Below are positions 1 through 64,000 of a stretch of DNA of 64,000 nucleotides, piece after piece (position 1 is the stretch's first letter; every line of letters begins with the position of its first letter). The translations under genes were made by a program, and so were the position numbers. The notes under the pieces were generated by a model, which ran no database searches, was not told the DNA's origin, and was given only the letters and a program-made list of their open reading frames with translations. This DNA is from Hyphomicrobium sp. Its GTDB lineage: Bacteria > Pseudomonadota > Alphaproteobacteria > Rhizobiales > Hyphomicrobiaceae. The stretch spans positions 1 through 64,000 of the forward strand of contig NZ_JAIETU010000006.1 of the NCBI RefSeq assembly GCF_019744875.1, in the 5' to 3' direction.

Positions 1-985
<985 letters not shown>

Positions 986-1002
986 CGCTCTCATTAAGCA
1001 AT

Positions 1003-1087
1003 GCTCATCGTAATCGCTCACGCTGCGATCGGCGCGCTAAACCGCGCCCGCAGCACCGCGAGGGCGGCAAATGCCGCCTCGATGAGC
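1003..1087 (+). other. 23S-5S spacer processing stem
   Basis: In the spacer between the 23S and 5S genes, GCTCATCG (1003-1010) is perfectly complementary to CGATGAGC (1080-1087). It encloses a GC-rich segment with internal complementarity. Stems like this in rRNA spacers usually serve RNase III processing; that role is inferred. No tRNA is present in the spacer. Confidence 0.45.
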
Positions 1088-1138
1088 GTAGGAAAATGCA
1101 CGAAAGACCCAGAATTCATTCACATCACGCTTTCGCCG

Positions 1139-1256
1139 ACCTGGTGATTATGGCGGGGTGGCTGCACCCGATCCCATTCCGAACTCGGCCGTGAAACGCC
1201 CCAGCGCCAATGGTACTTCGTCTTAAGACGCGGGAGAGTAGGTCGTCGCCAGGTCT
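1139..1256 (+). rRNA. rrf: 5S ribosomal RNA
   Basis: A 5S gene of about 118 nt follows the 23S gene by roughly 150 bases. It has the conserved 'cccgatcccattccgaactc' block and a complementary 5'/3' terminal pair, CCTGGTG and the 'cgccagg' near 1252. The ends are estimated from that terminal stem. No tRNA-fMet follows, although many alphaproteobacterial rRNA operons carry one. Confidence 0.93.
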
Positions 1257-1318
1257 GCCAAAGCGTGCTGTGAATACCAATTCGAATTCATCAAATCCTC
1301 TTCACATCGTCGATCATG

Positions 1319-1350
1319 CGCCGCCCAGGCTTACGTCTGGGCGGCGTTTT
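1319..1350 (+). terminator. Rho-independent terminator of the rRNA operon
   Basis: A perfect 10-bp stem, CGCCGCCCAG (1319-1328) and CTGGGCGGCG (1337-1346), with an 8-nt loop is followed directly by TTTT. Its place just after 5S fits the end of the rrn operon. Confidence 0.9.
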
Positions 1351-1469
1351 GCGTTTCGGGCGCACGGGGTTTCTGGGCATCGTGTTAGCCGTGCCGCGCA
1401 CGACGTCTTGGAAGTCGCTCCGACTGGTGACATTCTGTGTTCCGATCGCGATGATCCGGAGCCTGTGCC

Positions 1470-1871
1470 ATGCCTCAGAATGTCGTCGTTTTCGAGCGGC
1501 TGATGTACGCGTCGGTGTGCATTGCGCTGCTCAATCTCATTCTCGATGGGTCGCGCCAGGCTGCGATGCCGGAAATTGAGGCGCTCGGCGGCATGGCATT
1601 CGTGGCCGGCGTCGTGCTGGCGACGCTTGGGATCATTCTGCTTCTGATCTGGTTGATCGTACGCAAGCGCAAGAACTGGGCGCGGATGCTGTTTGCGGCG
1701 ATGTTCGTGCTCGGGCTATGGCCGACAATCCAGAATATTTCGATGCTGCTCGAGGCAAGCCCGCTCGTTGCGCTTCTTAGCGTGGCGCAGATCGTCATTC
1801 AGGGCGCGGCGCTCTTCTTCATTTTCACCGGGGATGCGCCGCGGTGGTTCGAGGCGCCCAAGCCGGCTTAA
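1470..1871 (+). CDS. Small integral membrane protein, unknown function
   Basis: This 133-residue protein has four predicted hydrophobic segments (about residues 10-25, 40-62, 70-88 and 98-118), and a short basic loop (RKRKNW) after the second suggests that end faces the cytoplasm. GGAG lies at a suitable distance before the ATG. I do not recognise the family; the layout resembles short four-helix proteins widespread in Proteobacteria. It stands alone after the rRNA operon and converges on the next gene. Confidence 0.7.
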   Translation: MPQNVVVFERLMYASVCIALLNLILDGSRQAAMPEIEALGGMAFVAGVVLATLGIILLLIWLIVRKRKNWARMLFAAMFVLGLWPTIQNISMLLEASPLVALLSVAQIVIQGAALFFIFTGDAPRWFEAPKPA

Positions 1872-1892
1872 GAGAACTCGCTTTTGCGCGCG

Positions 1893-2258
1893 CTATAACG
1901 CCGCGAGCCCGCAGAGGCCGACGATGGCTGCCAGCGACAGGACGGTCGAGATGTTGATGTCGCCGAACTCGTGGACGCGAATCTCACGGATGACCTCCGG
2001 GCCGGCCTGAACCGTGACGCGAGGATCGGGCTCGCGGGCCCGAACCCAGTTCCAAAAGAACCGGCCGAACGATTGCGTGCGCCGCCAGATCTCGAAAGGC
2101 GCGCGGCGCCACCCATATTTCATTCCATAGATCACGACAATGAGGACGGCGATCTGAAGCAGGGTCGAAACCCAGCCGCCGATCAGGAACCAGATCAGCG
2201 CCCAAACGACTCCGGCGGCGGTCAGCAGCGCAGAGGCGAGCCAAGCGATGATGTCCAT
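1893..2258 (-). CDS. Hypothetical membrane protein
   Basis: A 121-residue protein starting at the ATG at 2258, preceded by AGAGGA. A longer in-frame extension exists but has neither a better ribosome site nor a membrane-protein composition. Residues 1-48 form two adjacent hydrophobic helices, a charged amphipathic middle follows (about 50-95, rich in Arg and Trp), and the last 20 residues form a third helix. Function unknown. It is divergent from msrA, with about 115 bp between the starts. Confidence 0.65.
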   Translation of the reverse strand: MDIIAWLASALLTAAGVVWALIWFLIGGWVSTLLQIAVLIVVIYGMKYGWRRAPFEIWRRTQSFGRFFWNWVRAREPDPRVTVQAGPEVIREIRVHEFGDINISTVLSLAAIVGLCGLAAL

Positions 2259-2372
2259 GACGTCCTCTGAGCCTTGCGGCGGGTGGTTGCCGAAATCGTG
2301 ATGGGTGACGTGTGAAACGCGGAACGCTGCGGTTCGTACTAGGATCACATGCGTAATCAGTCAGGTAAGACA

Positions 2373-3038
2373 ATGCTGTTCTCAAGAAAAAAGACCGAAC
2401 TGCCGACGTCCGACACGGCTCTCGTGGGCCGGCCGACGCCGCTTTCCACGGCGGAGGAGCATTTCATCTTCGGGCGGCCGCTCAAGGGTCCCTACCCGGC
2501 CGGGCTCGAGGTTGCGATGTTCGGCATGGGCTGCTTCTGGGGTGTCGAGCGCAAGTTCTGGGAGCTCGGCGCCGGTATCTGGGTGACGGCGGTGGGGTAC
2601 GCGGGCGGGTTTACGCCGAACGCGACCTATGAAGAGGTGTGCACGGGGCGGACCGGGCACAACGAAGTGGTGCTGGTGGTCTTCGATCCGGCCGTGATCT
2701 CTTACGAGCGGCTGCTCAAGACGTTCTGGGAGAGCCACAACCCCACCCAGGGCATGCGCCAGGGGAATGACGTCGGAACGCAGTATCGATCTGGAATTTA
2801 TGTGTTTTCCGATGAGCAGGCAGCGGCTGCGGAGCAGTCCAAGGCCGCCTACCAGCGCAATCTGACGGCGGCCGGGTTTGGTGCGATCACGACCGAGATC
2901 CTGCCGGCGCCGGAATTCTACTTCGCCGAGGACTATCATCAGCAGTATCTCGCCAAGGTCCCGCACGGCTATTGCGGGCTCGGCGGCACGGGCGTGACCT
3001 GCGCGCTGCCGACGGGTGTCGCGGCGGGGCCAATCTGA
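2373..3038 (+). CDS. msrA: Peptide-methionine (S)-S-oxide reductase MsrA
   Basis: MsrA repairs oxidised methionine by reducing the S-epimer of methionine sulfoxide, with thioredoxin as the usual electron source. The 221-residue protein carries the active-site motif GCFWGVE with catalytic Cys at about residue 54, followed by the family blocks VGYAGG, YEEVCTG and GHNEVV. A C-terminal GYCGLGGTG segment holds a likely resolving Cys. I chose the ATG at 2373; an in-frame start 24 bases earlier is possible. The N-terminal 45 residues before the catalytic block match the longer MsrA type. It is transcribed alone. Confidence 0.93.
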
Positions 3039-3278
3039 GGCAGTTTGGCGCGGAGCTCTATGATCGCGCTCGGCGATCGTCAGATATGTGAAAAATATCA
3101 GATAAGCTTTTCAAGAAACGCAGCAATTCTGTCGTTCTTACGACATCCTGCCGGGGGAAATTCGCGGCCTCCGGGCCACAGGATTAACTTTCGTTGCCGG
3201 GAACTTTTCGCGCTGCACAATTCGGCCCTTATTGTGCAGTGAATGGGTCGTCAGATCAAAAACAATCGAGGGCGGGCA

Positions 3279-3527
3279 ATGAGCGTAAAGCGGGTGGTGT
3301 TGGCGTTGGGTGGTGCGGTGGTCGCAAACGTGGCCGTTGCGGAAGACTTCAAGTTGCCGCCGGAGGTCACTCCGCAGTTGCGGGCAGCGTGCGAGACGGA
3401 CGTTCGTCGTCTCTGCATTGGCGCGAAGCCGACCGTCAGCAAGGTCAAGGCTTGCGTTGCGTTCAAGTATTTCCAGCTCGGCAAGAAGTGCCAGGTGGAG
3501 CTCGCGTCGCTCGGATTCGGGCGCTGA
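3279..3527 (+). CDS. Small secreted cysteine-containing protein
   Basis: An 82-residue product starting at the ATG at 3279, with GAGGGCGGGC just upstream. Residues 1-21 form a signal peptide ending in AVA. The mature part is about 60 residues with four Cys in the pattern ACETDVRRLC...KACV...KKCQ, resembling short Cys-rich-repeat proteins of alphaproteobacteria; the Cys probably pair in the periplasm. The specific function is unknown. A strong terminator follows. Confidence 0.7.
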   Translation: MSVKRVVLALGGAVVANVAVAEDFKLPPEVTPQLRAACETDVRRLCIGAKPTVSKVKACVAFKYFQLGKKCQVELASLGFGR

Positions 3528-3581
3528 GACCCACAATCAATGGCCGGCCTGCCCCGTTGCGGGCCGACTGACGACCTGAAG

Positions 3582-3605
3582 GCCGCCCTGACCGGGCGGC
3601 TTTTT
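3582..3605 (+). terminator. Rho-independent terminator
   Basis: GCCGCCC (3582-3588) pairs with GGGCGGC (3594-3600) around a 5-nt loop, followed by TTTTT. It ends the small Cys-rich gene and also lies just beyond the end of the opposing glycosyltransferase gene. Confidence 0.85.
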
Positions 3606-3632
3606 CATGTCTGCCGCTCTCTTTTGGTCGCG

Positions 3633-5225
3633 CTAGGGAAGCGGCGCGGCTGGGGTGAAGGCCGAGCGCGGGCGATGGGGCGTCTTCTCCCAGTCATAGG
3701 GCGAGGTCGCGAGCTGGTAGAGCGCGCGATAGGCGGCGATCGAGATCATCAGCCAGTAGGCGGGCATCAGGAGCGCGGAGAGCGCCAGGCGGTAGCGGCT
3801 GCGGCCGGCTACGGCGATGGCGCCCAGGGCGACGCCGGTGACGTACCCCAGCACCAGATTGGCGAAGGCGACGACGCGCACGGCATTCGAGACCGGGCCG
3901 TGTTCAAGGATGGCCCAGGGGCCGGCGGCCGCTTCCCAGATCGCGGCGGCGTAGAACCAGGGGTGTACGAGCGTCGACAGGATCAGCCCGCCCATCAGCA
4001 CCTGAAGCCCCAGGAAGCGCAGCCATCCGAGATCGCGCGCTGTCGCGAGGGGACGGCGCATGTGGACCAGATATGTTTGCATCCATCCCTTGAGCCAGCG
4101 GGTGCGCTGGTTGCGCCAGGTGCGATAGTTCGCCGGCGCCTCCTCCCAGGTGGTCGAGTCCAGGACTTCGACGCGGTAGCCTTTGCGGGCGAGGCGAATG
4201 CCCAGATCCGCATCCTCCGTGACGTTGAACGGGTCCCAGCCGCCGACCTGTTCGAGGACGGCTCTCGAAAAATGGTTGGACGTGCCGCCGAGCGGGACGG
4301 GGAGGTTGAGGCGTTCGAGGGTCGGCAGGACGCAATCGAAGAGGGCGGTGTACTCGATCGCGAACTGGCGCGTGAGCCAGGTCTCGCCGTCGTTGATGAC
4401 GTTGAGCCGGGCCTGCAGGCAGCCGAGGCCGGGATTGGCGGCCAGCCGCGCGGCGGCGCGCCGCAACTGGTCCGGTTCGGGGATGTCCTCGGCGTCGTAG
4501 ACAACCACGAGATCGCCGGTGGCGCGGCGCAGAGCGTAGTTCAGCGCGCGCGGTTTGGTGCGAGGCTGGCCATCCGGCACGACGACCACAGAGACGTGCC
4601 CGGGGAGCGCCTGTGCTGCGACCGCCGTCCGCGTGGCGACGTCCACGTGTTCGAGAATGAGGAACACTTCCAGCCTGTCTGCCGGGTAGTCGATGCGTGC
4701 GATGGCGGCGATGAGATCGGGCACGACCGCGACTTCGTCGTAGAGCGGGATCAGAAGCGAATAGCGAGGAAGCACGGCCGGTGCTGCTGTCGGGGCAGGC
4801 TTTGCGCGATGCGCCCCTACACGGCCGAGCCGCGTGGCGGTGTGCCAGAGGGCGGCCGACTTCAAGGCGACGACGCAGAAGAACGGCACGGCAAGGATGG
4901 CCGCGAGCGCAAAAAGCGCGTGCGCGAGAGAGAGTACGGCCGTCATCATCAAAGCGACCGCGGCGCCAAACAGCGCGCGCTTCTGCCAGATCCAGGTGGG
5001 CATGCCGGCCGACAGGTCGGGCGTGGCGAGACGCAGGCTGTTGACGGCCGCATGAAGATCGCGCTTTTCGAGGCTGCCGGAGCGCTTGTGCGCGATGGAC
5101 CTCGGGATCCGCTTGCTCAGCCGCGTTTGCGGCCGAAATCTCGATTGCGGCGCAAGCAGGCCAACGTGTCCGATGCCGTGAGTACGTTGATCCACGACGG
5201 ATCGGTCCCCCCGAGCGGTGCCCAA
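3633..5225 (-). CDS. Membrane glycosyltransferase, family 2
   Basis: Transfers a sugar from a nucleotide donor to an unknown acceptor at the cytoplasmic face of the membrane. One hydrophobic hairpin (about residues 83-120 in the long numbering) precedes the GT-A domain (about 150-395). That domain has the metal-binding YDAED, the acceptor-site TEDADL and the processive-type QRTRW motif. Two or three helices follow at the C terminus. The start is uncertain: the first in-frame start is TTG at 5225, a GTG lies at 5195, and the ATG at 5003 would cut into the conserved segment (TPDLSAG) before the first helix. Donor and product are not predictable from sequence. It is divergent from the solute-binding protein gene. 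Confidence 0.85.
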   Translation of the reverse strand: MGTARGDRSVVDQRTHGIGHVGLLAPQSRFRPQTRLSKRIPRSIAHKRSGSLEKRDLHAAVNSLRLATPDLSAGMPTWIWQKRALFGAAVALMMTAVLSLAHALFALAAILAVPFFCVVALKSAALWHTATRLGRVGAHRAKPAPTAAPAVLPRYSLLIPLYDEVAVVPDLIAAIARIDYPADRLEVFLILEHVDVATRTAVAAQALPGHVSVVVVPDGQPRTKPRALNYALRRATGDLVVVYDAEDIPEPDQLRRAAARLAANPGLGCLQARLNVINDGETWLTRQFAIEYTALFDCVLPTLERLNLPVPLGGTSNHFSRAVLEQVGGWDPFNVTEDADLGIRLARKGYRVEVLDSTTWEEAPANYRTWRNQRTRWLKGWMQTYLVHMRRPLATARDLGWLRFLGLQVLMGGLILSTLVHPWFYAAAIWEAAAGPWAILEHGPVSNAVRVVAFANLVLGYVTGVALGAIAVAGRSRYRLALSALLMPAYWLMISIAAYRALYQLATSPYDWEKTPHRPRSAFTPAAPLP

Positions 5226-5320
5226 CGAGCGGTTCGCACAGCTCGTTCCCGTATCGATCTTGCCATAATGCTTTCGATGTTGAATAGCAGTTTGCGAAAC
5301 GTTGTCGTGAGGCTCGCCGG

Positions 5321-6214
5321 ATGTCTATCTTGACAGTGCTCTCGAACATTGCAGGCCGCGCAGTCCGATGTGCGCCTGCCGCGATGCGCCGGGCGGGATT
5401 TTCGCTGGTCTGCATCTGTGCGGCGTTCGCACCAGCGGCGCTCTCGCCCGCCGCGCTCGGACAGGAGAGCGATCCGGCGACGGTTTCGGCGGACGGGCCG
5501 ACCGAGCCGCGGCGCGTGGTGATCCGCTTTCTGACCGAGGGCGAGTTTCCGCCGTTCAACTACTACGACGACGAGGGCGTGCTTTCGGGATTCAACATCG
5601 ATCTCGCGCGCGCCATCTGCCTCGAGGTGGGGGCGGCCTGCGACATCAAGGTGCGCCCCTGGGAAGAGCTGCTGACGGCGCTCAAGCGCGGAGATGCGGA
5701 TGCCGTCATCGCCGCCCACCGCGTCACGGCCGGCGGACTGGCCGAGGTCGACTTTTCCGATCGCTACTTCTACACGCCGGGCCGCTTCGCCGGCAAAACG
5801 GGCGAGGCGCGTCCGGACCTGCGTCCCGACGAGCTCGATGGCGTGACCATCGGCGTTGCGAAAGGCACCGCGCACGAGGCGTTCGTGCGCGCGTTCTACC
5901 GGGACAGCCGCATCGTGCTATTCGAGAATCCGGAGCTGGCGCGAGAGGCGCTACAACAGGGCAAGGTGGAGCTGATCTTCGACGACGCGATCAGCCTGGC
6001 GCTCTGGCTCAATGGCTCGCTGTCGCGGCAATGCTGCGAGTTCAAGGGCGATGCGTTCCTGGAGCCCAAGTACTTCGGCGATGGGCTGGCGATGGCGCTG
6101 CCGAGAAACGATCCACAGATCAAGATTCTGATTAACGATGCGCTCAAGAAGGTGCGTCAGAGCGGCCGGTTCCAGGAGATCGTCGAGCGCTATTTTCCGG
6201 TGCGCATTTACTAA
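5321..6214 (+). CDS. Periplasmic solute-binding protein, family 3
   Basis: A 297-residue extracytoplasmic binding protein of the amino-acid/polar-solute type (SBP_bac_3). A signal peptide with a long basic N terminus runs to about residue 47. The binding fold then begins with VIRFLTEGEFPPFNYYD and has the signature GFNIDLARAIC. Later family landmarks include DAVIAAHR, the FSDRYFYTPGRF hinge and a C-terminal FQEIVERYF. No ABC permease or ATPase gene adjoins it, so the partner transporter is elsewhere or it serves another sensing role. The ligand is unknown. Confidence 0.82.
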   Translation: MSILTVLSNIAGRAVRCAPAAMRRAGFSLVCICAAFAPAALSPAALGQESDPATVSADGPTEPRRVVIRFLTEGEFPPFNYYDDEGVLSGFNIDLARAICLEVGAACDIKVRPWEELLTALKRGDADAVIAAHRVTAGGLAEVDFSDRYFYTPGRFAGKTGEARPDLRPDELDGVTIGVAKGTAHEAFVRAFYRDSRIVLFENPELAREALQQGKVELIFDDAISLALWLNGSLSRQCCEFKGDAFLEPKYFGDGLAMALPRNDPQIKILINDALKKVRQSGRFQEIVERYFPVRIY

Positions 6215-6450
6215 GACGGTTTGCCGTCGCCGGCATTGGCGCGATGTTGGCGTGCCGGTTCTTGCCTCTTTTCTAGTGTGAGGAGCGGGGCGGATCGCGG
6301 CCCGTTCACCACAAAAGAGCGGGCAGCCGCGGCTTTTCAACTCTTACCGGGGACGTGCGTCCTCCCGGCTGACGCCCTGTCATACTCCTGAAATGCAAAT
6401 CCCGTTGTAAGGAGCCGAGAGACCCGACTGGTGGATCGGAGGTTCTACGC

Positions 6451-7248
6451 ATGGGGATGGACCGGACATACCGAACTCTGTTCATATCCGACGTGCATCT
6501 CGGCACGCGCTCGTCACAGGCGGATGCGCTGCTCGAGTTCCTGAAGCACACGGAAGCCGACACGATCTATCTGGTCGGCGATATCGTCGATTTCTGGCGC
6601 ATCAAGCGGGGCGCCGTATGGCCCCAGTCCCACAACGACGTGCTGCAGAAGATCCTGCGCAAGGTGCGCAAGGGTACGCGCGTGGTGTTCATTCCCGGTA
6701 ATCACGACGAGGGCATCCGCGACTACGCGGGCATGCATTTCGGCGGCATCGAGATCGAACGGCAGGCCATTCACACTATGGTCGACGGGCGGCGCTTCGT
6801 GGTGCTGCACGGTGACGAGTACGACGTGGTGGTGCGCTATGCGCGCTGGCTCGCGTTCCTCGGCGATCGCGGCTACGAGTTTGCGCTGTGGCTCAACTCG
6901 CCTCTGAACTTCGTGCGCCGTCATCTCGGCCTCGGGTTCTGGTCGCTCTCGGCTTACCTCAAGCATCGCGTCAAGACGGCCGTGAACTTCATCGGCGAGT
7001 TCGAGAAGGCGCTTGCTGAAGAGGCGCGCCGCCAGCACGTGGACGGCGTGATCTGCGGCCACATCCATCACGCGGCGAGCCGCGACATCGGCGGTATCCA
7101 CTACATCAATACCGGCGACTGGGTGGAGAGCTGCACGGCCATCGGAGAGAAAGAGAACGGCGAAATCGAGCTGATCCGCTGGCACGACGTGGTGCGCGAG
7201 CACGCCGCCGCGACGCTGGCCGGGACCGCAGCGCTCCAGGCCGCCTAA
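6451..7248 (+). CDS. Calcineurin-like metallophosphoesterase, LpxH-related
   Basis: The 265-residue protein resembles UDP-2,3-diacylglucosamine diphosphatases (COG2908), which cleave UDP-sugar lipids in lipid A synthesis. Metal-ligand motifs are in order: DVHLG (about residue 14), GDIVDFW, PGNHD, LHGDEYD and GHIHHA. A strong GGAGG precedes the ATG; a second ATG lies two codons on. Its TAA shares a base with the ATG of the next gene, so the two are translationally coupled. The coupling to a glycosyltransferase suggests an envelope glycolipid role that may differ from canonical lipid A; that is inference. Confidence 0.85.
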   Translation: MGMDRTYRTLFISDVHLGTRSSQADALLEFLKHTEADTIYLVGDIVDFWRIKRGAVWPQSHNDVLQKILRKVRKGTRVVFIPGNHDEGIRDYAGMHFGGIEIERQAIHTMVDGRRFVVLHGDEYDVVVRYARWLAFLGDRGYEFALWLNSPLNFVRRHLGLGFWSLSAYLKHRVKTAVNFIGEFEKALAEEARRQHVDGVICGHIHHAASRDIGGIHYINTGDWVESCTAIGEKENGEIELIRWHDVVREHAAATLAGTAALQAA

Positions 7249-8309
7249 TGCGTATCCTGCTGGCGACGGATGCGTGGTCGCCGCAGATCAACGGCGTCGT
7301 GCGGACCTATCAGCGACTGCAGGCCGAGCTCAAGCGTATGGGGTGCGAGCTGGCGGTGCTGGGGCCCGGAAGCTTTCGTTGCGTGCCGTGCCCGAGCTAT
7401 CCCGAAATCGGGCTGGCGCTCCCCAATCTGAAGCTGTGCGCGGACCTGATCGAGGCCGCGCAGCCGGACGCGATCCATATCGCGACCGAAGGTCCGGTCG
7501 GCTGGATGGCGCGGCGCTATTGCACGCAGCGCAGGCTTCCGTTCACGAGCAGCTTCCACACGCGATTTGCGGACTACATCAGCGCCCGGTGGCCCATTCC
7601 GGAAGCGCTGGTCTATGCGCTTCAGAGGCGCTTTCACCAGCGCAGCGCCGGCGTGATGGTGGCGACGCACAGCCTGGCGGCCGACTTGTCCGTGCGCGGC
7701 TTCCAACGCCTGATGCCCTGGACGCGCGGCGTCGACACGGAGCTTTTCAGGCCCCGCGCGGCGCGGCTGTTCGGCGATGGCCCGGTGTTTCTCTATGTCG
7801 GCCGTGTCGCGGTCGAAAAGAACATCGAAGCCTTCCTTGCCCTCGACCTGCCGGGTGTGAAGGTCGTGGTGGGCGACGGGCCGCAGCTTGGCGAGCTGCG
7901 CGCGCGCTACAGCGACGTGATTTTCACCGGTGTTCGCGAAGGCGAAGGACTTGCCGAGTGCTATGCCTCGGGAGACGTGTTCGTATTTCCGAGCCTGACC
8001 GATACCTTCGGCATGGTGATGCTGGAGGCGATGGCTTCGGGCGTGCCGATCGCGGCGTTTCCGGCCATCGGGCCGAAAGATCTTGTCACGCCCGGCGTCT
8101 CCGGCGTGCTGTCTCACGATCTCGGCGCTGCCGCGCGGAGCGCGCTCAGCCTCGATCGCGCCGCCGTGCGCGAGGCGGCCCTTGCGTTCACCTGGCAGGC
8201 GGCCGCGAAGCTTTTTCTCTCCAACATCGACAGCGCGCGCGCCAATGCGCGCGGGCGTGGCGCTCCCGCCAGCCTCGGCGTGAAACTCGCACGGCCCCGT
8301 TCAGTTTAG
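7248..8309 (+). CDS. Glycosyltransferase, family 4
   Basis: A 353-residue GT-B enzyme. The N-terminal domain starts with LATDAWSPQINGVVRT, which resembles MgtA-type alpha-mannosyltransferases and related glycolipid transferases. The C-terminal donor-binding domain contains VGRVAVEKN and the EX7E-like segment FPSLTDTFGMVMLEAMASG. The last 25 residues are Arg/Ala-rich and probably not part of the fold. Start and stop overlap by one base with the upstream phosphoesterase, so the products probably act in one pathway. Substrate unknown. Confidence 0.88.
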   Translation: MRILLATDAWSPQINGVVRTYQRLQAELKRMGCELAVLGPGSFRCVPCPSYPEIGLALPNLKLCADLIEAAQPDAIHIATEGPVGWMARRYCTQRRLPFTSSFHTRFADYISARWPIPEALVYALQRRFHQRSAGVMVATHSLAADLSVRGFQRLMPWTRGVDTELFRPRAARLFGDGPVFLYVGRVAVEKNIEAFLALDLPGVKVVVGDGPQLGELRARYSDVIFTGVREGEGLAECYASGDVFVFPSLTDTFGMVMLEAMASGVPIAAFPAIGPKDLVTPGVSGVLSHDLGAAARSALSLDRAAVREAALAFTWQAAAKLFLSNIDSARANARGRGAPASLGVKLARPRSV

Positions 8310-8427
8310 GCCGTCACATTTGTGTGGGACGCGCGCCGTCCTTCGTCGGAAATTCCGCTGGTCGTCGTGGTTGAATTGACTATGCTCTGCGCCTTCATCT
8401 CGATTGAACGGCGGGGGCTGACGTTCA

Positions 8428-9006
8428 ATGCGGTTCCGCGGCAATTCCGCTGCATGTCTTGTGCTGATCGCGGCGTTCCTGATGTGTCCAGGCGCGGCGT
8501 ACAGCAAATGCCGGATGAAAAATCCGGATGTCTCGATCAGCGGCATCAAGCTGACCGATCGCGACAGCGCGGTCGCGATCGTGGGCTCGGGCGCAAATCT
8601 CGTCGAGAGCGAAGAAGACCTTCCTCACGCGCGTTTCGTTTCGAAGAGCGGCTCGGAAGAGCTGGTGCTGTTCGCGGCGTTCGGGGCCGTTGAGGACGAG
8701 TACTCTGAAGTGGAAGTCAAAGCCGCCGGCGCGGAAGCGCTGGTGCTGCACGACTTGCCGATCGAGGAGTTCAAGACGGGGCGCGGGGTGGAGCTCGGAA
8801 TGAGCGTCGCCGAGGTGCAGGCGCTGTTCGGGACGTGCTTCAAATCAAAAGAGAAAAACGGCGACGACCTGTTCTTCGAATATGAGATCACCGGGGCGGA
8901 CCGCGATGAGGAGCTCAAGAATTTCGGGTTCCCGATCTACTACGCGGAATACGAATTCCAGAAAGGCAAGCTGACGCGTTTCCGGTTCGGGTTTGCCTAT
9001 CCCTGA
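8428..9006 (+). CDS. Hypothetical secreted protein
   Basis: 192 residues with a signal peptide of about 26 residues (cleavage near AYS-K). The mature part is acidic, contains Cys at about residue 28 and 140, and has a segment (about 130-150) with a GMSVAEVQALFG pattern. That pattern is typical of small SmpA/BamE-like or similar beta proteins in which a variable is linked to a threshold phrase; this resemblance is weak. No function can be assigned. It converges on infA, with a hairpin between. Confidence 0.65.
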   Translation: MRFRGNSAACLVLIAAFLMCPGAAYSKCRMKNPDVSISGIKLTDRDSAVAIVGSGANLVESEEDLPHARFVSKSGSEELVLFAAFGAVEDEYSEVEVKAAGAEALVLHDLPIEEFKTGRGVELGMSVAEVQALFGTCFKSKEKNGDDLFFEYEITGADRDEELKNFGFPIYYAEYEFQKGKLTRFRFGFAYP

Positions 9007-9019
9007 CGCGGGCCGTCGT

Positions 9020-9045
9020 GACGCGCCGACCGGTCTCGGCGCGTC
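9020..9045. terminator. Inverted repeat between convergent genes
   Basis: A perfect 10-bp stem GACGCGCCGA/TCGGCGCGTC with a 6-nt loop sits between the convergent 8428-9006 and infA genes. Neither side has a T-run, so intrinsic termination would be weak. Confidence 0.35.
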
Positions 9046-9057
9046 CGGCTTAGATGA

Positions 9058-9339
9058 TCAACGCCGCGGACGCTGGCCGCCGCCTGGGCCCGTCGATCCC
9101 GGAGGCGGGCCGGAGCGGGCATCCTTGTGACGGAAGTTGATGCGACCCTTGGTGAGGTCGTAGGGCGTCATCTCGACCGTGACCTTGTCGCCGGCGAGAA
9201 TACGAATGCGGTTCTTCTTCATTCGTCCCGACGTGTAGGCAATGACTTCATGTCCGTTGTCGAGCTTTACGCGGCAGCGGGCGTCGGGAAGCACCTCCTC
9301 CACCACACCTTCAAACTCGAGCATCTCTTCCTTCGCCAT
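9058..9339 (-). CDS. infA: Translation initiation factor IF-1 (paralogue with C-terminal tail)
   Basis: IF-1 binds the ribosomal A site during initiation. Residues 1-72 are a complete S1-like OB fold beginning [20 protein letters not shown], with the conserved [18 protein letters not shown] and [13 protein letters not shown] segments. The remaining 21 residues form a Gly/Pro/Arg-rich tail absent from the usual 72-residue protein. Alphaproteobacteria often carry two infA genes, and this looks like the second type. It lies just downstream of a cold shock gene on the same strand, which hints at a role in cold or stress translation; that part is inferred. Confidence 0.93.
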
Positions 9340-9370
9340 TCAATCTCCCTGGGCGATCCCGAATGTCATT

Positions 9371-9410
9371 CGTGCAAAAGCAACGGGGAGCAGACCCGTC
9401 CGCTCCCCGT
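9371..9410 (-). terminator. Terminator after the cold shock gene
   Basis: ACGGGGAGC (9383-9391) pairs perfectly with GCTCCCCGT (9402-9410) around a 10-nt loop. On the minus strand the stem is followed by TGCTTTTGC, a moderate T tract. It separates the cold shock gene from infA, although read-through would join them. Confidence 0.6.
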
Positions 9411-9432
9411 TCATTTTCGTCTCGCTTGTAGC

Positions 9433-9639
9433 TTAGAGCGGACGCAGGTTCACTGCGGCGATCTTGCCGTTGCGACCACGTTCCGTCTCGTAGGCGATCT
9501 TCTGACCCTCGCGGAGAGTTTGCAGACCTGCGCGCTCCACGGCCGAGATGTGCACGAACACATCAGCCCCGCCCTCTTCAGGCTGAATGAAGCCGTATCC
9601 CTTTTGACCGTTGAACCACTTAACAGTGCCGTTAGACAT
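9433..9639 (-). CDS. Cold shock domain protein (CspA family)
   Basis: A 68-residue single-domain nucleic-acid-binding protein. RNP1 is KGYGFIQ and RNP2 is VFVHISAVE, in a standard CSD that starts MSNGTVKWFNG. The ATG at 9639 is preceded by GGAGG; a longer in-frame reading upstream has no such support. Csp proteins melt RNA structure and commonly have long regulated 5' leaders; several hundred gene-free bases lie upstream here. Confidence 0.95.
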   Translation of the reverse strand: MSNGTVKWFNGQKGYGFIQPEEGGADVFVHISAVERAGLQTLREGQKIAYETERGRNGKIAAVNLRPL

Positions 9640-10109
9640 TAGTGTGCCTCCAAAGCAGGTCGTCATATCCCCGGACCCGATGACCGGAGATGTCATCAAA
9701 TCGCGCGATGGAGACTTTGAGTGTCAGCGTGAGGCGCTGTCGCAAGTGAACCAAGGCGTGTTCGATCGCCTTATATGAACCGCCTTTTTTATAAAGGCAA
9801 GATGTTGCGCGGTTTTGCGAGACTATGATCTGGAATCCACTGGTCTCGATGTCCAATTGAACAGCATAAGTAAATAACGATACTTCAGGAACAAGTGTCC
9901 GCATTCGCGCCAACTGTGCCGGGCGATGCTGTGTCCGCAGCGTGCGGAGTAAATTAAAGTCAGGTTTCGGGACAGAGATCTGGCGCGGCAACCTTTGTAA
10001 TCTTCTTCAGGGGTTGCGAAATCTCGCTGTGAACCTGTCGGAGGCTCCACGTTACCGTTTGGAGGGGCCAAAACCCGGCAGCCAGCCTTCCCAGCCTTCC
10101 ACGGGTATA
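9640..10109. other. Gene-free region between divergent csp and rpmI
   Basis: About 470 bases without a convincing gene; short ORFs here lack ribosome sites and family resemblance. The local base composition is lower in GC than the surroundings. It must hold the csp promoter and probably a long csp leader on the minus strand. No further motif could be assigned. Confidence 0.5.
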
Positions 10110-10138
10110 TTGCAATTGCTGGGGCTCGCCCGTATAAG
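10110..10138 (+). promoter_or_regulatory. Candidate sigma-70 type promoter for rpmI-rplT
   Basis: TTGCAA (10110-10115) and TATAAG (10133-10138) are separated by exactly 17 bases. Transcription would begin near 10145, giving a leader of about 175 nt before rpmI. Confidence 0.55.
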
Positions 10139-10144
10139 TCCGCC

Positions 10145-10319
10145 CAGAGCCGCCCGGCGGGGCATGCCGTGGCGGCTTTTATGCTTTTACCATCCGCGGA
10201 TTCCGCACTGAAAGCATGCTCTGCCCGCTTTGCGCCTCGGCGCGGGGCGATGCAGGGTCTGCCCGGCCATCGTTTTGGCAGGGCATGCGGACCGCTCAGA
10301 ACGTCTTAAGGAGAGCCAA
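10145..10319 (+). promoter_or_regulatory. Structured rpmI-rplT leader with alternative pairings
   Basis: Hairpin I pairs AGCCGCC (10148-10154) with GGCGGCT (10171-10177) and is followed by TTTT, so it looks like an intrinsic terminator just after the likely transcript start. A second 12-bp helix pairs 10214-10225 (GCATGCTCTGCC) with 10277-10288 (GGCAGGGCATGC). The loop of hairpin I (10156-10167, GGCGGGGCATGC) is a near copy of 10277-10288 and can also pair with 10214-10225, making a pseudoknot exclusive with the second helix. Ribosomal protein L20 is known to regulate its own operon through RNA structure in other bacteria; a similar role here is inferred. Confidence 0.5.
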
Positions 10320-10520
10320 ATGCCCAAGATGAAGACCAAGAGCGGCGCCAAAAAGCGCTTCAAGATTACTGGTACCGGCAAGGTCAAGGCCGCGGCCCAG
10401 GGCAAACGTCACGGCATGATCAAGCGTCACGCGAAGTTCATTCGCGATGCGCGCGGCACGATGGTGCTGAACGACTCTGACGCGAAAATCGTCAAGAAGT
10501 ACATGCCCTACGCCCGCTAA
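10320..10520 (+). CDS. rpmI: 50S ribosomal protein L35
   Basis: A 66-residue basic protein with the family start [15 protein letters not shown] and conserved [12 protein letters not shown]. The ATG at 10320 follows AAGGAGAGCC. It is the first gene of rpmI-rplT. infC, often directly upstream in other bacteria, is absent here. Confidence 0.97.
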
Positions 10521-10562
10521 GTCGCCCTCGTTCGCCCTCACCAGTCATAAGGAAGCTCAATC

Positions 10563-10931
10563 ATGGCTCGCGTCAAACGCGGTGTAACCGCCCACGCCAA
10601 GCACAAGAAAGTTCTCAAGGCCGCCAAAGGCTATTACGGCCGCCGCAAGAGCACCATCCGCGTCGCCAAGCAGGCCGTCGAGAAGGCGCTGCAGTACGGC
10701 TATCGCGATCGCAAGCGCAAGAAGCGCACGTTCCGCGCGCTCTGGATCCAGCGCATCAACGCTGCCACCCGCGAACATGGCCTGACCTACGGCCGATTTA
10801 TCCACGGGCTCTCGGTTGCGGGCATCGACATCGACCGCAAGGTGCTGGCGGATCTCGCCGTGCAGGATGCGGCAGCGTTCAAGGCGCTGGTCGACCAGGC
10901 TGCCGCGGCCGTCAAGAAAGCCGCCGCCTAA
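10563..10931 (+). CDS. rplT: 50S ribosomal protein L20
   Basis: 122 residues with the typical [21 protein letters not shown] start, the [20 protein letters not shown] helix and a globular C-terminal domain ([20 protein letters not shown]). L20 is an early 23S-binding assembly protein and, in enteric bacteria and bacilli, the repressor of its own operon. It follows rpmI by 42 bases with a GGAAGC ribosome site. pheS follows after 340 bases on the same strand. Confidence 0.97.
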
Positions 10932-11150
10932 ACTCTCGACCTCCCGGCCACGCCGGCGTGCGTCAGCCCACGACAAAGCGAAACGCGGCGGCGGAGAACT
11001 CCGCCGTCGGGGCGCGGTTGCGGTCTGGCGGTTTGCCACGGGCGTGTCCGGCCGCCGCTATCCGCCCAGTCACCGCGCGAGTTCACCGGTCTCATTCCGT
11101 GGACAGAGCGGGTTGCCTGCGGGCTGGCCGCGCGACATTCGGGATGACTT

Positions 11151-11230
11151 TCTCCGGCCCGCGGCTACATTTCGCGGGCCTTTGGTCACGTTCTCGTGCC
11201 TCCGGCCACATTCTCGGGCCTTTGGCCCAT
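11151..11230 (+). repeat. Imperfect 20-21 bp tandem repeats upstream of pheS
   Basis: Four degenerate units (11151-11169, 11170-11190, 11191-11210, 11211-11230) share the pattern TTCTCGGGCCTTTGGCCACA. The last unit forms the mini-hairpin GGGCC-ttt-GGCCC. The array ends 40 bases before the pheS start, where transcript leader would be expected. Each unit contributes a Phe codon to an ORF (TTG at 11113 to TGA at 11274) whose stop overlaps the pheS ATG. A role in phenylalanine-dependent control is possible but unproven. Confidence 0.55.
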
Positions 11231-11270
11231 GCGGCCGATCGGAGCCGTCAGCAACAAAGGGGTTGTGCCC

Positions 11271-12356
11271 ATGACAGGCACGTCGACCGGCACGTCGGAA
11301 CTCGAAGCCCTTCAATCCGAGCTGCTGGCCGAAATCGCCACCGCGCAGGATCTCGCGCAGCTCGAAGCCGTGCGCGTGAAGGTGACGGGCAAGAAGGGTC
11401 CGATCGCCCAGCAGATGTCCAAGCTCGCGACGCTGCCTGCCGAGGAGCGCAAGGCGTTCGGGGCGGCCAACAACGCCGTCAAAGCGGTGGTGACGCAGTC
11501 GCTCGAAGCGCGCCGCGCCGATCTCGAAGAAGCAGCTCTCGAAGCGCGCCTCGCGCATGAACGCGCCGACGTGACGCTGCCCGTGCGGCCGGGGCCGGAA
11601 GCGCTGGGGCGCATCCATCCCGTGAGCCAGGTTTTCGACGAGTGCGTCGAGATTTTCGCCGATCTCGGGTTCGACGTGGCCGAGGGGCCGGATATCGAAA
11701 CCGACGAGATGAACTTCGGCAAGCTCAACATCCCGGCCGAGCATCCCGCGCGCCAGGAACACGACACGTTCTATTTCCCGCCGAAGCCCGACGGGTCGCG
11801 CCTGCTTTTGCGCACGCACACGAGCCCGGTGCAGATCCGAACGATGCAGAACCGCCGCCCGCCGATCCGCATCATCGCGCCGGGGCGCGTCTATCGCTGC
11901 GACAGCGACCAGACGCATACGCCGATGTTCCATCAGATCGAAGGGCTCGTCATCGACGAGACCACGCACATGGGGCACCTCAAGTGGGTGCTGGAAGAGT
12001 TCTGCAAGGCGTTCTTCGAGGTTTCCGACGTGAAGATGCGCTTCCGCGCGTCGCATTTTCCCTTCACGGAACCCTCGATGGAAGTCGATATCGGCGCTGA
12101 GGCGATCGGCAAGCCGGGCCAGTGGCTGGAAATTCTCGGCTGCGGGATGGTGCATCCGAACGTGCTCATCAACTGCGGGCTCGATCCGGAGAAGTACCAG
12201 GGCTTCGCGTTCGGCATGGGCCTCGACCGGCTGACGATGCTGAAGTACGGCGTGCCGGATCTGCGCGCCTTCTTCTCCGCCGACCTGCGCTGGCTGCGCC
12301 ACTACGGTTTTTCCGTGCTCGATACGCCAACGCTGGGCGGCGGGCTTTCGGGCTGA
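11271..12356 (+). CDS. pheS: Phenylalanine-tRNA ligase alpha subunit
   Basis: The 361-residue catalytic subunit of the alpha2beta2 enzyme that charges tRNA-Phe. An N-terminal coiled coil (about 1-90) is followed by the class II core. Motif 2 is [18 protein letters not shown]; motif 3 is [14 protein letters not shown]. The segment [14 protein letters not shown] is also diagnostic. I chose the ATG at 11271, preceded by AAAGGGG; an upstream ATG at 11229 is in frame but enters the repeat region. pheT follows after 141 bases holding a palindromic repeat. Confidence 0.97.
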
Positions 12357-12387
12357 TTGAGTGAGACGATTGAGGGCGCGGCCCTCT

Positions 12388-12466
12388 CTTCTCGAGGGGC
12401 GACACCCCCGAGAAGCGACCGTTGGGCTTCGCCCCACCCCTAACCTCTCCCCACAAGGGGGAGGGG
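12388..12466. repeat. Double palindrome (REP-like element) between pheS and pheT
   Basis: Two palindromes are spaced by about 28 bases. The first pairs CTTCTCG-a-GGGG (12388-12399) with CCCCCGAGAAG (12405-12415). The second pairs CCTCTCCCC (12444-12452) with the purine run GGGGGAGGGG (12457-12466). The 'taacctctccccacaagggg' core is familiar from dispersed intergenic repeats of many alphaproteobacteria. It may form stable RNA hairpins between the two cistrons. Only one copy is in this window. Confidence 0.65.
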
Positions 12467-12497
12467 AACAGCACTGTCTGGTCAGAGGTTTCGACCC

Positions 12498-14930
12498 ATG
12501 AAGTTCACGCTTAGCTGGCTCAAGGATCATCTTCGGACCAAGGCGTCGGTCGAGGAGATCGCGACCAAGCTTTCGGCCATCGGGCTCGAAGTGGAAAGCG
12601 TCGAGGATCCGGCCGCGAAGCTCGGCGCGTTCCGCGTCGCGCGCATCGTGGAAGCCAAGCGCCATCCGAATGCCGACAAGCTGCAGATCGTGCAGGTCGA
12701 GGTCGAAAAGGGCCAGCCGCTGTTTGAGGTCGTGTGCGGGGCGCCCAACGCGCGCGCGGGCATGATCAGCGTGTTCGCGCCGCTCGGCACCTACATTCCT
12801 GGATCCAAGATTACGCTCGAGAAGAAGCCGGTGCGCGGCGTCGTCTCGAACGGCATGATGTGCTCGGCGGCTGAGCTTGAGCTTGCTACCGATAGCGAGG
12901 GCATTCTCGATCTGCCGGCCGACATGGCCGAGCACATCGGCGGCCGCTACATCGATGCCGCCGGCCTCAACGATCCGGTGTTCGAAGTGAAGCTGACGCC
13001 GAACCGGCCGGATTGCACGGGCGTGCGCGGCATCGCGCGCGATCTGGCGGCGGCAGGCGTGGGCGAGCTCAAGGATGAGAAGACCATTTCGGGCGTCGAA
13101 GGCGGCTTCGACAACCCGGTCGCGATCAAGCTCGATTTCGCGAAGGATGCCGCGGACGCGTGTCCGGCGTTTGCCGCCCGCCTCATCAAGGGCGTTTCGA
13201 ACGGCCCGTCGCCGGACTGGATGCAGGCTCGCCTCAAGGCGGTCGGGCTGCGCCCGATCAACGCGCTCGTGGACGTGACGAACTACATCAGCCAGGATCG
13301 CGGCCGGCCGCTGCATGTCTATGACGCCGACAAGCTCAAGGGCGCGGTGCGGGCGCGCCTCGGCAAGGACGGCGAGACGTTCCAGGGCCTCGACGGCAAG
13401 GACCACACGGTCGACAGCACGATGTGCGTGATCGCCGACGACAGGGGGCCGCTTGGCCTTGGCGGCGTCATCGGCGGAGAGGCGTCCGGTTCGACGGAGG
13501 CCACGACGAACGTGCTCATCGAGAGCGCGTATTTCGATCCGCTGCGGACGGCTTCGACCGGGCGCAAGACCGGGCTCGTCACGGACGCGCGTTACCGGTT
13601 CGAGCGCGGCGTCGATCCGCAAAGCGTGCTGCCGGGGCTCGATCTCGCAACGCAGATGATCCTGAAAATCTGCGGCGGCAAGCCCTCGAAGGCGACGCTG
13701 GCGGGCAAGGTGCCGGACACGAAGCGCTGCATCATTTTCGATCTCGACCGCGTCGAGAAGCTGTCCGGTCTGGCGCTGCCGGCGGAAGAGATCACGACCA
13801 TTCTCGAGACGCTCGGCTGCGTGCTGGTCGGCGAAGGCAAAGTGTTCGAAGTGACGCCGCCGTCGTGGCGCCCGGACATTCACGGCGCGGCGGATCTCGT
13901 GGAAGAGGTCGTGCGCATTGCCGGCATCGAGCGGATTCCGGCGACGCCGTTGCCGCGCACGAGCGGCATTGCGCGCGCCGTGCTGACGGACCGGCAGAAG
14001 CGCGCGCGCAAGGTGCGCCGTCTGCTGGCCGCGCGTGGGCTCGTGGAGGCCGTGACGTGGTCGTTCCTGCCCAAGGCGCAGGCCGAGGCGTTCGGCGACG
14101 GGGCCACGCTGGTGGAGCTGGCCAATCCGATTTCCGTTGATCTGGCCGTCATGCGCCCGAACCTGTTGCCGGGTCTGCTGACGGCTGTCGAGCGCAACCG
14201 CAATCGCGGCATTGCCGACGTGGCGCTGTTCGAACTCGGGCAGGCCTATCGCGGTGAAGCCCCCGACGATCAGTTCGTGGCGGCCGCGGGTGTGCGCGCC
14301 GGTACGGCCGGTGTTTCGGGCGGCGGGCGGCACTGGGACGGTAAGGCGGCGGACGTGTCTGCGTTCGATGCCAAGGCCGACGCACTGGCGGTGATCGCGG
14401 CGCTGGGGGGCGATGCCTCCAAGGCGCAGATCACGCGGGACGCGCCCGCTTGGTTCCACCCCGGCCGGTCGGGCACGTTGCGGCTTGGGCCGAAGACGGT
14501 GCTCGCGCATTTTGGCGAGATCAATCCGCGCACGCTTGCCGCGCTCGATGTGGCGGCGCCTGTCGTGGCGTTCCAGGTGTTCCTGGATGCTGCGCCGGCC
14601 GATAAGAAAAAGAGCCGGGCGAAGCCCGCGCTGGGGCAGTCCGATCTGCTGCCGGTGCGCCGCGATTTCGCTTTCGTGCTGGATCGCGGCGTCAACGCGG
14701 GCGACGTGGTGCGGGCGGCGTTGGGCGCGGACAAGGCGCTGATCTCGGGCGTCACCGTGTTCGACGTGTTCGAGGGCGGTGCGCTGGCTGCTGAAGGCAA
14801 GAAGTCCGTCGCCATCGAAGTGACGCTGCAGCCTTCGGCCGAGACGCTGACGGACAAGGACATCGAGGCGATCGCCCAGAAGGTGGTCGCGGACGTGAAG
14901 AAGGCGACGGGTGGCGAAATCCGGAGCTAG
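12498..14930 (+). CDS. pheT: Phenylalanine-tRNA ligase beta subunit
   Basis: 810 residues, the full bacterial length. The domains are in order: an N-terminal MKFTLSWLKDHL block, an EMAP-like tRNA-binding domain (about 39-150, with the HPNADKLQ motif), the B3/4 editing domain (about 215-390, including RPINALVDVTNYI), B5 (about 400-470, ending in the PSWRPDI motif), the catalytic-like core, and a C-terminal anticodon-binding FDX-ACB domain (about 715-810). The beta subunit supplies tRNA binding and editing of misacylated Tyr-tRNA. Long antisense frames on the other strand are composition artefacts. Confidence 0.97.
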   Translation: MKFTLSWLKDHLRTKASVEEIATKLSAIGLEVESVEDPAAKLGAFRVARIVEAKRHPNADKLQIVQVEVEKGQPLFEVVCGAPNARAGMISVFAPLGTYIPGSKITLEKKPVRGVVSNGMMCSAAELELATDSEGILDLPADMAEHIGGRYIDAAGLNDPVFEVKLTPNRPDCTGVRGIARDLAAAGVGELKDEKTISGVEGGFDNPVAIKLDFAKDAADACPAFAARLIKGVSNGPSPDWMQARLKAVGLRPINALVDVTNYISQDRGRPLHVYDADKLKGAVRARLGKDGETFQGLDGKDHTVDSTMCVIADDRGPLGLGGVIGGEASGSTEATTNVLIESAYFDPLRTASTGRKTGLVTDARYRFERGVDPQSVLPGLDLATQMILKICGGKPSKATLAGKVPDTKRCIIFDLDRVEKLSGLALPAEEITTILETLGCVLVGEGKVFEVTPPSWRPDIHGAADLVEEVVRIAGIERIPATPLPRTSGIARAVLTDRQKRARKVRRLLAARGLVEAVTWSFLPKAQAEAFGDGATLVELANPISVDLAVMRPNLLPGLLTAVERNRNRGIADVALFELGQAYRGEAPDDQFVAAAGVRAGTAGVSGGGRHWDGKAADVSAFDAKADALAVIAALGGDASKAQITRDAPAWFHPGRSGTLRLGPKTVLAHFGEINPRTLAALDVAAPVVAFQVFLDAAPADKKKSRAKPALGQSDLLPVRRDFAFVLDRGVNAGDVVRAALGADKALISGVTVFDVFEGGALAAEGKKSVAIEVTLQPSAETLTDKDIEAIAQKVVADVKKATGGEIRS

Positions 14931-15033
14931 GTGAAGCGGCGGGCGATGGAGCCGGCGATGGATATTCGGTCGCGCGAGGGCCGTAAATCCTGGTAAGAGA
15001 CTGCGCCGTCGGATCAAGTGCGGGAGACACGAG

Positions 15034-16413
15034 ATGGTTGCGGACGTAACGACCGGACAGAACGCAGAACCACTTGTTCTGCCGAAGCCCAGCTTGCCTC
15101 ACATCATCATCGTCGGAGGCGGGGCTGGGGGGCTGGAGCTCGCGACCGCCCTCGGCAAGAAGCTCGGCCGTGACGGCTGGTTCCACAAGCGCTCGGCTGC
15201 GATCACGCTCGTCGATCGGTCGCGCACGCACATCTGGAAGCCGCTGCTGCATGAAATCGCCGCGGGCAGCATGGACGTCGATCGCCACGAGGTCGAGTAC
15301 ATGGCGCAAGGCCATTGGCACGGCTTCAAGTATCGCTACGGCGAGATGATCGGTCTCGACCGGGCCAAGAAGCTCGTGCACCTGGCGCGGACCGTCGACG
15401 AGGACGGGCGCGAGGTGACGCCGGACCGCTGGCTGCCTTACGACACGCTCGTGATCGCCGTCGGCAGCGTGTCGAATGATTTCGGCGTGCCCGGCGCAAA
15501 GGAGCATGCGCTCATGCTCGATACGCCGGAGGAAGCCGAGCGCTTCAACCGCCGCCTCATCAACGCTTGCGTGCGGGCGAACACACAGTCGGGGCCGATC
15601 CGGCCCGAGCAGCTTCACGTGTCGATCATCGGCGCGGGTGCGACGGGAACCGAACTCTCGGCCGAACTGCATGGTACGGCGCGCGGCGTGGTGGCGTTCG
15701 GGCTCGACAAGATCGATCCCGAGAAGGACATCAAGATCACGCTGATCGAGGCTGCGGACCGGGTCGTGCCGGCGCTGCCGCCGCGCGTTTCGGCGGCGAC
15801 GTCCGACATTCTCAAGAAGCTCAATGTCGACATCCGCACGAGCGCGCGCGTGACCGAAGTCACGTCGACCGGCGTCAAGCTCGCGAACGGCGATTTCGTG
15901 CCGTCGGAGCTCGTGGTGTGGGCGGCGGGCGTGAAGGGCCCGGACGTGCTGGCCAAGCTCGATGGGCTCGAGGTCAGCCGGTCCAACCAGCTCGTCGTCA
16001 AGGAGACGCTCGAGACGACGATCGATCCCAACATCTTCGCGTTCGGCGATTGCGCCTATCTCGTGCCGCCGGGCGAGACGCATGCCATTCCGCCGCGTGC
16101 GCAGGCGGCGCATCAGGAAGCCAGTCACCTCGTCAAGCAGATCAAGGCGCGCCTTGCGGGTCAGCCGCTCAAGCCGTTCAAGTATCGCGACTTCGGCTCG
16201 CTGGTTTCGCTCGGTCACTATTCGACGGTCGGCAGCCTGATGGGGTTCGTGACGGGCCGGAAAATGCTCATTGAGGGCTTCGTCGCCAAGCTCATGTACC
16301 GCTCGCTCTACAAAATGCACGAGACAGCGCTGCATGGTTACTGGAAGGTTACGCTGGATACCCTGTCGCGACTGCTGACGCGCCGCACGGAGCCGCACGT
16401 CAAGCTGCACTAA
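15034..16413 (+). CDS. Type II NADH dehydrogenase (NDH-2 family FAD oxidoreductase)
   Basis: A 459-residue flavoprotein that probably passes electrons from NADH to quinone at the inner membrane without pumping protons. The FAD-binding GGGAGGLELA motif is at about residue 29 and the NADH-binding GAGATGTELSAEL near 200. The late FAFGDCAYL signature binds FAD. The C-terminal 80 residues contain an amphipathic, basic region (ALHGYWKVTLDTLSRLL) fitting peripheral membrane attachment. GGGAGAC precedes the ATG. No partner genes adjoin it. Confidence 0.88.
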   Translation: MVADVTTGQNAEPLVLPKPSLPHIIIVGGGAGGLELATALGKKLGRDGWFHKRSAAITLVDRSRTHIWKPLLHEIAAGSMDVDRHEVEYMAQGHWHGFKYRYGEMIGLDRAKKLVHLARTVDEDGREVTPDRWLPYDTLVIAVGSVSNDFGVPGAKEHALMLDTPEEAERFNRRLINACVRANTQSGPIRPEQLHVSIIGAGATGTELSAELHGTARGVVAFGLDKIDPEKDIKITLIEAADRVVPALPPRVSAATSDILKKLNVDIRTSARVTEVTSTGVKLANGDFVPSELVVWAAGVKGPDVLAKLDGLEVSRSNQLVVKETLETTIDPNIFAFGDCAYLVPPGETHAIPPRAQAAHQEASHLVKQIKARLAGQPLKPFKYRDFGSLVSLGHYSTVGSLMGFVTGRKMLIEGFVAKLMYRSLYKMHETALHGYWKVTLDTLSRLLTRRTEPHVKLH

Positions 16414-16462
16414 TCGCGCGACTGAGGGTTGCGCGCCCGGGCCGATCGGAAGCGAGGTCGTG

Positions 16463-16900
16463 ATGGCCGATGCAGTGGAAGCCGAAGGCGGGTGTCTTTG
16501 CGGGGCCGTGCGCTTCAAGGTGTCCGGCGCGCCGATCCGCATGGCGCAGTGCCATTGCCGCGATTGCCAGCGCGCTTCGGGGACGGGGCATATGTCGAAC
16601 GCGATTTTTCGCGCCGACGACGTGACGGTGACCGGCCAGACCGCGAGCTACGACAGCACGGCCGACAGCGGCAACGTGCTGACGCGCCATTTCTGCCCGA
16701 CCTGCGGGGGGCGCCTGTTTCTCACCGTCAATGCGCGGCCCGGCATGATCGTGATGGCTGCCGGCGCATTCGACGACAGCAACTGGTTCGAGCCGGAGAT
16801 CGTTCTCTACACGAAGAGCCGGCCGCATTGGGACCTGACGACCGACACGGTTCCCAACTTCGAGGCCGCGCCCCCGCCGCGCAAGCCGGCTGCCTCGTAA
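16463..16900 (+). CDS. GFA family protein (Gfa/CENP-V zinc domain)
   Basis: A 145-residue single-domain protein with the Zn-ligand pattern GGCLCG, QCHCRDCQRASG and FCPTCGG typical of the glutathione-dependent formaldehyde-activating (GFA)/CENP-V fold. Few members of this family are true Gfa enzymes, so the reaction is not predicted. The ATG at 16463 is preceded in frame by a GTG, which could also start it. Confidence 0.85.
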   Translation: MADAVEAEGGCLCGAVRFKVSGAPIRMAQCHCRDCQRASGTGHMSNAIFRADDVTVTGQTASYDSTADSGNVLTRHFCPTCGGRLFLTVNARPGMIVMAAGAFDDSNWFEPEIVLYTKSRPHWDLTTDTVPNFEAAPPPRKPAAS

Positions 16901-16999
16901 ACGGGGCGCTCGAGCGGGGATCCGTAAAATTTTACGGGCAACTTGAACGGGACATTGAAAGTGGGCTGATAGATTTTCTCCACGGGCCGAGAGTGCCCG

Positions 17000-17302
17000 A
17001 TGGAGGACGCGCTCATGTGCGAGCTCAGCATCATCTTGACGTTCGTGCTTGCCCACATCGTGGCGTGGTCGGCGCAGGGCGGCGGCTGGCGCGGCGCGGC
17101 ACGGGCGCCGTTCGTCGTGTTCGTGCCGGCCTTGGCGCTGATCCTGCTCCAGGCCGTGTTCTTCGATTCCTACGCCAACCTGGGTCTCAAGCTCGGGACG
17201 CTGCTGAGCTGGGAAGTTCTGTACTTCTTCTGCTACGTCACGCTTCGCGTCGCGCTGCGCAGCGATGGCGGCGAGGGCCAGTCCCAAGCCGGGCAGAGCT
17301 AG
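17000..17302 (+). CDS. Small hypothetical membrane protein
   Basis: 100 residues with three hydrophobic segments (about 8-25, 36-57, 66-85) and a polar Gly/Ser/Gln tail. The start may be 17000 or the internal ATG at 17015. No family recognised. It ends just before the opposing C92-type gene. Confidence 0.55.
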   Translation: MEDALMCELSIILTFVLAHIVAWSAQGGGWRGAARAPFVVFVPALALILLQAVFFDSYANLGLKLGTLLSWEVLYFFCYVTLRVALRSDGGEGQSQAGQS

Positions 17303-17314
17303 ACTCGTACCGCT

Positions 17315-18760
17315 TCAAACCTTGCCGCGCAGGTAGCCGATTTGGCCGCCCGAGACTTCGCGCAGCTTTTCCAGATGGACCAGCATGTCGCGCGGATGAA
17401 GCGGGAAGCCCGTCATCTTGACGCTATCCTCGTCAAGGGCGGTGAGCGCGGGCATGACTTCCTCGGCCGATTTGTGGAGCATGACGATGGTGGCGACGCA
17501 GGCGCGGCTCATGTTGCGCGGCACCTTGGGCATGGCGCTTGCGATCAGCGCCTTGCTGCGGTCCGACAGATAGCTCGACAGGCGGCCGAACACGGCGATG
17601 AGCGTGACGAACAGGGTTTCCTTGAATTTGTAGCCGCGCGTTTCCATCCACTCGAAGAACTTGGTCATGACCATGTCCTGGCGGCGCAGCCCCGGCGTCA
17701 GGCGATAGTCCTGCCATTCCGCCACGAGATCGAACCGCGGGTCGAGATCGATGTCGCCGGGGGCGAACGTTTCCTTGGCGCGGACGCCGATGCTCTTGAA
17801 GAACGCCTTGTTGCGCTTATCGAAGCGCGTCTTGAACATCGGCAGCTGCAGGGCGCCGCCGGTTGCGTCGGCGTAGGCCTGCGAGACGAGCTTGGCACAG
17901 AACAGCGTGCGGCGGCCTTTGAGGCGCATCGTGAAGTCATAGGGGATGTGGCGGGCCTCGCCCGTCTTGGTGGCGTGGATGCGGTCGTAGGCGAGCTTGG
18001 CGGCGCGGGCGGCGACGGCGGGGTCTTTGGACCGGTACAGCACGGCGCGGCCAAGCCCATGGTGCAGGACGTCTTCGAGCGTGTTGATGACGGAGCCGTC
18101 CTCGATCAGCGCTTCCACGACCCAGTTCTGGCCGTTCGGATCGATGTAGATGATGGCGATGTGGCTGAACTGGCTGTCGACGTCGCCGATGCGGGCGATG
18201 GCGGCGCTGTTGTGGGCGCTGCCGCGCATGAGGAGGAGGTCGCCCGACTGGAAGGGAATGTTGCGGCCGTCGGCGTAGGCGGGGTGGACCAGAGTGTTCC
18301 AGTTCCTGCCGGAAAAGCCGCGTGCGCTCTTTTCGCCGGGAGCGAGGCGGGCGTTGCCGGAGGCGACCTCGCCCAGCATGTCGGAGGCGTTGCGGGTGAT
18401 GCGGAAGACGTTGCGGAGCGCGATCTCGGCGGGACGGGCGAGGAGGCCCGCTTCCTTCCATTCTCCGATCCGGTCGCGCATGCGCATCCGGGCTGCGAAG
18501 AGGCCGTGCATCAGGCGGGGAGCGGCCTCGGCGACTTCAGCCGGGTCGGCGTTCGCAAAGCCCGTTTCGAACAGCGCGCTGTAGAGGCCGCGAAGGCTGG
18601 TTTCCAGCTCGTGCGTGCTGACGTAGGCCTTGCCGGCCACGGCATCGAACTCTGCGAGCAGGTCATTGAATCCGGAGATGCTCGATCCGGCGACATTGGT
18701 ACGCTGCACGGCCCCTACTCCCTCCGCGCGCGGCGGTGCCGCGCGGTTACCCCCGCGCAT
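17315..18760 (-). CDS. YiiX/YebB-like papain-fold (peptidase C92) family protein
   Basis: A 481-residue protein. The central region (about 165-310) has the order expected of the permuted NlpC/P60-like C92 family: GDLLLMRGS at the start, a catalytic-type His in FSHIAIIYID, and a Cys in RTLFCAKLVSQAYADATG. N- and C-terminal helical regions of about 150 residues each are specific to this protein. No signal peptide is visible. Family members are thought to act on peptide, amide or lipid bonds; the substrate is unknown. It converges with a small membrane gene and lies beside a murein transglycosylase, which may suggest envelope work. Confidence 0.75.
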   Translation of the reverse strand: MRGGNRAAPPRAEGVGAVQRTNVAGSSISGFNDLLAEFDAVAGKAYVSTHELETSLRGLYSALFETGFANADPAEVAEAAPRLMHGLFAARMRMRDRIGEWKEAGLLARPAEIALRNVFRITRNASDMLGEVASGNARLAPGEKSARGFSGRNWNTLVHPAYADGRNIPFQSGDLLLMRGSAHNSAAIARIGDVDSQFSHIAIIYIDPNGQNWVVEALIEDGSVINTLEDVLHHGLGRAVLYRSKDPAVAARAAKLAYDRIHATKTGEARHIPYDFTMRLKGRRTLFCAKLVSQAYADATGGALQLPMFKTRFDKRNKAFFKSIGVRAKETFAPGDIDLDPRFDLVAEWQDYRLTPGLRRQDMVMTKFFEWMETRGYKFKETLFVTLIAVFGRLSSYLSDRSKALIASAMPKVPRNMSRACVATIVMLHKSAEEVMPALTALDEDSVKMTGFPLHPRDMLVHLEKLREVSGGQIGYLRGKV

Positions 18761-18814
18761 TGATAGAATCGGATCCCGGGCGGGTAAAGCGTTCCGCCAG
18801 AGACGCCGCCTGCC

Positions 18815-20287
18815 TTAGCCTCCGTGCATCGCCGCCAGAAGCTCGGGTGTCGGATAGGAGTCCGCCGGCAGATTGTATTTCAGCTGCATGGCCTTGATGG
18901 CCTGGCGGCTCTTCAATCCGATCAGCCCGTCGATCTCGCCGACGTCGAACCCGCGCGCGGTCAGCATGCGCTGGAGATCCTTGGCCTCGTCGATGCTGAG
19001 TGTCGGGATGCCTTCGCGGCCCCGGCGCATGGGCGGCGCGCCGTCGATGCGCGTCGCGAGATAGGCGGCCGTGACGGCGTAGTTGAGCGACTGGTTCCAC
19101 TGCAGATAGACGTCGAAGTTGGGGTAAGCCAGGAACGCGGGCCCGAAGCGGCCCATCGGCAGGATGAGGGACGCGGGCATCGCATCGGCGGGCAGCGGCG
19201 AACCGTCGGCCAGGGTCACGCCCCACTGGCCCCACTTGGTGCGCGGGTGCTTGATGGTGAGATCTGACTGGTCCCACGGCATCTGGGCCGGCACGCGGAC
19301 CTCTTGCAGCCACGGCTCGTTCGGCCGCCAGCCAAGGTGGGCCATGTAGTTGGCGGTGGTGCCGATGATGTCGGTGGCGTTGGAGAACAGGTTGGGGCGG
19401 CCGTCGCCGTCATAGTCGATGGCGTGCTCGAGGTAGCGGGTCGGCAGGAACTGCGTCTGGCCGATTTCGCCGGCCCAGGAGCCGATCATCGTGTCGACGG
19501 TCATGTCGCCGCGCTCGATGATCTGAAGGGCGGCCTTCAGCTCGTCGCGGAACATCGGCCCGCGCCGGCAATCGTAGGCGAGCGTGACCAGCGAGCGCAT
19601 GATGGGCAGCTTGCCCATGCCGGCGCCGAAGTCGCTTTCGAGCGCCCAGAAGCCGGTGATGACCGAGGGCGCCACGCCGTACTGCTTCACGGCGCGGTCG
19701 AACGTCGCGCGGTTGCGCTCGATCTGCGCGCGCCCGTTGGTCACCCGGTTCGGGGTGGCGAGCTTGGCCGAGAAGTCGAGGAAGCTCTGGGCAAAAAAGC
19801 CCTGGCGTCGGTCGCGGGAGATGACGCTCTGGTCCGGTGTCATGCCGTCGAGAACGGAAGAAATGACGCGCGGGCTGATGCCTTCGGCGGCGGCTTCACG
19901 GCGGAAGTCGCGCATCCAGGAATCGAAGCTCCACGTGGTCTTGCAGTTGCGCGGCGCCGGCGGCGGGGGCAGGCCCTTGGTCGAGACGCGGCCCGGGGTG
20001 CCCGGGGCGGCAGCGGGTGTTGCGGGCGCAGCGGCAGTAGCGGCGGGAGGCGGGGTTGCGTTGACCGGGGCGGACTTGGCGTTGGCTGGGGCGGCGGGTG
20101 GCGGCGTTACGCCATTGGCGGCAGCGTCGGGCAGGGGAGCTGCGGGGGGAGGCGCTTTTTTCTGGGGCTTGGGTTTCGGCGTCTCGGTCGGGCCGAACTC
20201 GATGCCTCCGGAGACTGCGGGATCGTGCGGGGTGGACAGGGCAATCGTCACGGCAACAGCGGCAGCAAAAAACGGGGCAAAGCGCAT
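18815..20287 (-). CDS. Lytic murein transglycosylase, MltB type (GH103), with PG-binding domain
   Basis: Cleaves glycan strands of peptidoglycan in the periplasm. From the ATG at 20287 the 490 residues comprise a signal peptide (about 1-25), a Pro/Ala-rich linker to about 110, a SLT-like catalytic domain (about 115-410) with FWALESDFG holding the catalytic Glu, [14 protein letters not shown] and the [10 protein letters not shown] block, and a C-terminal PG_binding_1 domain (about 420-490). A GTG 33 bases upstream is in frame but would spoil the signal peptide. No lipobox Cys is seen, so it is probably soluble. Confidence 0.92.
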
Positions 20288-20521
20288 TTTCGATCCATCC
20301 GGCTCGTTTGTCGCCGCCACTCATGCCGACCGTTATGGCGCCGTCAAGACAAAGGGCGCCGCGGCGTCCCCTCAGGGCGCGCGATACGCGGCCAAGGTAC
20401 GGTTAAATACAACAATTCCAAAGGGACGCAGGAGCGGGTATGGAAGGCGCGGTCGATGGCCGCCCCCGAGGGGCCCCCAACGCCCTTTTGCCCTGTCTCC
20501 CGAGGTGATAAGCACGCGCGC

Positions 20522-22324
<1,803 letters not shown>

Positions 22325-22343
22325 GGTAAGGGCGCCGCGCTCC

Positions 22344-22898
22344 ATGTCGATTGTCGACGCGAATTACCGGTTTATCGCGGCCGCGCAGGAGGCAAATGCT
22401 CGCATTGCGCAGAGGCAGCAGTCGCTCGCGCTCTACGTCACCATCGTGCTGTCGCTGCTGGCCGCGCTGGTGGCGCTGGGGAATGGGCACGCGGGCAGCG
22501 CGTCACGGGCGGCGTGGCTGCTGCTCGGATTTCCGCTTGCGTCTCTCTGCCTCGTGTTCCTGAACTACAAGTCCGAGGCGGCGCTGACGAACCTGCGGAG
22601 CTTTCTGTCGGAGCTCGAGCAGCTCGGCAACGCCCACGAGCGGCTGCCGAGCTTCAACACGGATGCGCGGTGGACGCTAGCCGCCAACAAGGCGCGCAAG
22701 TTTCACGACATCGCGTCGGCCGTGCTGGCGGCGGGCGCGCATAGCATCGGGATCGCGGTCGTCAACACGGCGCCTGTAGCCGGTTCTGAAACGCTCATGC
22801 TCTCGGCTGTGACAGCGGCGGCCGGTGTTGCGGTCACGATTGCGCTTCTGATCGTGCCGCGCTGGCGGTATCAGCCGGCTGCCCGACCGGCTGCGTAA
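22344..22898 (+). CDS. Hypothetical membrane protein
   Basis: 184 residues with two N-terminal hydrophobic helices (about 28-47, 57-77), a polar helical stretch (about 80-118) and two more helices at about 122-142 and 150-170. It begins 19 bases after lepA and may be co-transcribed with it. No domain recognised. Confidence 0.6.
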   Translation: MSIVDANYRFIAAAQEANARIAQRQQSLALYVTIVLSLLAALVALGNGHAGSASRAAWLLLGFPLASLCLVFLNYKSEAALTNLRSFLSELEQLGNAHERLPSFNTDARWTLAANKARKFHDIASAVLAAGAHSIGIAVVNTAPVAGSETLMLSAVTAAAGVAVTIALLIVPRWRYQPAARPAA

Positions 22899-23032
22899 CG
22901 CGGCTTCGGCCGTCACGCGGCGCGCAACATCACCGTTACTCCGGTGCTAACTATAGCTTGACCATGAAAGGCGGGTTGACCAAACCTGCGGACTGATCGA
23001 TCGTTGTGCTGATCTACCTGTCCGGAGGGCCG

Positions 23033-23479
23033 ATGTCTCGTGACGAGGAGATTGCGGTTTTCCGCCTCGCGGTTCGCAATTGGAGCGAACAGAATTTCGA
23101 GGGTACCGTTGCGCTGCTGGCCGACGATGTCGTCCACACCGTCAACGTGGATGCGCTTGAGATCCCCTGGGTGTCGAGCGCCGCGGGCAAAGCGGAGGTG
23201 GTGGCGAGGCTCCAGCTCATCGCCGCGACCTTTGCGGTCGATGCGTTCGTGATCGACAGCCTCAGCTACGTCGATGGCGAGATCCGCGCGACCATTCTCG
23301 TCTACCACATGCATCGCAAAACGCGGGAGCGGCTGGATACCAAAGTCCGGTTTCGCGTGCGCGTGAAAAATGGGCGGCTCGTGCGGATCGACGAGTTTCT
23401 CGATGCCGCCTACATCGATGCTTTCCAGAGGTTCGTGACTTACATCGAGCAAAGCGCGGAAGAGGCCGGGCTGGGCTGA
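23033..23479 (+). CDS. SnoaL/NTF2-like domain protein
   Basis: 148 residues from the ATG at 23033, preceded by CCGGAGGGCC. The pattern of a helical first third (RLAVRNWSEQNFEGTVALLADDVVHTVN) and beta-rich remainder ending in GRLVRIDEFLDAAY is that of SnoaL-like NTF2 folds, a cone-shaped scaffold used for isomerases, cyclases and ligand binding. The function cannot be narrowed from sequence alone. Single gene. Confidence 0.72.
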   Translation: MSRDEEIAVFRLAVRNWSEQNFEGTVALLADDVVHTVNVDALEIPWVSSAAGKAEVVARLQLIAATFAVDAFVIDSLSYVDGEIRATILVYHMHRKTRERLDTKVRFRVRVKNGRLVRIDEFLDAAYIDAFQRFVTYIEQSAEEAGLG

Positions 23480-23505
23480 GTTTCCCCAGTCCAGCCCGCA
23501 GTTCG

Positions 23506-24786
23506 TTACTCGGCGGCCGTGTCGTAGGCGTCGGCCTCAAGCATCGGCAATGACAGCGCATCGATCTCTTCGAGCACCTTGCCCGCGATGCCCTGCACGT
23601 CGCCGTACATGCCGGCGGTCGAGTCGACGACGATGCGGATCTGTGCCTCGCGCTTCGCCCACTGCTTGGTCATCCATTTGCGCTCGCGGTCGAGATCCGC
23701 CTGCATGTCGTTGAACTTCTCGATGATCGCTTCGACGCGGTGACGGAAACGGGGGCCGGTGAGGTAGTCGTACACCAGCTCCATCTTCGTCTCCTGGCCT
23801 TCGCGGGCATGGCGCGCAGACGCCAATTCCAGCAGCGACTGGCGCAGCGCGAGGGCCACGGGAACCGCGCAGCGCGGCTCAGCGACCCAGACGCCATCGA
23901 TCAGGTCGAAGGCGGTGACGTCTTTGGGCAGGGCGTTGGAAATAATGAGCGCGAAGTCGGCTTTGGCGCGGCGCTGATCCTCGCGGAGCTTGGCGAGCCA
24001 GCCGTCGCTCCAGTTCTTGGTGCGCTTCAACTCCCAGAGAATGGTGCCACACGCCTGGTCGAACGGCCCGAGCACGCGATGCAGCACGTCGCCGCCGAAC
24101 TCGCCCTTCGGCACCGGCTCAATCAGGTCACGTGGGAAGCGGGCGCGCAGCGTCTGCTCGAGCTCAAGCTCCAGGGCCTCGCCCTGCAACTGCTGCGAGC
24201 CCTGCTCGGCCTTGCGCTTCAGGTCTTCGATCTGGCGCTGCATGGAGGACATCTGCTCCTCCTTTTCGAGCAGGCGGAGCTTGAGGCCTTCCTCAGCCTC
24301 CTGCTTGGCCTTGTCGCGCACGGAGGACAGCGATTCCTGCACCTTCTTTTCGATGGTCAGGTCCATCTCGCGGCGAGCGTCGTCCAGCTCGCGCTGCTTG
24401 CGGATCAGCTCGGCCTGGGCCTTCTGGGCTTCGGCCAGCTTGCCTTCGCGCTCACGCAACACGCCCTGCAGGTCCAGGAACTGCCTGTTCATCTGGTCGA
24501 GATCGGAGGCTGCGAGCTGCTTTGCCTTGCGGCTTTCCTCCGCGACGATGGCCTCGCGCTCGATGGCGACCTGCTCGGCCACGTGCTCGGCAACGGCGGC
24601 CTTCTCCTTGGCCAGCAGGGCCTGCTGGCGGGCGATCTCGCCTTCGCGCTTGGCGACCTCGGCGTCCTTTTGGGCCATCGCATGCTCGAACTTCTGGCGC
24701 GTGGCCGCGAGCATCGGAGCGGCGAGCTGCTCCGTGAGCTTGATTTCGGTCGAGCAGTTCGGGCACTTGATGGCGGGCTCGGTCAT
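23506..24786 (-). CDS. DUF2130 domain protein with long coiled coil
   Basis: 426 residues. A zinc-knuckle-like CPNC sits near residue 9, a coiled coil rich in Glu/Lys/Gln runs from about 30 to 205, and a C-terminal DUF2130 (about 210-405) includes GGDVLHRVL, CGTILWELKRTKNWSDGW and the KADFALIISN segment. DUF2130 is related to the PD-(D/E)XK nuclease fold; the ELKRTK stretch sits where an ExK active site would be. Cellular role unknown. Often found as a lone chromosomal gene. Confidence 0.85.
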   Translation of the reverse strand: MTEPAIKCPNCSTEIKLTEQLAAPMLAATRQKFEHAMAQKDAEVAKREGEIARQQALLAKEKAAVAEHVAEQVAIEREAIVAEESRKAKQLAASDLDQMNRQFLDLQGVLREREGKLAEAQKAQAELIRKQRELDDARREMDLTIEKKVQESLSSVRDKAKQEAEEGLKLRLLEKEEQMSSMQRQIEDLKRKAEQGSQQLQGEALELELEQTLRARFPRDLIEPVPKGEFGGDVLHRVLGPFDQACGTILWELKRTKNWSDGWLAKLREDQRRAKADFALIISNALPKDVTAFDLIDGVWVAEPRCAVPVALALRQSLLELASARHAREGQETKMELVYDYLTGPRFRHRVEAIIEKFNDMQADLDRERKWMTKQWAKREAQIRIVVDSTAGMYGDVQGIAGKVLEEIDALSLPMLEADAYDTAAE

Positions 24787-25321
24787 GGGTGGTCCTTCAC
24801 TCTGCGATGTCGAAGCGGACTCGCGAATCCTCGATGCCTCAGCGGAACGCTCGTTGGAGCGGGCCGTGAGGGCAAGGGATCCAGACTGTCTGCGAGTCGA
24901 TGTTCTCTAAATGTTCTCACCCTTTCCCCTTCCGGTCAACAGCATTTTGCTGGCCGGGTGCGGATGCAAGCCTGGGCCACGCAGGGCCGCTTGGCGGAGC
25001 ATCGGTTTTTCGCGAGCGGGGCCAGTGGCCTGCCAGTCCGTCGGGGGTGGGCCTGAGAGGCGGATGCGTGCCGTGAGTGCGACGGGAAACCTCCGTGGCT
25101 CGCGCTTGCCGCCTCCCCGCTCCCGGCCATTGCGCCGGTTCATCGCGGTCAATTGTGCAACTTCTCCAGCCGAGGTTTGCCTGATCTGACCTTGTTAAAA
25201 ATCGCTCTCCCCCGGCTCAATCGTGGGGCGGAGGCGGGCTCGGTATCGCGTGTCGTGGCGGCCCCTGCCGATGCGTCAACGCCCTCAACGGGCAGATCAA
25301 AATACAAAGGGAGTCGAAACT
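24787..25321. other. Gene-free region
   Basis: About 535 bases between the DUF2130 gene start and the EF-hand gene without a credible ORF. It should hold the promoters of both. The segment just before the EF-hand gene is relatively AT-rich (caaaatacaaaggg) and gives its ribosome site. No repeat or hairpin stands out. Confidence 0.4.
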
Positions 25322-25621
25322 ATGAGGAAGGTCTTGATTGCGGCTGTGGCTGCTCTCATTCCGGCGTCCGCCGCGCTCGCCGACTGGGCGGGAAGCTTCG
25401 CCGAGATCGATACGGACGGAAACGGCCGGATCAGCCGCAAGGAGTGGGACGCCAACCAGAGCAAGTTGAAGCTCGACCCGGCACCGACTTTTACCGCGAT
25501 GGACGTCGACGTGAACAATGGCGTCGATGAAGAAGAGTGGGCCAAGGCGGAGAAGATGGCGAAAGCCTTCCCCGTGTCCTGCAAGGCTTCCGGCGAATCC
25601 TGGTGCCCGAAGGGGTACTAA
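25322..25621 (+). CDS. Secreted EF-hand protein
   Basis: 99 residues with a signal peptide ending near ALA (about residue 20). Two EF-hand loops are visible: DTDGNGRISRKEW, with a full set of acidic and Gly positions, and DVDVNNGVDEEEW, a shorter, possibly degenerate loop. A C-terminal pair of Cys (VSCKASGESWC) may form a disulfide. It is expected to bind Ca2+ in the periplasm; partners are unknown. The ATG at 25322 follows AAAGGGAG. Confidence 0.82.
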   Translation: MRKVLIAAVAALIPASAALADWAGSFAEIDTDGNGRISRKEWDANQSKLKLDPAPTFTAMDVDVNNGVDEEEWAKAEKMAKAFPVSCKASGESWCPKGY

Positions 25622-25647
25622 GACTTCGGTGTAACGTCCGTTCGAAG

Positions 25648-25672
25648 CCCGGTGGCTTGCTCTGCCGGGTTT
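25648..25672 (+). terminator. Weak terminator-like hairpin after the EF-hand gene
   Basis: GCCCGG pairs with CCGGGT across a 14-nt loop, followed by TTTC. A few bases of T make it a weak candidate. Confidence 0.3.
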
Positions 25673-25805
25673 CGGGCGACGGAGCATCGTGGCGGACCGG
25701 CGGTTCCCTTCGTGCGGTCGCGAGGACGAGGTGTCACGAGTGGGGCGTCACGAGCGGCGAGCTTCATGACACCTGCGATACCTCAAGACACGTCCGAAGG
25801 GGTCG

Positions 25806-28256
25806 CTAGCCTAGGTTCGCGTTGCGCAGTCCCAGATCCGCGTTGCGCAGTCTAAGAGCGTTGGCCACCACGCTGACCGACGAGAGCGACATCGCGGCCG
25901 CCGCAATCATCGGCGACAGCAGAATACCGAAGACCGGATAAAGCACGCCCGCTGCGATCGGAACGCCTGCCGCATTGTAGGCAAAGGCGAAGACAAGGTT
26001 CTGGCGGATGTTGGCCATGGTCGCAGCCGACAATGTGCGCGCCCGCGCGATGCCGGTGAGATCTCCCTTCAGCAACGTCACGCCGGCGCTTTCCATGGCG
26101 ACGTCCGTTCCCGTGCCCATGGCGATGCCGACATCGGCCGCTGCCAGCGCGGGCGCGTCGTTGATTCCGTCTCCGGCCATGGCCATGACGCGCCCCTCAC
26201 GTTTCAAGCGGGCGACGATGGCGCTCTTGTCCTCGGGAAGCACCTCGGCCTCGACGTGCTCGATGCCGAGCGATTTTGCGACGGCGAGCGCGGTGGTGCG
26301 CTGATCGCCGGTCAACATGACGATGCGCAGGCCGGCTTCCTTCAACGCTGCAATGGCGGCGGGCGTAGTGGCCTTGACCGGATCGGCGATGGCGATGATG
26401 CCGGCCGCCTTGCCGTCGATTGCAACGAAAATTGCCGTGGCGCCGTCGCGGCGGAGCGTGTCGGCCCGATCGTCGAGGGATGACGTGTCGATGCCGGCTG
26501 CCCGCGTCATGTGGCTGTTGCCGATGACGAGGCGGCGGCCCTCGACTGTGCCGAGCACGCCTTTGCCGACGGGCTGCTCGAACTGCGTGGGCTCGACGAG
26601 GGAGATTCCGCGTTCGCGGGCTGCCGCGACGATGGCTGCGGCGAGCGGGTGCTCGCTTAAGCGTTCGAGGCTCGCGGCGAGGCGGAGCAGGTCGGTTTCG
26701 GAGAGGGCGGCTCCGGTTTCGATGGCGACGACGCGGGGCTTGCCCTCGGTCAGCGTGCCGGTCTTGTCGACGAGGAGCGTGTCGACTTTCTCCATGCGTT
26801 CGAGCGCTTCGGCGTTCTTGATCAGGATGCCGGAGCGCGCGCCGCGTCCGACGCCGACCATGATCGACATCGGCGTGGCGAGCCCCAGGGCGCAGGGGCA
26901 GGCGATGATGAGCACGGCGACGGCGGCGATGAGCGCGTGCGCAAAGCGTGGCTCCGGGCCCCAGATCCACCACGCGGTGAAGGCCAAGGCGGCGACGGCG
27001 AGGACCGCGGGCACGAACCACGCGGCGACGCGATCGACGAGGCGCTGGATCGGGGCGCGGCTGCGCTGCGCTTCCGAAACCATCTGGACGATGCGCGCGA
27101 GCACGGTGTCGCGGCCGACCTTCCCGGCGCGCATGACGAAGGCGCCGGACTGGTTGGTCGTGCCGCCGATGACGGTATCGCCCACGCCTTTGGTGACGGG
27201 CATGGATTCGCCGGTGACGAGGGATTCGTCGAGCGCGCTGCGGCCTTCCAGGATCTCGCCGTCGACGGGCACATGCTCGCCCGGGCGCACGCGCAGGCGA
27301 TCGCCCAGGACGATGCTTTCGAGCGCGACGTCCTCGTCCGTGCCGTTCGCCGCGATGCGGCGTGCGATCTTGGGAGAGAGATCGAGGAGCGCGCGGATCG
27401 CGCCGCTGGTGCGTTCGCGGGCGCGCAGCTCCAGCACCTGGCCGACGAGGACCAGGGCGGTGATGACGGCCGCGGCTTCGAAGTAGACGGCAACCGAGCC
27501 CGCCTCGTCGCGCATTGCTGCCGGGAACAGGCCCGGCGCGAGCGTGCCGACGACGCTGTAGATCCAGGCGACGCCGGTGCCGATTGCGATCAGCGTGAAC
27601 ATGTTGAGGTTGCGCGATTTGACGGAGGCCCAGCCGCGTTCGAAGAACGGCCAGCCGGCCCAGAGCACGACGGGCGTCGCGAGCGCAAGCTGAATGAGGT
27701 TCGAGGTCTGGCGGTCGAGCGCGTGGTGGCCCCAGATGTGGCTTCCCATCTCGAGTGCAAAGACGGGGAGGGTGAGGGCGAGTGCGATCCAGAGCCGGCG
27801 CGTCATGTCGGCGAGCTCGGGATTGGGCGCGTCGCTCGCGGTTATGACCTCAGGTTCGAGCGCCATGCCGCAGATGGGGCAGGCGCCCGGGCCGATCTGG
27901 CGGATCTCGGGGTGCATCGGGCAGGTGTAGACGGCGCCCGGATCGGCGGGCGGTTCGGCGTCTTCGGGGGTGAGGTAGCGGGCGGGATCGGCTGCGAATT
28001 TCTCGCGGCAGCGCGCGGCGCAGAAATAGTAGGTCGTGCCGTCGTGGACGTGGCTGTGCTTGGCGGTCGCGGGATCGACGGTCATGCCGCAGACCGGGTC
28101 TTTCGCGGTGTGATGCGGGACGCTCGCGGCGTTCGCGCCGTGCTGGCAGCAGGATCCATGGGCGTTTCCGTGGGCGTGTCCATGAGCGCTTTGCGGGGCG
28201 GCCGCCGCTCCGTGGGCTGCCTTGCCCGGCCCGTGCGTCTCGTGATGGTCCGCCAT
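25806..28256 (-). CDS. copA: Copper-translocating P-type ATPase (YHS and HMBD type)
   Basis: 816 residues. A His-rich tail (about 3-50) is followed by a YHS domain (about 52-97, [10 protein letters not shown] and a CAARC pair) and a heavy-metal-binding domain (about 108-134, YTCPMHPEI...CPICGMAL). The P1B core has the actuator TGES, the metal-site CPC in IIACPCALG, phosphorylation DKTGTLTEG, the HP motif SEHPLAAAI and the hinge GDGINDAP. No standard GMTCxxC HMA domain is present. It should export copper to the periplasm. The divergent CsoR-type gene shares its promoter region; AAGGAG precedes the ATG. The last 14 residues are a duplicated heptad, [14 protein letters not shown]. Confidence 0.93.
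25816..25857 (-). repeat. 21-bp tandem duplication at the copA 3' end
   Basis: Two 21-bp units (25816-25836 and 25837-25857) differ at only a few bases and share CGCGTTGCGCAGTC. They encode the last two heptads of the ATPase. Confidence 0.7.
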
Positions 28257-28299
28257 GACAGATGCTCCTTCCGTGCTGCAGAGGCGCGCGCGTCCTCAT

Positions 28300-28345
28300 A
28301 TACCCTATGGGGGTATGTCTTGACATCTATACCCCCTGTGGGTAT
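28300..28345. promoter_or_regulatory. Paired CsoR-type operators and overlapping divergent promoters
   Basis: Two 17-bp inverted repeats, ATACCCTATGGGGGTAT (28300-28316) and ATACCCCCTGTGGGTAT (28329-28345), are near reverse complements of each other. For csoR, TTGACA (28320-28325) and TATGAG (28343-28348) have a 17-bp spacer. For copA, read on the minus strand, TTGACT (28352-28347) and TAGATG (28329-28324) also have 17 bp. The right operator thus lies in the copA spacer and touches the csoR -10. The csoR transcript would start at or just before its ATG, suggesting a leaderless mRNA. Confidence 0.7.
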
Positions 28346-28354
28346 GAGTCAAGC

Positions 28355-28633
28355 ATGACAAAGGCGACCAAGACGACAGACCGGCTGAAACGCCTCTCGC
28401 GCATCGAGGGGCAGGTGCGTGGCCTTGCCCGGATGGTCGAAGAAGACAGGTACTGCATCGATATCGTGACGCAAATCGCGGCCGTGCGAGCGGCGTTGCG
28501 GCGCGTGGAAGAGGATGTGCTGCGCGATCACATCTCGCATTGCGTCGCGCATGCGATGCAGAGCGGCGATGCGGCCGAGCAGAAGCAAAAGATTGCCGAG
28601 CTGATGGATGTGCTGGCGCGCAGCGCGCGCTAG
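28355..28633 (+). CDS. csoR: CsoR/RcnR-family copper-sensing repressor
   Basis: A 92-residue all-helical DUF156 repressor. The ligand set expected of CsoR is visible: Cys in YCIDIVTQ, then His and Cys in DHISHCV, on a RLSRIEGQVRGLARMV scaffold. CsoR-type proteins bind operator DNA in the apo form and release it on Cu(I). The start at 28355 was chosen because the frame before it runs through the operator region. It is divergent from the copper ATPase and followed after 24 bases by the DUF411 gene. Metal identity (Cu versus Ni/Co) is inferred from the ligands and the neighbour. Confidence 0.9.
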   Translation: MTKATKTTDRLKRLSRIEGQVRGLARMVEEDRYCIDIVTQIAAVRAALRRVEEDVLRDHISHCVAHAMQSGDAAEQKQKIAELMDVLARSAR

Positions 28634-28657
28634 CTTCAGGTGTTAGGAGACAACCGC

Positions 28658-29137
28658 ATGACGCAGCTCTTGAAGACGATCGATCGCCGCCATGTTCTTT
28701 GGCTGGTTGCATCCGGCGTGGCGCTATCGGCAACGGGGGCGGGCGCGGAAATGCTTCCCAGCGTGCTCGTGTTCCGCAATCCCACCTGCGGGTGCTGCCA
28801 CAAGTGGGTTGAGCATCTGACCGCGAACGGCTTCGACGTCACGGTGCGCGATGCGCCGAACCTCAAGCCCATCAAGGAACAGCTCGGCGTGCCGGCCGAC
28901 CTCGCGTCGTGCCACACGGCGCAGATCGGCTCTTACGTCGTCGAAGGGCACGTTCCATCTGCCGCCATTAAAAAGCTGCTGGCGGAAAAGCCTGAAGGCC
29001 GCGGACTTGCCGTGCCCGGCATGCCCACCGGTTCGCCCGGCATGGAGGGCGATGCGCCGGAAATCTATGACGTGTTTCTGTTCGGCGCGGGTGCGCCGCG
29101 CAGCTTCGGGCGCTACCGGGAAGACAAGCCGGTCTAG
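28658..29137 (+). CDS. DUF411 periplasmic metal-binding protein
   Basis: 159 residues from the ATG at 28658, preceded by TAGGAGA. A DRRHVLWLVASGVAL export signal, possibly Tat-like, is followed by the DUF411 domain with a CGCC (residues about 46-49) in NPTCGCCHKW and a later SCHTAQIGSYVVEGHVP block. Proteins of this type bind copper or related metals in the periplasm. The Met-rich loop GMPTGSPGM fits Cu(I). It probably shares the csoR transcript. Confidence 0.85.
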   Translation: MTQLLKTIDRRHVLWLVASGVALSATGAGAEMLPSVLVFRNPTCGCCHKWVEHLTANGFDVTVRDAPNLKPIKEQLGVPADLASCHTAQIGSYVVEGHVPSAAIKKLLAEKPEGRGLAVPGMPTGSPGMEGDAPEIYDVFLFGAGAPRSFGRYREDKPV

Positions 29138-29146
29138 GGCCGCCGT

Positions 29147-30040
29147 CTAGTATCGCTGCGAAAGCCCGACGAAGACGTTCAAGTCGTCGGCGGCGTCCGT
29201 GACGCCGACGTTGGCGCCGGCATCGAGCTGCAGATTGTCTGTCACGGCGAAGGTGACGCCGCTATCGATCGTGACGACGGTCTCCGCCCCGCTTGCGGCG
29301 CTGCGCTCGACGTACGCCTCGACGTAGAGGCCGATGCGCTGGGTGAGCTCGAAGCTCATGGTGGCCGAGTTCACGTACGTCGGATCGTAGTCACCGGTAT
29401 CGTTTTTCAGGATGTCGATCTCGGTCATGACGCCGAGGCCCATGCCGTGCCCGAGGTCGATTGCCAGCGGCAGGATCAGGCCGCCCTCGACGTCGTCGTT
29501 GAGGCTTGCCAGCGAGTTCGTGGGGATTTTCACGAACGGCATGATCCCGAACGCGGTGCGGCCGCCATCGTTGCCCCAGAAGTTGTGCTTCAGGCGAACG
29601 GTGATGTCGCCGAAGCCGCGCTCGGTGTCCGACGCGCCGTTGCCGGATGTGCGCGTGGAGCTGAATGCGCCGTAGACGATCTGCAAATCGGTGTCGCTTG
29701 TCAGGCCGACTTTGGCGTTGAAGGGCAGCACGTCGATGGTGCTGGACGTGAATCCGGCTTCCTTGTCGCGCGTGTAGGCGACGAGATCGGTCTCGATCTG
29801 GAAGCGTCCGGCATCGACGGTGTAGGGGCTTTCCGTCTTGTCGGGGCGGTCCGTCGACATGTCGCGCAGGCGGCTGTCTGGCGTGGGATTGAAGATCGAG
29901 TAGGCGCGCTTGTCGGTCGCGGACGCGTCGTCTGCAAACGCGTTGCCCGCAGACATTGGGACAGCCGGCGCGACGATCACCGCGAAGGCCGACGCAAAAC
30001 TCATGTTCCTCGCTTGTCGCATCTCTCTCGCCAATCGCAT
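29147..30040 (-). CDS. Outer-membrane transporter-like protein (Phenol_MetA_deg fold)
   Basis: A beta-rich secreted protein. From the ATG at 30040 it has 297 residues with a signal peptide (about 1-36) and a repetitive beta-strand region of the 'transporter' family PF13557: STDRPDKTESPYTV, VGLTSDTDLQIVYGAF and TIDSGVTFAVTDNLQLDAG. It ends in an aromatic residue as outer-membrane barrels do. Starts at 30022 and 30004 are also in frame. The substrate is not known. A Fur-type palindrome lies 18 bases before the ATG. Confidence 0.75.
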   Translation of the reverse strand: MRLAREMRQARNMSFASAFAVIVAPAVPMSAGNAFADDASATDKRAYSIFNPTPDSRLRDMSTDRPDKTESPYTVDAGRFQIETDLVAYTRDKEAGFTSSTIDVLPFNAKVGLTSDTDLQIVYGAFSSTRTSGNGASDTERGFGDITVRLKHNFWGNDGGRTAFGIMPFVKIPTNSLASLNDDVEGGLILPLAIDLGHGMGLGVMTEIDILKNDTGDYDPTYVNSATMSFELTQRIGLYVEAYVERSAASGAETVVTIDSGVTFAVTDNLQLDAGANVGVTDAADDLNVFVGLSQRY

Positions 30041-30057
30041 CGTGTCGTGGCCCAACC

Positions 30058-30127
30058 TGCAAATCATTTGCAAGTAGGATACGCACACGTTCGCGGCGGG
30101 CGCAAGTCAATTAGGAATCATTTGCAA
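30058..30127. promoter_or_regulatory. Palindromic operator and repeated half-site upstream of the transporter
   Basis: TGCAAATCATTTGCA (30058-30072) is a perfect 7-1-7 palindrome. A second copy of AATCATTTGCAA is at 30116-30127, 54 bases away. The 7-1-7 layout is the geometry bound by Fur-superfamily regulators (Fur, Mur, Zur). Two TonB receptors in the window make an iron or manganese regulator plausible. The identity of the regulator is inference. Confidence 0.5.
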
Positions 30128-30144
30128 TAAGAATTCGTCTCGGG

Positions 30145-30657
30145 CTAGCCCGTGATCCACTCGGAGCACTTTGCGGGGGCCGTCGTCTCGCCCCATGGGC
30201 TGATCGGAACGCTCGACGTGGAGTTCTCCGGGCTGCCCTCGATGATCTTGTCGGTATAGATCAGGTAGACCAACACGTTGCGCTTGGCGTCGCAGCCGCG
30301 CACGATCTGCATGCGCTTGAAAATCAGCGAGCGGCGCTGGCTGAAGGCTTCGTCGCCCTGGCGCGTCTTGCGCTTGAACGTGATGGGTCCGACCTGGCGG
30401 CAGGAGAGTGACGCGTTGCTCAGCTCCTCGGCGAGGCCGAGCCAGCCGACCCAGCCGCCTTTCTCGGGGACGGTGAAATAGCAGGTCACGCCCTCCACGT
30501 CCGGGTCGTCGATGGCGTAGGTGCCGAGCTTGTGGTCGGGCGAGAGAAACTTCCAGACGGTTGTTTTCTTGAAGATCAGATCCGGGTCCTCGGCCGCCGC
30601 GGCGGTGGCGAGGCAACTGCCCAGCACGGCCCCGGCGATCAGTGACTTGACTGTCAT
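30145..30657 (-). CDS. creA: CreA family protein
   Basis: 170 residues with a signal peptide (about 1-22, ending ATAAAA). The mature part contains the CreA-type blocks LIFKKTTVWKFLSPDHKLGTY, DDPDVEGVTCYF and SLIFKRMQIVRGCDAKRNVLVYL. The family is widespread and periplasmic, but its biochemical role is unknown. GGGGGGC stands before the ATG. It is co-oriented with the transporter gene, from which it is separated by the palindromic region. Confidence 0.88.
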   Translation of the reverse strand: MTVKSLIAGAVLGSCLATAAAAEDPDLIFKKTTVWKFLSPDHKLGTYAIDDPDVEGVTCYFTVPEKGGWVGWLGLAEELSNASLSCRQVGPITFKRKTRQGDEAFSQRRSLIFKRMQIVRGCDAKRNVLVYLIYTDKIIEGSPENSTSSVPISPWGETTAPAKCSEWITG

Positions 30658-30842
30658 TTGCGCCCCCCTTGTTTTGGCGTCGCGAGTAACGCCACGCGCC
30701 GCGCGTTGTTCCGCGCCCCTTTAGCAAGCAAGCGTGAAGTTCGTCTGTTCAGTTGCACCCGGTTCGTTTCGACGATCGGAACCGGTGCCGGCACAGATCA
30801 GATGCGTGATGCGGCTTCGCAACAGTGCTTCCGCCTACAAAG

Positions 30843-30871
30843 TTGACGTTTGAAGTCGAAATACGTACGGT
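30843..30871 (+). promoter_or_regulatory. Candidate promoter of the TonB receptor gene
   Basis: TTGACG (30843-30848) and TACGGT (30866-30871) with a 17-bp spacer are the best -35/-10 pair in the region between creA and the receptor. No Fur-type box was seen here. Confidence 0.3.
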
Positions 30872-30956
30872 ATTCAACATCCGTATTCGATAGCCAGCCC
30901 GGCCGTTCGGCGCATCAAGGGCAAGCCAACAGCCAGTTTTTCGAGCCGGGGGGCCG

Positions 30957-33233
30957 ATGAGATTCCGCACTTTGAAGGGCACCTCGCTGGTGCTCTCCGC
31001 CACGCTTGCGTTGTGTCCAACAATGGCATTGGCCCAAGCGCCGGATGCGGCTGCTTCCCAGTCCAAGCCTGATGGCACAACGGAACTCCCTGCGCTCGAC
31101 GTTACGGCGACGGCTACCAAAAAGCCAAAAGCGCAAAAGAAGGCGAAGGTTCAGCCGACAAACACCGCGCCCGCCGCAGCGCAGGGCGACACGTCAGCGA
31201 CGAAGGGCGCCGATGGCAGCAGCACCAAACCCGGCGCGGTCGACGGGTATGTCGCGAAGGAAGGTACGGTCGGCACCAAGACGAACACGCCTCTGCAAGA
31301 GGTGCCGCAGTCTATTTCGACCGTTACACGCCAGCAGATCGAGAATCGCGCTCCGCTGAGTCTTGGCGATTCACTTGCCTATGTGCCTGGTGTGCGCATC
31401 AATCAGTCGGGCTTCGACCCGCGCTTCGACAGCTTTTACATTCGTGGCTTCGACGCCACCAATACCGGGCTCTATCGCGACGGGCTGCGTCAGCTCAACA
31501 GCGGCTTCGGCCAGTTCAAGACGGAGATGTACGGGCTCGACAGCGTGACGGCGCTACGTGGACCGTCAGGTGCTCTTTACGGCTCGAGCAATGCTGGTGG
31601 CATCATCGACATGTACACCAAGCGGCCGACGGAGACGCCGTTCCGCGAGGTCGAAGCCGTGATCGGCAATCACGATCGCTTCCAGGGCAATTTCGACTTC
31701 TCGGGTCCGGCCGCGTTCAACGACAGCGTGCTTTATCGCTTTACCGGCGTCGTGCGGGAAAGCGACACGCAGTATCCGGGCATCCCCGACGACCGGGTCT
31801 ATCTGGCGCCCGCGTTCACGTTCAAAATCGACCCCGATACCAAGCTCACGGTCTTCGGCGAGTATATGGATCTCAGTATCGGGTCCAACACCGCCTGGTT
31901 CATGGACCGCAGCGATCCTGATCATCCTCGCCGCACGAACATCTGGTCCGGCGATCCCGGGTTCGAATTCTATGACCAGACGCAAGAACGCGTCGGATAT
32001 GAGTTCGAGCGTCGCGTCGCGAACGGCGTCACGATACGGCAGAAGGCGCGATATGAGCACCTGAGCGAGGAGTCTGCGTATGTCGATCTCTACGAGGAGA
32101 TCGCGCCCGACGTTTTCTCGCGCACGGCAGGTTCCGTGGCGAGCTCCTTCCACGCGCTCAACATGGACAATCAGGTCGAGGCCAAGTTCACCACGGGCGC
32201 GGTGAGACACACCGTTCTGGCGGGCGTCGATATCGGCTACATCACCTACAAGGAAGGCTACGGCTCATCGGACGAACTGGAAACGCCGCCGCTGACCAAT
32301 TTCAACTACGGTCAGGTGCACATTCCGGTGCCGCCGACCACCTCCGTTACGGCGCAGGATCAGCTTCAGGTCGGCGCCTATCTCCAGGATCAGGTCAAAC
32401 TCGACAGATGGGTTCTTACGCTCGGCGGCCGTCATGACTGGGTGACCACGGATACCGAGGAGACCGGAGAGCCGTCCGAATCCGGTAACGACGATGCGTG
32501 GTCCGGCCGTGCCGGCCTCACCTACCTCTTCGATTCCGGGCTCGCGCCTTACATCGCGTGGGGAACCTCGTTCATTCCCAACGCGGGCCGGGATGTGGAT
32601 ACCGGCAAGGTTTTCTCACCCACCACCGCTGAATCGGCCGAGGTCGGCTTCAAGTATCTCGTGCCGGGATACAACGCCACGCTCAACGCCGCGCTGTTCG
32701 ACATCCAGCAGGACGGCGGCGTCGTTGGCGCACCGAGCGGGGTCGGCAGCATTCAGCGCGGCAAGCTGCGCTCGCGCGGCTTCGAAATCGAGGGCGTCAC
32801 GTCTCTCACGAATGGGCTGAGCCTCCAGGCGTCTTACACTTATGTCGACATGAAGATCGTCGACGGCTTCGACGAGGATGGCAACCCCGCAGCAGGAAAC
32901 ACGCTGACCAGCACCCCGCACCACATGTTCTCGATCTGGGGCGATTACACGATCAGCGAGGGCGCGTTGCGCGGGCTCGGTTTCGGTTCGGGCGTGCGCT
33001 ACACGGGCACCAGTTTCGGAAACGACCGCAATACGTTCGAGAATGGCGCGCGCGGTATCGTTGATGCGGCCATGCATTACGATCTCGCCGGTCTTTCGCC
33101 GCAGTTTGAAGGCGCGCGCCTCCAGGTCAATATCAGCAACGTTTTCGACAAGCTGGTCGATACGTGCTCGAACGACTACTGCTATCAGGATCAGGGCCGG
33201 ACCATTCTGGGCAGCATCCGGTATCGGTGGTGA
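30957..33233 (+). CDS. TonB-dependent siderophore receptor
   Basis: A 758-residue outer-membrane receptor. The signal peptide runs to about residue 26. A Lys/Ala-rich linker with a TonB-box-like LDVTATATKK follows, then the plug (about 95-245; LQEVPQSISTVTRQQI, LRGPSGALYG) and a 22-strand barrel ending in the terminal aromatic W. The FhuE/FpvA-like signatures, VPQSI and GSSNAGGIIDMYTKRP, point to a ferric siderophore ligand; the exact one is not predictable. A good GGGGGGCCG site precedes the ATG. No TonB-ExbBD or ABC transporter adjoins it. Confidence 0.92.
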   Translation: MRFRTLKGTSLVLSATLALCPTMALAQAPDAAASQSKPDGTTELPALDVTATATKKPKAQKKAKVQPTNTAPAAAQGDTSATKGADGSSTKPGAVDGYVAKEGTVGTKTNTPLQEVPQSISTVTRQQIENRAPLSLGDSLAYVPGVRINQSGFDPRFDSFYIRGFDATNTGLYRDGLRQLNSGFGQFKTEMYGLDSVTALRGPSGALYGSSNAGGIIDMYTKRPTETPFREVEAVIGNHDRFQGNFDFSGPAAFNDSVLYRFTGVVRESDTQYPGIPDDRVYLAPAFTFKIDPDTKLTVFGEYMDLSIGSNTAWFMDRSDPDHPRRTNIWSGDPGFEFYDQTQERVGYEFERRVANGVTIRQKARYEHLSEESAYVDLYEEIAPDVFSRTAGSVASSFHALNMDNQVEAKFTTGAVRHTVLAGVDIGYITYKEGYGSSDELETPPLTNFNYGQVHIPVPPTTSVTAQDQLQVGAYLQDQVKLDRWVLTLGGRHDWVTTDTEETGEPSESGNDDAWSGRAGLTYLFDSGLAPYIAWGTSFIPNAGRDVDTGKVFSPTTAESAEVGFKYLVPGYNATLNAALFDIQQDGGVVGAPSGVGSIQRGKLRSRGFEIEGVTSLTNGLSLQASYTYVDMKIVDGFDEDGNPAAGNTLTSTPHHMFSIWGDYTISEGALRGLGFGSGVRYTGTSFGNDRNTFENGARGIVDAAMHYDLAGLSPQFEGARLQVNISNVFDKLVDTCSNDYCYQDQGRTILGSIRYRW

Positions 33234-33257
33234 GGTAAGTCAACGGGCGGCGAAAAG

Positions 33258-33333
33258 TGGTGGAGCCGATCGGGATCGAACCGACTACCTCCGCAGTGCG
33301 ATTGCGGCGCTCTCCCAGATGAGCTACGGCCCC
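33258..33333 (-). tRNA. tRNA-Ala (CGC)
   Basis: A 76-nt cloverleaf reads on the minus strand from GGGGCCG to CCA. The acceptor stem pairs GGGGCCG with CGGCTCC (one G-U). The D arm is GCTC-ATCTGGGA-GAGC, the anticodon arm CCGCA-ATCGCAC-TGCGG gives anticodon CGC, and the T loop is TTCGATC. CCA is encoded. It lies 24 bases after the receptor gene. Confidence 0.95.
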
Positions 33334-33616
33334 GAAAGCAACGGGATCATGGCCGCCGGCGCTTAAGACGCGCGCTAAAATTTCGCGCGCCGGGCGACGG
33401 GGCAAGATCCTTCGCATTTACCTTCCGGCTTCCCACAATGTCAAGGAAACGGCGCGGGACCGGCGGCCTGAGAGAGGCTTTCGCGGCCGTGCTTTTTCGT
33501 GTGATTGAGGGCTGGCCAGGCCCGGTTCTGTGGGCCGCGTCGCGCGTTGGCTTGCCGCTGGCGGTTTGAGCCGCTACACGTCCCTTGAGAGTGCTGGAAG
33601 AGGCTGGGAAACGCAG

Positions 33617-33928
33617 ATGGCTAACCTGATCATTTATCTCCTCACGTTCCTGAACTATCTCATCCAGCTTTATGTCTACGTCATTATCGCCTCGGTCATT
33701 CTGAGCTGGCTGATGGCATTCGGCGTGGTCAATCCGTACAACAATTTCGTGCGGGCCCTCGCGCAAGCGTTTGCAGCGGTGACCGAACCCGTGATGCGCC
33801 CCATCCGCAATAGCCTGCCTGATTTCGGCGGTATCGACTTTTCGCCGCTGATCGTTCTGTTGGGCTGCATGTTCATTCAGGGGCTCATCGGCAACGTGCT
33901 GATCCCCGCTGTTGCGTCGTCAATGTGA
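33617..33928 (+). CDS. YggT family membrane protein
   Basis: 103 residues with two hydrophobic regions (about 4-32 and 70-98) separated by a loop containing NPYNNFVRALAQAFAAVTEPVMRPIR, typical of the YggT family, which is often near cell division or pyrroline genes and affects osmotic tolerance in enterics. The ATG at 33617 was chosen over an upstream frame. The stop overlaps the next gene in GTGA. Confidence 0.9.
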   Translation: MANLIIYLLTFLNYLIQLYVYVIIASVILSWLMAFGVVNPYNNFVRALAQAFAAVTEPVMRPIRNSLPDFGGIDFSPLIVLLGCMFIQGLIGNVLIPAVASSM

Positions 33929-34284
33929 CGAACCCCGGCGGGCCCGCAGCCCCGGCTCGCGCCCCCTCACCGCTGCCTTGGCGGTCCGGTGCGGGGTGCG
34001 TCATCGTGCGCGTGCGGATCACGCCAAAATCGTCCAAAGATACAATTGACGGCATCGAGACGACCGCCGAGGGGCCCGCCCTCAAGGTGCGCGTGCGTGC
34101 CGTGCCCGCAGATGGTGAGGCAAACCAAGCGCTTTTGACGCTTCTGGCCGGTTGGCTGGGCGTGGCCAAAAGCGGCTTGCGATTGGCGCACGGGGGCAAG
34201 TCGCGGGTTAAGTCGGTCGAAATCGCCGGCAACCCAGATGAGATCGAGACGCGGCTGGCCGAACGGCTGGCCCGTTTTTCTTAG
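33925..34284 (+). CDS. DUF167 (YggU) family protein
   Basis: 119 residues starting with a GTG that overlaps the yggT stop by four bases. The core (about 25-105) has [32 protein letters not shown] and [10 protein letters not shown], the DUF167 hallmarks. The Pro/Ala-rich first 22 residues may not be part of the fold. Function unknown; yggT-yggU pairing is common. Confidence 0.88.
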
Positions 34285-34324
34285 GTCAAAAAGACGCGCG
34301 CAACAAAAGCAGGAGGGGATCCCC

Positions 34325-35200
34325 ATGGCAGCGCAGGTTATCGACGGCAAGGCAATCGCAGCCGAGGTTCGCAAGCAGGTGGCGGCGGACGTCAAGGCGA
34401 TCCAGGCAAGCCATGACATCACTCCCGGCCTCGCGGTCGTGCTCGTCGGCGAAGATCCGGCAAGCCAGGTCTACGTGCGCAACAAGGCGGCCCAGACCGT
34501 CGAGTGCGGCATGCAGTCGTTCGAATACAAGCTGCCGGCCGATACGTCCGAGCACGACATCCTGGCCCTCGTCGCGCGCCTCAACGGCAACAAGAACGTC
34601 AACGGCATTCTCGTGCAGCTCCCGCTGCCGAAGCATGTCAACGCCGAGAAGGTGCTGAACTCGATCGACCCCGACAAGGACGTCGACGGTTTCCATCCCA
34701 CCAACGTCGGCCGTCTCTGGATCGGTGAGCGCGCGCTCGTGCCGTGCACGCCGACCGGCTCGGCGATCCTGGCCAAGAAGATCATCCCCGACCTCAAGGG
34801 CGTGAACGCCGTCGTCATCGGCCGTTCGAACATCGTCGGCAAGCCGATGGCTGCGCTGCTGCTGCGCGAGAGCTGCACGGTTACGGTTGCGCATTCGAAG
34901 ACCAAGGATCTGCCGTCGGTCTGCCGCGGCGCGGATCTGCTCGTTGCCGCTGTCGGCATCCCGGAGATGGTGAAGCGCGACTGGATCAAGCCGGGCGCCG
35001 TGGTCATCGACGTCGGCATCAATCGCATCACGACGCCTGAGGGCAAGACCAAGCTGGTCGGTGACGTGGCTTATGCGGAGTGCGCCGAGGTTGCGGGCGC
35101 GATCACGCCGGTTCCCGGCGGCGTCGGCCCCATGACCATCGCCTGCCTGCTGCAGAACACGATCACGGCGACGAAGATCCAGTTCGACATCAAGGATTAG
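34325..35200 (+). CDS. folD: Bifunctional methylenetetrahydrofolate dehydrogenase/cyclohydrolase
   Basis: FolD interconverts methylene-, methenyl- and formyl-tetrahydrofolate with NADP+. The 291 residues contain [13 protein letters not shown] with the catalytic Lys, [10 protein letters not shown] and the C-terminal [13 protein letters not shown]. The ATG at 34325 follows a strong GGAGGGGATCCCC site. It sits 40 bases after the DUF167 gene and may be co-transcribed with it. Confidence 0.96.
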
Positions 35201-35229
35201 GCTTCATCTCGATTTCGTCGAGTGCGGTC

Positions 35230-35262
35230 AAGGGAGCGTCGCAAGACGCTCCCTTTCTATTT
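35230..35262 (+). terminator. Rho-independent terminator of folD
   Basis: An 11-bp perfect stem, AAGGGAGCGTC (35230-35240) and GACGCTCCCTT (35245-35255), with loop GCAA, followed by TCTATTTTTG. Confidence 0.88.
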
Positions 35263-35405
35263 TTGCGATCCGCGAGTGAAAAGCTGGCATCGATATGAAG
35301 TTTAATTTGTTCGCGCTTCCGCGGTCCGTCCGTACGTTTCTCGCGCAACCTGCTTCTTCTCCGCGACGTCGCGACCCGGCGCCGCCCCTGCAACATGGAG
35401 CCATT

Positions 35406-35750
35406 ATGAAGACGACACGCCTTGCCATCGCGCTTGGTTCTCTTGCTTTGAGCCTCGGTCTTGCCAGCACGGCTTCTACGGCACTTCCGACGGCAAACGC
35501 CGAGCGCGGCTCGAGCCTCGTTTCTGACATCACGCTCAAGCGCGATGCGAATGCGAAGAAGGGCCATGAAAAGCACGCCAAGGCCGAGGAGCCCAAGCGG
35601 AAGAAGGTGCTTAAGAAGCACGCTCACACGCACAAGCACGGCCACAAGGCCAAGGCCGCACATGCGTCAGCGAAGAAGCATGTGAAGAAGGTTGCGAAAA
35701 AGAGCCCGTCGCATAAGCACGCGAAGAAAAAGGATCCCAAGAAAGTCTAG
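35406..35750 (+). CDS. Lys/His-rich secreted protein
   Basis: 114 residues. A signal peptide of about 30 residues (cleavage near ALPTANA) is followed by an extremely basic mature chain. From about residue 46 nearly every residue is Lys, His or Ala, with motifs such as KKHAHTHKHGHK. Such chains can bind nucleic acid, acidic polymers or metal, but there is no recognised domain. It ends in a bidirectional terminator shared with comM. The ATG at 35406 follows GGAG. Confidence 0.7.
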   Translation: MKTTRLAIALGSLALSLGLASTASTALPTANAERGSSLVSDITLKRDANAKKGHEKHAKAEEPKRKKVLKKHAHTHKHGHKAKAAHASAKKHVKKVAKKSPSHKHAKKKDPKKV

Positions 35751-35800
35751 GATCGTTCGAAGCCGCGTCAGCTCCTTCAACACCATCGCCACGGAAAATC

Positions 35801-35835
35801 GCCTCAGGCTCGCCAGCCTGAGGCGATATATTTTC
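35801..35835. terminator. Bidirectional terminator
   Basis: GCCTCAGGCT (35801-35810) pairs with AGCCTGAGGC (35815-35824) around CGCC. AT-rich T tracts follow on both strands (ATATATTTTC on plus, GATTTTCC on minus). It serves both the basic secreted protein and comM. Confidence 0.8.
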
Positions 35836-37360
35836 AGGCTACCCTTTCCTGCCGCAACGTCTCGCCGCGATAGGAGAGCGCTTCCGCGACGTGGATGCGG
35901 GAGACGGTGTCGGCATCGTCGAGGTCGGCGAGGGTGCGAGCGACGCGGAGCACACGATGAAAGCCGCGTGCTGAGAGCTTCAAGGTGTCGGCGGCCTGGC
36001 GCAGCAAAGCGAGTCCGGCGTCGTCGGGCGTGGCAAACTGTTCGAGAAGCTGGCCGTTCAACTCCGCATTCGTGCGCAGGGCGCCGGCCGCATTGGATGC
36101 GAAGCGACGGCGCTGGCGTGTGCGCGCCGCCGTCACGCGGGCGCGCACTTCGGTGCTGCCTTCCTGCGGGGCGGGAAGAACGAGATCGGCCGCGGAGACG
36201 GCGGGCACTTCGATCTGCAGATCGATGCGGTCGAGCAGCGGGCCTGAAATGCGCGCCTGGTAGTCGGCGGCGCAGCGCGGCCCGCGCTTGCAGGATTGCC
36301 CCGGTCCGCCGCCGCAGCGGCAGGGGTTCATGGCGGCGATCAATTGCATGCGCGCCGGATAGGAAATGCGGTGGTTGGCGCGGGCGATGATCAGCTCGCC
36401 CGTTTCGAGCGGCTGGCGCAGCGCATCGAGCACGCCGGGCTGGAACTCGGGCAGTTCGTCGAGAAACAGGATGCCGAGGTGGGCGAGGCTGGCTTCGCCG
36501 GGGCGCGGACGAGACCCGCCGCCGACGAGGGCTGCCATGCTCGCCGAGTGATGCGGGGCGCGGAACGGGCGCTGGGTGCAGAGCTTGCCGCCCATCAACT
36601 CGCCGGCGAGGCTGTGCACCATCGAGACTTCGAGCATCTCTTCCGGTGTCAGCGGCGGCAGGATCGAAGGCAGGCGCGCGGCCAGCATGGATTTGCCGGA
36701 GCCGGGCGGCCCGATCATGAGCAGGTTATGGCCGCCTGCGGCCGCGACCTCGAGTGCGCGCTTGGCGCTCTCCTGGCCGCGCACGTCGCGCAGATCCGGC
36801 AGCGGCGTTTCCTCGCGGGCGCGCGCGGGTTTCGGGCGGGAGAGGGTTTGCAGACCCTTGAAGTGATTGACCAGCGACAGGAGATGGGGCGCGGCCAGGA
36901 TGTCGGCATCTTCGCCGGCCCAGGCGGCTTCGGGACCGCAGGATTCCGGGCATATCAGGCCCTTGTCCATTGCATTCGCGCCGATGGCGGCGGGCAATGC
37001 GCCCGGCACGGGGCGGATCGAGCCGTCGAGCGCCAGCTCACCGATGGCCGCATAGCGTGTGATCGCTTCGGGTGCGATTGCCTCCATCGCCACCATGAGC
37101 GCGAGCACGACCGGCAGATCGAAGTGGCTGCCTTCCTTCGGTAAATCGGCGGGCGCGAGATTGACTGTTATGTGCTTGTAGGGAAGGCCGAGGCCCACGG
37201 CGTGGAGCGCATTGCGGACGCGCTCGCGGCTTTCGGCGACGGCCTTATCGGGCAGGCCCACGATCGCGAAGGCTTGCGCGCCGGGCGTCACCCGCACCTG
37301 CACATCGACGGGGCGCGCCTCGACGCCGACAAACGCCACCGTCGCGATGGTTCCGTACAT
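35834..37360 (-). CDS. comM: ComM/YifB family Mg-chelatase-like AAA+ ATPase
   Basis: 508 residues starting at the ATG at 37360, preceded by GAAGGGG. An N-terminal Lon-protease-like fold (about 1-165; GLPDKAVAESRERVR, APADLPKEG) is followed by an AAA+ domain with Walker A GPPGSGKSM and Walker B ILFLDELPEF. The MNPCRCG...CKRGPRC segment and a C-terminal Mg_chelatase_C domain complete it. ComM homologues promote branch migration in natural transformation of some species, but most bacteria keep the gene without known competence. Confidence 0.93.
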   Translation of the reverse strand: MYGTIATVAFVGVEARPVDVQVRVTPGAQAFAIVGLPDKAVAESRERVRNALHAVGLGLPYKHITVNLAPADLPKEGSHFDLPVVLALMVAMEAIAPEAITRYAAIGELALDGSIRPVPGALPAAIGANAMDKGLICPESCGPEAAWAGEDADILAAPHLLSLVNHFKGLQTLSRPKPARAREETPLPDLRDVRGQESAKRALEVAAAGGHNLLMIGPPGSGKSMLAARLPSILPPLTPEEMLEVSMVHSLAGELMGGKLCTQRPFRAPHHSASMAALVGGGSRPRPGEASLAHLGILFLDELPEFQPGVLDALRQPLETGELIIARANHRISYPARMQLIAAMNPCRCGGGPGQSCKRGPRCAADYQARISGPLLDRIDLQIEVPAVSAADLVLPAPQEGSTEVRARVTAARTRQRRRFASNAAGALRTNAELNGQLLEQFATPDDAGLALLRQAADTLKLSARGFHRVLRVARTLADLDDADTVSRIHVAEALSYRGETLRQERVA

Positions 37361-37497
37361 CGCACGCCCCTTCCCCAAACTGATCCGTGTTGGGAACGCA
37401 GGGGGTGAAGGTGATCCGTCGGTGGGTGCGTGCCGGTCATGAAATTGGCGAGGTCGCGGAGCATTCCGTTGTCCCGTAGGATCTTCAGGAGGCCAGC

Positions 37498-37941
37498 ATG
37501 GCAGACGAGCGGCCCAAGAGCGGGCTGATTTCTTGTCTGGGATACAGCGATGCGGACGCGGCGGTTGCGTGGTTGTGCCGGGCGTTCGGCTTTCGGGAGC
37601 ATGCGGTCTACCGCGACGAGGCGGGGAATGTCGTGCATGCCGAGCTGGTGCTCGGTAACGGCATGATCATGCTCGGGCCCGATCAGGGCGGCGAATTCGG
37701 CAAGCAGGTCATGACGCTGCCTGCGCGTGCGGGTGGGCGCTGCACACAGACGATCTATGCGATCGTCGAGGATGTGGACGCCCATTGCGCGCGTGCGACG
37801 GCGGAAGGTGCTGAGGTCGTCATCGCGCCGCGCGGTGAAAGCTATGGCGGACGCAGCTATTCGGTGCGCGATCCGGAAGGGCACGCCTGGAGCTTCGGGA
37901 CTTATGATCCCTGGGCTACTTCGTCGAAGACGGGAGCGTGA
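37498..37941 (+). CDS. VOC family (glyoxalase/bleomycin resistance-like) protein
   Basis: 147 residues forming one VOC module: ISCLGYSDADAAVAWLCRAFGF, HAELVLGNGMIMLG, and a late SVRDPEGHAWSFGTYDPW. The pattern resembles PhnB/EhpR-like members without a fully conserved metal triad, so catalysis is not assured. GGAGGCCAGC precedes the ATG. Confidence 0.87.
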   Translation: MADERPKSGLISCLGYSDADAAVAWLCRAFGFREHAVYRDEAGNVVHAELVLGNGMIMLGPDQGGEFGKQVMTLPARAGGRCTQTIYAIVEDVDAHCARATAEGAEVVIAPRGESYGGRSYSVRDPEGHAWSFGTYDPWATSSKTGA

Positions 37942-37963
37942 CCCTACCGGGCTGCGCGAAGTG

Positions 37964-38170
37964 TCAGATCTTGGCGACGGTTCCGGCGGGGCGGCACGAC
38001 CAGCGCTTCACGTTCCATTTCGGATGCTGCTCGCTCCACTTCGCGACTTCGGGCTGCGCGCGCATGAGGCACTGCATCGGTGTCAGGGCCTCGTTGTCGT
38101 AGACGAGACCGACGTCCTTGCACTTGGTGGGATCGGCGGCGAGGCAGACGACTAAGGCCAGTTCAATCAT
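37964..38170 (-). CDS. Small conserved-type hypothetical protein
   Basis: 68 residues starting MIELALVVCLAADPTKC and ending in VKRWSCRPAGTVAKI. Four Cys and a Pro-Met-Gln-Cys motif (TPMQCLMRAQPEVAKW) match a short protein seen in many Hyphomicrobiales whose role is unknown. I chose the ATG at 38170 because the upstream frame is low complexity. Confidence 0.7.
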   Translation of the reverse strand: MIELALVVCLAADPTKCKDVGLVYDNEALTPMQCLMRAQPEVAKWSEQHPKWNVKRWSCRPAGTVAKI

Positions 38171-38847
38171 GGTCGGGACCCTGGGATGAGCGTTGCGCCG
38201 CCCTCGCCAAACGTCTCCTGGCCCTGTTTCTCTTTGTTTTTTTGGGATCTGGCGCGCGTTGCCCGTGCGCGATCCGTCGTTGCGCATTCCGTCGTTGCGC
38301 GTTCCGTCGTGAAGTCACCCTACGTGGGGGCGAGAGACGCGGATAACAACAAGAGCTGATTTGCTAATTCGTCGCGGCTTGCGCGTCTCACGCGCAGTTG
38401 AATCGCTTTGCGTCAACATTCGACCTGCCAACTCATTTGTTCCGCGGCTGGCAAAATGGCCCCCATTATGTAACTCTGTTGCCACATCCCTCCGCGTACC
38501 AACGCAGTCCTACGGAGGTAGGGAACTCGTCCCGTATTCAAAAGCAAAAGACGCCTTCAGTTTGGGCAAACAACATTGGCTCGATCTGGGCATTTGCCAT
38601 GGATCATTCGGCCAAAGAGAAAGTCGGGTTTTGCCTGAGTTCAGATTGCCGTCATGCCGGCTGGGACTCGAGCAGGGGGAGCGTCACATGTATTGCGTTT
38701 CGGGCACTGTGCTCGTTGTCAGGCTGCCAGCCTCGTTCGGCCGCGGCCTTCGGCCGCCGTGGTCGTAGCGCTCGGCGCTTCTCAGCTAACTAGCTAGAAG
38801 CACTAAAGAAAACCAAAAAACAAAAACTGAAACACCAACATCTGGGG
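38171..38847. other. Intergenic region with short repeats before the autotransporter
   Basis: About 680 bases without a credible gene. They include the 15-bp tandem repeats at 38271-38315 and a GC-rich dyad near 38738-38760 (GGCCGCGGCCTTCGGCCGCC). The 40 bases before the autotransporter are A-rich. Two ORFs at about 38361-38793 lack ribosome sites and family resemblance. Confidence 0.4.
38271..38315 (+). repeat. 15-bp tandem repeats
   Basis: Units 38271-38285 and 38286-38300 are GATCCGTCGTTGCGC and ATTCCGTCGTTGCGC, and a third, GTTCCGTCGTG, follows partially. The GTTGCGC core is shared with the copA 3' repeat. Confidence 0.6.
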
Positions 38848-41592
38848 ATGGGGGACGATATGACTCGCTCAAAATTCTGGGCTCGCCGGCTCACGACCGC
38901 TACGGCGACGTTGTCACTGGCCGTGGCGCTGAGCCTCACGGTTTCGCATGACGCGATGGCCGCGTGCACATTCAGTCCGGGACCGGGCGCGACCGCCGGA
39001 AACGACACCGTGTCATGCTCCGACGCCAACGGCACGGCGCTTAATCTTCTCGCGGGTAACGACAAGCTCACCGTCAACGACGGAGCGACTTTGACGGGTG
39101 GCACGGCGACCGGTGGGGCCGGCAACGACCTCATCGTCATCAATGGCGGCGTCGTGAATGTGAACTTCAATCCTGGAACCGGCGCCGGGTCGCTCGGCGA
39201 TACGGACCGGATTTTCGTGTTCGGCGGCACGTTCAACGACATCGAGGCCCAGGGCGGCTCCGGCCAGAACAACTTCACCTTCCTGATGGGCGGAACCATC
39301 GAGGGCGGCGGCATCGAAATCAACCGAGGGTCGGTGAACCATACCCTGGTGTTCGACGGTGCAACGACCAACGGCGCGGAAGTTTTCGAATTCCAGAACG
39401 GCAACGCAGGCGTCAACAACGCGACGCGCGATCCGACGTTCTATTTCCGGTCCGGCACCATCACCGCCGAGGAGATGGAATTCGGAGCGAACGATTTCGA
39501 CGGGGTGTCGCGCACCAACACCACAGTCATCTTCGATCCGATCCATGCCATGAATGCGGAAGATCGCGAGACCTTCCAGGATCTCGTCAACGGCTCGAGC
39601 GCGAACGACGCGGCGCTGAGCACCGCAAACCTGAACGCAGCGATCACGGGCGCTCCGGTCAATACGGACGGGCGCAGGATGGTGCTGAATGTTCCGGAGG
39701 TCGAATTCGGCAACGGCAACGATACCCTCATCTTCGAGGGTGCCGTGAACACCGGGGAAGAGGACGACCGGAACCTCGAGCTCAACGGCGAGGAAGATGA
39801 GCCCGGCGAATTCGAGATCACGGAATTCAACGGCGGCGGTGGCGAGAACAACCTCATCGTGAGGGGAGAAAGCCGTCTCGCGCTGGGCGAGGTCGAGAAC
39901 TTCCAGAATCTGTCGGTTATCAATGGCTCTGTGCTGACACTCGGCGAGAGCGAGTACGAATTCGAAGAGTCGGTCACGGTCGATGGTACGTCCGTGCTGC
40001 ACCTTTCCGGATCGGACGTGGAATTCGAGACCGAGCACTTCGAGCTGCAGGCGGGAGCGGGCCTGGAGGCACTCGCAGGCTTGCCGTCCTACTATAACGC
40101 CTTCGCAACGGGCGGCGTGCTGCGCATCGGCGCTCTGCCGGGTGCGACCGGCGGCGGCGACGATGACGACGACGATTTCGTGGCGCTCGATGATGACGAC
40201 GACGATGATGACGGCCCGACCGGCGAACCCGTGAACGTGACGTTCAACGTCGGCGGCAATACGTTCGTCAACAACGGCACGATCACCATGCTGAATGGCG
40301 TCGTCGGCGACAACCTCACGGTCGTCGGTCCCTACACGTCGACCGGCGGCAACCTCGCTGTCGATACGGAGCTGGGCGGTGCTGGTTCGCCAACGGATCT
40401 GCTCTCGATCCAAGGCACGGTTGCGGGTGTGACCACGATCTACGTCAACAACGTGGGCGGCACTGGTGCCGCAACTGGACCGGGCGGGATCGTGATCGCT
40501 GCGAGCGATAGCGGCGCCTTTGCTGCGGATTCATTCCGCTTGGCCGTGAATGCGCTGAGCGGGAAGGAGGAAGTCGTGGCGGGTGCCTACTCCTACCGGC
40601 TGTCCGTCACCGACGACGATGCGCGGCTGCAGTCCGGTCTTCTCGATCAGGTGCCGGCCTATGCGACGGCACCGTCCGTCGGCCAGCGTCTCGTGGCGGG
40701 TGGTCTCGATACGCTCTACAAGCGCCTGGGCGAAATCCGTGGCGGCCGCAACGATGGCGCCACGAACGGGGATGGCCTCGTCTGGGTGCGCGGTCACTAC
40801 TCGGACATGGATGTCGACGCCAAGCAGGGCTTCGACTTCTCGCAGCGGACCAGCGGCGTGCTGTTCGGTCTCGGCGGCACGATCGCAACCGAAGGCAACA
40901 CGCGTCTCGCAGTCGGCGCGTTCGGCGGCTACAGCACGGCGGATGCTGGCGTCGATGCCGTCATCTTCGGCGCGAACTCGGGCTCGTCGGTGGATGCGGA
41001 GAGCTGGTCGTTCGGCGGCTACGCGACGTATTATGAGCATGGACGCGCCGGGACGGGCCTCTATGCCGATGCCGTCGTCAAGGCCGACTTCATCGACTTC
41101 GACATGACGGCGAGCAACCGCGCATCGCGCGGGTCGTCTGACGGCGATGCCTTCACGGGCTCGGCCGAGGTTGGCTACGGCATCCCGCTCGGCGGCGGCA
41201 TCGTGGTGCAGCCGCAGGCGCAGGTCGCCTACACCGATCTCACGGTCAACGCCTTCAACGATGCGAACTACGGGCTGGCTGTCTCGTATGGTGCGAGCGA
41301 GAGCCTCGTGGGACGGCTCGGCCTGCAGATCCAGGCCAACTGGGCCCAGCCGGGCGGCGGATATGTGTCGCCTTACGCCATCGTCAACGTCTACGAGGAT
41401 TTCGAAGGCGGCAGTGTGACTGACGTCAACGGAGCGAAGATCGCGAGCGACATCGGCGGCACCTGGTACTCGCTGGGCGGCGGCGTCAATGCCCAGCTCG
41501 CCAACAATGTCAGTCTCTACGGGTCCGGCGAGTATCACTTCGGTGATCTCGAAGGCTGGCAGGGAACCGGTGGCGTCAAGTTGAACTGGTGA
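38848..41592 (+). CDS. Large autotransporter (type Va) with acidic passenger
   Basis: 914 residues. Signal peptide to about residue 38 (AMA-A). The passenger (about 40-640) is rich in Gly, Asn, Asp and Thr with a beta-helix-like texture (LLAGNDKLTVNDGATLTGG, FVFGGTFNDIEAQGG), and its centre (about 436-460) holds an aspartate-rich strip with runs of six and eight Asp. The C-terminal autotransporter barrel (about 645-914) includes VWVRGHYSDMDVD and ends VKLNW. It should secrete itself across the outer membrane; adhesion or calcium binding are possibilities only. An ATG four codons in (38860) is the alternative start. Confidence 0.82.
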   Translation: MGDDMTRSKFWARRLTTATATLSLAVALSLTVSHDAMAACTFSPGPGATAGNDTVSCSDANGTALNLLAGNDKLTVNDGATLTGGTATGGAGNDLIVINGGVVNVNFNPGTGAGSLGDTDRIFVFGGTFNDIEAQGGSGQNNFTFLMGGTIEGGGIEINRGSVNHTLVFDGATTNGAEVFEFQNGNAGVNNATRDPTFYFRSGTITAEEMEFGANDFDGVSRTNTTVIFDPIHAMNAEDRETFQDLVNGSSANDAALSTANLNAAITGAPVNTDGRRMVLNVPEVEFGNGNDTLIFEGAVNTGEEDDRNLELNGEEDEPGEFEITEFNGGGGENNLIVRGESRLALGEVENFQNLSVINGSVLTLGESEYEFEESVTVDGTSVLHLSGSDVEFETEHFELQAGAGLEALAGLPSYYNAFATGGVLRIGALPGATGGGDDDDDDFVALDDDDDDDDGPTGEPVNVTFNVGGNTFVNNGTITMLNGVVGDNLTVVGPYTSTGGNLAVDTELGGAGSPTDLLSIQGTVAGVTTIYVNNVGGTGAATGPGGIVIAASDSGAFAADSFRLAVNALSGKEEVVAGAYSYRLSVTDDDARLQSGLLDQVPAYATAPSVGQRLVAGGLDTLYKRLGEIRGGRNDGATNGDGLVWVRGHYSDMDVDAKQGFDFSQRTSGVLFGLGGTIATEGNTRLAVGAFGGYSTADAGVDAVIFGANSGSSVDAESWSFGGYATYYEHGRAGTGLYADAVVKADFIDFDMTASNRASRGSSDGDAFTGSAEVGYGIPLGGGIVVQPQAQVAYTDLTVNAFNDANYGLAVSYGASESLVGRLGLQIQANWAQPGGGYVSPYAIVNVYEDFEGGSVTDVNGAKIASDIGGTWYSLGGGVNAQLANNVSLYGSGEYHFGDLEGWQGTGGVKLNW

Positions 41593-41632
41593 GTTAAACC
41601 CCGTCCTCACTCGTACACTTGCCTGTCACGTT

Positions 41633-41667
41633 AGGCCGTCCGCGAAAGCGGGCGGCCTTCTCTTTTT
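41633..41667 (+). terminator. Rho-independent terminator of the autotransporter
   Basis: AGGCCGTCCGC (41633-41643) pairs with GCGGGCGGCCT (41648-41658), loop GAAA and one G-U, then TCTCTTTTTG. The gene on the other strand ends at 41685. Confidence 0.88.
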
Positions 41668-41684
41668 GGGCTCGAGCTCGAAGG

Positions 41685-43181
41685 TCAGACCGTGGGGCGG
41701 TGGCGTGCGGAGGCCAGAACGATCAAGCCGCACGCCGCCATCGCTGCGGTGGCCCAGAAGAACATGGGATCCGTCGCGCGGCTGGCCCATAGGGTGCCGT
41801 GTAGCGCGACCGCCGCCAGGATTGCGATGCCGGAGAGCGCGCGCAGGAGCTGCGTCAGGCGGGAGGCGTCGCCGGCAAACGGCGCTGCGATGAGGCATGC
41901 GACAGTCGTGCCGGCATACGCGGCAAGCGCGAATGCTTCGCCGCCCGAGAAGATGGCAATGGCAGCCGCGGCGATGGCGAGCGGTTGGCCCCAGGTCACC
42001 GCGGCCCAGATCGTTTCCCAGAAGGGCGTGGGCCGTCCCGCGTCGCGGCGGCGCGCAAGCCAGATGGCGACGCCGCTGTGGGTGACGAAGGTGAGGGCGA
42101 GGCCGAGCACGGCATAGACGACCTTGACGGCGAAGCCGCCGAACCATCCGAAATGCAAGGGTTGGAGGGCGCCGAGAATTTGCTGTCCGATGGTGCCGCT
42201 TTCCAGGCCGCCGTCGCCGAGGCGTTTGCCGGAGCCGTCGAAGTAGTAGCTGTTCGAGTTGGCGAGATGGCCCGGCGTGCGCATGCCGAGGTGGACGATC
42301 TGGCCGATCTTGGCAATGTGCCCAAAGTTGGCGCTGGCGAATTCGGCGTCCTGCTTCTCGGCCTGAATGGCGCGGATCATGGCGGCGATGTCGGGCACGG
42401 GCGCGGCCGTCTCATCTTCCGTGGGATGCGGTCCGAGGATGGTTGCGAACGCCTTCTCGGAATCGCCGTCGTAGGCGGCAAGCGCGAGCACGCCGACGAT
42501 CAGCGTCGAAAGGCCAAGAAGTGCGCCGGTCGTCGAGACGACGACATGAAACGGCAGGCCCCAGACGCCGAGCCGATTGTGCAGATCGGCTTCCTGCAGG
42601 CGGCGCGAGCCGCCCCATCTCAGCGAAAATGCATCCTTGAAGAGGCGTGGATGCGACAGCAGCCCCGAGACGAGTGAGGAGAGCAGCGCGACTCCCGTCA
42701 GGCCGACGAGAAACAGGCCGAAGGTGCGCGGGAGGTGCAAGTGCATATGGAGGTCGCCGACGAACTCGGACCAGGGCGCCGTGTTCTCGACGATCAGCTC
42801 GCCCTTGTCGTTGGCGATCCAGTTGCCTTCGACCCCGGTGTCGTGATCATGAAAATTGACGAGCACGCGGCTTTGCACGGGGCTGGGGCCCATGATGAAG
42901 AGATCGTGCGCGGCATTGGCGGCGCGCGCTTTGCGATAGCCTTGCTCGACGGCGTTTGCGGCCGCTTCCGTCGTTAGCGGGGCTGACGCCACGGGCGCGT
43001 CGGGCTGCTCCCAACGCTGCAGCTCGTGCAGGAACACGCAGAGCGTGCCGGTGAGGCAGACGATGTAGATCAGGGCGGCGAAAGCAATGCCGAGCGCTGA
43101 ATGGCCGGCCAGCATGGCGCGCACGAAGTCCGGCGCCAGGAACGGCTTCTTACGCGCCTTCTGGGGCGTGTGGTCCTGCAT
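41685..43181 (-). CDS. PepSY-domain transmembrane protein (ferric reductase-like)
   Basis: 498 residues from the ATG at 43181, with about six hydrophobic segments. PepSY-type sequences are found after the first helix (about 45-155) and again mid-protein. HLHLPRTFGLFLVGLTGVALL and ADLHNRLGVWGLPFHVVVSTTG have His pairs like haem-ligating helices. Proteins of this kind accompany TonB siderophore receptors and are thought to reduce or handle siderophore iron at the inner membrane. Its start overlaps the stop of the preceding gene by one base (TAATG). Confidence 0.83.
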   Translation of the reverse strand: MQDHTPQKARKKPFLAPDFVRAMLAGHSALGIAFAALIYIVCLTGTLCVFLHELQRWEQPDAPVASAPLTTEAAANAVEQGYRKARAANAAHDLFIMGPSPVQSRVLVNFHDHDTGVEGNWIANDKGELIVENTAPWSEFVGDLHMHLHLPRTFGLFLVGLTGVALLSSLVSGLLSHPRLFKDAFSLRWGGSRRLQEADLHNRLGVWGLPFHVVVSTTGALLGLSTLIVGVLALAAYDGDSEKAFATILGPHPTEDETAAPVPDIAAMIRAIQAEKQDAEFASANFGHIAKIGQIVHLGMRTPGHLANSNSYYFDGSGKRLGDGGLESGTIGQQILGALQPLHFGWFGGFAVKVVYAVLGLALTFVTHSGVAIWLARRRDAGRPTPFWETIWAAVTWGQPLAIAAAAIAIFSGGEAFALAAYAGTTVACLIAAPFAGDASRLTQLLRALSGIAILAAVALHGTLWASRATDPMFFWATAAMAACGLIVLASARHRPTV

Positions 43182-43765
43182 TACGAAAGCACCTTCGGGA
43201 GAAACGCCACGGCGAAGCCTGCTGCCGAAACCGTGAGCAGAATGATCGTTGCGCGCAGGAGGCGCGGATCGCACAGCGTCCAGGCCATGCCGCCACCCCA
43301 CAGAATAGGCACGAGCAGCCCGCCGATGACAGCGCGGTCCTGCGGGGGCATGGGGAAGTTGACCGCGACGGCCACGCCGAGGCCGATTGCGGCGATGCCG
43401 GCCAGCACAATGGCGAGCAGGCTCTTGGCGACGCCACGACGCCAATTGGAGGGGCGCTCCTCAGGATCATAAGGCGCTTCGCGCGGCGCGCGGGCCTTGC
43501 TCGTGCGCCGCTCGTAGGTCGCGGCGATGACCGCATAGGCCGCGAGGGAGAGCGCGCCGAGCGCGTAGGTCGTGCCCAGCTCCGCGCCCCAGGCTTGCGC
43601 CAGAACAACGGCGCCGGCGAGGACGGTGATCCAGCCCGCGATCAGCAGGGCGGAGCTGCTGCGCTGCCGGGTCAGCCAGCGCTTGCGCAACATGACGACG
43701 CCGGCGGTCGTAATTAGACCGCCGGCGAGTGTGACGAGAAGGTGGTAGTGGGTCGAGAAACTCAA
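43181..43765 (-). CDS. Membrane protein of the PepSY/TonB locus
   Basis: 194 residues with five or six hydrophobic segments, interrupted by a charged loop at about 88-108 (ERRTSKARAPREAPYDPEERP). It resembles the small membrane proteins (DUF3325/DUF3649 type) that lie between a TonB receptor and a PepSY protein, but the sequence match is not certain. Translationally coupled to the PepSY gene. Confidence 0.7.
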   Translation of the reverse strand: MSFSTHYHLLVTLAGGLITTAGVVMLRKRWLTRQRSSSALLIAGWITVLAGAVVLAQAWGAELGTTYALGALSLAAYAVIAATYERRTSKARAPREAPYDPEERPSNWRRGVAKSLLAIVLAGIAAIGLGVAVAVNFPMPPQDRAVIGGLLVPILWGGGMAWTLCDPRLLRATIILLTVSAAGFAVAFLPKVLS

Positions 43766-43786
43766 TGCGCGGTTGTCCCTGGTTGA

Positions 43787-46270
43787 TCAGAATTTGTACG
43801 TGAAGCCGGTGAGGATGGTCCGCGCCTGGCCGATGAAGCAGTCGCCGCGGTAGGCCGCGCATGACGTCACGACAAACTTGTCCTCGAGGTTCTGCGCCGT
43901 CAGCTGCCAGCGCCAGTCGTCGGTCTCGTAGGCGACCATAGCATCGAAGAGCGTGAACGACGGCGTCGTGATCTTCAGCTCCCGGCCGATGACGGGAATG
44001 CCCGGACCCACGATCTGGACCTCGACGCCGTTGCTCTCGGCGCTTCCGACATAGCGCGCGCCGCCACCGAAGGACAGGCCGCGCAACGGACCATCCTGCA
44101 CACTATAGATCGCCCAAAGCGAGGCGAGATGCTGCGGAATGCCGTCGACGCGCTTGCCCTCCATGAAGGCCGGGATGCCGCTCGCATACGGGAACAGCTC
44201 CGGATACTTCTCGTAGATTGCGTCCGTGTAGGAATAGGTGCCGATGATCTTGAGCTCCGGCGTGACCTTGCCGAGCGCCTCGATCTCGAAGCCGCGTACC
44301 TTGACGTTCGCGCCCTGGATGCCATCGAACAGGATGTCGGGCTGGACGATCTGGTTTTCTTCCTTGAGCTCGTACAGCGCGGCGTTGATCGCGAAGGGTG
44401 CGCCGTTCGGCTGATACTTGAAGCCGATTTCCACCTGCTCGCCCTCCAAGGGACCGGCCGGCCGGAGCGTCTGGCCGTAGACCGTCGCGAGGATGTGGTC
44501 GCCGACCGGCTGGCCGGGCTGCGGAGCAAACGAGGTGGAGTAGCTGACATACGGCGTGAGGCCGAAGTCGAAATTGTACATCAGCGCGGCGCGGCCGGTG
44601 GTTGCGGTGTCCTTTTCGTCCGGGGCGCCCGCCTGTTCGGCCGTGAGCCAGTCCTGACGAATGCCGAACACGCCGGTCCACGGGCCGAGCTTGATCTGGT
44701 CCTGAATGTAGAGGCCGGTTTGAATCTGCGCCTCGTGCGGGCGTGCGAACATCGGCACGTTGTCGGCGGATACGAAGCCGCCGCCGAGCGACAGGAGGAA
44801 TGTCGATCGCCCGTAGCGCGGATCATAGATGTCGAACGTGGGCTGACCGGGAACGAGATTGTCGATCAGCGTGCCCGCGTTCTGCTGGTCCGTACCGTAG
44901 TGCATGTAGTCGATGCCGCCCGTCACCTTGTGGCTGGCCCAGCCGGTGCGGAATGTGCCCGTGAGGTTCGTGTCGGTGTTGAAGATGTCGGTTTGCTGGT
45001 CGGTCTTGGTGCGTGCGCGCGCGACCTGGGACTCGCCTCCGTTCAGGAACGGCGCATTCGTCGGGTCCAGCACAATGCCGAGCCCGGCAAGGAAGCTGAA
45101 GCGTGCCGGCGTCAGGAGCGCGGGATACGTCGAATCGTAGGCGTTTTCCGTGTGCGCATAGCGCGACACGTGATGCAGTTTCAGGTCGTCGCTGAACTTG
45201 TGGTCGATCAGCAGCGTGCCGGACTGAGACTGAGTGTCGTAGTAGTCGTCCGGCTCGCCGGCGAAGGTGCTGTGGGTGGCACGCTGTCCACGCTTGTTCG
45301 GCGTGAGCGTGCCGACGGCGGGCAGGAACTGTTGCGTCGAGCCGCTGTGGTCGTCACGGAAGTTCCCGAGCACGGAAATGCTTGTGTTGTTGGTCGGGCG
45401 GTAGGTGATGGACGGCGCGAGCATCAGGCGATCGTTGTCGACGTAGTCGACCTGGGTGTCCGCGTCGCGGGCGAGGCCTACGATGCGATAGAGCCACTTG
45501 CCGTCTTTCGTCAGGGCACCGGTGGAGTCGAGCCGCACCTGCTTGAAATCGAACGAGCCGTAGTCGACACCGACCTCGGTGTAGGGCAGCTCGCTCGGCA
45601 GCTTGGAGGCCACGTTGATGATGCCGCCGGTCGGTGCCTGGCCGTAGAGCATGGACGACGGGCCGCGCAGCACCTCGATGCGCTCGAGGGCGTAAGGCTC
45701 GATCGGAGCCATCGTCTGGCTGTAGCCGTAGGTCGCGCGGAGGCCGTCGATGAAGTACTGGCCGGCGAGGCCGCGCACGATGCTCGAGTCACCGCGGCTG
45801 TCGGGGCCGAACGGATCGGCGAAGACGCCGGGCACGTAGCGCGTCGCCTCCTGTACGCTCTGTGCGCCCTGATCGCGGATCTGCTCCTTGCCGACGACGG
45901 AGATTGACTGCGGCGTTTCCTTCAGCGGCGTGTTCGTCTTCGTGCCGACGGCGGAGTCCGTTGCGACGTAGTCTTTCACAGGCGATCCGCCGTTGGTCAC
46001 ACCGGTGTAGCGCGACTGCTCGGGCGGGCCTTCTGCCGCGGCGGCTTGAGGCGCAGCCTGCTGCGGGGCAGCTTTCGCCTTGGATGCTTTCGTGGCCTGC
46101 TTTTTCGGTGCGCTCTTGGCGGTCACTTCGAGCGGCGGCAACTCGGCCGGTTGTTCGGCAGGCTGCGCGGCCTGCGGCGGCGCGCTCTGCGCTCCTGCAA
46201 CATGCGGCGCGATGCTCAGCATCAGTGCGCACGCAAGCGATCGCGCGCAAACGCGCATCGTCGTCTTCAT
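43787..46270 (-). CDS. TonB-dependent siderophore receptor
   Basis: 827 residues. The signal peptide runs to about residue 27. A long Ala/Pro/Gln/Lys linker (about 28-85) contains a TonB-box-like LPPLEVTA. The plug (about 100-235) has TPQSISVVGKEQIRD, GLAGQYFIDGLRATYG and LRGPSSMLYGQAPTGG. The barrel ends in a terminal Phe (GFTYKF). The plug signatures are of the FhuA/FoxA/FecA-like group, and the ligand is unknown. It heads a three-gene minus-strand cluster with the two membrane proteins. A similar N-terminal linker occurs in the receptor at 30957. Confidence 0.93.
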   Translation of the reverse strand: MKTTMRVCARSLACALMLSIAPHVAGAQSAPPQAAQPAEQPAELPPLEVTAKSAPKKQATKASKAKAAPQQAAPQAAAAEGPPEQSRYTGVTNGGSPVKDYVATDSAVGTKTNTPLKETPQSISVVGKEQIRDQGAQSVQEATRYVPGVFADPFGPDSRGDSSIVRGLAGQYFIDGLRATYGYSQTMAPIEPYALERIEVLRGPSSMLYGQAPTGGIINVASKLPSELPYTEVGVDYGSFDFKQVRLDSTGALTKDGKWLYRIVGLARDADTQVDYVDNDRLMLAPSITYRPTNNTSISVLGNFRDDHSGSTQQFLPAVGTLTPNKRGQRATHSTFAGEPDDYYDTQSQSGTLLIDHKFSDDLKLHHVSRYAHTENAYDSTYPALLTPARFSFLAGLGIVLDPTNAPFLNGGESQVARARTKTDQQTDIFNTDTNLTGTFRTGWASHKVTGGIDYMHYGTDQQNAGTLIDNLVPGQPTFDIYDPRYGRSTFLLSLGGGFVSADNVPMFARPHEAQIQTGLYIQDQIKLGPWTGVFGIRQDWLTAEQAGAPDEKDTATTGRAALMYNFDFGLTPYVSYSTSFAPQPGQPVGDHILATVYGQTLRPAGPLEGEQVEIGFKYQPNGAPFAINAALYELKEENQIVQPDILFDGIQGANVKVRGFEIEALGKVTPELKIIGTYSYTDAIYEKYPELFPYASGIPAFMEGKRVDGIPQHLASLWAIYSVQDGPLRGLSFGGGARYVGSAESNGVEVQIVGPGIPVIGRELKITTPSFTLFDAMVAYETDDWRWQLTAQNLEDKFVVTSCAAYRGDCFIGQARTILTGFTYKF

Positions 46271-46384
46271 CGTCCAGCCCCCAAAAACCCCTGATCGGAA
46301 CGTCAGTCGGGATTTGGCTGGCGAGGGGCGCAGATCCCCTCATGGCTGGCTGATGGTCTCAAACTGACTACTTCAGGATACAGC

Positions 46385-46415
46385 GGCGCCGGGCAATGTC
46401 TACCGTTGAAGTATA
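46385..46415 (-). promoter_or_regulatory. Candidate promoter of the receptor cluster
   Basis: On the minus strand TAGACA and TATCCT lie 16 bases apart, about 120 bases before the receptor ATG. The same region has an ACTTCA/TGAAGT inverted pair and two copies of CGGCGCCG. No 7-1-7 Fur-type palindrome was seen. Confidence 0.3.
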
Positions 46416-46491
46416 CATAATCCGGCGCCGTGACTTTGTTGCACGGGGCAAATCGGCTGCCGTCGGACAAGTGCGGGCCGGACAAGTGTGA

Positions 46492-47442
46492 TCAGGCCGT
46501 GCGCGCGACTTTCCGTTCGATCGCGTCCCAGATCATGGCGGCGATGTCGTTGCCGCCGAATGCCTTCACCTGGCGGATGCCCGTCGGCGACGTGACGTTG
46601 ATTTCGGTCAGGAAGCCGCCGATGACGTCGATGCCGGTGAAAATCAGCCCACGCCGCTTGAGCTCCGGGCCGAGGCGCGCGCAGATCTCACGCTCGCGTG
46701 CCGTGAGCTCCGTTTTCACGGCGGTGCCGCCGACGTGCAGGTTGGAGCGCGTCTCGCCCTCGGCCGGAACGCGGTTGATGGCGCCCGCGATCTCGCCGTC
46801 GACGAGGATGATCCGCTTGTCGCCCTGGCGCACCTCGGAACGATATTCCTGCACCATGAACGGCTCGCGGAATACGGTTTGAAACAATTCGACGAGGGCG
46901 CCGAGGTTGCTGTCCTCGGGGCGAATGCGGAACACGCTCGCGCCGCCGTTGCCGTACAGCGGCTTGATGATGATGTCCTTGTGGGTCTTGCGGAACGCGA
47001 CCACGTCGTCGAGCGAGCGCGTCACCAGCGTCACCGGCATGAGATCGAGGAAGTCGAGCACGAACAGCTTTTCGGGCGCGTTGCGCACGTGGGCGGGATC
47101 GTTGACGACCAGCGTTTTCGGATGAATGCGCTCGAGCAGATGCGTGGTGGTGATGTAGGCCATGTCGAACGGCGGGTCCTGCCGCAGCAGCACGACGTCC
47201 CATTCGGCAAGGTTCTGCCGGCTGCACGCGCCAAGACGGAAGTGATCTCCGACCGTGTCGACAACGCTGAGCGCGTTGCCACGGGCGACGAGATCCCGCC
47301 CATCGAGGGCGAGGTTTTGCGGCGTGTAGTAGAAAATCTCGTGACCGCGCCGTTCGGCTTCGAGCAGGATGGCGAACGTGCTGTCGCCACGAATATCGAT
47401 CCGATCGATCGGGTCCATTTGGCAGGCGACGCGCAGGGCCAT
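46492..47442 (-). CDS. gshB: Glutathione synthase
   Basis: Ligates gamma-glutamylcysteine to glycine with ATP. The 316 residues from the ATG at 47442 show the ATP-grasp pattern: a start [45 protein letters not shown] and [22 protein letters not shown]. The upstream frame has no better start. It follows the flavin-type gene by 5 bases and belongs to the cluster rsmI-yraN-SRPBCC-pyridoxamine-oxidase-like-gshB. Confidence 0.95.
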
Positions 47443-47447
47443 GTGCG

Positions 47448-48107
47448 TTACGCCTTGTCGTCGCCGGAGAAGACGTGGCCCATCCATTCGTCCTGCGTGA
47501 TCTGGCCGGCCTTCTCGACGGCGGCCAGCTCATGGGGGCGCAGGATGTCCTCCAGGCCCTGGATGCGCTTCCATTCGCAGATCGGCGTTTCCTTGTTGGC
47601 GCGCGGCACGTAACGGGACGCGGTCTCTTTCTTGTAGCGGTGGACGTAGCGCGGGCAGTTCATCCAGACGTCCGACACAGCGACTTTCACGACGAGCTCG
47701 GCCTCGTTGAACAGCCCCAGAAGCGGGCCGGACTTGACCACCTCGGCGCGGCCCTGAAGGCGCAGGCGGAACGGGCGCTCGAAATCGATGAAGAGGCAGC
47801 CGATCTCCGGGTGGGCGGTGATGTTGCCCATCGAATAGAACATGCCGTTGCCGTCGTAGCTCGGGAAGGCGATCGTGTTGGCGTCGAGGACGCGGACGAA
47901 GCCGGGGTCGCCGCCCTTGTAGGAGACCGTCGGGCGGCCGTTGTGGCCCACCGTCGACAGAAAGAACATGTCGCGGCTCTCGATGAAGGCGCGGGCGGTG
48001 TCGTCGACCTCTGGCTTGGCGGCGATGACTTCGACGCGGTCGGCCATGGCGCGGCTTTCGAATTCGTCCTGAAGCGCGCGGTGCTGCGGTCCGTACAGTC
48101 GGCTCAT
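47448..48107 (-). CDS. Pyridoxamine 5'-phosphate oxidase-fold protein
   Basis: 219 residues from the ATG at 48107, preceded by GAGAGGAAGC. FMN-binding split-barrel sequences include [37 protein letters not shown] and EIGCLFIDF. The family includes PNPOx and many uncharacterised flavoproteins, so a specific reaction is not assigned. It is followed closely by gshB. Confidence 0.87.
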
Positions 48108-48282
48108 GGGTGCTTCCTCTCCGATTTGTCGGGTCCGCCTTGGCGGCGGTTGGCAGGCTATGCCCGCGGTTCGCATTCTATCCGGAAAGCGCCCTCTCCG
48201 GAAAGCGCGGGCGTTCACCGGGTTGCGGCGCCGCCGACGCGGCTGTCCGTCCGCCGCCGGAGCAAGTGGTGCATGCTCCATG

Positions 48283-48316
48283 AAAAAGGGCGCGTCCCCT
48301 GTGGGATCGCGCCCCT
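48283..48316 (-). terminator. Rho-independent terminator of the SRPBCC gene
   Basis: On the minus strand AAGGGGCGCG...CGCGCCCTTTTT forms a stem of about 9 bp over a 17-nt loop, with a T run of five. It lies downstream of 48356 and before the pyridoxamine-oxidase-like gene. Confidence 0.8.
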
Positions 48317-48355
48317 TCTCGTCATTGAACCGTCGCGACGGATCGGCCTCGGAGG

Positions 48356-48883
48356 CTACTTCTTGTCGGCGCCGTGCTTGGCCTTGATGGACTCGATGCC
48401 GTCCTTGAAGATGCCGTCGATTACGGCGCGAGCGTCCTTGGCTTCCTTGCCGTCAGCCGGATCATAGGTCGCGCTCCAGCCCACGTTGATCTCGTCCAGA
48501 TCGTCGTCGTCCGGCGTGACCGAGAACTGCGCGTCGTAGTTCTTCACGGGCAGCGGGCTCTCGATAATCGTGTAGCGATAGCTGGTGGCGCCGGTGTCGA
48601 CGAGCTTCTCCTTGATCTTGCCGCCGTCCTTGAGGGTCAGCGTGCGGAAGGTGTCGTCGCCTTCCTTGCTTTCCTCGCACTTGGCGATTGCGGGATGCCA
48701 TTCCTGAATGGCGCACCAGCCGCCGATCTTCGCCCACAGGTCCTTGCGCTCGGCCTCAACCTTCGCCTCGTCCACGTTGATCTCGAGCTTGCGGGCAGAG
48801 ACGAGGCTGGCAGCGGTTGCGGTCTGGGCACCCAGGGCGAGTGCGCCCGCAGCCAGTGACCAAGCGAAAATCGATCTTCTCAT
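48356..48883 (-). CDS. SRPBCC family secreted protein
   Basis: 175 residues, signal peptide about 1-24 (ATAA). The mature domain has the START/Bet v1-like pattern of an acidic N-terminal helix (EINVDEAKVEAERKDLWAKIG), two Cys (CAIQEWHPAIAKC), and a C-terminal helix (RAVIDGIFKDGIESIK). The fold binds hydrophobic ligands; ligand unknown. The ATG at 48883 follows GGGGAGAACGC. Confidence 0.82.
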   Translation of the reverse strand: MRRSIFAWSLAAGALALGAQTATAASLVSARKLEINVDEAKVEAERKDLWAKIGGWCAIQEWHPAIAKCEESKEGDDTFRTLTLKDGGKIKEKLVDTGATSYRYTIIESPLPVKNYDAQFSVTPDDDDLDEINVGWSATYDPADGKEAKDARAVIDGIFKDGIESIKAKHGADKK

Positions 48884-48974
48884 TGCGTTCTCCCTGGGGA
48901 GGCCCCTCGAGGCCTTTTCCGACGTTGTAATAGAGTAACGTATAGACCATCCCGGGTCGTGGCAGGAAGTCCTG

Positions 48975-48998
48975 GCAACACACATGTTCGTGTGTTGC
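48975..48998. terminator. Perfect hairpin downstream of yraN
   Basis: GCAACACAC (48975-48983) pairs with GTGTGTTGC (48990-48998). The flanks lack a T run, so this may be a weak terminator or a protein site. Confidence 0.35.
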
Positions 48999-49021
48999 AG
49001 CGCGGGCGGTCGGGGGATCAA

Positions 49022-49381
49022 TCAGAGGGCGTCTTCAAGGTGTTGCGGCCATCGCAGGCCGATGCAGAACACGATGTCGAAGCCGATCCGGCAAGATTGA
49101 TAGGCGCTGTTTCGGGCGAGCCAAAGGCCGGCCGCCTTGCGGACGCGGGCGCGCTGGGCGGCGGTGATGGAGGCTTCCGCCGCCTCGCGCGTGGCGCGGC
49201 GCTTGACCTCCACGAAGGCGACACGCCGGCCGCGCACGGCGATCAGGTCGATTTCGCCCAGCGGCGTCTTTTCGCGCCGCGCCAGGATGCGGTAGCCCTT
49301 CACCATGAGCGCAATCGCGGCCGCCCACTCCGCCGTGTGTCCGCGGCGTTCGCGTGTGCGACGCTGCTCGCTGGCGGTCAC
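49022..49381 (-). CDS. yraN: UPF0102 (YraN) family protein
   Basis: 119 residues starting from a GTG at 49381, which overlaps the rsmI stop in GTGA. The core EIDLIAVRGRRVAFVEVKRR has the D-(E/Q)xK spacing of an endonuclease fold of the PD-(D/E)XK type, and the C terminus has SCRIGFDIVFC. Family function is unsettled; rsmI-yraN adjacency is common. Confidence 0.92.
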   Translation of the reverse strand: MTASEQRRTRERRGHTAEWAAAIALMVKGYRILARREKTPLGEIDLIAVRGRRVAFVEVKRRATREAAEASITAAQRARVRKAAGLWLARNSAYQSCRIGFDIVFCIGLRWPQHLEDAL

Positions 49382-50313
49382 GCGTCGCTGCTCCGTTGCG
49401 TCTTCTTGAGGGCAAGGGCCAGATCGTAGACGCGCGCTTTCGGGATCTTGAGGTTGTCGGAGACCGCCCTCACCGCGTCGCGCATGCTCAGGGTTTCCAT
49501 GGCCGCTGCAAGCTGGCTTTCGATGGTGGCGTCGCTGACGTCGGTCTCGCCAGGGGGCGCGACAAGAATGACGATCTCGCCTTTGGGCGGATCCTCCTCG
49601 AAGGTGCGGGCCAGCTCGCTCAGGGGCGCGCGTCGCACATCCTCGTGCAGCTTCGTCAGTTCGCGCGCGACAACGCTGGCGCGGTCGCCCAGTACGTCGG
49701 CGAGATCGGCAAGGGTTGCCGCAGTGCGCGTCGGGGCTTCGAAAAACACCAGCGTACCCGGTACGGCGGCGAGGTCCTTGATGCGGGATTTGCGCGCGCC
49801 CTCCTTCGCCGGAAGAAAGCCCGCGAAAAAAAACGCGTCCGTCGGAAGTCCCGATACCGTAAGGGCCGCGAGTGTCGCGGACGCGCCGGGGACTGCAACA
49901 ACGGCATGGCCGGCGGCGGCGGCTTCGCGGACCAGCTTGAAGCCGGGATCGGAAACCAGCGGAGTGCCCGCGTCCGAAATCAGCGCCACTTTGCGCCCCT
50001 GGGCGAGGTCGTGCAGCACGCGCGGGCGTTGCTCCTCGGCGTTGTGCTCGTGGTAGGGGCGGAGCGTGGCGCGGATGGCATAGTGCGCGACGAGCGTGCG
50101 GCTGTGGCGGGTGTCCTCGCAGTAGACGACGTCGGCCTGGGCCAGTGTCGCCAACGCGCGCACGCTGATGTCGCTGAGATTTCCGATCGGCGTTGCGACG
50201 ATGTAGAGGCCGGGCGCGAGCGGCATATCGAGCAGGCGCTCGAAGGCGAAGGCGAGCCGGGACGCCATGGTGGAGGCGCTTGCGGGAAGGGTTTCGGACG
50301 GCTCTTCGGTCAT
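49378..50313 (-). CDS. rsmI: 16S rRNA (cytidine 1402-2'-O)-methyltransferase
   Basis: RsmI 2'-O-methylates C1402 of 16S rRNA with S-adenosylmethionine. The 311-residue tetrapyrrole-methylase-fold enzyme has GLYIVATPIGNLSDISVRAL, CEDTRHSRTLV, ISDAGTPLVSDPG and GDRASVVARELTKLHE. The ATG at 50313 precedes a short extra N terminus of about 30 residues. It is overlapped by yraN. Confidence 0.95.
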   Translation of the reverse strand: MTEEPSETLPASASTMASRLAFAFERLLDMPLAPGLYIVATPIGNLSDISVRALATLAQADVVYCEDTRHSRTLVAHYAIRATLRPYHEHNAEEQRPRVLHDLAQGRKVALISDAGTPLVSDPGFKLVREAAAAGHAVVAVPGASATLAALTVSGLPTDAFFFAGFLPAKEGARKSRIKDLAAVPGTLVFFEAPTRTAATLADLADVLGDRASVVARELTKLHEDVRRAPLSELARTFEEDPPKGEIVILVAPPGETDVSDATIESQLAAAMETLSMRDAVRAVSDNLKIPKARVYDLALALKKTQRSSDA

Positions 50314-50447
50314 CTGGCGCTACGCTCACATCCCGCCCGCGCACCGGGCCGCTCGGCTTCGTCCGTTTGACCTGCTCGGCGCCGAAAATCCAAGCGCTAT
50401 TTGGTTCGTGCCGGACATTTCCGCCGGTGGACAGCGCGGTCTTGGGC

Positions 50448-51005
50448 TTATGCCGCCGTCAGCGCGCGCTCTTTCGGGCGGGTGGCGGCGTTCTCGCGCG
50501 AGAGCGCGAGAAGGGCGTCGAGCGAGGTTTCGAACGCGGCGGAGGCCCGCAACGCCACCGGCCCATCGCCGGGGAGCTGGGTGGTGCGCATCAGCGGGCG
50601 CAGCTCGTCGCGAAGGCGCGCCAGAACGTAGGAGGCGGAGTCCAGTTGCTCGCCCGCTTCCTTCTGAAGGGCCGCTACGGTCCGGGCGCCATGGTCGCCG
50701 TCGGCCAGCGCGCGCGTGGCGAGGCTCCATGCCAGCGGCTCGTCCAGCGCGGGGGCCATCTCGCGCACAGCGGGTTTCGGCGGCTGGCGGCGCAGCGTGC
50801 GGGCGATCAGGGTTTCGGGGCGAAGCATGGCGACGGAGGCGGTGCGCAGATCCCGGGCGCGGTCCGTGGCGCGCTGCCAGACCGCGGCGACGCGCGCGGC
50901 GCGTTCCGGCAACCGGCGAAGCTCGTCGGCGGCCAGGTAAAACAGGTCCTCGAGCCAGAAGGGGCCGGGCGATTTCAGTCTCAGGCTGAGCATTGGACGT
51001 CCCAT
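50448..51005 (-). CDS. Hypothetical helical protein
   Basis: 185 residues from the ATG at 51005 (or 181 from 50993), alpha-rich with many Arg, Leu and Ala (LARLRDELRPLMRTTQLPG). No signal peptide or domain recognised. It is co-oriented with rsmI, 134 bases upstream. The ribosome site is weak at either start. Confidence 0.55.
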   Translation of the reverse strand: MGRPMLSLRLKSPGPFWLEDLFYLAADELRRLPERAARVAAVWQRATDRARDLRTASVAMLRPETLIARTLRRQPPKPAVREMAPALDEPLAWSLATRALADGDHGARTVAALQKEAGEQLDSASYVLARLRDELRPLMRTTQLPGDGPVALRASAAFETSLDALLALSRENAATRPKERALTAA

Positions 51006-51322
51006 GCGTGACGCGGCACACCGGCGCGCGCGACTATCGCGTCGCAAAACGGGTTCGCGGCAAAATCATTTGGGCGTCCAAAACCTGAGCTTATTCGCTC
51101 TGTTAGGCAAGGCGTTTCATATCGAATGGTAACTTGGCCCTGCCGGATTTATGGGTTTGCGGTGCATCGCTTTTCAGGCGCGGTGCAACTCTGGTACCTT
51201 CGCCCGCGAAATCGGGCGGGGGCCCCAAGAGGTTTGCGCTACAAGTCGTCGGCGCCGCCCGGCCCGTTGGGAACGGCCGCCGTTCAGGGCCATGAGCAAA
51301 GCCCGCAACTCGGAGCGTCCAG
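51006..51322. other. Intergenic region before the first MBOAT gene
   Basis: About 320 bases with no gene. The left boundary of the tandem duplication lies here: from about 51231, 'ggtttgcgctacaagtcgtc' matches 'ggtttgcgctgcaagtcgtc' at 53920. Confidence 0.5.
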
Positions 51323-52777
51323 GTGCCGTTCGTCAGCGCTGAATTCCTCATTGCGCTGCCGGTCGGGCTCGCCATCTACTATCTCATCCGGCGGGTGGCC
51401 CCCGCCGCCTCGATCCCCTTCATCATCGTCGCCAGTGTGCTGTTCATCTCGCAGGACGGCTTGCGGGCGGTCATCATTCTGGGCGTCTCGGTTGCGGCCA
51501 ACTATGCGATCGCGCTCGCGATGGTGACTTTGCGGCGGCCTTCTCTCGCCTTCTTCGGCGTTGCCGCGAACCTTCTCTACCTGGGCTATTTCAAGTATTT
51601 CGATTTCCTGCTCGGGAACGTGCTCGGCATCGCGCCGACCACAAGCATCGTTTTGCCGCTCGGCATTTCTTTCTACACGTTCCACCAGATCGCCTTCCTG
51701 GTCGATTTCAGATCGGTTCGTATCGAGGCGCTGCCGCGCTTTCGCGACTACGTGGCGTTCGTGTTTTTCTTTCCGCAGCTCATTGCCGGTCCCATCGTGC
51801 GCGCGGAGCAGTTCTTTCCGCAGCTTCCCCGTCTTGCGACCCGCGACGTGCCTCCGGCCTGGATCCTGGCGGGCACGGCCGCATTCCTGATCGGGTTGAC
51901 GAAAAAGACGGTGCTGGCCGACAGCCTGGCGCGCTATGCAACTCCGGCCTTCGAGGCGGCCGCGAGCGGGAAGGGCCTCACCATTGGCGACAGCTGGCTT
52001 GCCGCGCTGACTTATACCTTTCAGCTCTATTTCGATTTTTCGGCCTACTCCGACATGGCGGTCGGCATTGCGCTCTTGATCGGTATTCGGCTGCCGTTCA
52101 ACTTCGATGCGCCCTACAAAGCCCGCTCGATCGCGGATTTCTGGCGGCGCTGGCACATCACGCTGTCCACCTTCCTGCGCGACTATGTCTACATTCCTCT
52201 GGGCGGAAGCCGGGTTTCGGTCGCGCGCCAGTGCCTCAACATCTTCATCGTCATGCTGGTGTGCGGGCTTTGGCACGGAGCAGGGTGGACGTTTATCGCG
52301 TGGGGCGCGCTTCATGGCGGCGCCCTCGTCGTGCATCGCCTCTGGCGCGTCGCCGTCGCGGACCGCTATCCGGCCCTCGAAGCGCGGAAAGTCTATCCCG
52401 TGGCCGCGTGGTTTCTGACCTTCCTGCTCGTGGTCGTCGGCTGGGTGCTGTTCCGCGCCGAGACCTTCAGTGCGGCGGGGACGGTGCTCTCCGGGATGTC
52501 CGGCATGGCGAGTGCCGACAAGAGCATCTTCTTTGGTCGGGAGCGCAATCTGGCGATCGGGTTCATCGCGGTTGCGGCGGCGATTGCCTTCTACGCGCCG
52601 AGCTTGCCGGAGATGCTGGGCACATCCGCAACGAAGGAAAGGCGCGCGCACGAGGTCGGCCCGGAGCTTTCCTGGCAGCCGTCGGTTCCGCGCGCCATCG
52701 CGCTTGGCCTGGCTGCCTACCTATCCGTGGCGTTTCTTCAGGAGGGATACAGTGAGTTCCTCTATTTCAACTTCTGA
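51323..52777 (+). CDS. MBOAT family O-acyltransferase, left copy
   Basis: 484 residues, about ten membrane helices, opening with a GTG (MPFVSAEFLIALPVG). Family landmarks: GISFYTFHQIAFLVD, VFFFPQLIAGPIVRAEQF, YFDFSAYSDMAVGIALL, FWRRWHITLSTFLRDYVYIPLGGSR, and the catalytic-type LWHGAGWTFIAWGALHG. This is the AlgI/DltB/PatA type that brings acyl groups across the inner membrane for O-acylation of a cell-surface polymer. GGAGCGTCCAG stands before the GTG. The SGNH gene starts 26 bases before its stop. It is very similar to the right copy; about three quarters of the first hundred residues are identical by eye. Confidence 0.93.
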   Translation: MPFVSAEFLIALPVGLAIYYLIRRVAPAASIPFIIVASVLFISQDGLRAVIILGVSVAANYAIALAMVTLRRPSLAFFGVAANLLYLGYFKYFDFLLGNVLGIAPTTSIVLPLGISFYTFHQIAFLVDFRSVRIEALPRFRDYVAFVFFFPQLIAGPIVRAEQFFPQLPRLATRDVPPAWILAGTAAFLIGLTKKTVLADSLARYATPAFEAAASGKGLTIGDSWLAALTYTFQLYFDFSAYSDMAVGIALLIGIRLPFNFDAPYKARSIADFWRRWHITLSTFLRDYVYIPLGGSRVSVARQCLNIFIVMLVCGLWHGAGWTFIAWGALHGGALVVHRLWRVAVADRYPALEARKVYPVAAWFLTFLLVVVGWVLFRAETFSAAGTVLSGMSGMASADKSIFFGRERNLAIGFIAVAAAIAFYAPSLPEMLGTSATKERRAHEVGPELSWQPSVPRAIALGLAAYLSVAFLQEGYSEFLYFNF

Positions 52778-53714
52778 GGTCGCCCGCCAGCTCGGCATCA
52801 TTGCCGTGACTGCGGTGCTCGCGCTCGGCTCTACGGTGATGGCGGGGATCGGCTATTTCGATCACGTGATCGCAGGCCAGTCGCGCGTTCCGAACGTACG
52901 AACTGTGCCGGACGAATTCCGCGCGCCGATGGTTCGGGAATATATCGAGGATCGCATCCGGCCCGGCGGAAAGCCGCTGATCGTCGTGCTCGGAGATTCG
53001 CAATCGTGGGGGTTCCGGCACCGCGAGGAGCACGTTTTCACGACCCTCCTGCAGCAGCGGCTGCCCGGCTACGATGTCGTCAATCTCAGCATCGTCGATG
53101 GCCGGTTGAGCGACCAGACGATGGTTCTGGAGATGTTGAAGGCGAAGGGCATCCGGCCGCGGCTCGTCATCACGTCGGCCAACATCACCCACATCGGCAC
53201 GCCGGAACTTGCCCGGCTGGTGGCCAGCGAGCGGCCGTACTGGTCCTACTTTTTCAGCCCGATCAATGTCTATCGCATCGGGCAAACCGCACGTCTCGGC
53301 GATCGTGAGGTAAGCGAAAAGGCGTACCGGATCGTGCCGTCTCCGGATCGCTTCCTCGATTCCCCGTCCGGTCTTGAAAAGCTGTCGCAACGAACCGAGG
53401 GCGTGCTGCAACTCGCCCGATCGGTCGGAGACAGCGTGCTGTTCTATACGCCGGCTCATGCCGTGGAAGACTTCGCCAGCTATCCGTACGACCGCGCGCT
53501 GTACGACCGGCAGGTCGGGGCGCTGATGGAGACGTGCCGCAAGTCCGGGGTTCAATGCGAGGATCTTTCCGCCGCGTTTCCGCTGTCGGTGTTTCAGGAC
53601 GTCGTCCACCTGAACCGCGGAGGGCAGGTGATGCTTGCCGATAGCCTGCTCCCAAAAATCCTGGAGATCCTCGGCGGCTCAGGAGAGCGGGACACGGACG
53701 CGAAGCGCGGCTGA
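52752..53714 (+). CDS. SGNH-fold acyltransferase/esterase-like protein, left copy
   Basis: 320 residues. The GTG lies inside the MBOAT 3' end, preceded by CAGGAGGGATACA. An N-terminal membrane anchor (about 14-38) leads to a periplasmic domain. Block I is VVLGDSQSWGF with nucleophile Ser; block V-like DVVHLNRGG supplies Asp and His. This matches the periplasmic partners (AlgJ/AlgX, PatB types) of MBOAT proteins. The last about 14 residues, GGSGERDTDAKRG, have no equivalent in the right copy and are antisense to the DUF1287 relic. Confidence 0.88.
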   Translation: MSSSISTSEVARQLGIIAVTAVLALGSTVMAGIGYFDHVIAGQSRVPNVRTVPDEFRAPMVREYIEDRIRPGGKPLIVVLGDSQSWGFRHREEHVFTTLLQQRLPGYDVVNLSIVDGRLSDQTMVLEMLKAKGIRPRLVITSANITHIGTPELARLVASERPYWSYFFSPINVYRIGQTARLGDREVSEKAYRIVPSPDRFLDSPSGLEKLSQRTEGVLQLARSVGDSVLFYTPAHAVEDFASYPYDRALYDRQVGALMETCRKSGVQCEDLSAAFPLSVFQDVVHLNRGGQVMLADSLLPKILEILGGSGERDTDAKRG

Positions 53715-53870
53715 GGCCGGTACGTGACTTGCTGGTGGCAGGTTAACCGGGGGTCGCGGTCCCCATGCGCGATTGCGCACGGTCATCGGCCGGTCCGATG
53801 GTGCGATGACAGACGACAGCAGGGTGATTTGCGAGCGCGGGCCGTAGTTCCGGCGGCCGGTGCGCAGGCC
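53679..53870 (-). pseudogene. Relic of a DUF1287 gene (3' end only)
   Basis: On the minus strand the translated frame reads NYGPRSQITLLSSVIAPSDR and ends in ASAALRVRVPLS. The intact gene at 56400 has NRGSRSHIAMVSSVIAPSGR and ends in ASAALRVRFPLP. Both the nucleotide sequence and the order of motifs match, but the segment encoding EDALFVDEMTGHYRYRGARL and most of the gene upstream are missing. No start codon and no catalytic Cys region remain. It overlaps the SGNH stop by 36 bases. Confidence 0.85.
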
Positions 53871-54004
53871 CGCGCAAGTCTCGCAGGGTAGCGTGACCCC
53901 CAACAATCGAACCGATGCTGGTTTGCGCTGCAAGTCGTCAGCGTGCCCGCGGCCGATGATTGAGTTCAGCGTTCCTCGCACACCTGCAATCCGGGGACCT
54001 CCAG

Positions 54005-55459
54005 GTGCCGTTCGTCAGCGCTGCATTCCTCATCGCCCTGCCGATCGGGCTGGCCGGGTATTATCTCTGCCGGCGGTTTCTTCCTGCGGCGTCGCTGCCG
54101 TTCCTGATTGCGGCGAGCATCCTGTTCATTGCGCAGGACGGCATTCGCGCGCTCGTCATTCTCTCGATTTCGGTTCTCGCAAACTACGCCATCGCGCTCG
54201 CGATGGTGAGCTTGCGCCGGCCGTCGCTCGCCTTCGCCGGGGTCGCCGCCAACATTCTCTATCTGGGCTACTTCAAGTACTTCGATTTCATTCTGAGCGG
54301 CCTTCTTGGGGGCGGCCCTTCGACAGGCATCATCCTTCCGCTCGGGATCTCGTTCTACACCTTCCACCAGATCGCTTTCCTGCTTGACATCCGGAGCATG
54401 CGCACGCAGCAGTTGCCGCGCTTCCTCGACTACGTCGCCTTCGTGTTTTTCTTTCCGCAGCTCGTGGCGGGCCCGATCGTGCGCGCGGAGCAGTTCTTTC
54501 CGCAGTTGCCGCGTCTCAAAACCCAGCCGGTCTCTCCGACATTCATTCTGGCTGGCGCCGCAGCGCTGCTGATCGGATTGGCCAAGAAATCCGTGCTGGC
54601 CGACAATCTCGGGCTCTACGCGACGCCTGTGTTCGAAGCCGCCGCGAGCGGAAAAGCTCTCAGCGCCGGCGACAGTTGGATCGGCGCGCTGGCCTACACG
54701 TTCCAGCTCTATTTCGATTTTTCCGGCTACTCGGATATGGCGGTGGGCATCGGCCTGCTTCTCGGCATCCGGCTGCCGTTCAACTTCGATGCGCCTTACA
54801 AGGCGCGGTCGGTCGCCGAGTTCTGGCGGCGTTGGCACATCACGCTGTCGACGTTTCTGCGCGACTATCTCTACGTGCCGCTCGGCGGCAGCCGGACGTC
54901 ACTGGCCCGCCAGTGCGCCAACGTGTTCATCGTCATGATCGTTTGCGGCATCTGGCACGGCGCCGGCTTGCTGTTCATCGCGTGGGGCGCAATCCACGGT
55001 CTGGCATTGATCGTTCATCGTCTCTGGCGCGTCTTCCTGTCTAAAATGGCGATCTCGCCGGATGGATCGCTCATCTATCAGGGCACGGCGTGGGGACTGA
55101 CGTTCCTGTTTATCACGTGCGGCTGGGTGCTGTTTCGCGCCGATAGTTTCCATGCGGCGGGCCTTGTGTACTCGGGGCTGGTGTCGTTCAGCACGGCGCC
55201 CACGAGCCTCTTCACGCCTGACACCCACAACATGGCGGTGCTGCTGATCGCGCACGCCGCCGCGATCTGCGCGACGATGCCGAGCCTGCCCCAGTTGCTT
55301 GGCACGTCGGCCGAGCAGGAGCGCAGGCCCGATCGGGCGGGGCCACCGCTCGTTTGGGAACCCTCGATGCCGCGCGCCGCGGCGCTCGGTGTCAGCGCAT
55401 TCCTGTCCATCACCTTTTTGCAGGAGGGGTACAGTGCATTCCTCTATTTCAACTTCTGA
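54005..55459 (+). CDS. MBOAT family O-acyltransferase, right copy
   Basis: 484 residues, starting at a GTG at 54005 in the same context (CCAGGTGCCGTTCGTCAGCGC) as the left copy. A TTG start 45 bases upstream also exists but has no counterpart. Motifs are retained: LGISFYTFHQIAFL, FFFPQLVAGPIVRAEQFF, FWRRWHITLSTFLRDYLYVPL and IWHGAGLLFIAWGAIHG. All likely catalytic residues are kept, so both copies look functional. The SGNH partner starts 26 bases before the stop. Confidence 0.93.
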   Translation: MPFVSAAFLIALPIGLAGYYLCRRFLPAASLPFLIAASILFIAQDGIRALVILSISVLANYAIALAMVSLRRPSLAFAGVAANILYLGYFKYFDFILSGLLGGGPSTGIILPLGISFYTFHQIAFLLDIRSMRTQQLPRFLDYVAFVFFFPQLVAGPIVRAEQFFPQLPRLKTQPVSPTFILAGAAALLIGLAKKSVLADNLGLYATPVFEAAASGKALSAGDSWIGALAYTFQLYFDFSGYSDMAVGIGLLLGIRLPFNFDAPYKARSVAEFWRRWHITLSTFLRDYLYVPLGGSRTSLARQCANVFIVMIVCGIWHGAGLLFIAWGAIHGLALIVHRLWRVFLSKMAISPDGSLIYQGTAWGLTFLFITCGWVLFRADSFHAAGLVYSGLVSFSTAPTSLFTPDTHNMAVLLIAHAAAICATMPSLPQLLGTSAEQERRPDRAGPPLVWEPSMPRAAALGVSAFLSITFLQEGYSAFLYFNF

Positions 55460-56381
55460 CGCCGTCCGCCATCTGGCACTCGTGGCCGGCACGGTCTTGC
55501 TCGGGCTGTTCTGCTCCGTCGTCGCAGGTGCGATCCGTTTCGACGAGACGATGGCCGGGCATTCGCGCGTGTTCAATGTTCGCCTCGTGCCGGACAGCTA
55601 CCGGGCGCCGCTGATGGACGCGTTCATCGCGACCGCGTCGACCGCCAATTCGAAGCCGCTCATTGTCGTCCTCGGCGACTCTCAGTCCTGGGGGTTCCGC
55701 CAGCGCGAGGAGCGTGTTTTCTCCACGCTGCTGCAGAAGAAGCTCCCGCACTACAGAGTCTTGAACCTGAGCGTCGTGGACGGCCGTCTCAAGGATCAGC
55801 TCGCAATCCTGGAAATGCTCGATGCGCGGGGAATTCGCCCAAAGCTGATCCTGTCCTCGACCAACCTTGCGCACGTCAAGAATACCGAGATGCAGAGGTT
55901 GCCCAAGACCGCGCTTCCATCCTGGGCCTACTTTCTGAGCCCGCTCAATGTGGTTCGAATTGGAGAGTTCGCCCCGCCGTCCGATCGCGAGCCATCGGAA
56001 ATGGCGTACAAGCGTTTTCAGGTTCCTGACCGCTTCGTCGACTCGAAGCAGGGCCTCGAGAAATCCGCTGAGCTGCTAGAGCGGACGCTGCGGAGGGCGC
56101 GCGACATCGCCGAGCATGTTTACTTCTACATGCCGCCTCATGCCGTGGACGACTTCGCGAGCTATAACTACGACCGCGCGCTCTACGACGGCCAGGTTCG
56201 CGATCTGATCGCGGCCTGCGCGACGACTGGGGCAATCTGTGATGACCTCTCTTCGAGCCTTCCGTTGAAGGCATTCCAGGATGTCGTGCATCTCAACCGG
56301 TCAGGTCATGAGAAAATGGCAGCAGCGTTGCTGCCGTCGATCCTCAACGTGATCGAGCCGCCGCAAGTCGCGTCGCGCTGA
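55434..56381 (+). CDS. SGNH-fold acyltransferase/esterase-like protein, right copy
   Basis: 315 residues from the GTG at 55434, preceded by CAGGAGGGGTACA. It has the anchor helix (about 12-34), VVLGDSQSWGFRQREERVF and DVVHLNRSG, the same elements as the left copy. It stops 18 bases before the convergent DUF1287 gene, without the C-terminal extension of the left copy. The fixed partner gene argues that each SGNH protein serves its own MBOAT. Confidence 0.88.
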   Translation: MHSSISTSDAVRHLALVAGTVLLGLFCSVVAGAIRFDETMAGHSRVFNVRLVPDSYRAPLMDAFIATASTANSKPLIVVLGDSQSWGFRQREERVFSTLLQKKLPHYRVLNLSVVDGRLKDQLAILEMLDARGIRPKLILSSTNLAHVKNTEMQRLPKTALPSWAYFLSPLNVVRIGEFAPPSDREPSEMAYKRFQVPDRFVDSKQGLEKSAELLERTLRRARDIAEHVYFYMPPHAVDDFASYNYDRALYDGQVRDLIAACATTGAICDDLSSSLPLKAFQDVVHLNRSGHEKMAAALLPSILNVIEPPQVASR

Positions 56382-56399
56382 TCGATAGCGCAGTCGCTC

Positions 56400-58076
56400 T
56401 CAAGGGAGCGGGAAGCGGACGCGAAGTGCGGCCGAGGCGGGCTGTGCTTTGCCGGCGGCCGGACGATCGGGTGCTGCGGCCGGCAGCGTGGCGGGCAGTG
56501 CGGCGTCGCGCGTGAGGCGTGCTCCGCGATAGCGATAGTGGCCAGTCATCTCATCGACGAACAGGGCGTCTTCGAGCTGCGGGCCCCAACCGCGGTTGTG
56601 AATGATCATCGGCCGTCCCGACGGGGCGATGACCGACGAGACCATGGCGATATGCGAGCGCGAGCCGCGGTTCTGTGGCCGGTAGTACGTCACGATATCG
56701 CCCGGGCGATAGTCCTCCGGGAACGTTGAGGGGGGCAGGCTTTCGCCCTGCGTGGCGAAGAAGCGGCGCAGCACCTCGGTGCGACGATGATCGATGTTCG
56801 TGTCGCCGGAGCCCGAGCGGGCGCGATGCACGAGCGGCTGCAGATCGACGCCCAGCGAGCGATAGGCGCGCACGATGACGTCGGTGCAGACGCCGAACAG
56901 GCCGTTCACGTCGCCCATCGGATAGGAAATGCTGCGGTAGGCGTCGTTATAGATGACGAACTTTCCGACTTGCGATTGCGCGGCCTTGGCGAGCTCGACG
57001 CCGAACGCTTCGTCGCTCAGGTTGGCCGGGTCGGATGTCGAGAAGGATGCAGGGACGGCGCGGGGCACGTCGTCGGTCGTGCAGATGCCCGGGCGGATGG
57101 GGACGCCATGCTCGTCGGTGTCCATTGCCGTCATGGTGTCGACGGGGCTCGGCGGCGCATTGCGGTCGACGGCCGCAAACGGGGCAAGTAGCGCAAGAAC
57201 GGCAGGCTGCGGCTTGCTGGTGGTTCCAGGCTCCGGGATGGCCGGGATGGATCGTTCGGCGCGGCGGGAAGGGATGGCCGCGCCAAGCGGGGCTTCGGGC
57301 GCGCCCGAGAGCGCGGCATGCGGCTCGGCCAGCCGTTGCGGTGCGGCGCGCGCGGGAGCAAGGGGCGCCGCGCCACCGTTGACGGGTGCAAGCGCAATGC
57401 GCTGGGCGACGGTTTCGCGCGCGCTGGTGCGCGGCACGGTGTCGATTGCCACCCGAAGCGGCGTGGCCGGCGGCCGTACGGACGCGAGCACGGCGTCAGG
57501 CGTGCGGATGCCGGCGAGCGTCATGTAGGCGTGCAGGCTGCGCATGCTCTGATGCACGACAACGGCGGACGCGACGATCAGGAACGGCAGCACGAGCAGC
57601 GCGAACGCCTGGCGGTCGTTGTGGCCGTAAGCCTGTGCGAAGGCGCGCGCGTCGGTCCGCACGCGGTCGAGGCGCTGGCGGGGGGCTGCGGCTTCGGAAA
57701 GCCGGGCGATGTGCGTCTGCAGGGTATCCGCGCGCCGCGCAACCGACGACTTCGCGCTCGTCCAGCAGCGGTCTGCCGTGCGGTTGAGATCGTCAAAGCG
57801 CAGGGAGCCGGCCGCGCGGGCGGCCTTGCGGAGATTGTCAGCGCTTGCGCGACCCTGGGCGGCGGCGCTGCGGGTCCACGCGCGCGCCCAAGCGGTGCTG
57901 CGTGCCCAGGCCGATCCCTTTTTTCGGAAGCGGAGGGGCGAGGCTGTCTTTGCGTGCGCGTTACCGCGGGCTTTTGTCTGCGCGCTGCCGCCAGACTTTG
58001 CATGCACCTGCGACGCCACAAGCGCGCTGGCGCGGTGGGGTTTCCCCTTCGACCGTTGCTTGCGGGGCTTCTTCAC
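56400..58076 (-). CDS. DUF1287 family protein, intact copy
   Basis: 558 residues starting with a GTG at 58076. An Arg/Lys/Ala-rich cytoplasmic N terminus (about 1-150) precedes a membrane helix (about 160-178), then a long Pro/Ala linker (about 190-330). The C-terminal DUF1287 domain (about 360-515) has YPMGDVNGLFGVCTDVIVRAYRSLG, where the Cys could be a nucleophile, NIDHRRTEVLRRFF, and SHIAMVSSV with a His. The domain is related to papain-like NlpC/P60 folds. The protein is therefore likely a membrane-anchored periplasmic amidase or peptidase; the substrate is unknown. It is convergent with the MBOAT-SGNH pair. Confidence 0.85.
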   Translation of the reverse strand: MKKPRKQRSKGKPHRASALVASQVHAKSGGSAQTKARGNAHAKTASPLRFRKKGSAWARSTAWARAWTRSAAAQGRASADNLRKAARAAGSLRFDDLNRTADRCWTSAKSSVARRADTLQTHIARLSEAAAPRQRLDRVRTDARAFAQAYGHNDRQAFALLVLPFLIVASAVVVHQSMRSLHAYMTLAGIRTPDAVLASVRPPATPLRVAIDTVPRTSARETVAQRIALAPVNGGAAPLAPARAAPQRLAEPHAALSGAPEAPLGAAIPSRRAERSIPAIPEPGTTSKPQPAVLALLAPFAAVDRNAPPSPVDTMTAMDTDEHGVPIRPGICTTDDVPRAVPASFSTSDPANLSDEAFGVELAKAAQSQVGKFVIYNDAYRSISYPMGDVNGLFGVCTDVIVRAYRSLGVDLQPLVHRARSGSGDTNIDHRRTEVLRRFFATQGESLPPSTFPEDYRPGDIVTYYRPQNRGSRSHIAMVSSVIAPSGRPMIIHNRGWGPQLEDALFVDEMTGHYRYRGARLTRDAALPATLPAAAPDRPAAGKAQPASAALRVRFPLP

Positions 58077-58153
58077 GTGATGCCAGATTCCGCGCGAGAG
58101 TTGTTCGTTAATTGTAGCTTACAACCCAATGGTTTGCCATTGAAATTGTGCGT

Positions 58154-59065
58154 TTACGGAGGCCTTGGAATGGCGTTTTCGGTGTTCGCGGTCGCAAACA
58201 ACAAATGACGGCGTAGCTGCAACACATCAGCGCTCGCCTCACGCAGCTCGCGCAGGGACGTGTCGCCGTCGCTCTTCGAAAGCTTCCGCCCCGTCGCGTC
58301 GTTGAGAAGCGGGTGGTGGTGGTAGAGCGGCTCGGGCAATCCCAGAAGCGCCTGCAGCAGGCGGTGCAGGCTGGTGGCCGCGAACAGGTCTCGGCCGCGC
58401 GTGACGTGGGTCACGCCCTGCGCGGCATCGTCGATGGTCACGGCGAGATGGTAGCTCGCCGGTACATCCTTGCGCACGACGACGGCATCGCCCCAGACCG
58501 CGGGATCGCATTCGATGCGAACCGGCACACCCTCCGCATCGAGTTCCGTGAACGTCACGCGGCGCGAGCCGGTGATCTGCTCGAGGGAGCTAAGCGCGCG
58601 GTCCATGTGGAAGCGCAGCGCGAACGGCTCCTTGCGCGCGAGGCGCGCGGCGATCTCCTCCGGCGCCAAGTGCTTGTGCAGGCCCGGATAGAGGGGCGCG
58701 CCATCCGGATCGCGTGCTTCGGGGTTGGATTTCGTCGCTTCGGCGATTTCGGAGCGCGTGGCGAAGCACGGATAGAGCAGGCCAAGCTTCAGCAGCATGT
58801 CGGACGCGCGGCCGTAGGTGGCGAAGCGCTCGCTCTGGCGCATCACCGGTTCTTCCCACTCTATGCCGAGCCAGCGCAGGTCCTCGTACATTTGCGTGAT
58901 GTAGGCTTCCCGGCAGCGCGCGATGTCGATGTCTTCGATGCGCAGCAGAAAGCGGCCGCCGAGGCGGCGGGCCATGTCGGAGCCGATCCACGCAGAGACG
59001 GCGTGGCCGAGATGAAGCTCGCCGTTCGGGCTCGGGGCGAAACGCAGGACGGGGCGGACGCTCAT
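58154..59065 (-). CDS. gluQ: Glutamyl-Q tRNA(Asp) synthetase
   Basis: 303 residues, truncated class I synthetase of the GluQRS type that attaches glutamate to queuosine in tRNA-Asp. HIGH-type motif FAPSPNGELHLGHAVSAWI is at about residue 8. The KMSKS-like KLSKSDGD is near 262. The anticodon-binding region of GluRS is absent. Lone minus-strand gene after the DUF1287 promoter region. Confidence 0.93.
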   Translation of the reverse strand: MSVRPVLRFAPSPNGELHLGHAVSAWIGSDMARRLGGRFLLRIEDIDIARCREAYITQMYEDLRWLGIEWEEPVMRQSERFATYGRASDMLLKLGLLYPCFATRSEIAEATKSNPEARDPDGAPLYPGLHKHLAPEEIAARLARKEPFALRFHMDRALSSLEQITGSRRVTFTELDAEGVPVRIECDPAVWGDAVVVRKDVPASYHLAVTIDDAAQGVTHVTRGRDLFAATSLHRLLQALLGLPEPLYHHHPLLNDATGRKLSKSDGDTSLRELREASADVLQLRRHLLFATANTENAIPRPP

Positions 59066-59101
59066 GCTGTCGCTTTCATTGCCAGCCCATTGCGTCTGTC
59101 C

Positions 59102-59641
59102 CTACTCGCATTGTCCCGAGCGTCCGGCGCCGGGCTGGTAGGTGCGGGCCACCGCTTCCACGATGCGGTCGTAGATATGGCGCTCGGCAACCGGATAGAG
59201 CAGCGCCCAACTGTTGATGAGGCGACCGCCGCACGTGAAGCTCACGCGCTCGTAGAAATGCATGTTGCCACGCGTGCCTGAGACGATGAACCAGCTGCGG
59301 TTCACGGGCGCGAAGTCGATGTCGGAGCCGCTGTAGTTTTCGGTCAGGAGCTGCTCGCGGTATTCCAACATCGTGACGGCGCTGTCGTTGGCGAACGCGC
59401 CGACGACGAGGCGCGCGGCGCCGTCATGGGATGCGAGCACGTGGCCATGCTCGTCGGGCGTGCTGTCGCGCGGGGCGAAGACGGAGCCGGGATAGGCAAT
59501 CATGAAGCCATAGCGCTCGCTCGCGATCGTCTCCCACTGCTGGAGCCGAAGGCGGGCCGCGAAGCCCGGAGAGGCGATTGCGAGCATCGTCGCCGAGAAG
59601 GCCGCGAGCGAGACGGCGGCGTTGTTCCAGGTGCGCGTCAT
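59102..59641 (-). CDS. Hypothetical secreted protein
   Basis: 179 residues from the ATG at 59641, with a signal peptide of about 33 residues. The mature part begins RLQQWETIASERYGFMIAYPGSVF and contains two Cys (SFTCGG and SGQCE). No domain recognised; the pattern YGFMIAYPxxVF is seen in short periplasmic proteins of alphaproteobacteria. Divergent from the AlkA-type gene. Confidence 0.68.
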   Translation of the reverse strand: MTRTWNNAAVSLAAFSATMLAIASPGFAARLRLQQWETIASERYGFMIAYPGSVFAPRDSTPDEHGHVLASHDGAARLVVGAFANDSAVTMLEYREQLLTENYSGSDIDFAPVNRSWFIVSGTRGNMHFYERVSFTCGGRLINSWALLYPVAERHIYDRIVEAVARTYQPGAGRSGQCE

Positions 59642-59721
59642 GTCACCACCCTCCACGCGAGACTACCCAAGGCCAGGCTCCTCACCTTAAAATGAGACGA
59701 AGCCAACGAAAAGCGAGGAGC

Positions 59722-60402
59722 ATGGCAGTGGCCGCGCCCAAGGCACGCCGTCCACACAAACCGCGCCCGCCCGCTCGTGCGCGGACGTTGAACACCGCGC
59801 GCGATATCCGCGCGGGGACGACGGCCTTGAAAGCGCTCTGTCCCGGGCTTGCGCGCGTGCACGCGCTCGTTGGCGATCCGCCGTTGCGACGTCATCCGCC
59901 GGGTTTCTCCGGATTGGCGCAGGTGATCGTGGGGCAGCAGGTTTCGGCGGCGAGCGCGCGCGCGATCTGGGGGCGCACGGCGGCGCTGGTCGATCCCTTC
60001 GAGCCCGCATCTTTTTTGCGCGAGGACGACAGCGCGTTGCGCGCGGCGGGACTGTCCGGGGGCAAGGTGCGGACATTGCGGGCGGCTGCCGAGGCGGTCC
60101 TGGCCGGCAGGCTTGCGCTCGATGGCGCGCAATCGATCGAGGTGCTGCGGGAGGACATGCTGGCCGTCTCCGGCATCGGGCCCTGGACGGCCGACATCTA
60201 CATCATGTTTTGCCTGGGCCATGCGGACGGCTTTGCGCCCGGCGATCTTGCGCTGCAACTGGCCGCGCAGCGGGCGCTTCAGCTCGAAGCACGCCCGAGC
60301 GCGCAGGAGCTTCTTGAAATCTCAGAACGCTGGCGACCCTGGCGCGGCGTGGCCGCAAGGCTGCTGTGGGTGTTCCACGGTTTCCGCGAGCCGGGAGGCT
60401 GA
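59722..60402 (+). CDS. DNA-3-methyladenine glycosylase (AlkA/HhH-GPD)
   Basis: 226 residues from the ATG at 59722, preceded by GCGAGGAGC. The HhH-GPD core includes LAQVIVGQQVSAASA, SGGKVRTLRAAAE, the hairpin LAVSGIGPWTADIYIMF and the catalytic-type Asp in GFAPGDLAL. It excises alkylated bases from DNA. The first 25 residues are basic. Gene starts 81 bases after the divergent secreted-protein start. Confidence 0.9.
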   Translation: MAVAAPKARRPHKPRPPARARTLNTARDIRAGTTALKALCPGLARVHALVGDPPLRRHPPGFSGLAQVIVGQQVSAASARAIWGRTAALVDPFEPASFLREDDSALRAAGLSGGKVRTLRAAAEAVLAGRLALDGAQSIEVLREDMLAVSGIGPWTADIYIMFCLGHADGFAPGDLALQLAAQRALQLEARPSAQELLEISERWRPWRGVAARLLWVFHGFREPGG

Positions 60403-60534
60403 CTGTCATCCAGCCTGCATATTCGGCCGTATAATCAGGAAGATCCCGTGATTTATCCCGGGATTTCCCGCGTGAAGCTCCTGGGCTTCACAGAGCTGAC
60501 ATGCGTCGCTAGTATCCGCTCGCGATAGCGGGGG

Positions 60535-61131
60535 GTGACGCCTCGATTTGAACCGACTGGAAGCAAGCTGGTGAATGCCCATGCTGCCACGCCGGAATCC
60601 TTTCCGGCACTGGTTCTCAACGCTGACTTCAGGCCCCTGAGCTACTATCCGTTATCGCTCTGGAGCTGGCAGGAGTCGGTGAAGGCTGTCTTTTTGGACC
60701 GCGTCAACATCGTCTCCGAGTACGACCGGACGGTGCGAAGCTCGTCCTTCGAGATGCGGCTGCCGTCTGTCGTCTCGCTCAAAACCTACGTAAAACCAGC
60801 GCTTTATCCCGCGTTCACACGGTTCAACGTGTTTTTGCGCGACCGGTTCTCGTGCCAGTACTGCAGCTGTCGCGAGGATCTGACGTTCGATCATCTGATC
60901 CCGCGGTCGCGCGGTGGGCTCACGCGCTGGGACAACGTCGTCACCGCGTGCGCGCCCTGCAATCTCAAGAAGGGCGGGGCGATGCCGTGGGATGCGGGCA
61001 TGCGGCCCTATCAGCATCCCTATCGTCCGACGGTGTTCGAACTGCACCGCAACGGGCGGCTGTTTCCGCCCAACTATCTGCACGATAGCTGGCTCGACTA
61101 TCTCTATTGGGATACCGAGCTCGAGCCCTAG
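60535..61131 (+). CDS. HNH endonuclease family protein
   Basis: 198 residues (186 from the GTG at 60571, which may be the true start). An N-terminal VLNADFRPLSYYPLSLWSWQESVKAVF region is followed by an HNH-like zinc domain CQYCSCREDLTFDHLIPRSRGG...CAPCNLKKG. This architecture is common as a single chromosomal gene of unclear role in alphaproteobacteria. GGGGG lies before the GTG at 60535. Confidence 0.85.
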   Translation: MTPRFEPTGSKLVNAHAATPESFPALVLNADFRPLSYYPLSLWSWQESVKAVFLDRVNIVSEYDRTVRSSSFEMRLPSVVSLKTYVKPALYPAFTRFNVFLRDRFSCQYCSCREDLTFDHLIPRSRGGLTRWDNVVTACAPCNLKKGGAMPWDAGMRPYQHPYRPTVFELHRNGRLFPPNYLHDSWLDYLYWDTELEP

Positions 61132-61436
61132 GGCTGCTTTTGCACCGCGACATCGTGATTTTCGGCGGAGCCCACTTTTGCGCGCGCGTTGGCGTGTGCG
61201 TGCGGCTCTCGCAATAAAAAAGGCCCCGTTGCCGGGGCCAAGGATTGGAAGGCACTTCGAAGTGTCATCCGCGCGTGCAGCCTCGCAAGGCCGGTGAGTC
61301 ACGCGGCGAATGATTTCCGGATGGGATCGGCGGGGGCCGATCTCAGGCGGTGTGTCTTGAGCGCGGCTGCCAAGAGCCGGTCCGCTTTACGCGGAACTGC
61401 GGCACGGCCCCGGAGCGCGCTCGTTTCGGAAACGCG
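61132..61436. other. Region between the HNH gene and the small conserved gene
   Basis: About 300 bases with no confident gene. It contains the minus-strand terminator at 61215-61239. On the minus strand a frame without a start remains open from the small gene's TAA to a TGA at 61299-61301. Confidence 0.4.
61215..61239 (-). terminator. Rho-independent terminator (minus strand)
   Basis: CGGGGCC (61239-61233 minus) pairs with GGCCCCG around a 4-nt loop, and the minus-strand transcript then runs into seven T. It would end transcripts of the small gene at 61437-61652. Confidence 0.8.
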
Positions 61437-61652
61437 TTAGGCGGCGCGCTTTTCGGGTTTCGCGCAGAGAACGTAGGCGATGGATTCGACCGCCTTGCCC
61501 CAATCGGCCGCATCGGCCTGCCGGGTTTCAACGCCGAAGGCGCGCATGGCATCGTGTGCCGTGCCTCCATCGCGGAAAAACCGGGCGCAGGACTGGCGTG
61601 CAATGCCCATGGACTGGTGCCACTGCATCGGATTGACGTGATCGGGGGTCAT
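61437..61652 (-). CDS. Small hypothetical protein
   Basis: 71 residues from the ATG at 61652, preceded by AGGAAGGAACG. It begins MTPDHVNPMQWHQSMG and contains RQSCARFFRDGG and the helix GKAVESIAYVLCAKPEK. The composition and a strong ribosome site support a real gene. No family recognised. Confidence 0.65.
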   Translation of the reverse strand: MTPDHVNPMQWHQSMGIARQSCARFFRDGGTAHDAMRAFGVETRQADAADWGKAVESIAYVLCAKPEKRAA

Positions 61653-62999
61653 GGAACGTTCCTTCCTACTGTAACGCGCAGATGGATCGGCAAGCACACC
61701 ACTTTTTCAGTGCCACTACGCAAAACCGGTTCATGCAGCACCAACTGGGACTGGTGTCAGATACGCGGTATGCTTGCCTTCTCGTGGAAGACGGAAACCG
61801 TCTTCAATTCTCTCGGCCGGTTACGCGATACAAAAGTTCGACCTCACTCGTTCGCTTTGGCGCTATTTCGCCTTTGCGCTTGCCTCACCCGGGGACCGCC
61901 CCCCGGTGCGCGCCGCCGCTAGGACGGCGCCAACAGCATCGTGCAAAGAACGCCACTCATTCACTTCACTCGGCATGCAACTCACTCACTTGTTACGCGG
62001 TGCCGTGTTGATCGCGGCCAGCCATGACCGAACGCACACGAAGAGGCTGGCGCCGACGCAAACGACACTTGAACGCTGACTGATGTGGGACGCAGAACAG
62101 GACGCAGACTGGACGGGTACGCGAACTACGACACGGTTAGTGGGACGCTGTTACGCGGACGCGGGTACGCAGACTGGACCTGGGTGGCGAGCCGCTCGCC
62201 GATACGCTGGGACTTCCTCGACCTTGCGGCTCGCTTCATGGTCTCGAACACGCCGGCGAGCGTGCTCTTGGGGGATGCAGTGGGGTACGCAGACACTTCG
62301 GTACGCAGAACTGGGGTACGCAGAACTCGGGCGCTAGGGACTGGGGTACGCAAAACCAGGGTACGCAGAACGGACTTGGGGGACGCGGTACTCAACTCGA
62401 CTGAACGCAACTCGTCGGTACGCAACAGAACGCTACTCAACACGCTACTCAGCTCTGGGGCACGCATACGCAACGCAACGCTACTCGGTATGTCAGTGAC
62501 GCAAGGGCTACTCAGTGGGTTCCGGCTCGCGGAACGAAGTCCTGTTGAAAACTCACGCAACGCCTCGGTGGGACTTTGCTTCTGCGCCAGGTTTCGCGAA
62601 TTCGCAGTTTCGGCCGGGACAGTTTCCGAAACTTGGCGCGCCGACCGATTCCTAATCGGCAACATTTCCCTCCACCGCGGTACGCTCACACTTCAGTTCC
62701 TTTTGTGTTCCGCGAACAAGGCCAATAAACCGTGACACTATGGCCACGCGAAGGCTGAAAATTGACTGGCGAGCGTTATGTTGTTGACTGGATGTGAACG
62801 CGCCACATGCGATGCGCGCAAGCGGTTCAGCGCATTCGAAAATCACGGCGCGCGGAGGCGCAGCAGTGCTGCTGTTGATAACCGGAACGCGCGATTTGCG
62901 AGGGTGTGAGAGGCATGGCGCCGCCAGAAGATTCCGGTGCGCGCTACGTTTTCAGCGCCGAATCGAGATGCCGTGCGCGCCGCTCAACGGCGCAGTCGG
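61653..62999. other. Long region without a confident gene
   Basis: About 1.35 kb between two minus-strand genes. Long ORFs exist on both strands across it (about 216 codons on plus from 62085 and 187 on minus from 62126), but neither shows a ribosome site or a recognisable fold. Base composition is lower in GC than the surroundings, and short repeats dominate 62083-62520. Confidence 0.5.
62083..62520. repeat. Field of degenerate 15-bp repeats
   Basis: The clearest run (62299-62387) has units close to GGGGTACGCAGAACT every 15 bases: 62299, 62313, 62328, 62343, 62358 and 62373. Variants (GACGCAGAACAG, GGGTACGCAGAC, GTACGCAACAGAACG, CTACTCAACACG) occur from 62083 to about 62515. In one frame the plus strand encodes the pentapeptide pattern WGTQN, but the frame is broken by stops. 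Confidence 0.7.
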
Positions 63000-63419
63000 C
63001 TAGAAGCTTGCCGCGACGAGCGCCGGAATTGGCTTGCTTGCTTTCCGGGGTTTGGACGCGCGAGCCTGCTGGGCGACCGCTTTCTTCTGCGTGCGGGAGC
63101 GGCGCTTCCGGCGCGCTCCATATTCGGCTTCGACCTGTTCGAGAAGCCAGGCGTCACGATGCGCCTGCAGGATGAGCCAGTAGAGGGCGGTCGTGCCGGT
63201 CAGGGCGGCAAGGCCCGCGGCAAGCTTTGGAGTGACGCGGGCACGGCTGCCCAGAAACTGCGAGAGCGCGCTGCGAGAGATACCCAGCTCCCGGGCGATC
63301 TCCTTTTTCTTCATGTCGAGGTGTGGCAGCACGTCTTCGCCGACGATTTCGCCGGGATGGCGAGGGCCGAGGAGGGCAAGCTCCTCCTTTTCCTGTTGCT
63401 TGAATCTGCAAGTATGCAT
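63000..63419 (-). CDS. HigA-like XRE-family regulator (antitoxin type)
   Basis: 139 residues. The helix-turn-helix domain has the HigA signature HPGEIVGEDVLPHL...ISRSALSQFL, then VTPKLAAGLAALTG and a YWLILQAHRDAWLLEQ tail like that of HigA antitoxins. The remaining 40 residues are Lys/Arg/Ala-rich. No HigB-type toxin gene is next to it on either side. An inverted repeat immediately upstream suggests autoregulation. Confidence 0.8.
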   Translation of the reverse strand: MHTCRFKQQEKEELALLGPRHPGEIVGEDVLPHLDMKKKEIARELGISRSALSQFLGSRARVTPKLAAGLAALTGTTALYWLILQAHRDAWLLEQVEAEYGARRKRRSRTQKKAVAQQARASKPRKASKPIPALVAASF

Positions 63420-63428
63420 CGGGGCAGT

Positions 63429-63455
63429 CTGTTGTTTTTATTCGATAAACAACAG
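63429..63455. promoter_or_regulatory. Inverted repeat upstream of the HigA-like gene
   Basis: CTGTTGTTT (63429-63437) and AAACAACAG (63447-63455) are perfect complements separated by 9 bases, 10 bases from the ATG at 63419. This is the expected place for an autoregulatory operator. Confidence 0.55.
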
Positions 63456-63590
63456 TAGTCGCTCTGTCACTGAGTCGACATCTTAAAGTCATTTCTCAAT
63501 ATAGTTCGGCATCTCGTTGTGCTTTCTAGGGCACGTGAGTGCGCAAAGCGTTGGAGAGGCGCCGATTTCCCGGTGCCCAGCGTTCAGGTG

Positions 63591-64000
63591 TCAGTCGCCG
63601 GTCGAGGCGGACTGAATGGCGGCCTTGGCGGTCAGCGCGAAAATGACGAGCGAGGCGATGACGTTCCAGCCGGCCATCGAGAGGCCCGCGAACGTCCACG
63701 CGGCCTCGTCGCAGCGCACGACGCGCGTCTGCTGGAGGCCGCTCAGGAGGTCGGAGGCCGAGGTCGGGAGGGCCTGCGCCGCGCCGCACGTGTCGGGACC
63801 GGGCCAGAACTTCCATTCGGCGCCCGCGTGATAGACGCCGAGCCCGGCATTGCCGAGGAAGGCGAGGGCTACGAGGAAAAAGAGGAGCGCGGCGATGCGT
63901 GGCATCTCCGAGACCAGCGCCATGGCGACGAACAGGAGCGGGATGGCGGCGTAGTAGGCATAGCGCTGCATGAGGCAGAGCGGGCAGGGCGCGTATCCGC
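63591..64000 (-). CDS. dsbB: Disulfide bond formation protein B (partial, 5' end outside window)
   Basis: Reoxidises DsbA at the inner membrane and passes electrons to quinone. The visible 136 codons contain the first CPLC pair, followed by LMQRYAYYAAIPLLF, three hydrophobic segments and a second periplasmic loop with DTCGAAQALPTSASDLL and VVRCDEAAWTFAG, the second Cys pair of the family. The first helix and start codon lie beyond the window edge. A start at 63971 would be an artefact because it removes the CxxC. Confidence 0.9.
   Translation of the reverse strand, partial: GYAPCPLCLMQRYAYYAAIPLLFVAMALVSEMPRIAALLFFLVALAFLGNAGLGVYHAGAEWKFWPGPDTCGAAQALPTSASDLLSGLQQTRVVRCDEAAWTFAGLSMAGWNVIASLVIFALTAKAAIQSASTGD

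Follow-up and report, generated by a model that had tools for sequence, protein, structure and literature searches.

Two diverged tandem copies of a putative MBOAT-SGNH acylation cassette, gained beside a resident DUF1287 gene in Hyphomicrobium sp.

A Hyphomicrobium sp. genome carries two tandem, diverged copies of a gene pair encoding an MBOAT protein and an SGNH protein; we consider it probable that this cassette was gained between a gene for a 199-aa protein and a gene for a DUF1287 protein, that both copies have been held under purifying selection, and that they act in the manner of PatA/PatB. The acylation pair is of a known kind, here duplicated and gained beside a gene unrelated to it. 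Coordinates refer to the window, i.e., the whole stretch of 64 kb that was analysed.

Results

Layout of the tandem block

On the plus strand, MBOAT copy 1 (51323 to 52777) is followed by SGNH copy 1 (320 aa; 52752 to 53714), and MBOAT copy 2 (54005 to 55459) is followed by SGNH copy 2 (315 aa; 55434 to 56381); as the preliminary description of this DNA had recorded, both MBOAT genes encode 484 aa in an identical GTG start context, and each is followed by an SGNH gene. The two pairs are in register at 2,682 nt across MBOAT and SGNH, and a 39-nt plus-strand repeat precedes each MBOAT gene (51231 to 51269 and 53920 to 53958; 30/39 identical, with 24/39 at the next best place in the window). The SGNH starts were assigned, by reading the sequence, to the GTG codons at 52752 and 55434, with AGGAGGG upstream; in both copies this start lies 26 nt inside the end of the MBOAT gene, so that the SGNH N-terminus is encoded, in a different frame, by the codons for the MBOAT C-terminal motif FLYFNF. 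Between the pairs lies a fragment of the 3' end of a DUF1287 gene (53679 to 53856, minus strand), through which the final 11 codons of SGNH copy 1 run antisense, and the second pair is followed by an intact DUF1287 gene (558 aa; 56400 to 58076, minus strand). The preliminary description had also reported both an intact and a relic DUF1287 gene, which we confirm, but it placed all genes in the same order and orientation, which is wrong, as the DUF1287 gene and its fragment are convergent with the two pairs. The origin of 53857 to 53919 was looked for and not found. Searches for promoters (1 site vs 1.1 in shuffled sequence) and terminators (6 sites vs 8.0) gave no excess, and the G+C content of the block (0.62 to 0.64, vs 0.65 to 0.72 for most of the nearest flank) is at best a weak sign of foreign origin.

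Gain of the block between two resident genes

GluQ-RS, DUF1287, the 199-aa gene and rsmI occur in identical order in 7/7 congeners (G001 to G007, loci L172 to L178; tblastn), and MBOAT 2 and SGNH 2 had no match at E 0.001 in the regions fetched from 15 relatives (the 7 congeners and 8 others). On its left, the ancestral junction can be recognised by a short sequence (51071 to 51117) that precedes the 199-aa gene: 6/7 congeners have a match to it in the interval separating the 199-aa gene from DUF1287 (blastn, 27 to 48 nt, E 2e-7 to 0.017), with no match at E 0.1 or better in the remaining one (L175). The gained block thus lies inside 51118 to 56399, with its left end somewhere in 51118 to 51230. 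Since the congeners keep DUF1287 with no match to the pair in the regions fetched, the window lineage has gained a block, no longer than ~5.3 kb, between two genes that were already there; that the cassette is ancestral and was lost in all congeners is a less simple reading. Of 24 more genomes of the same family in which DUF1287 was matched, 19 have it on the same contig as GluQ-RS and within ~2 kb of it (hand count), and DUF1287 is thus an old neighbour of GluQ-RS. A query for an LppC-like lipoprotein gene matched the regions of 9/15 relatives, its own source included; this gene was not found in the window lineage, in a search that lacked a positive control and used a program other than the one that matched the relatives.

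The two MBOAT proteins are sisters

Both MBOAT proteins belong to PF03062 (111 and 103 bits against a cut-off of 27; E 8e-32 and 2.5e-29) and are the sole matches to this family in the genome. WHGAG is found at residue 317 in both, and we take its His318 to be the conserved MBOAT His described in PMC12148441. Both proteins also end in FLYFNF (Tyr481), which fits the FXYXXF acyl-shuttle motif, a pattern that ends 131/134 MBOAT proteins of the set used for the tree. By contrast, scores to the DltB NCBIfam model (193.4 and 184 bits) fall short of its equivalog cut-off of 375.

The two copies are 70% identical, and in a quick maximum-likelihood tree of the 134 MBOATs, with support by SH-aLRT alone, they are sisters with a support of 100, a stem of 1.32 and end branches of 0.19 and 0.30. 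We therefore reject two unrelated acquisitions; the shared ancestry of both pairs, as the preliminary description had proposed, agrees with this placement, with the shared flanks and with the lack of any split of the copies into distant clades.

The SGNH partners

Both SGNH proteins, while below every cut-off in a Pfam scan, carry Ser83 (in GDS at 81), Asn144, and Asp283 and His286 (in DVVH at 283). The model of copy 2 has an SGNH-like fold, although it is weak (mean pLDDT 64.5, built from 3 sequences), and matches in the fold search include DltD; such lists may omit families and were not taken as evidence of absence. A hydrophobic segment starts at residue 14 to 16, and the same weak model (mean pLDDT 64.5) has a helix at 7 to 38. 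The earlier view of MBOAT and SGNH as an O-acylation pair is upheld by the PF03062 matches, FLYFNF, the SGNH residues and the fold matches.

Across 129 other MBOAT loci, an SGNH profile detected a single further protein, encoded by Campylobacter portucalensis (L080; 24% identity over 267 columns). Among other genomes of the order, 1/396 gave a match, a weak one (27%, E 5e-5, over part of the protein), and a phylum sample, which may overlap with that of the order, gave 0/397; plasmids gave no match at E 1e-3, and no relative was found in viral contigs. In the searches made, this SGNH type thus appears rare. We do not take C. portucalensis to be the donor, given its distant SGNH protein and an MBOAT that groups with those of other Campylobacterota. 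Downstream of other MBOAT genes, an open reading frame was found in 109/132 cases and a GDS motif in 30; by this crude regular-expression count, the downstream partners of MBOAT proteins seem to vary.

MBOAT loci in other genomes

The 129 other MBOAT loci comprise 50 from relatives, i.e., the non-self matches at E 1e-60, which came from 38 of 119 other relatives, and 79 from named genomes, which were drawn from the best 80 matches listed and are hence biased to best hits. All 129 hold an MBOAT gene; two loci, both from Campylobacterota (L068 and L077), carry two sister MBOAT genes on one strand, and a third (L052) carries two that are not sisters, so that tandem MBOAT genes are recurrent but uncommon. 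The best MBOAT protein in the 119 other relatives is 45% identical to those of the window, those of named genomes reach 48% in the best segment (among the best 80 matches listed), and the 13 MBOAT records found in plasmids are all <60% identical. In the limited literature covered, which leaves absence unproven, searches for tandem or duplicated MBOAT genes gave no published paper on the present arrangement.

DUF1287 was found beside MBOAT in 0/129 loci at E 1e-5, a count that applies to flanks of at most ~8 kb, often shorter and cut by contig ends, to named genomes represented by the best 80 matches listed, and to a DUF1287 profile built from 16 same-family proteins, which may miss remote members. 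The preliminary description had suggested a peptidoglycan- or envelope-linked acylation module with DUF1287 as its third member, and had set conserved linkage of the three genes in relatives as the test. Such linkage is absent both from these loci, within the flanks covered, and from the congeners, which all have DUF1287 and no match to the pair in the regions fetched; with the convergent orientation of the genes, this leads us to reject DUF1287 as a third member.

Divergence of the two pairs

Identity at third codon positions is 258/484 for MBOAT and 134/302 for SGNH. By the NG86 method, dN and dS are 0.24 and 0.98 for MBOAT and 0.39 and 1.41 for SGNH, with maximum-likelihood dS of 3.2 and 4.0; synonymous sites, which the preliminary description had proposed to compare between the two pairs, are near saturation, and dS is thus only a rough lower bound. 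Fourfold-degenerate sites are identical at 103/195 (chance 0.39) in MBOAT and at 40/94 (chance 0.34) in SGNH. Both copies look old and constrained, with dN/dS near 0.25.

The DUF1287 gene and its fragment

The intact DUF1287 protein scores 160 bits to PF06940 (cut-off 25; E 5e-47), has a single hydrophobic segment near residue 157 (by hydrophobicity) and is predicted to be a papain-like (NlpC/P60-type) amidase. The Cys-His-His triad is taken from PMC10318531; the placement of these residues in the window protein is our own assignment, and the putative Cys and both His are kept in 16/16 intact DUF1287 rows. The fragment corresponds to approximately the last 93 of 558 codons, with an internal deletion of 102 nt, and aligns with the intact gene in two blocks free of gaps, with 35/42 and 74/95 identities (27/42 and 46/95 at the next best places on either strand of the window); against an HMM that we built from the 16 same-family DUF1287 proteins, it scores 29 bits. 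It lacks the part with the Cys, and SHI has become SQI and IHNRGW has become VRNRAW, i.e., both His are replaced (by Gln and Arg); judged by these residues, the fragment is dead and non-functional.

Identity between the fragment and the intact gene at codon positions 1, 2 and 3 is 37/45, 40/45 and 30/45, and at fourfold-degenerate sites 17/25, all counted in alignable blocks only and hence biased upward. By rough arithmetic, the first two codon positions would be ~63% identical after drift since the MBOAT split, while 77/90 was observed; the third positions of the fragment differ from those of SGNH (p 0.006) and not significantly from those of MBOAT (p 0.12). Conservation of the fragment thus exceeds what drift over the whole age of the two pairs would leave, and truncation was probably later; we read this as DUF1287 having been whole for part of the time, in this genome or in a donor. 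The preliminary description had taken the relic as a sign that DUF1287 was part of the duplicated unit: inclusion of the whole gene is compatible with the conserved fragment, while membership in a unit fails on linkage and orientation.

Three accounts of the fragment bear on how the tandem arose. In the first, DUF1287 works with MBOAT and SGNH, and all three genes were duplicated as a unit, after which one DUF1287 gene decayed. The fragment does lie where this account would have it, the C-terminal tail PASAALRVR is common to the fragment and the intact gene and occurs in the DUF1287 proteins of none of the 15 relatives, and the conservation of the fragment at positions 1 and 2 and at fourfold sites, compared with that of the MBOAT and SGNH copies, is as if a whole gene had once been retained for a while; the convergent genes, the lack of linkage in 129 other loci and 7 congeners, and GluQ-RS as the positional partner of DUF1287 nevertheless make this account highly improbable. 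Plain tandem duplication with its right break inside DUF1287, which would have left the fragment truncated from the outset and drifting from then on, offers the simplest mechanics, keeps the register over 2.7 kb including the 39 nt upstream of MBOAT, and suits a fragment without the putative catalytic residues; against it stands the excess of identity at positions 1 and 2 over the expectation scaled from MBOAT fourfold sites, an objection itself limited by the non-significant comparison with MBOAT third positions and the upward bias of alignable blocks, and we regard this origin as possible, if on the unlikely side. We give much the same tentative standing to an assembly of the tandem by recombination between diverged alleles (e.g., involving DNA of a sister species whose own DUF1287 adjoined the same cassette), in which the divergence of the MBOAT and SGNH copies would equal species divergence and the fragment would be the recently orphaned tail of the donor DUF1287. 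This would account for old pairs together with a better conserved fragment; however, a cassette-bearing sister genome is missing among the 119 other relatives, where 45% is the best MBOAT identity, and the tail of the fragment is nearer to the DUF1287 of the window itself than to that of any of the 15 relatives.

Discussion

According to PMC12148441, PatA places an acetyl group on an invariant Tyr within its C-terminal FXYXXF, a step that depends on a conserved His, PatB can take an acetyl-Tyr peptide as donor, and the authors extend this route to MBOAT-SGNH pairs in general. As FLYFNF and WHGAG are kept in both MBOAT copies, we infer the same route for the window pairs: MBOAT would take an acyl group from cytoplasmic acyl-CoA via His318 and load it on Tyr481 of its own FLYFNF, the predicted membrane-anchored, periplasmic SGNH protein would accept it on Ser83, and from there it would pass to a hydroxyl of a putative envelope polymer. 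Each copy may have an acceptor of its own, and two acylation routes or two acyl donors, as the preliminary description had inferred, may be at work. The DUF1287 fragment would have been carried along by the tandem rearrangement. No polysaccharide locus was recognised beside the cassette among 35 window proteins scanned with Pfam or NCBIfam; single glycosyltransferases lie at 3633 to 5225 and 7248 to 8309.

Several characterised systems resemble these pairs. PatA/PatB, a peptidoglycan O-acetyltransferase, shares the MBOAT His, the Tyr of the C-terminal FXYXXF and a (here putatively) membrane-anchored SGNH partner (PMC12148441), whereas the SGNH proteins of the window appear far removed in sequence from the partners characterised so far. 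Bacillus likewise has two MBOAT-SGNH sets in a genome, PatA1/PatB1 and PatA2/PatB2, which act on the secondary cell wall polysaccharide (PMC9487903 and PMC7759979); PatB1, however, is described as circularly permuted, with KDS and TDHHW, whereas the window SGNH proteins are unpermuted, with GDS first and DVVH last. The alginate O-acetylation system AlgI/AlgJ/AlgX also combines an MBOAT with an SGNH-like partner, but the AlgX family is described as permuted as well (PMC9487903), and no alginate genes were recognised beside the cassette among the window proteins scanned. DltB/DltD D-alanylation follows the same MBOAT-SGNH logic, and DltD is among the fold matches; it differs in that the DltB cut-off was missed and that in the window the MBOAT protein carries the Tyr motif.

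It is doubtful, in our judgement, that the pairs have become separate acyltransferases that differ in their acceptor or acyl group (the SGNH copies are 55% identical, compared with 70% for the MBOAT copies) and serve an undescribed acylated envelope polymer, with a rare SGNH type and with loss of the LppC-like gene at the locus.

A cassette gained beside an unrelated gene can mimic a three-gene module when one sequence alone is read. With two intact pairs and no other MBOAT in the genome, this Hyphomicrobium sp. offers a natural duplicate for asking if SGNH, rather than MBOAT, sets the choice of acceptor.

Overlapping reading frames in the MBOAT-SGNH pairs

In both plus-strand MBOAT-SGNH pairs, the assigned SGNH start codon falls within the MBOAT gene, giving overlaps at 52752-52777 (copy 1) and 55434-55459 (copy 2); the codons for FLYFNF, the C-terminal motif of both MBOATs, therefore double, in another frame, as codons of the SGNH N-terminus. 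At its 3' end, the frame of SGNH copy 1 extends beyond the position of the copy 2 stop and terminates within the minus-strand DUF1287 fragment (shared stretch, 53679-53714), and the C-terminal tail that results from this read-in is unrelated sequence. Same-strand sister MBOAT genes were also observed in two Campylobacterota loci (L068, 7699-13511; L077, 3155-9440). Besides the intact DUF1287 gene, the window holds a gene for another protein of the papain-like amidase type, assigned to Peptidase_C92 (PF05708; 17315-18760).

Gene content between rsmI and the 199-aa gene

All seven congeners carry a gene for a periplasmic-binding/LppC-like lipoprotein (PF13458) between rsmI and the 199-aa gene; the PF04348 score of the encoded protein was above the cut-off in congener G007 and slightly below it in congener G001. 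This gene is absent from the corresponding interval of the window (50314-50447), and a whole-genome search, run without a positive control, yielded no match to it anywhere in the window's genome. This interval has acquired other genes in G007, where glycolate-oxidase-like glcD/glcE/glcF and a metallophosphatase gene (L178, 5770-10023) are found with the 199-aa gene on one side and the LppC-like gene on the other.
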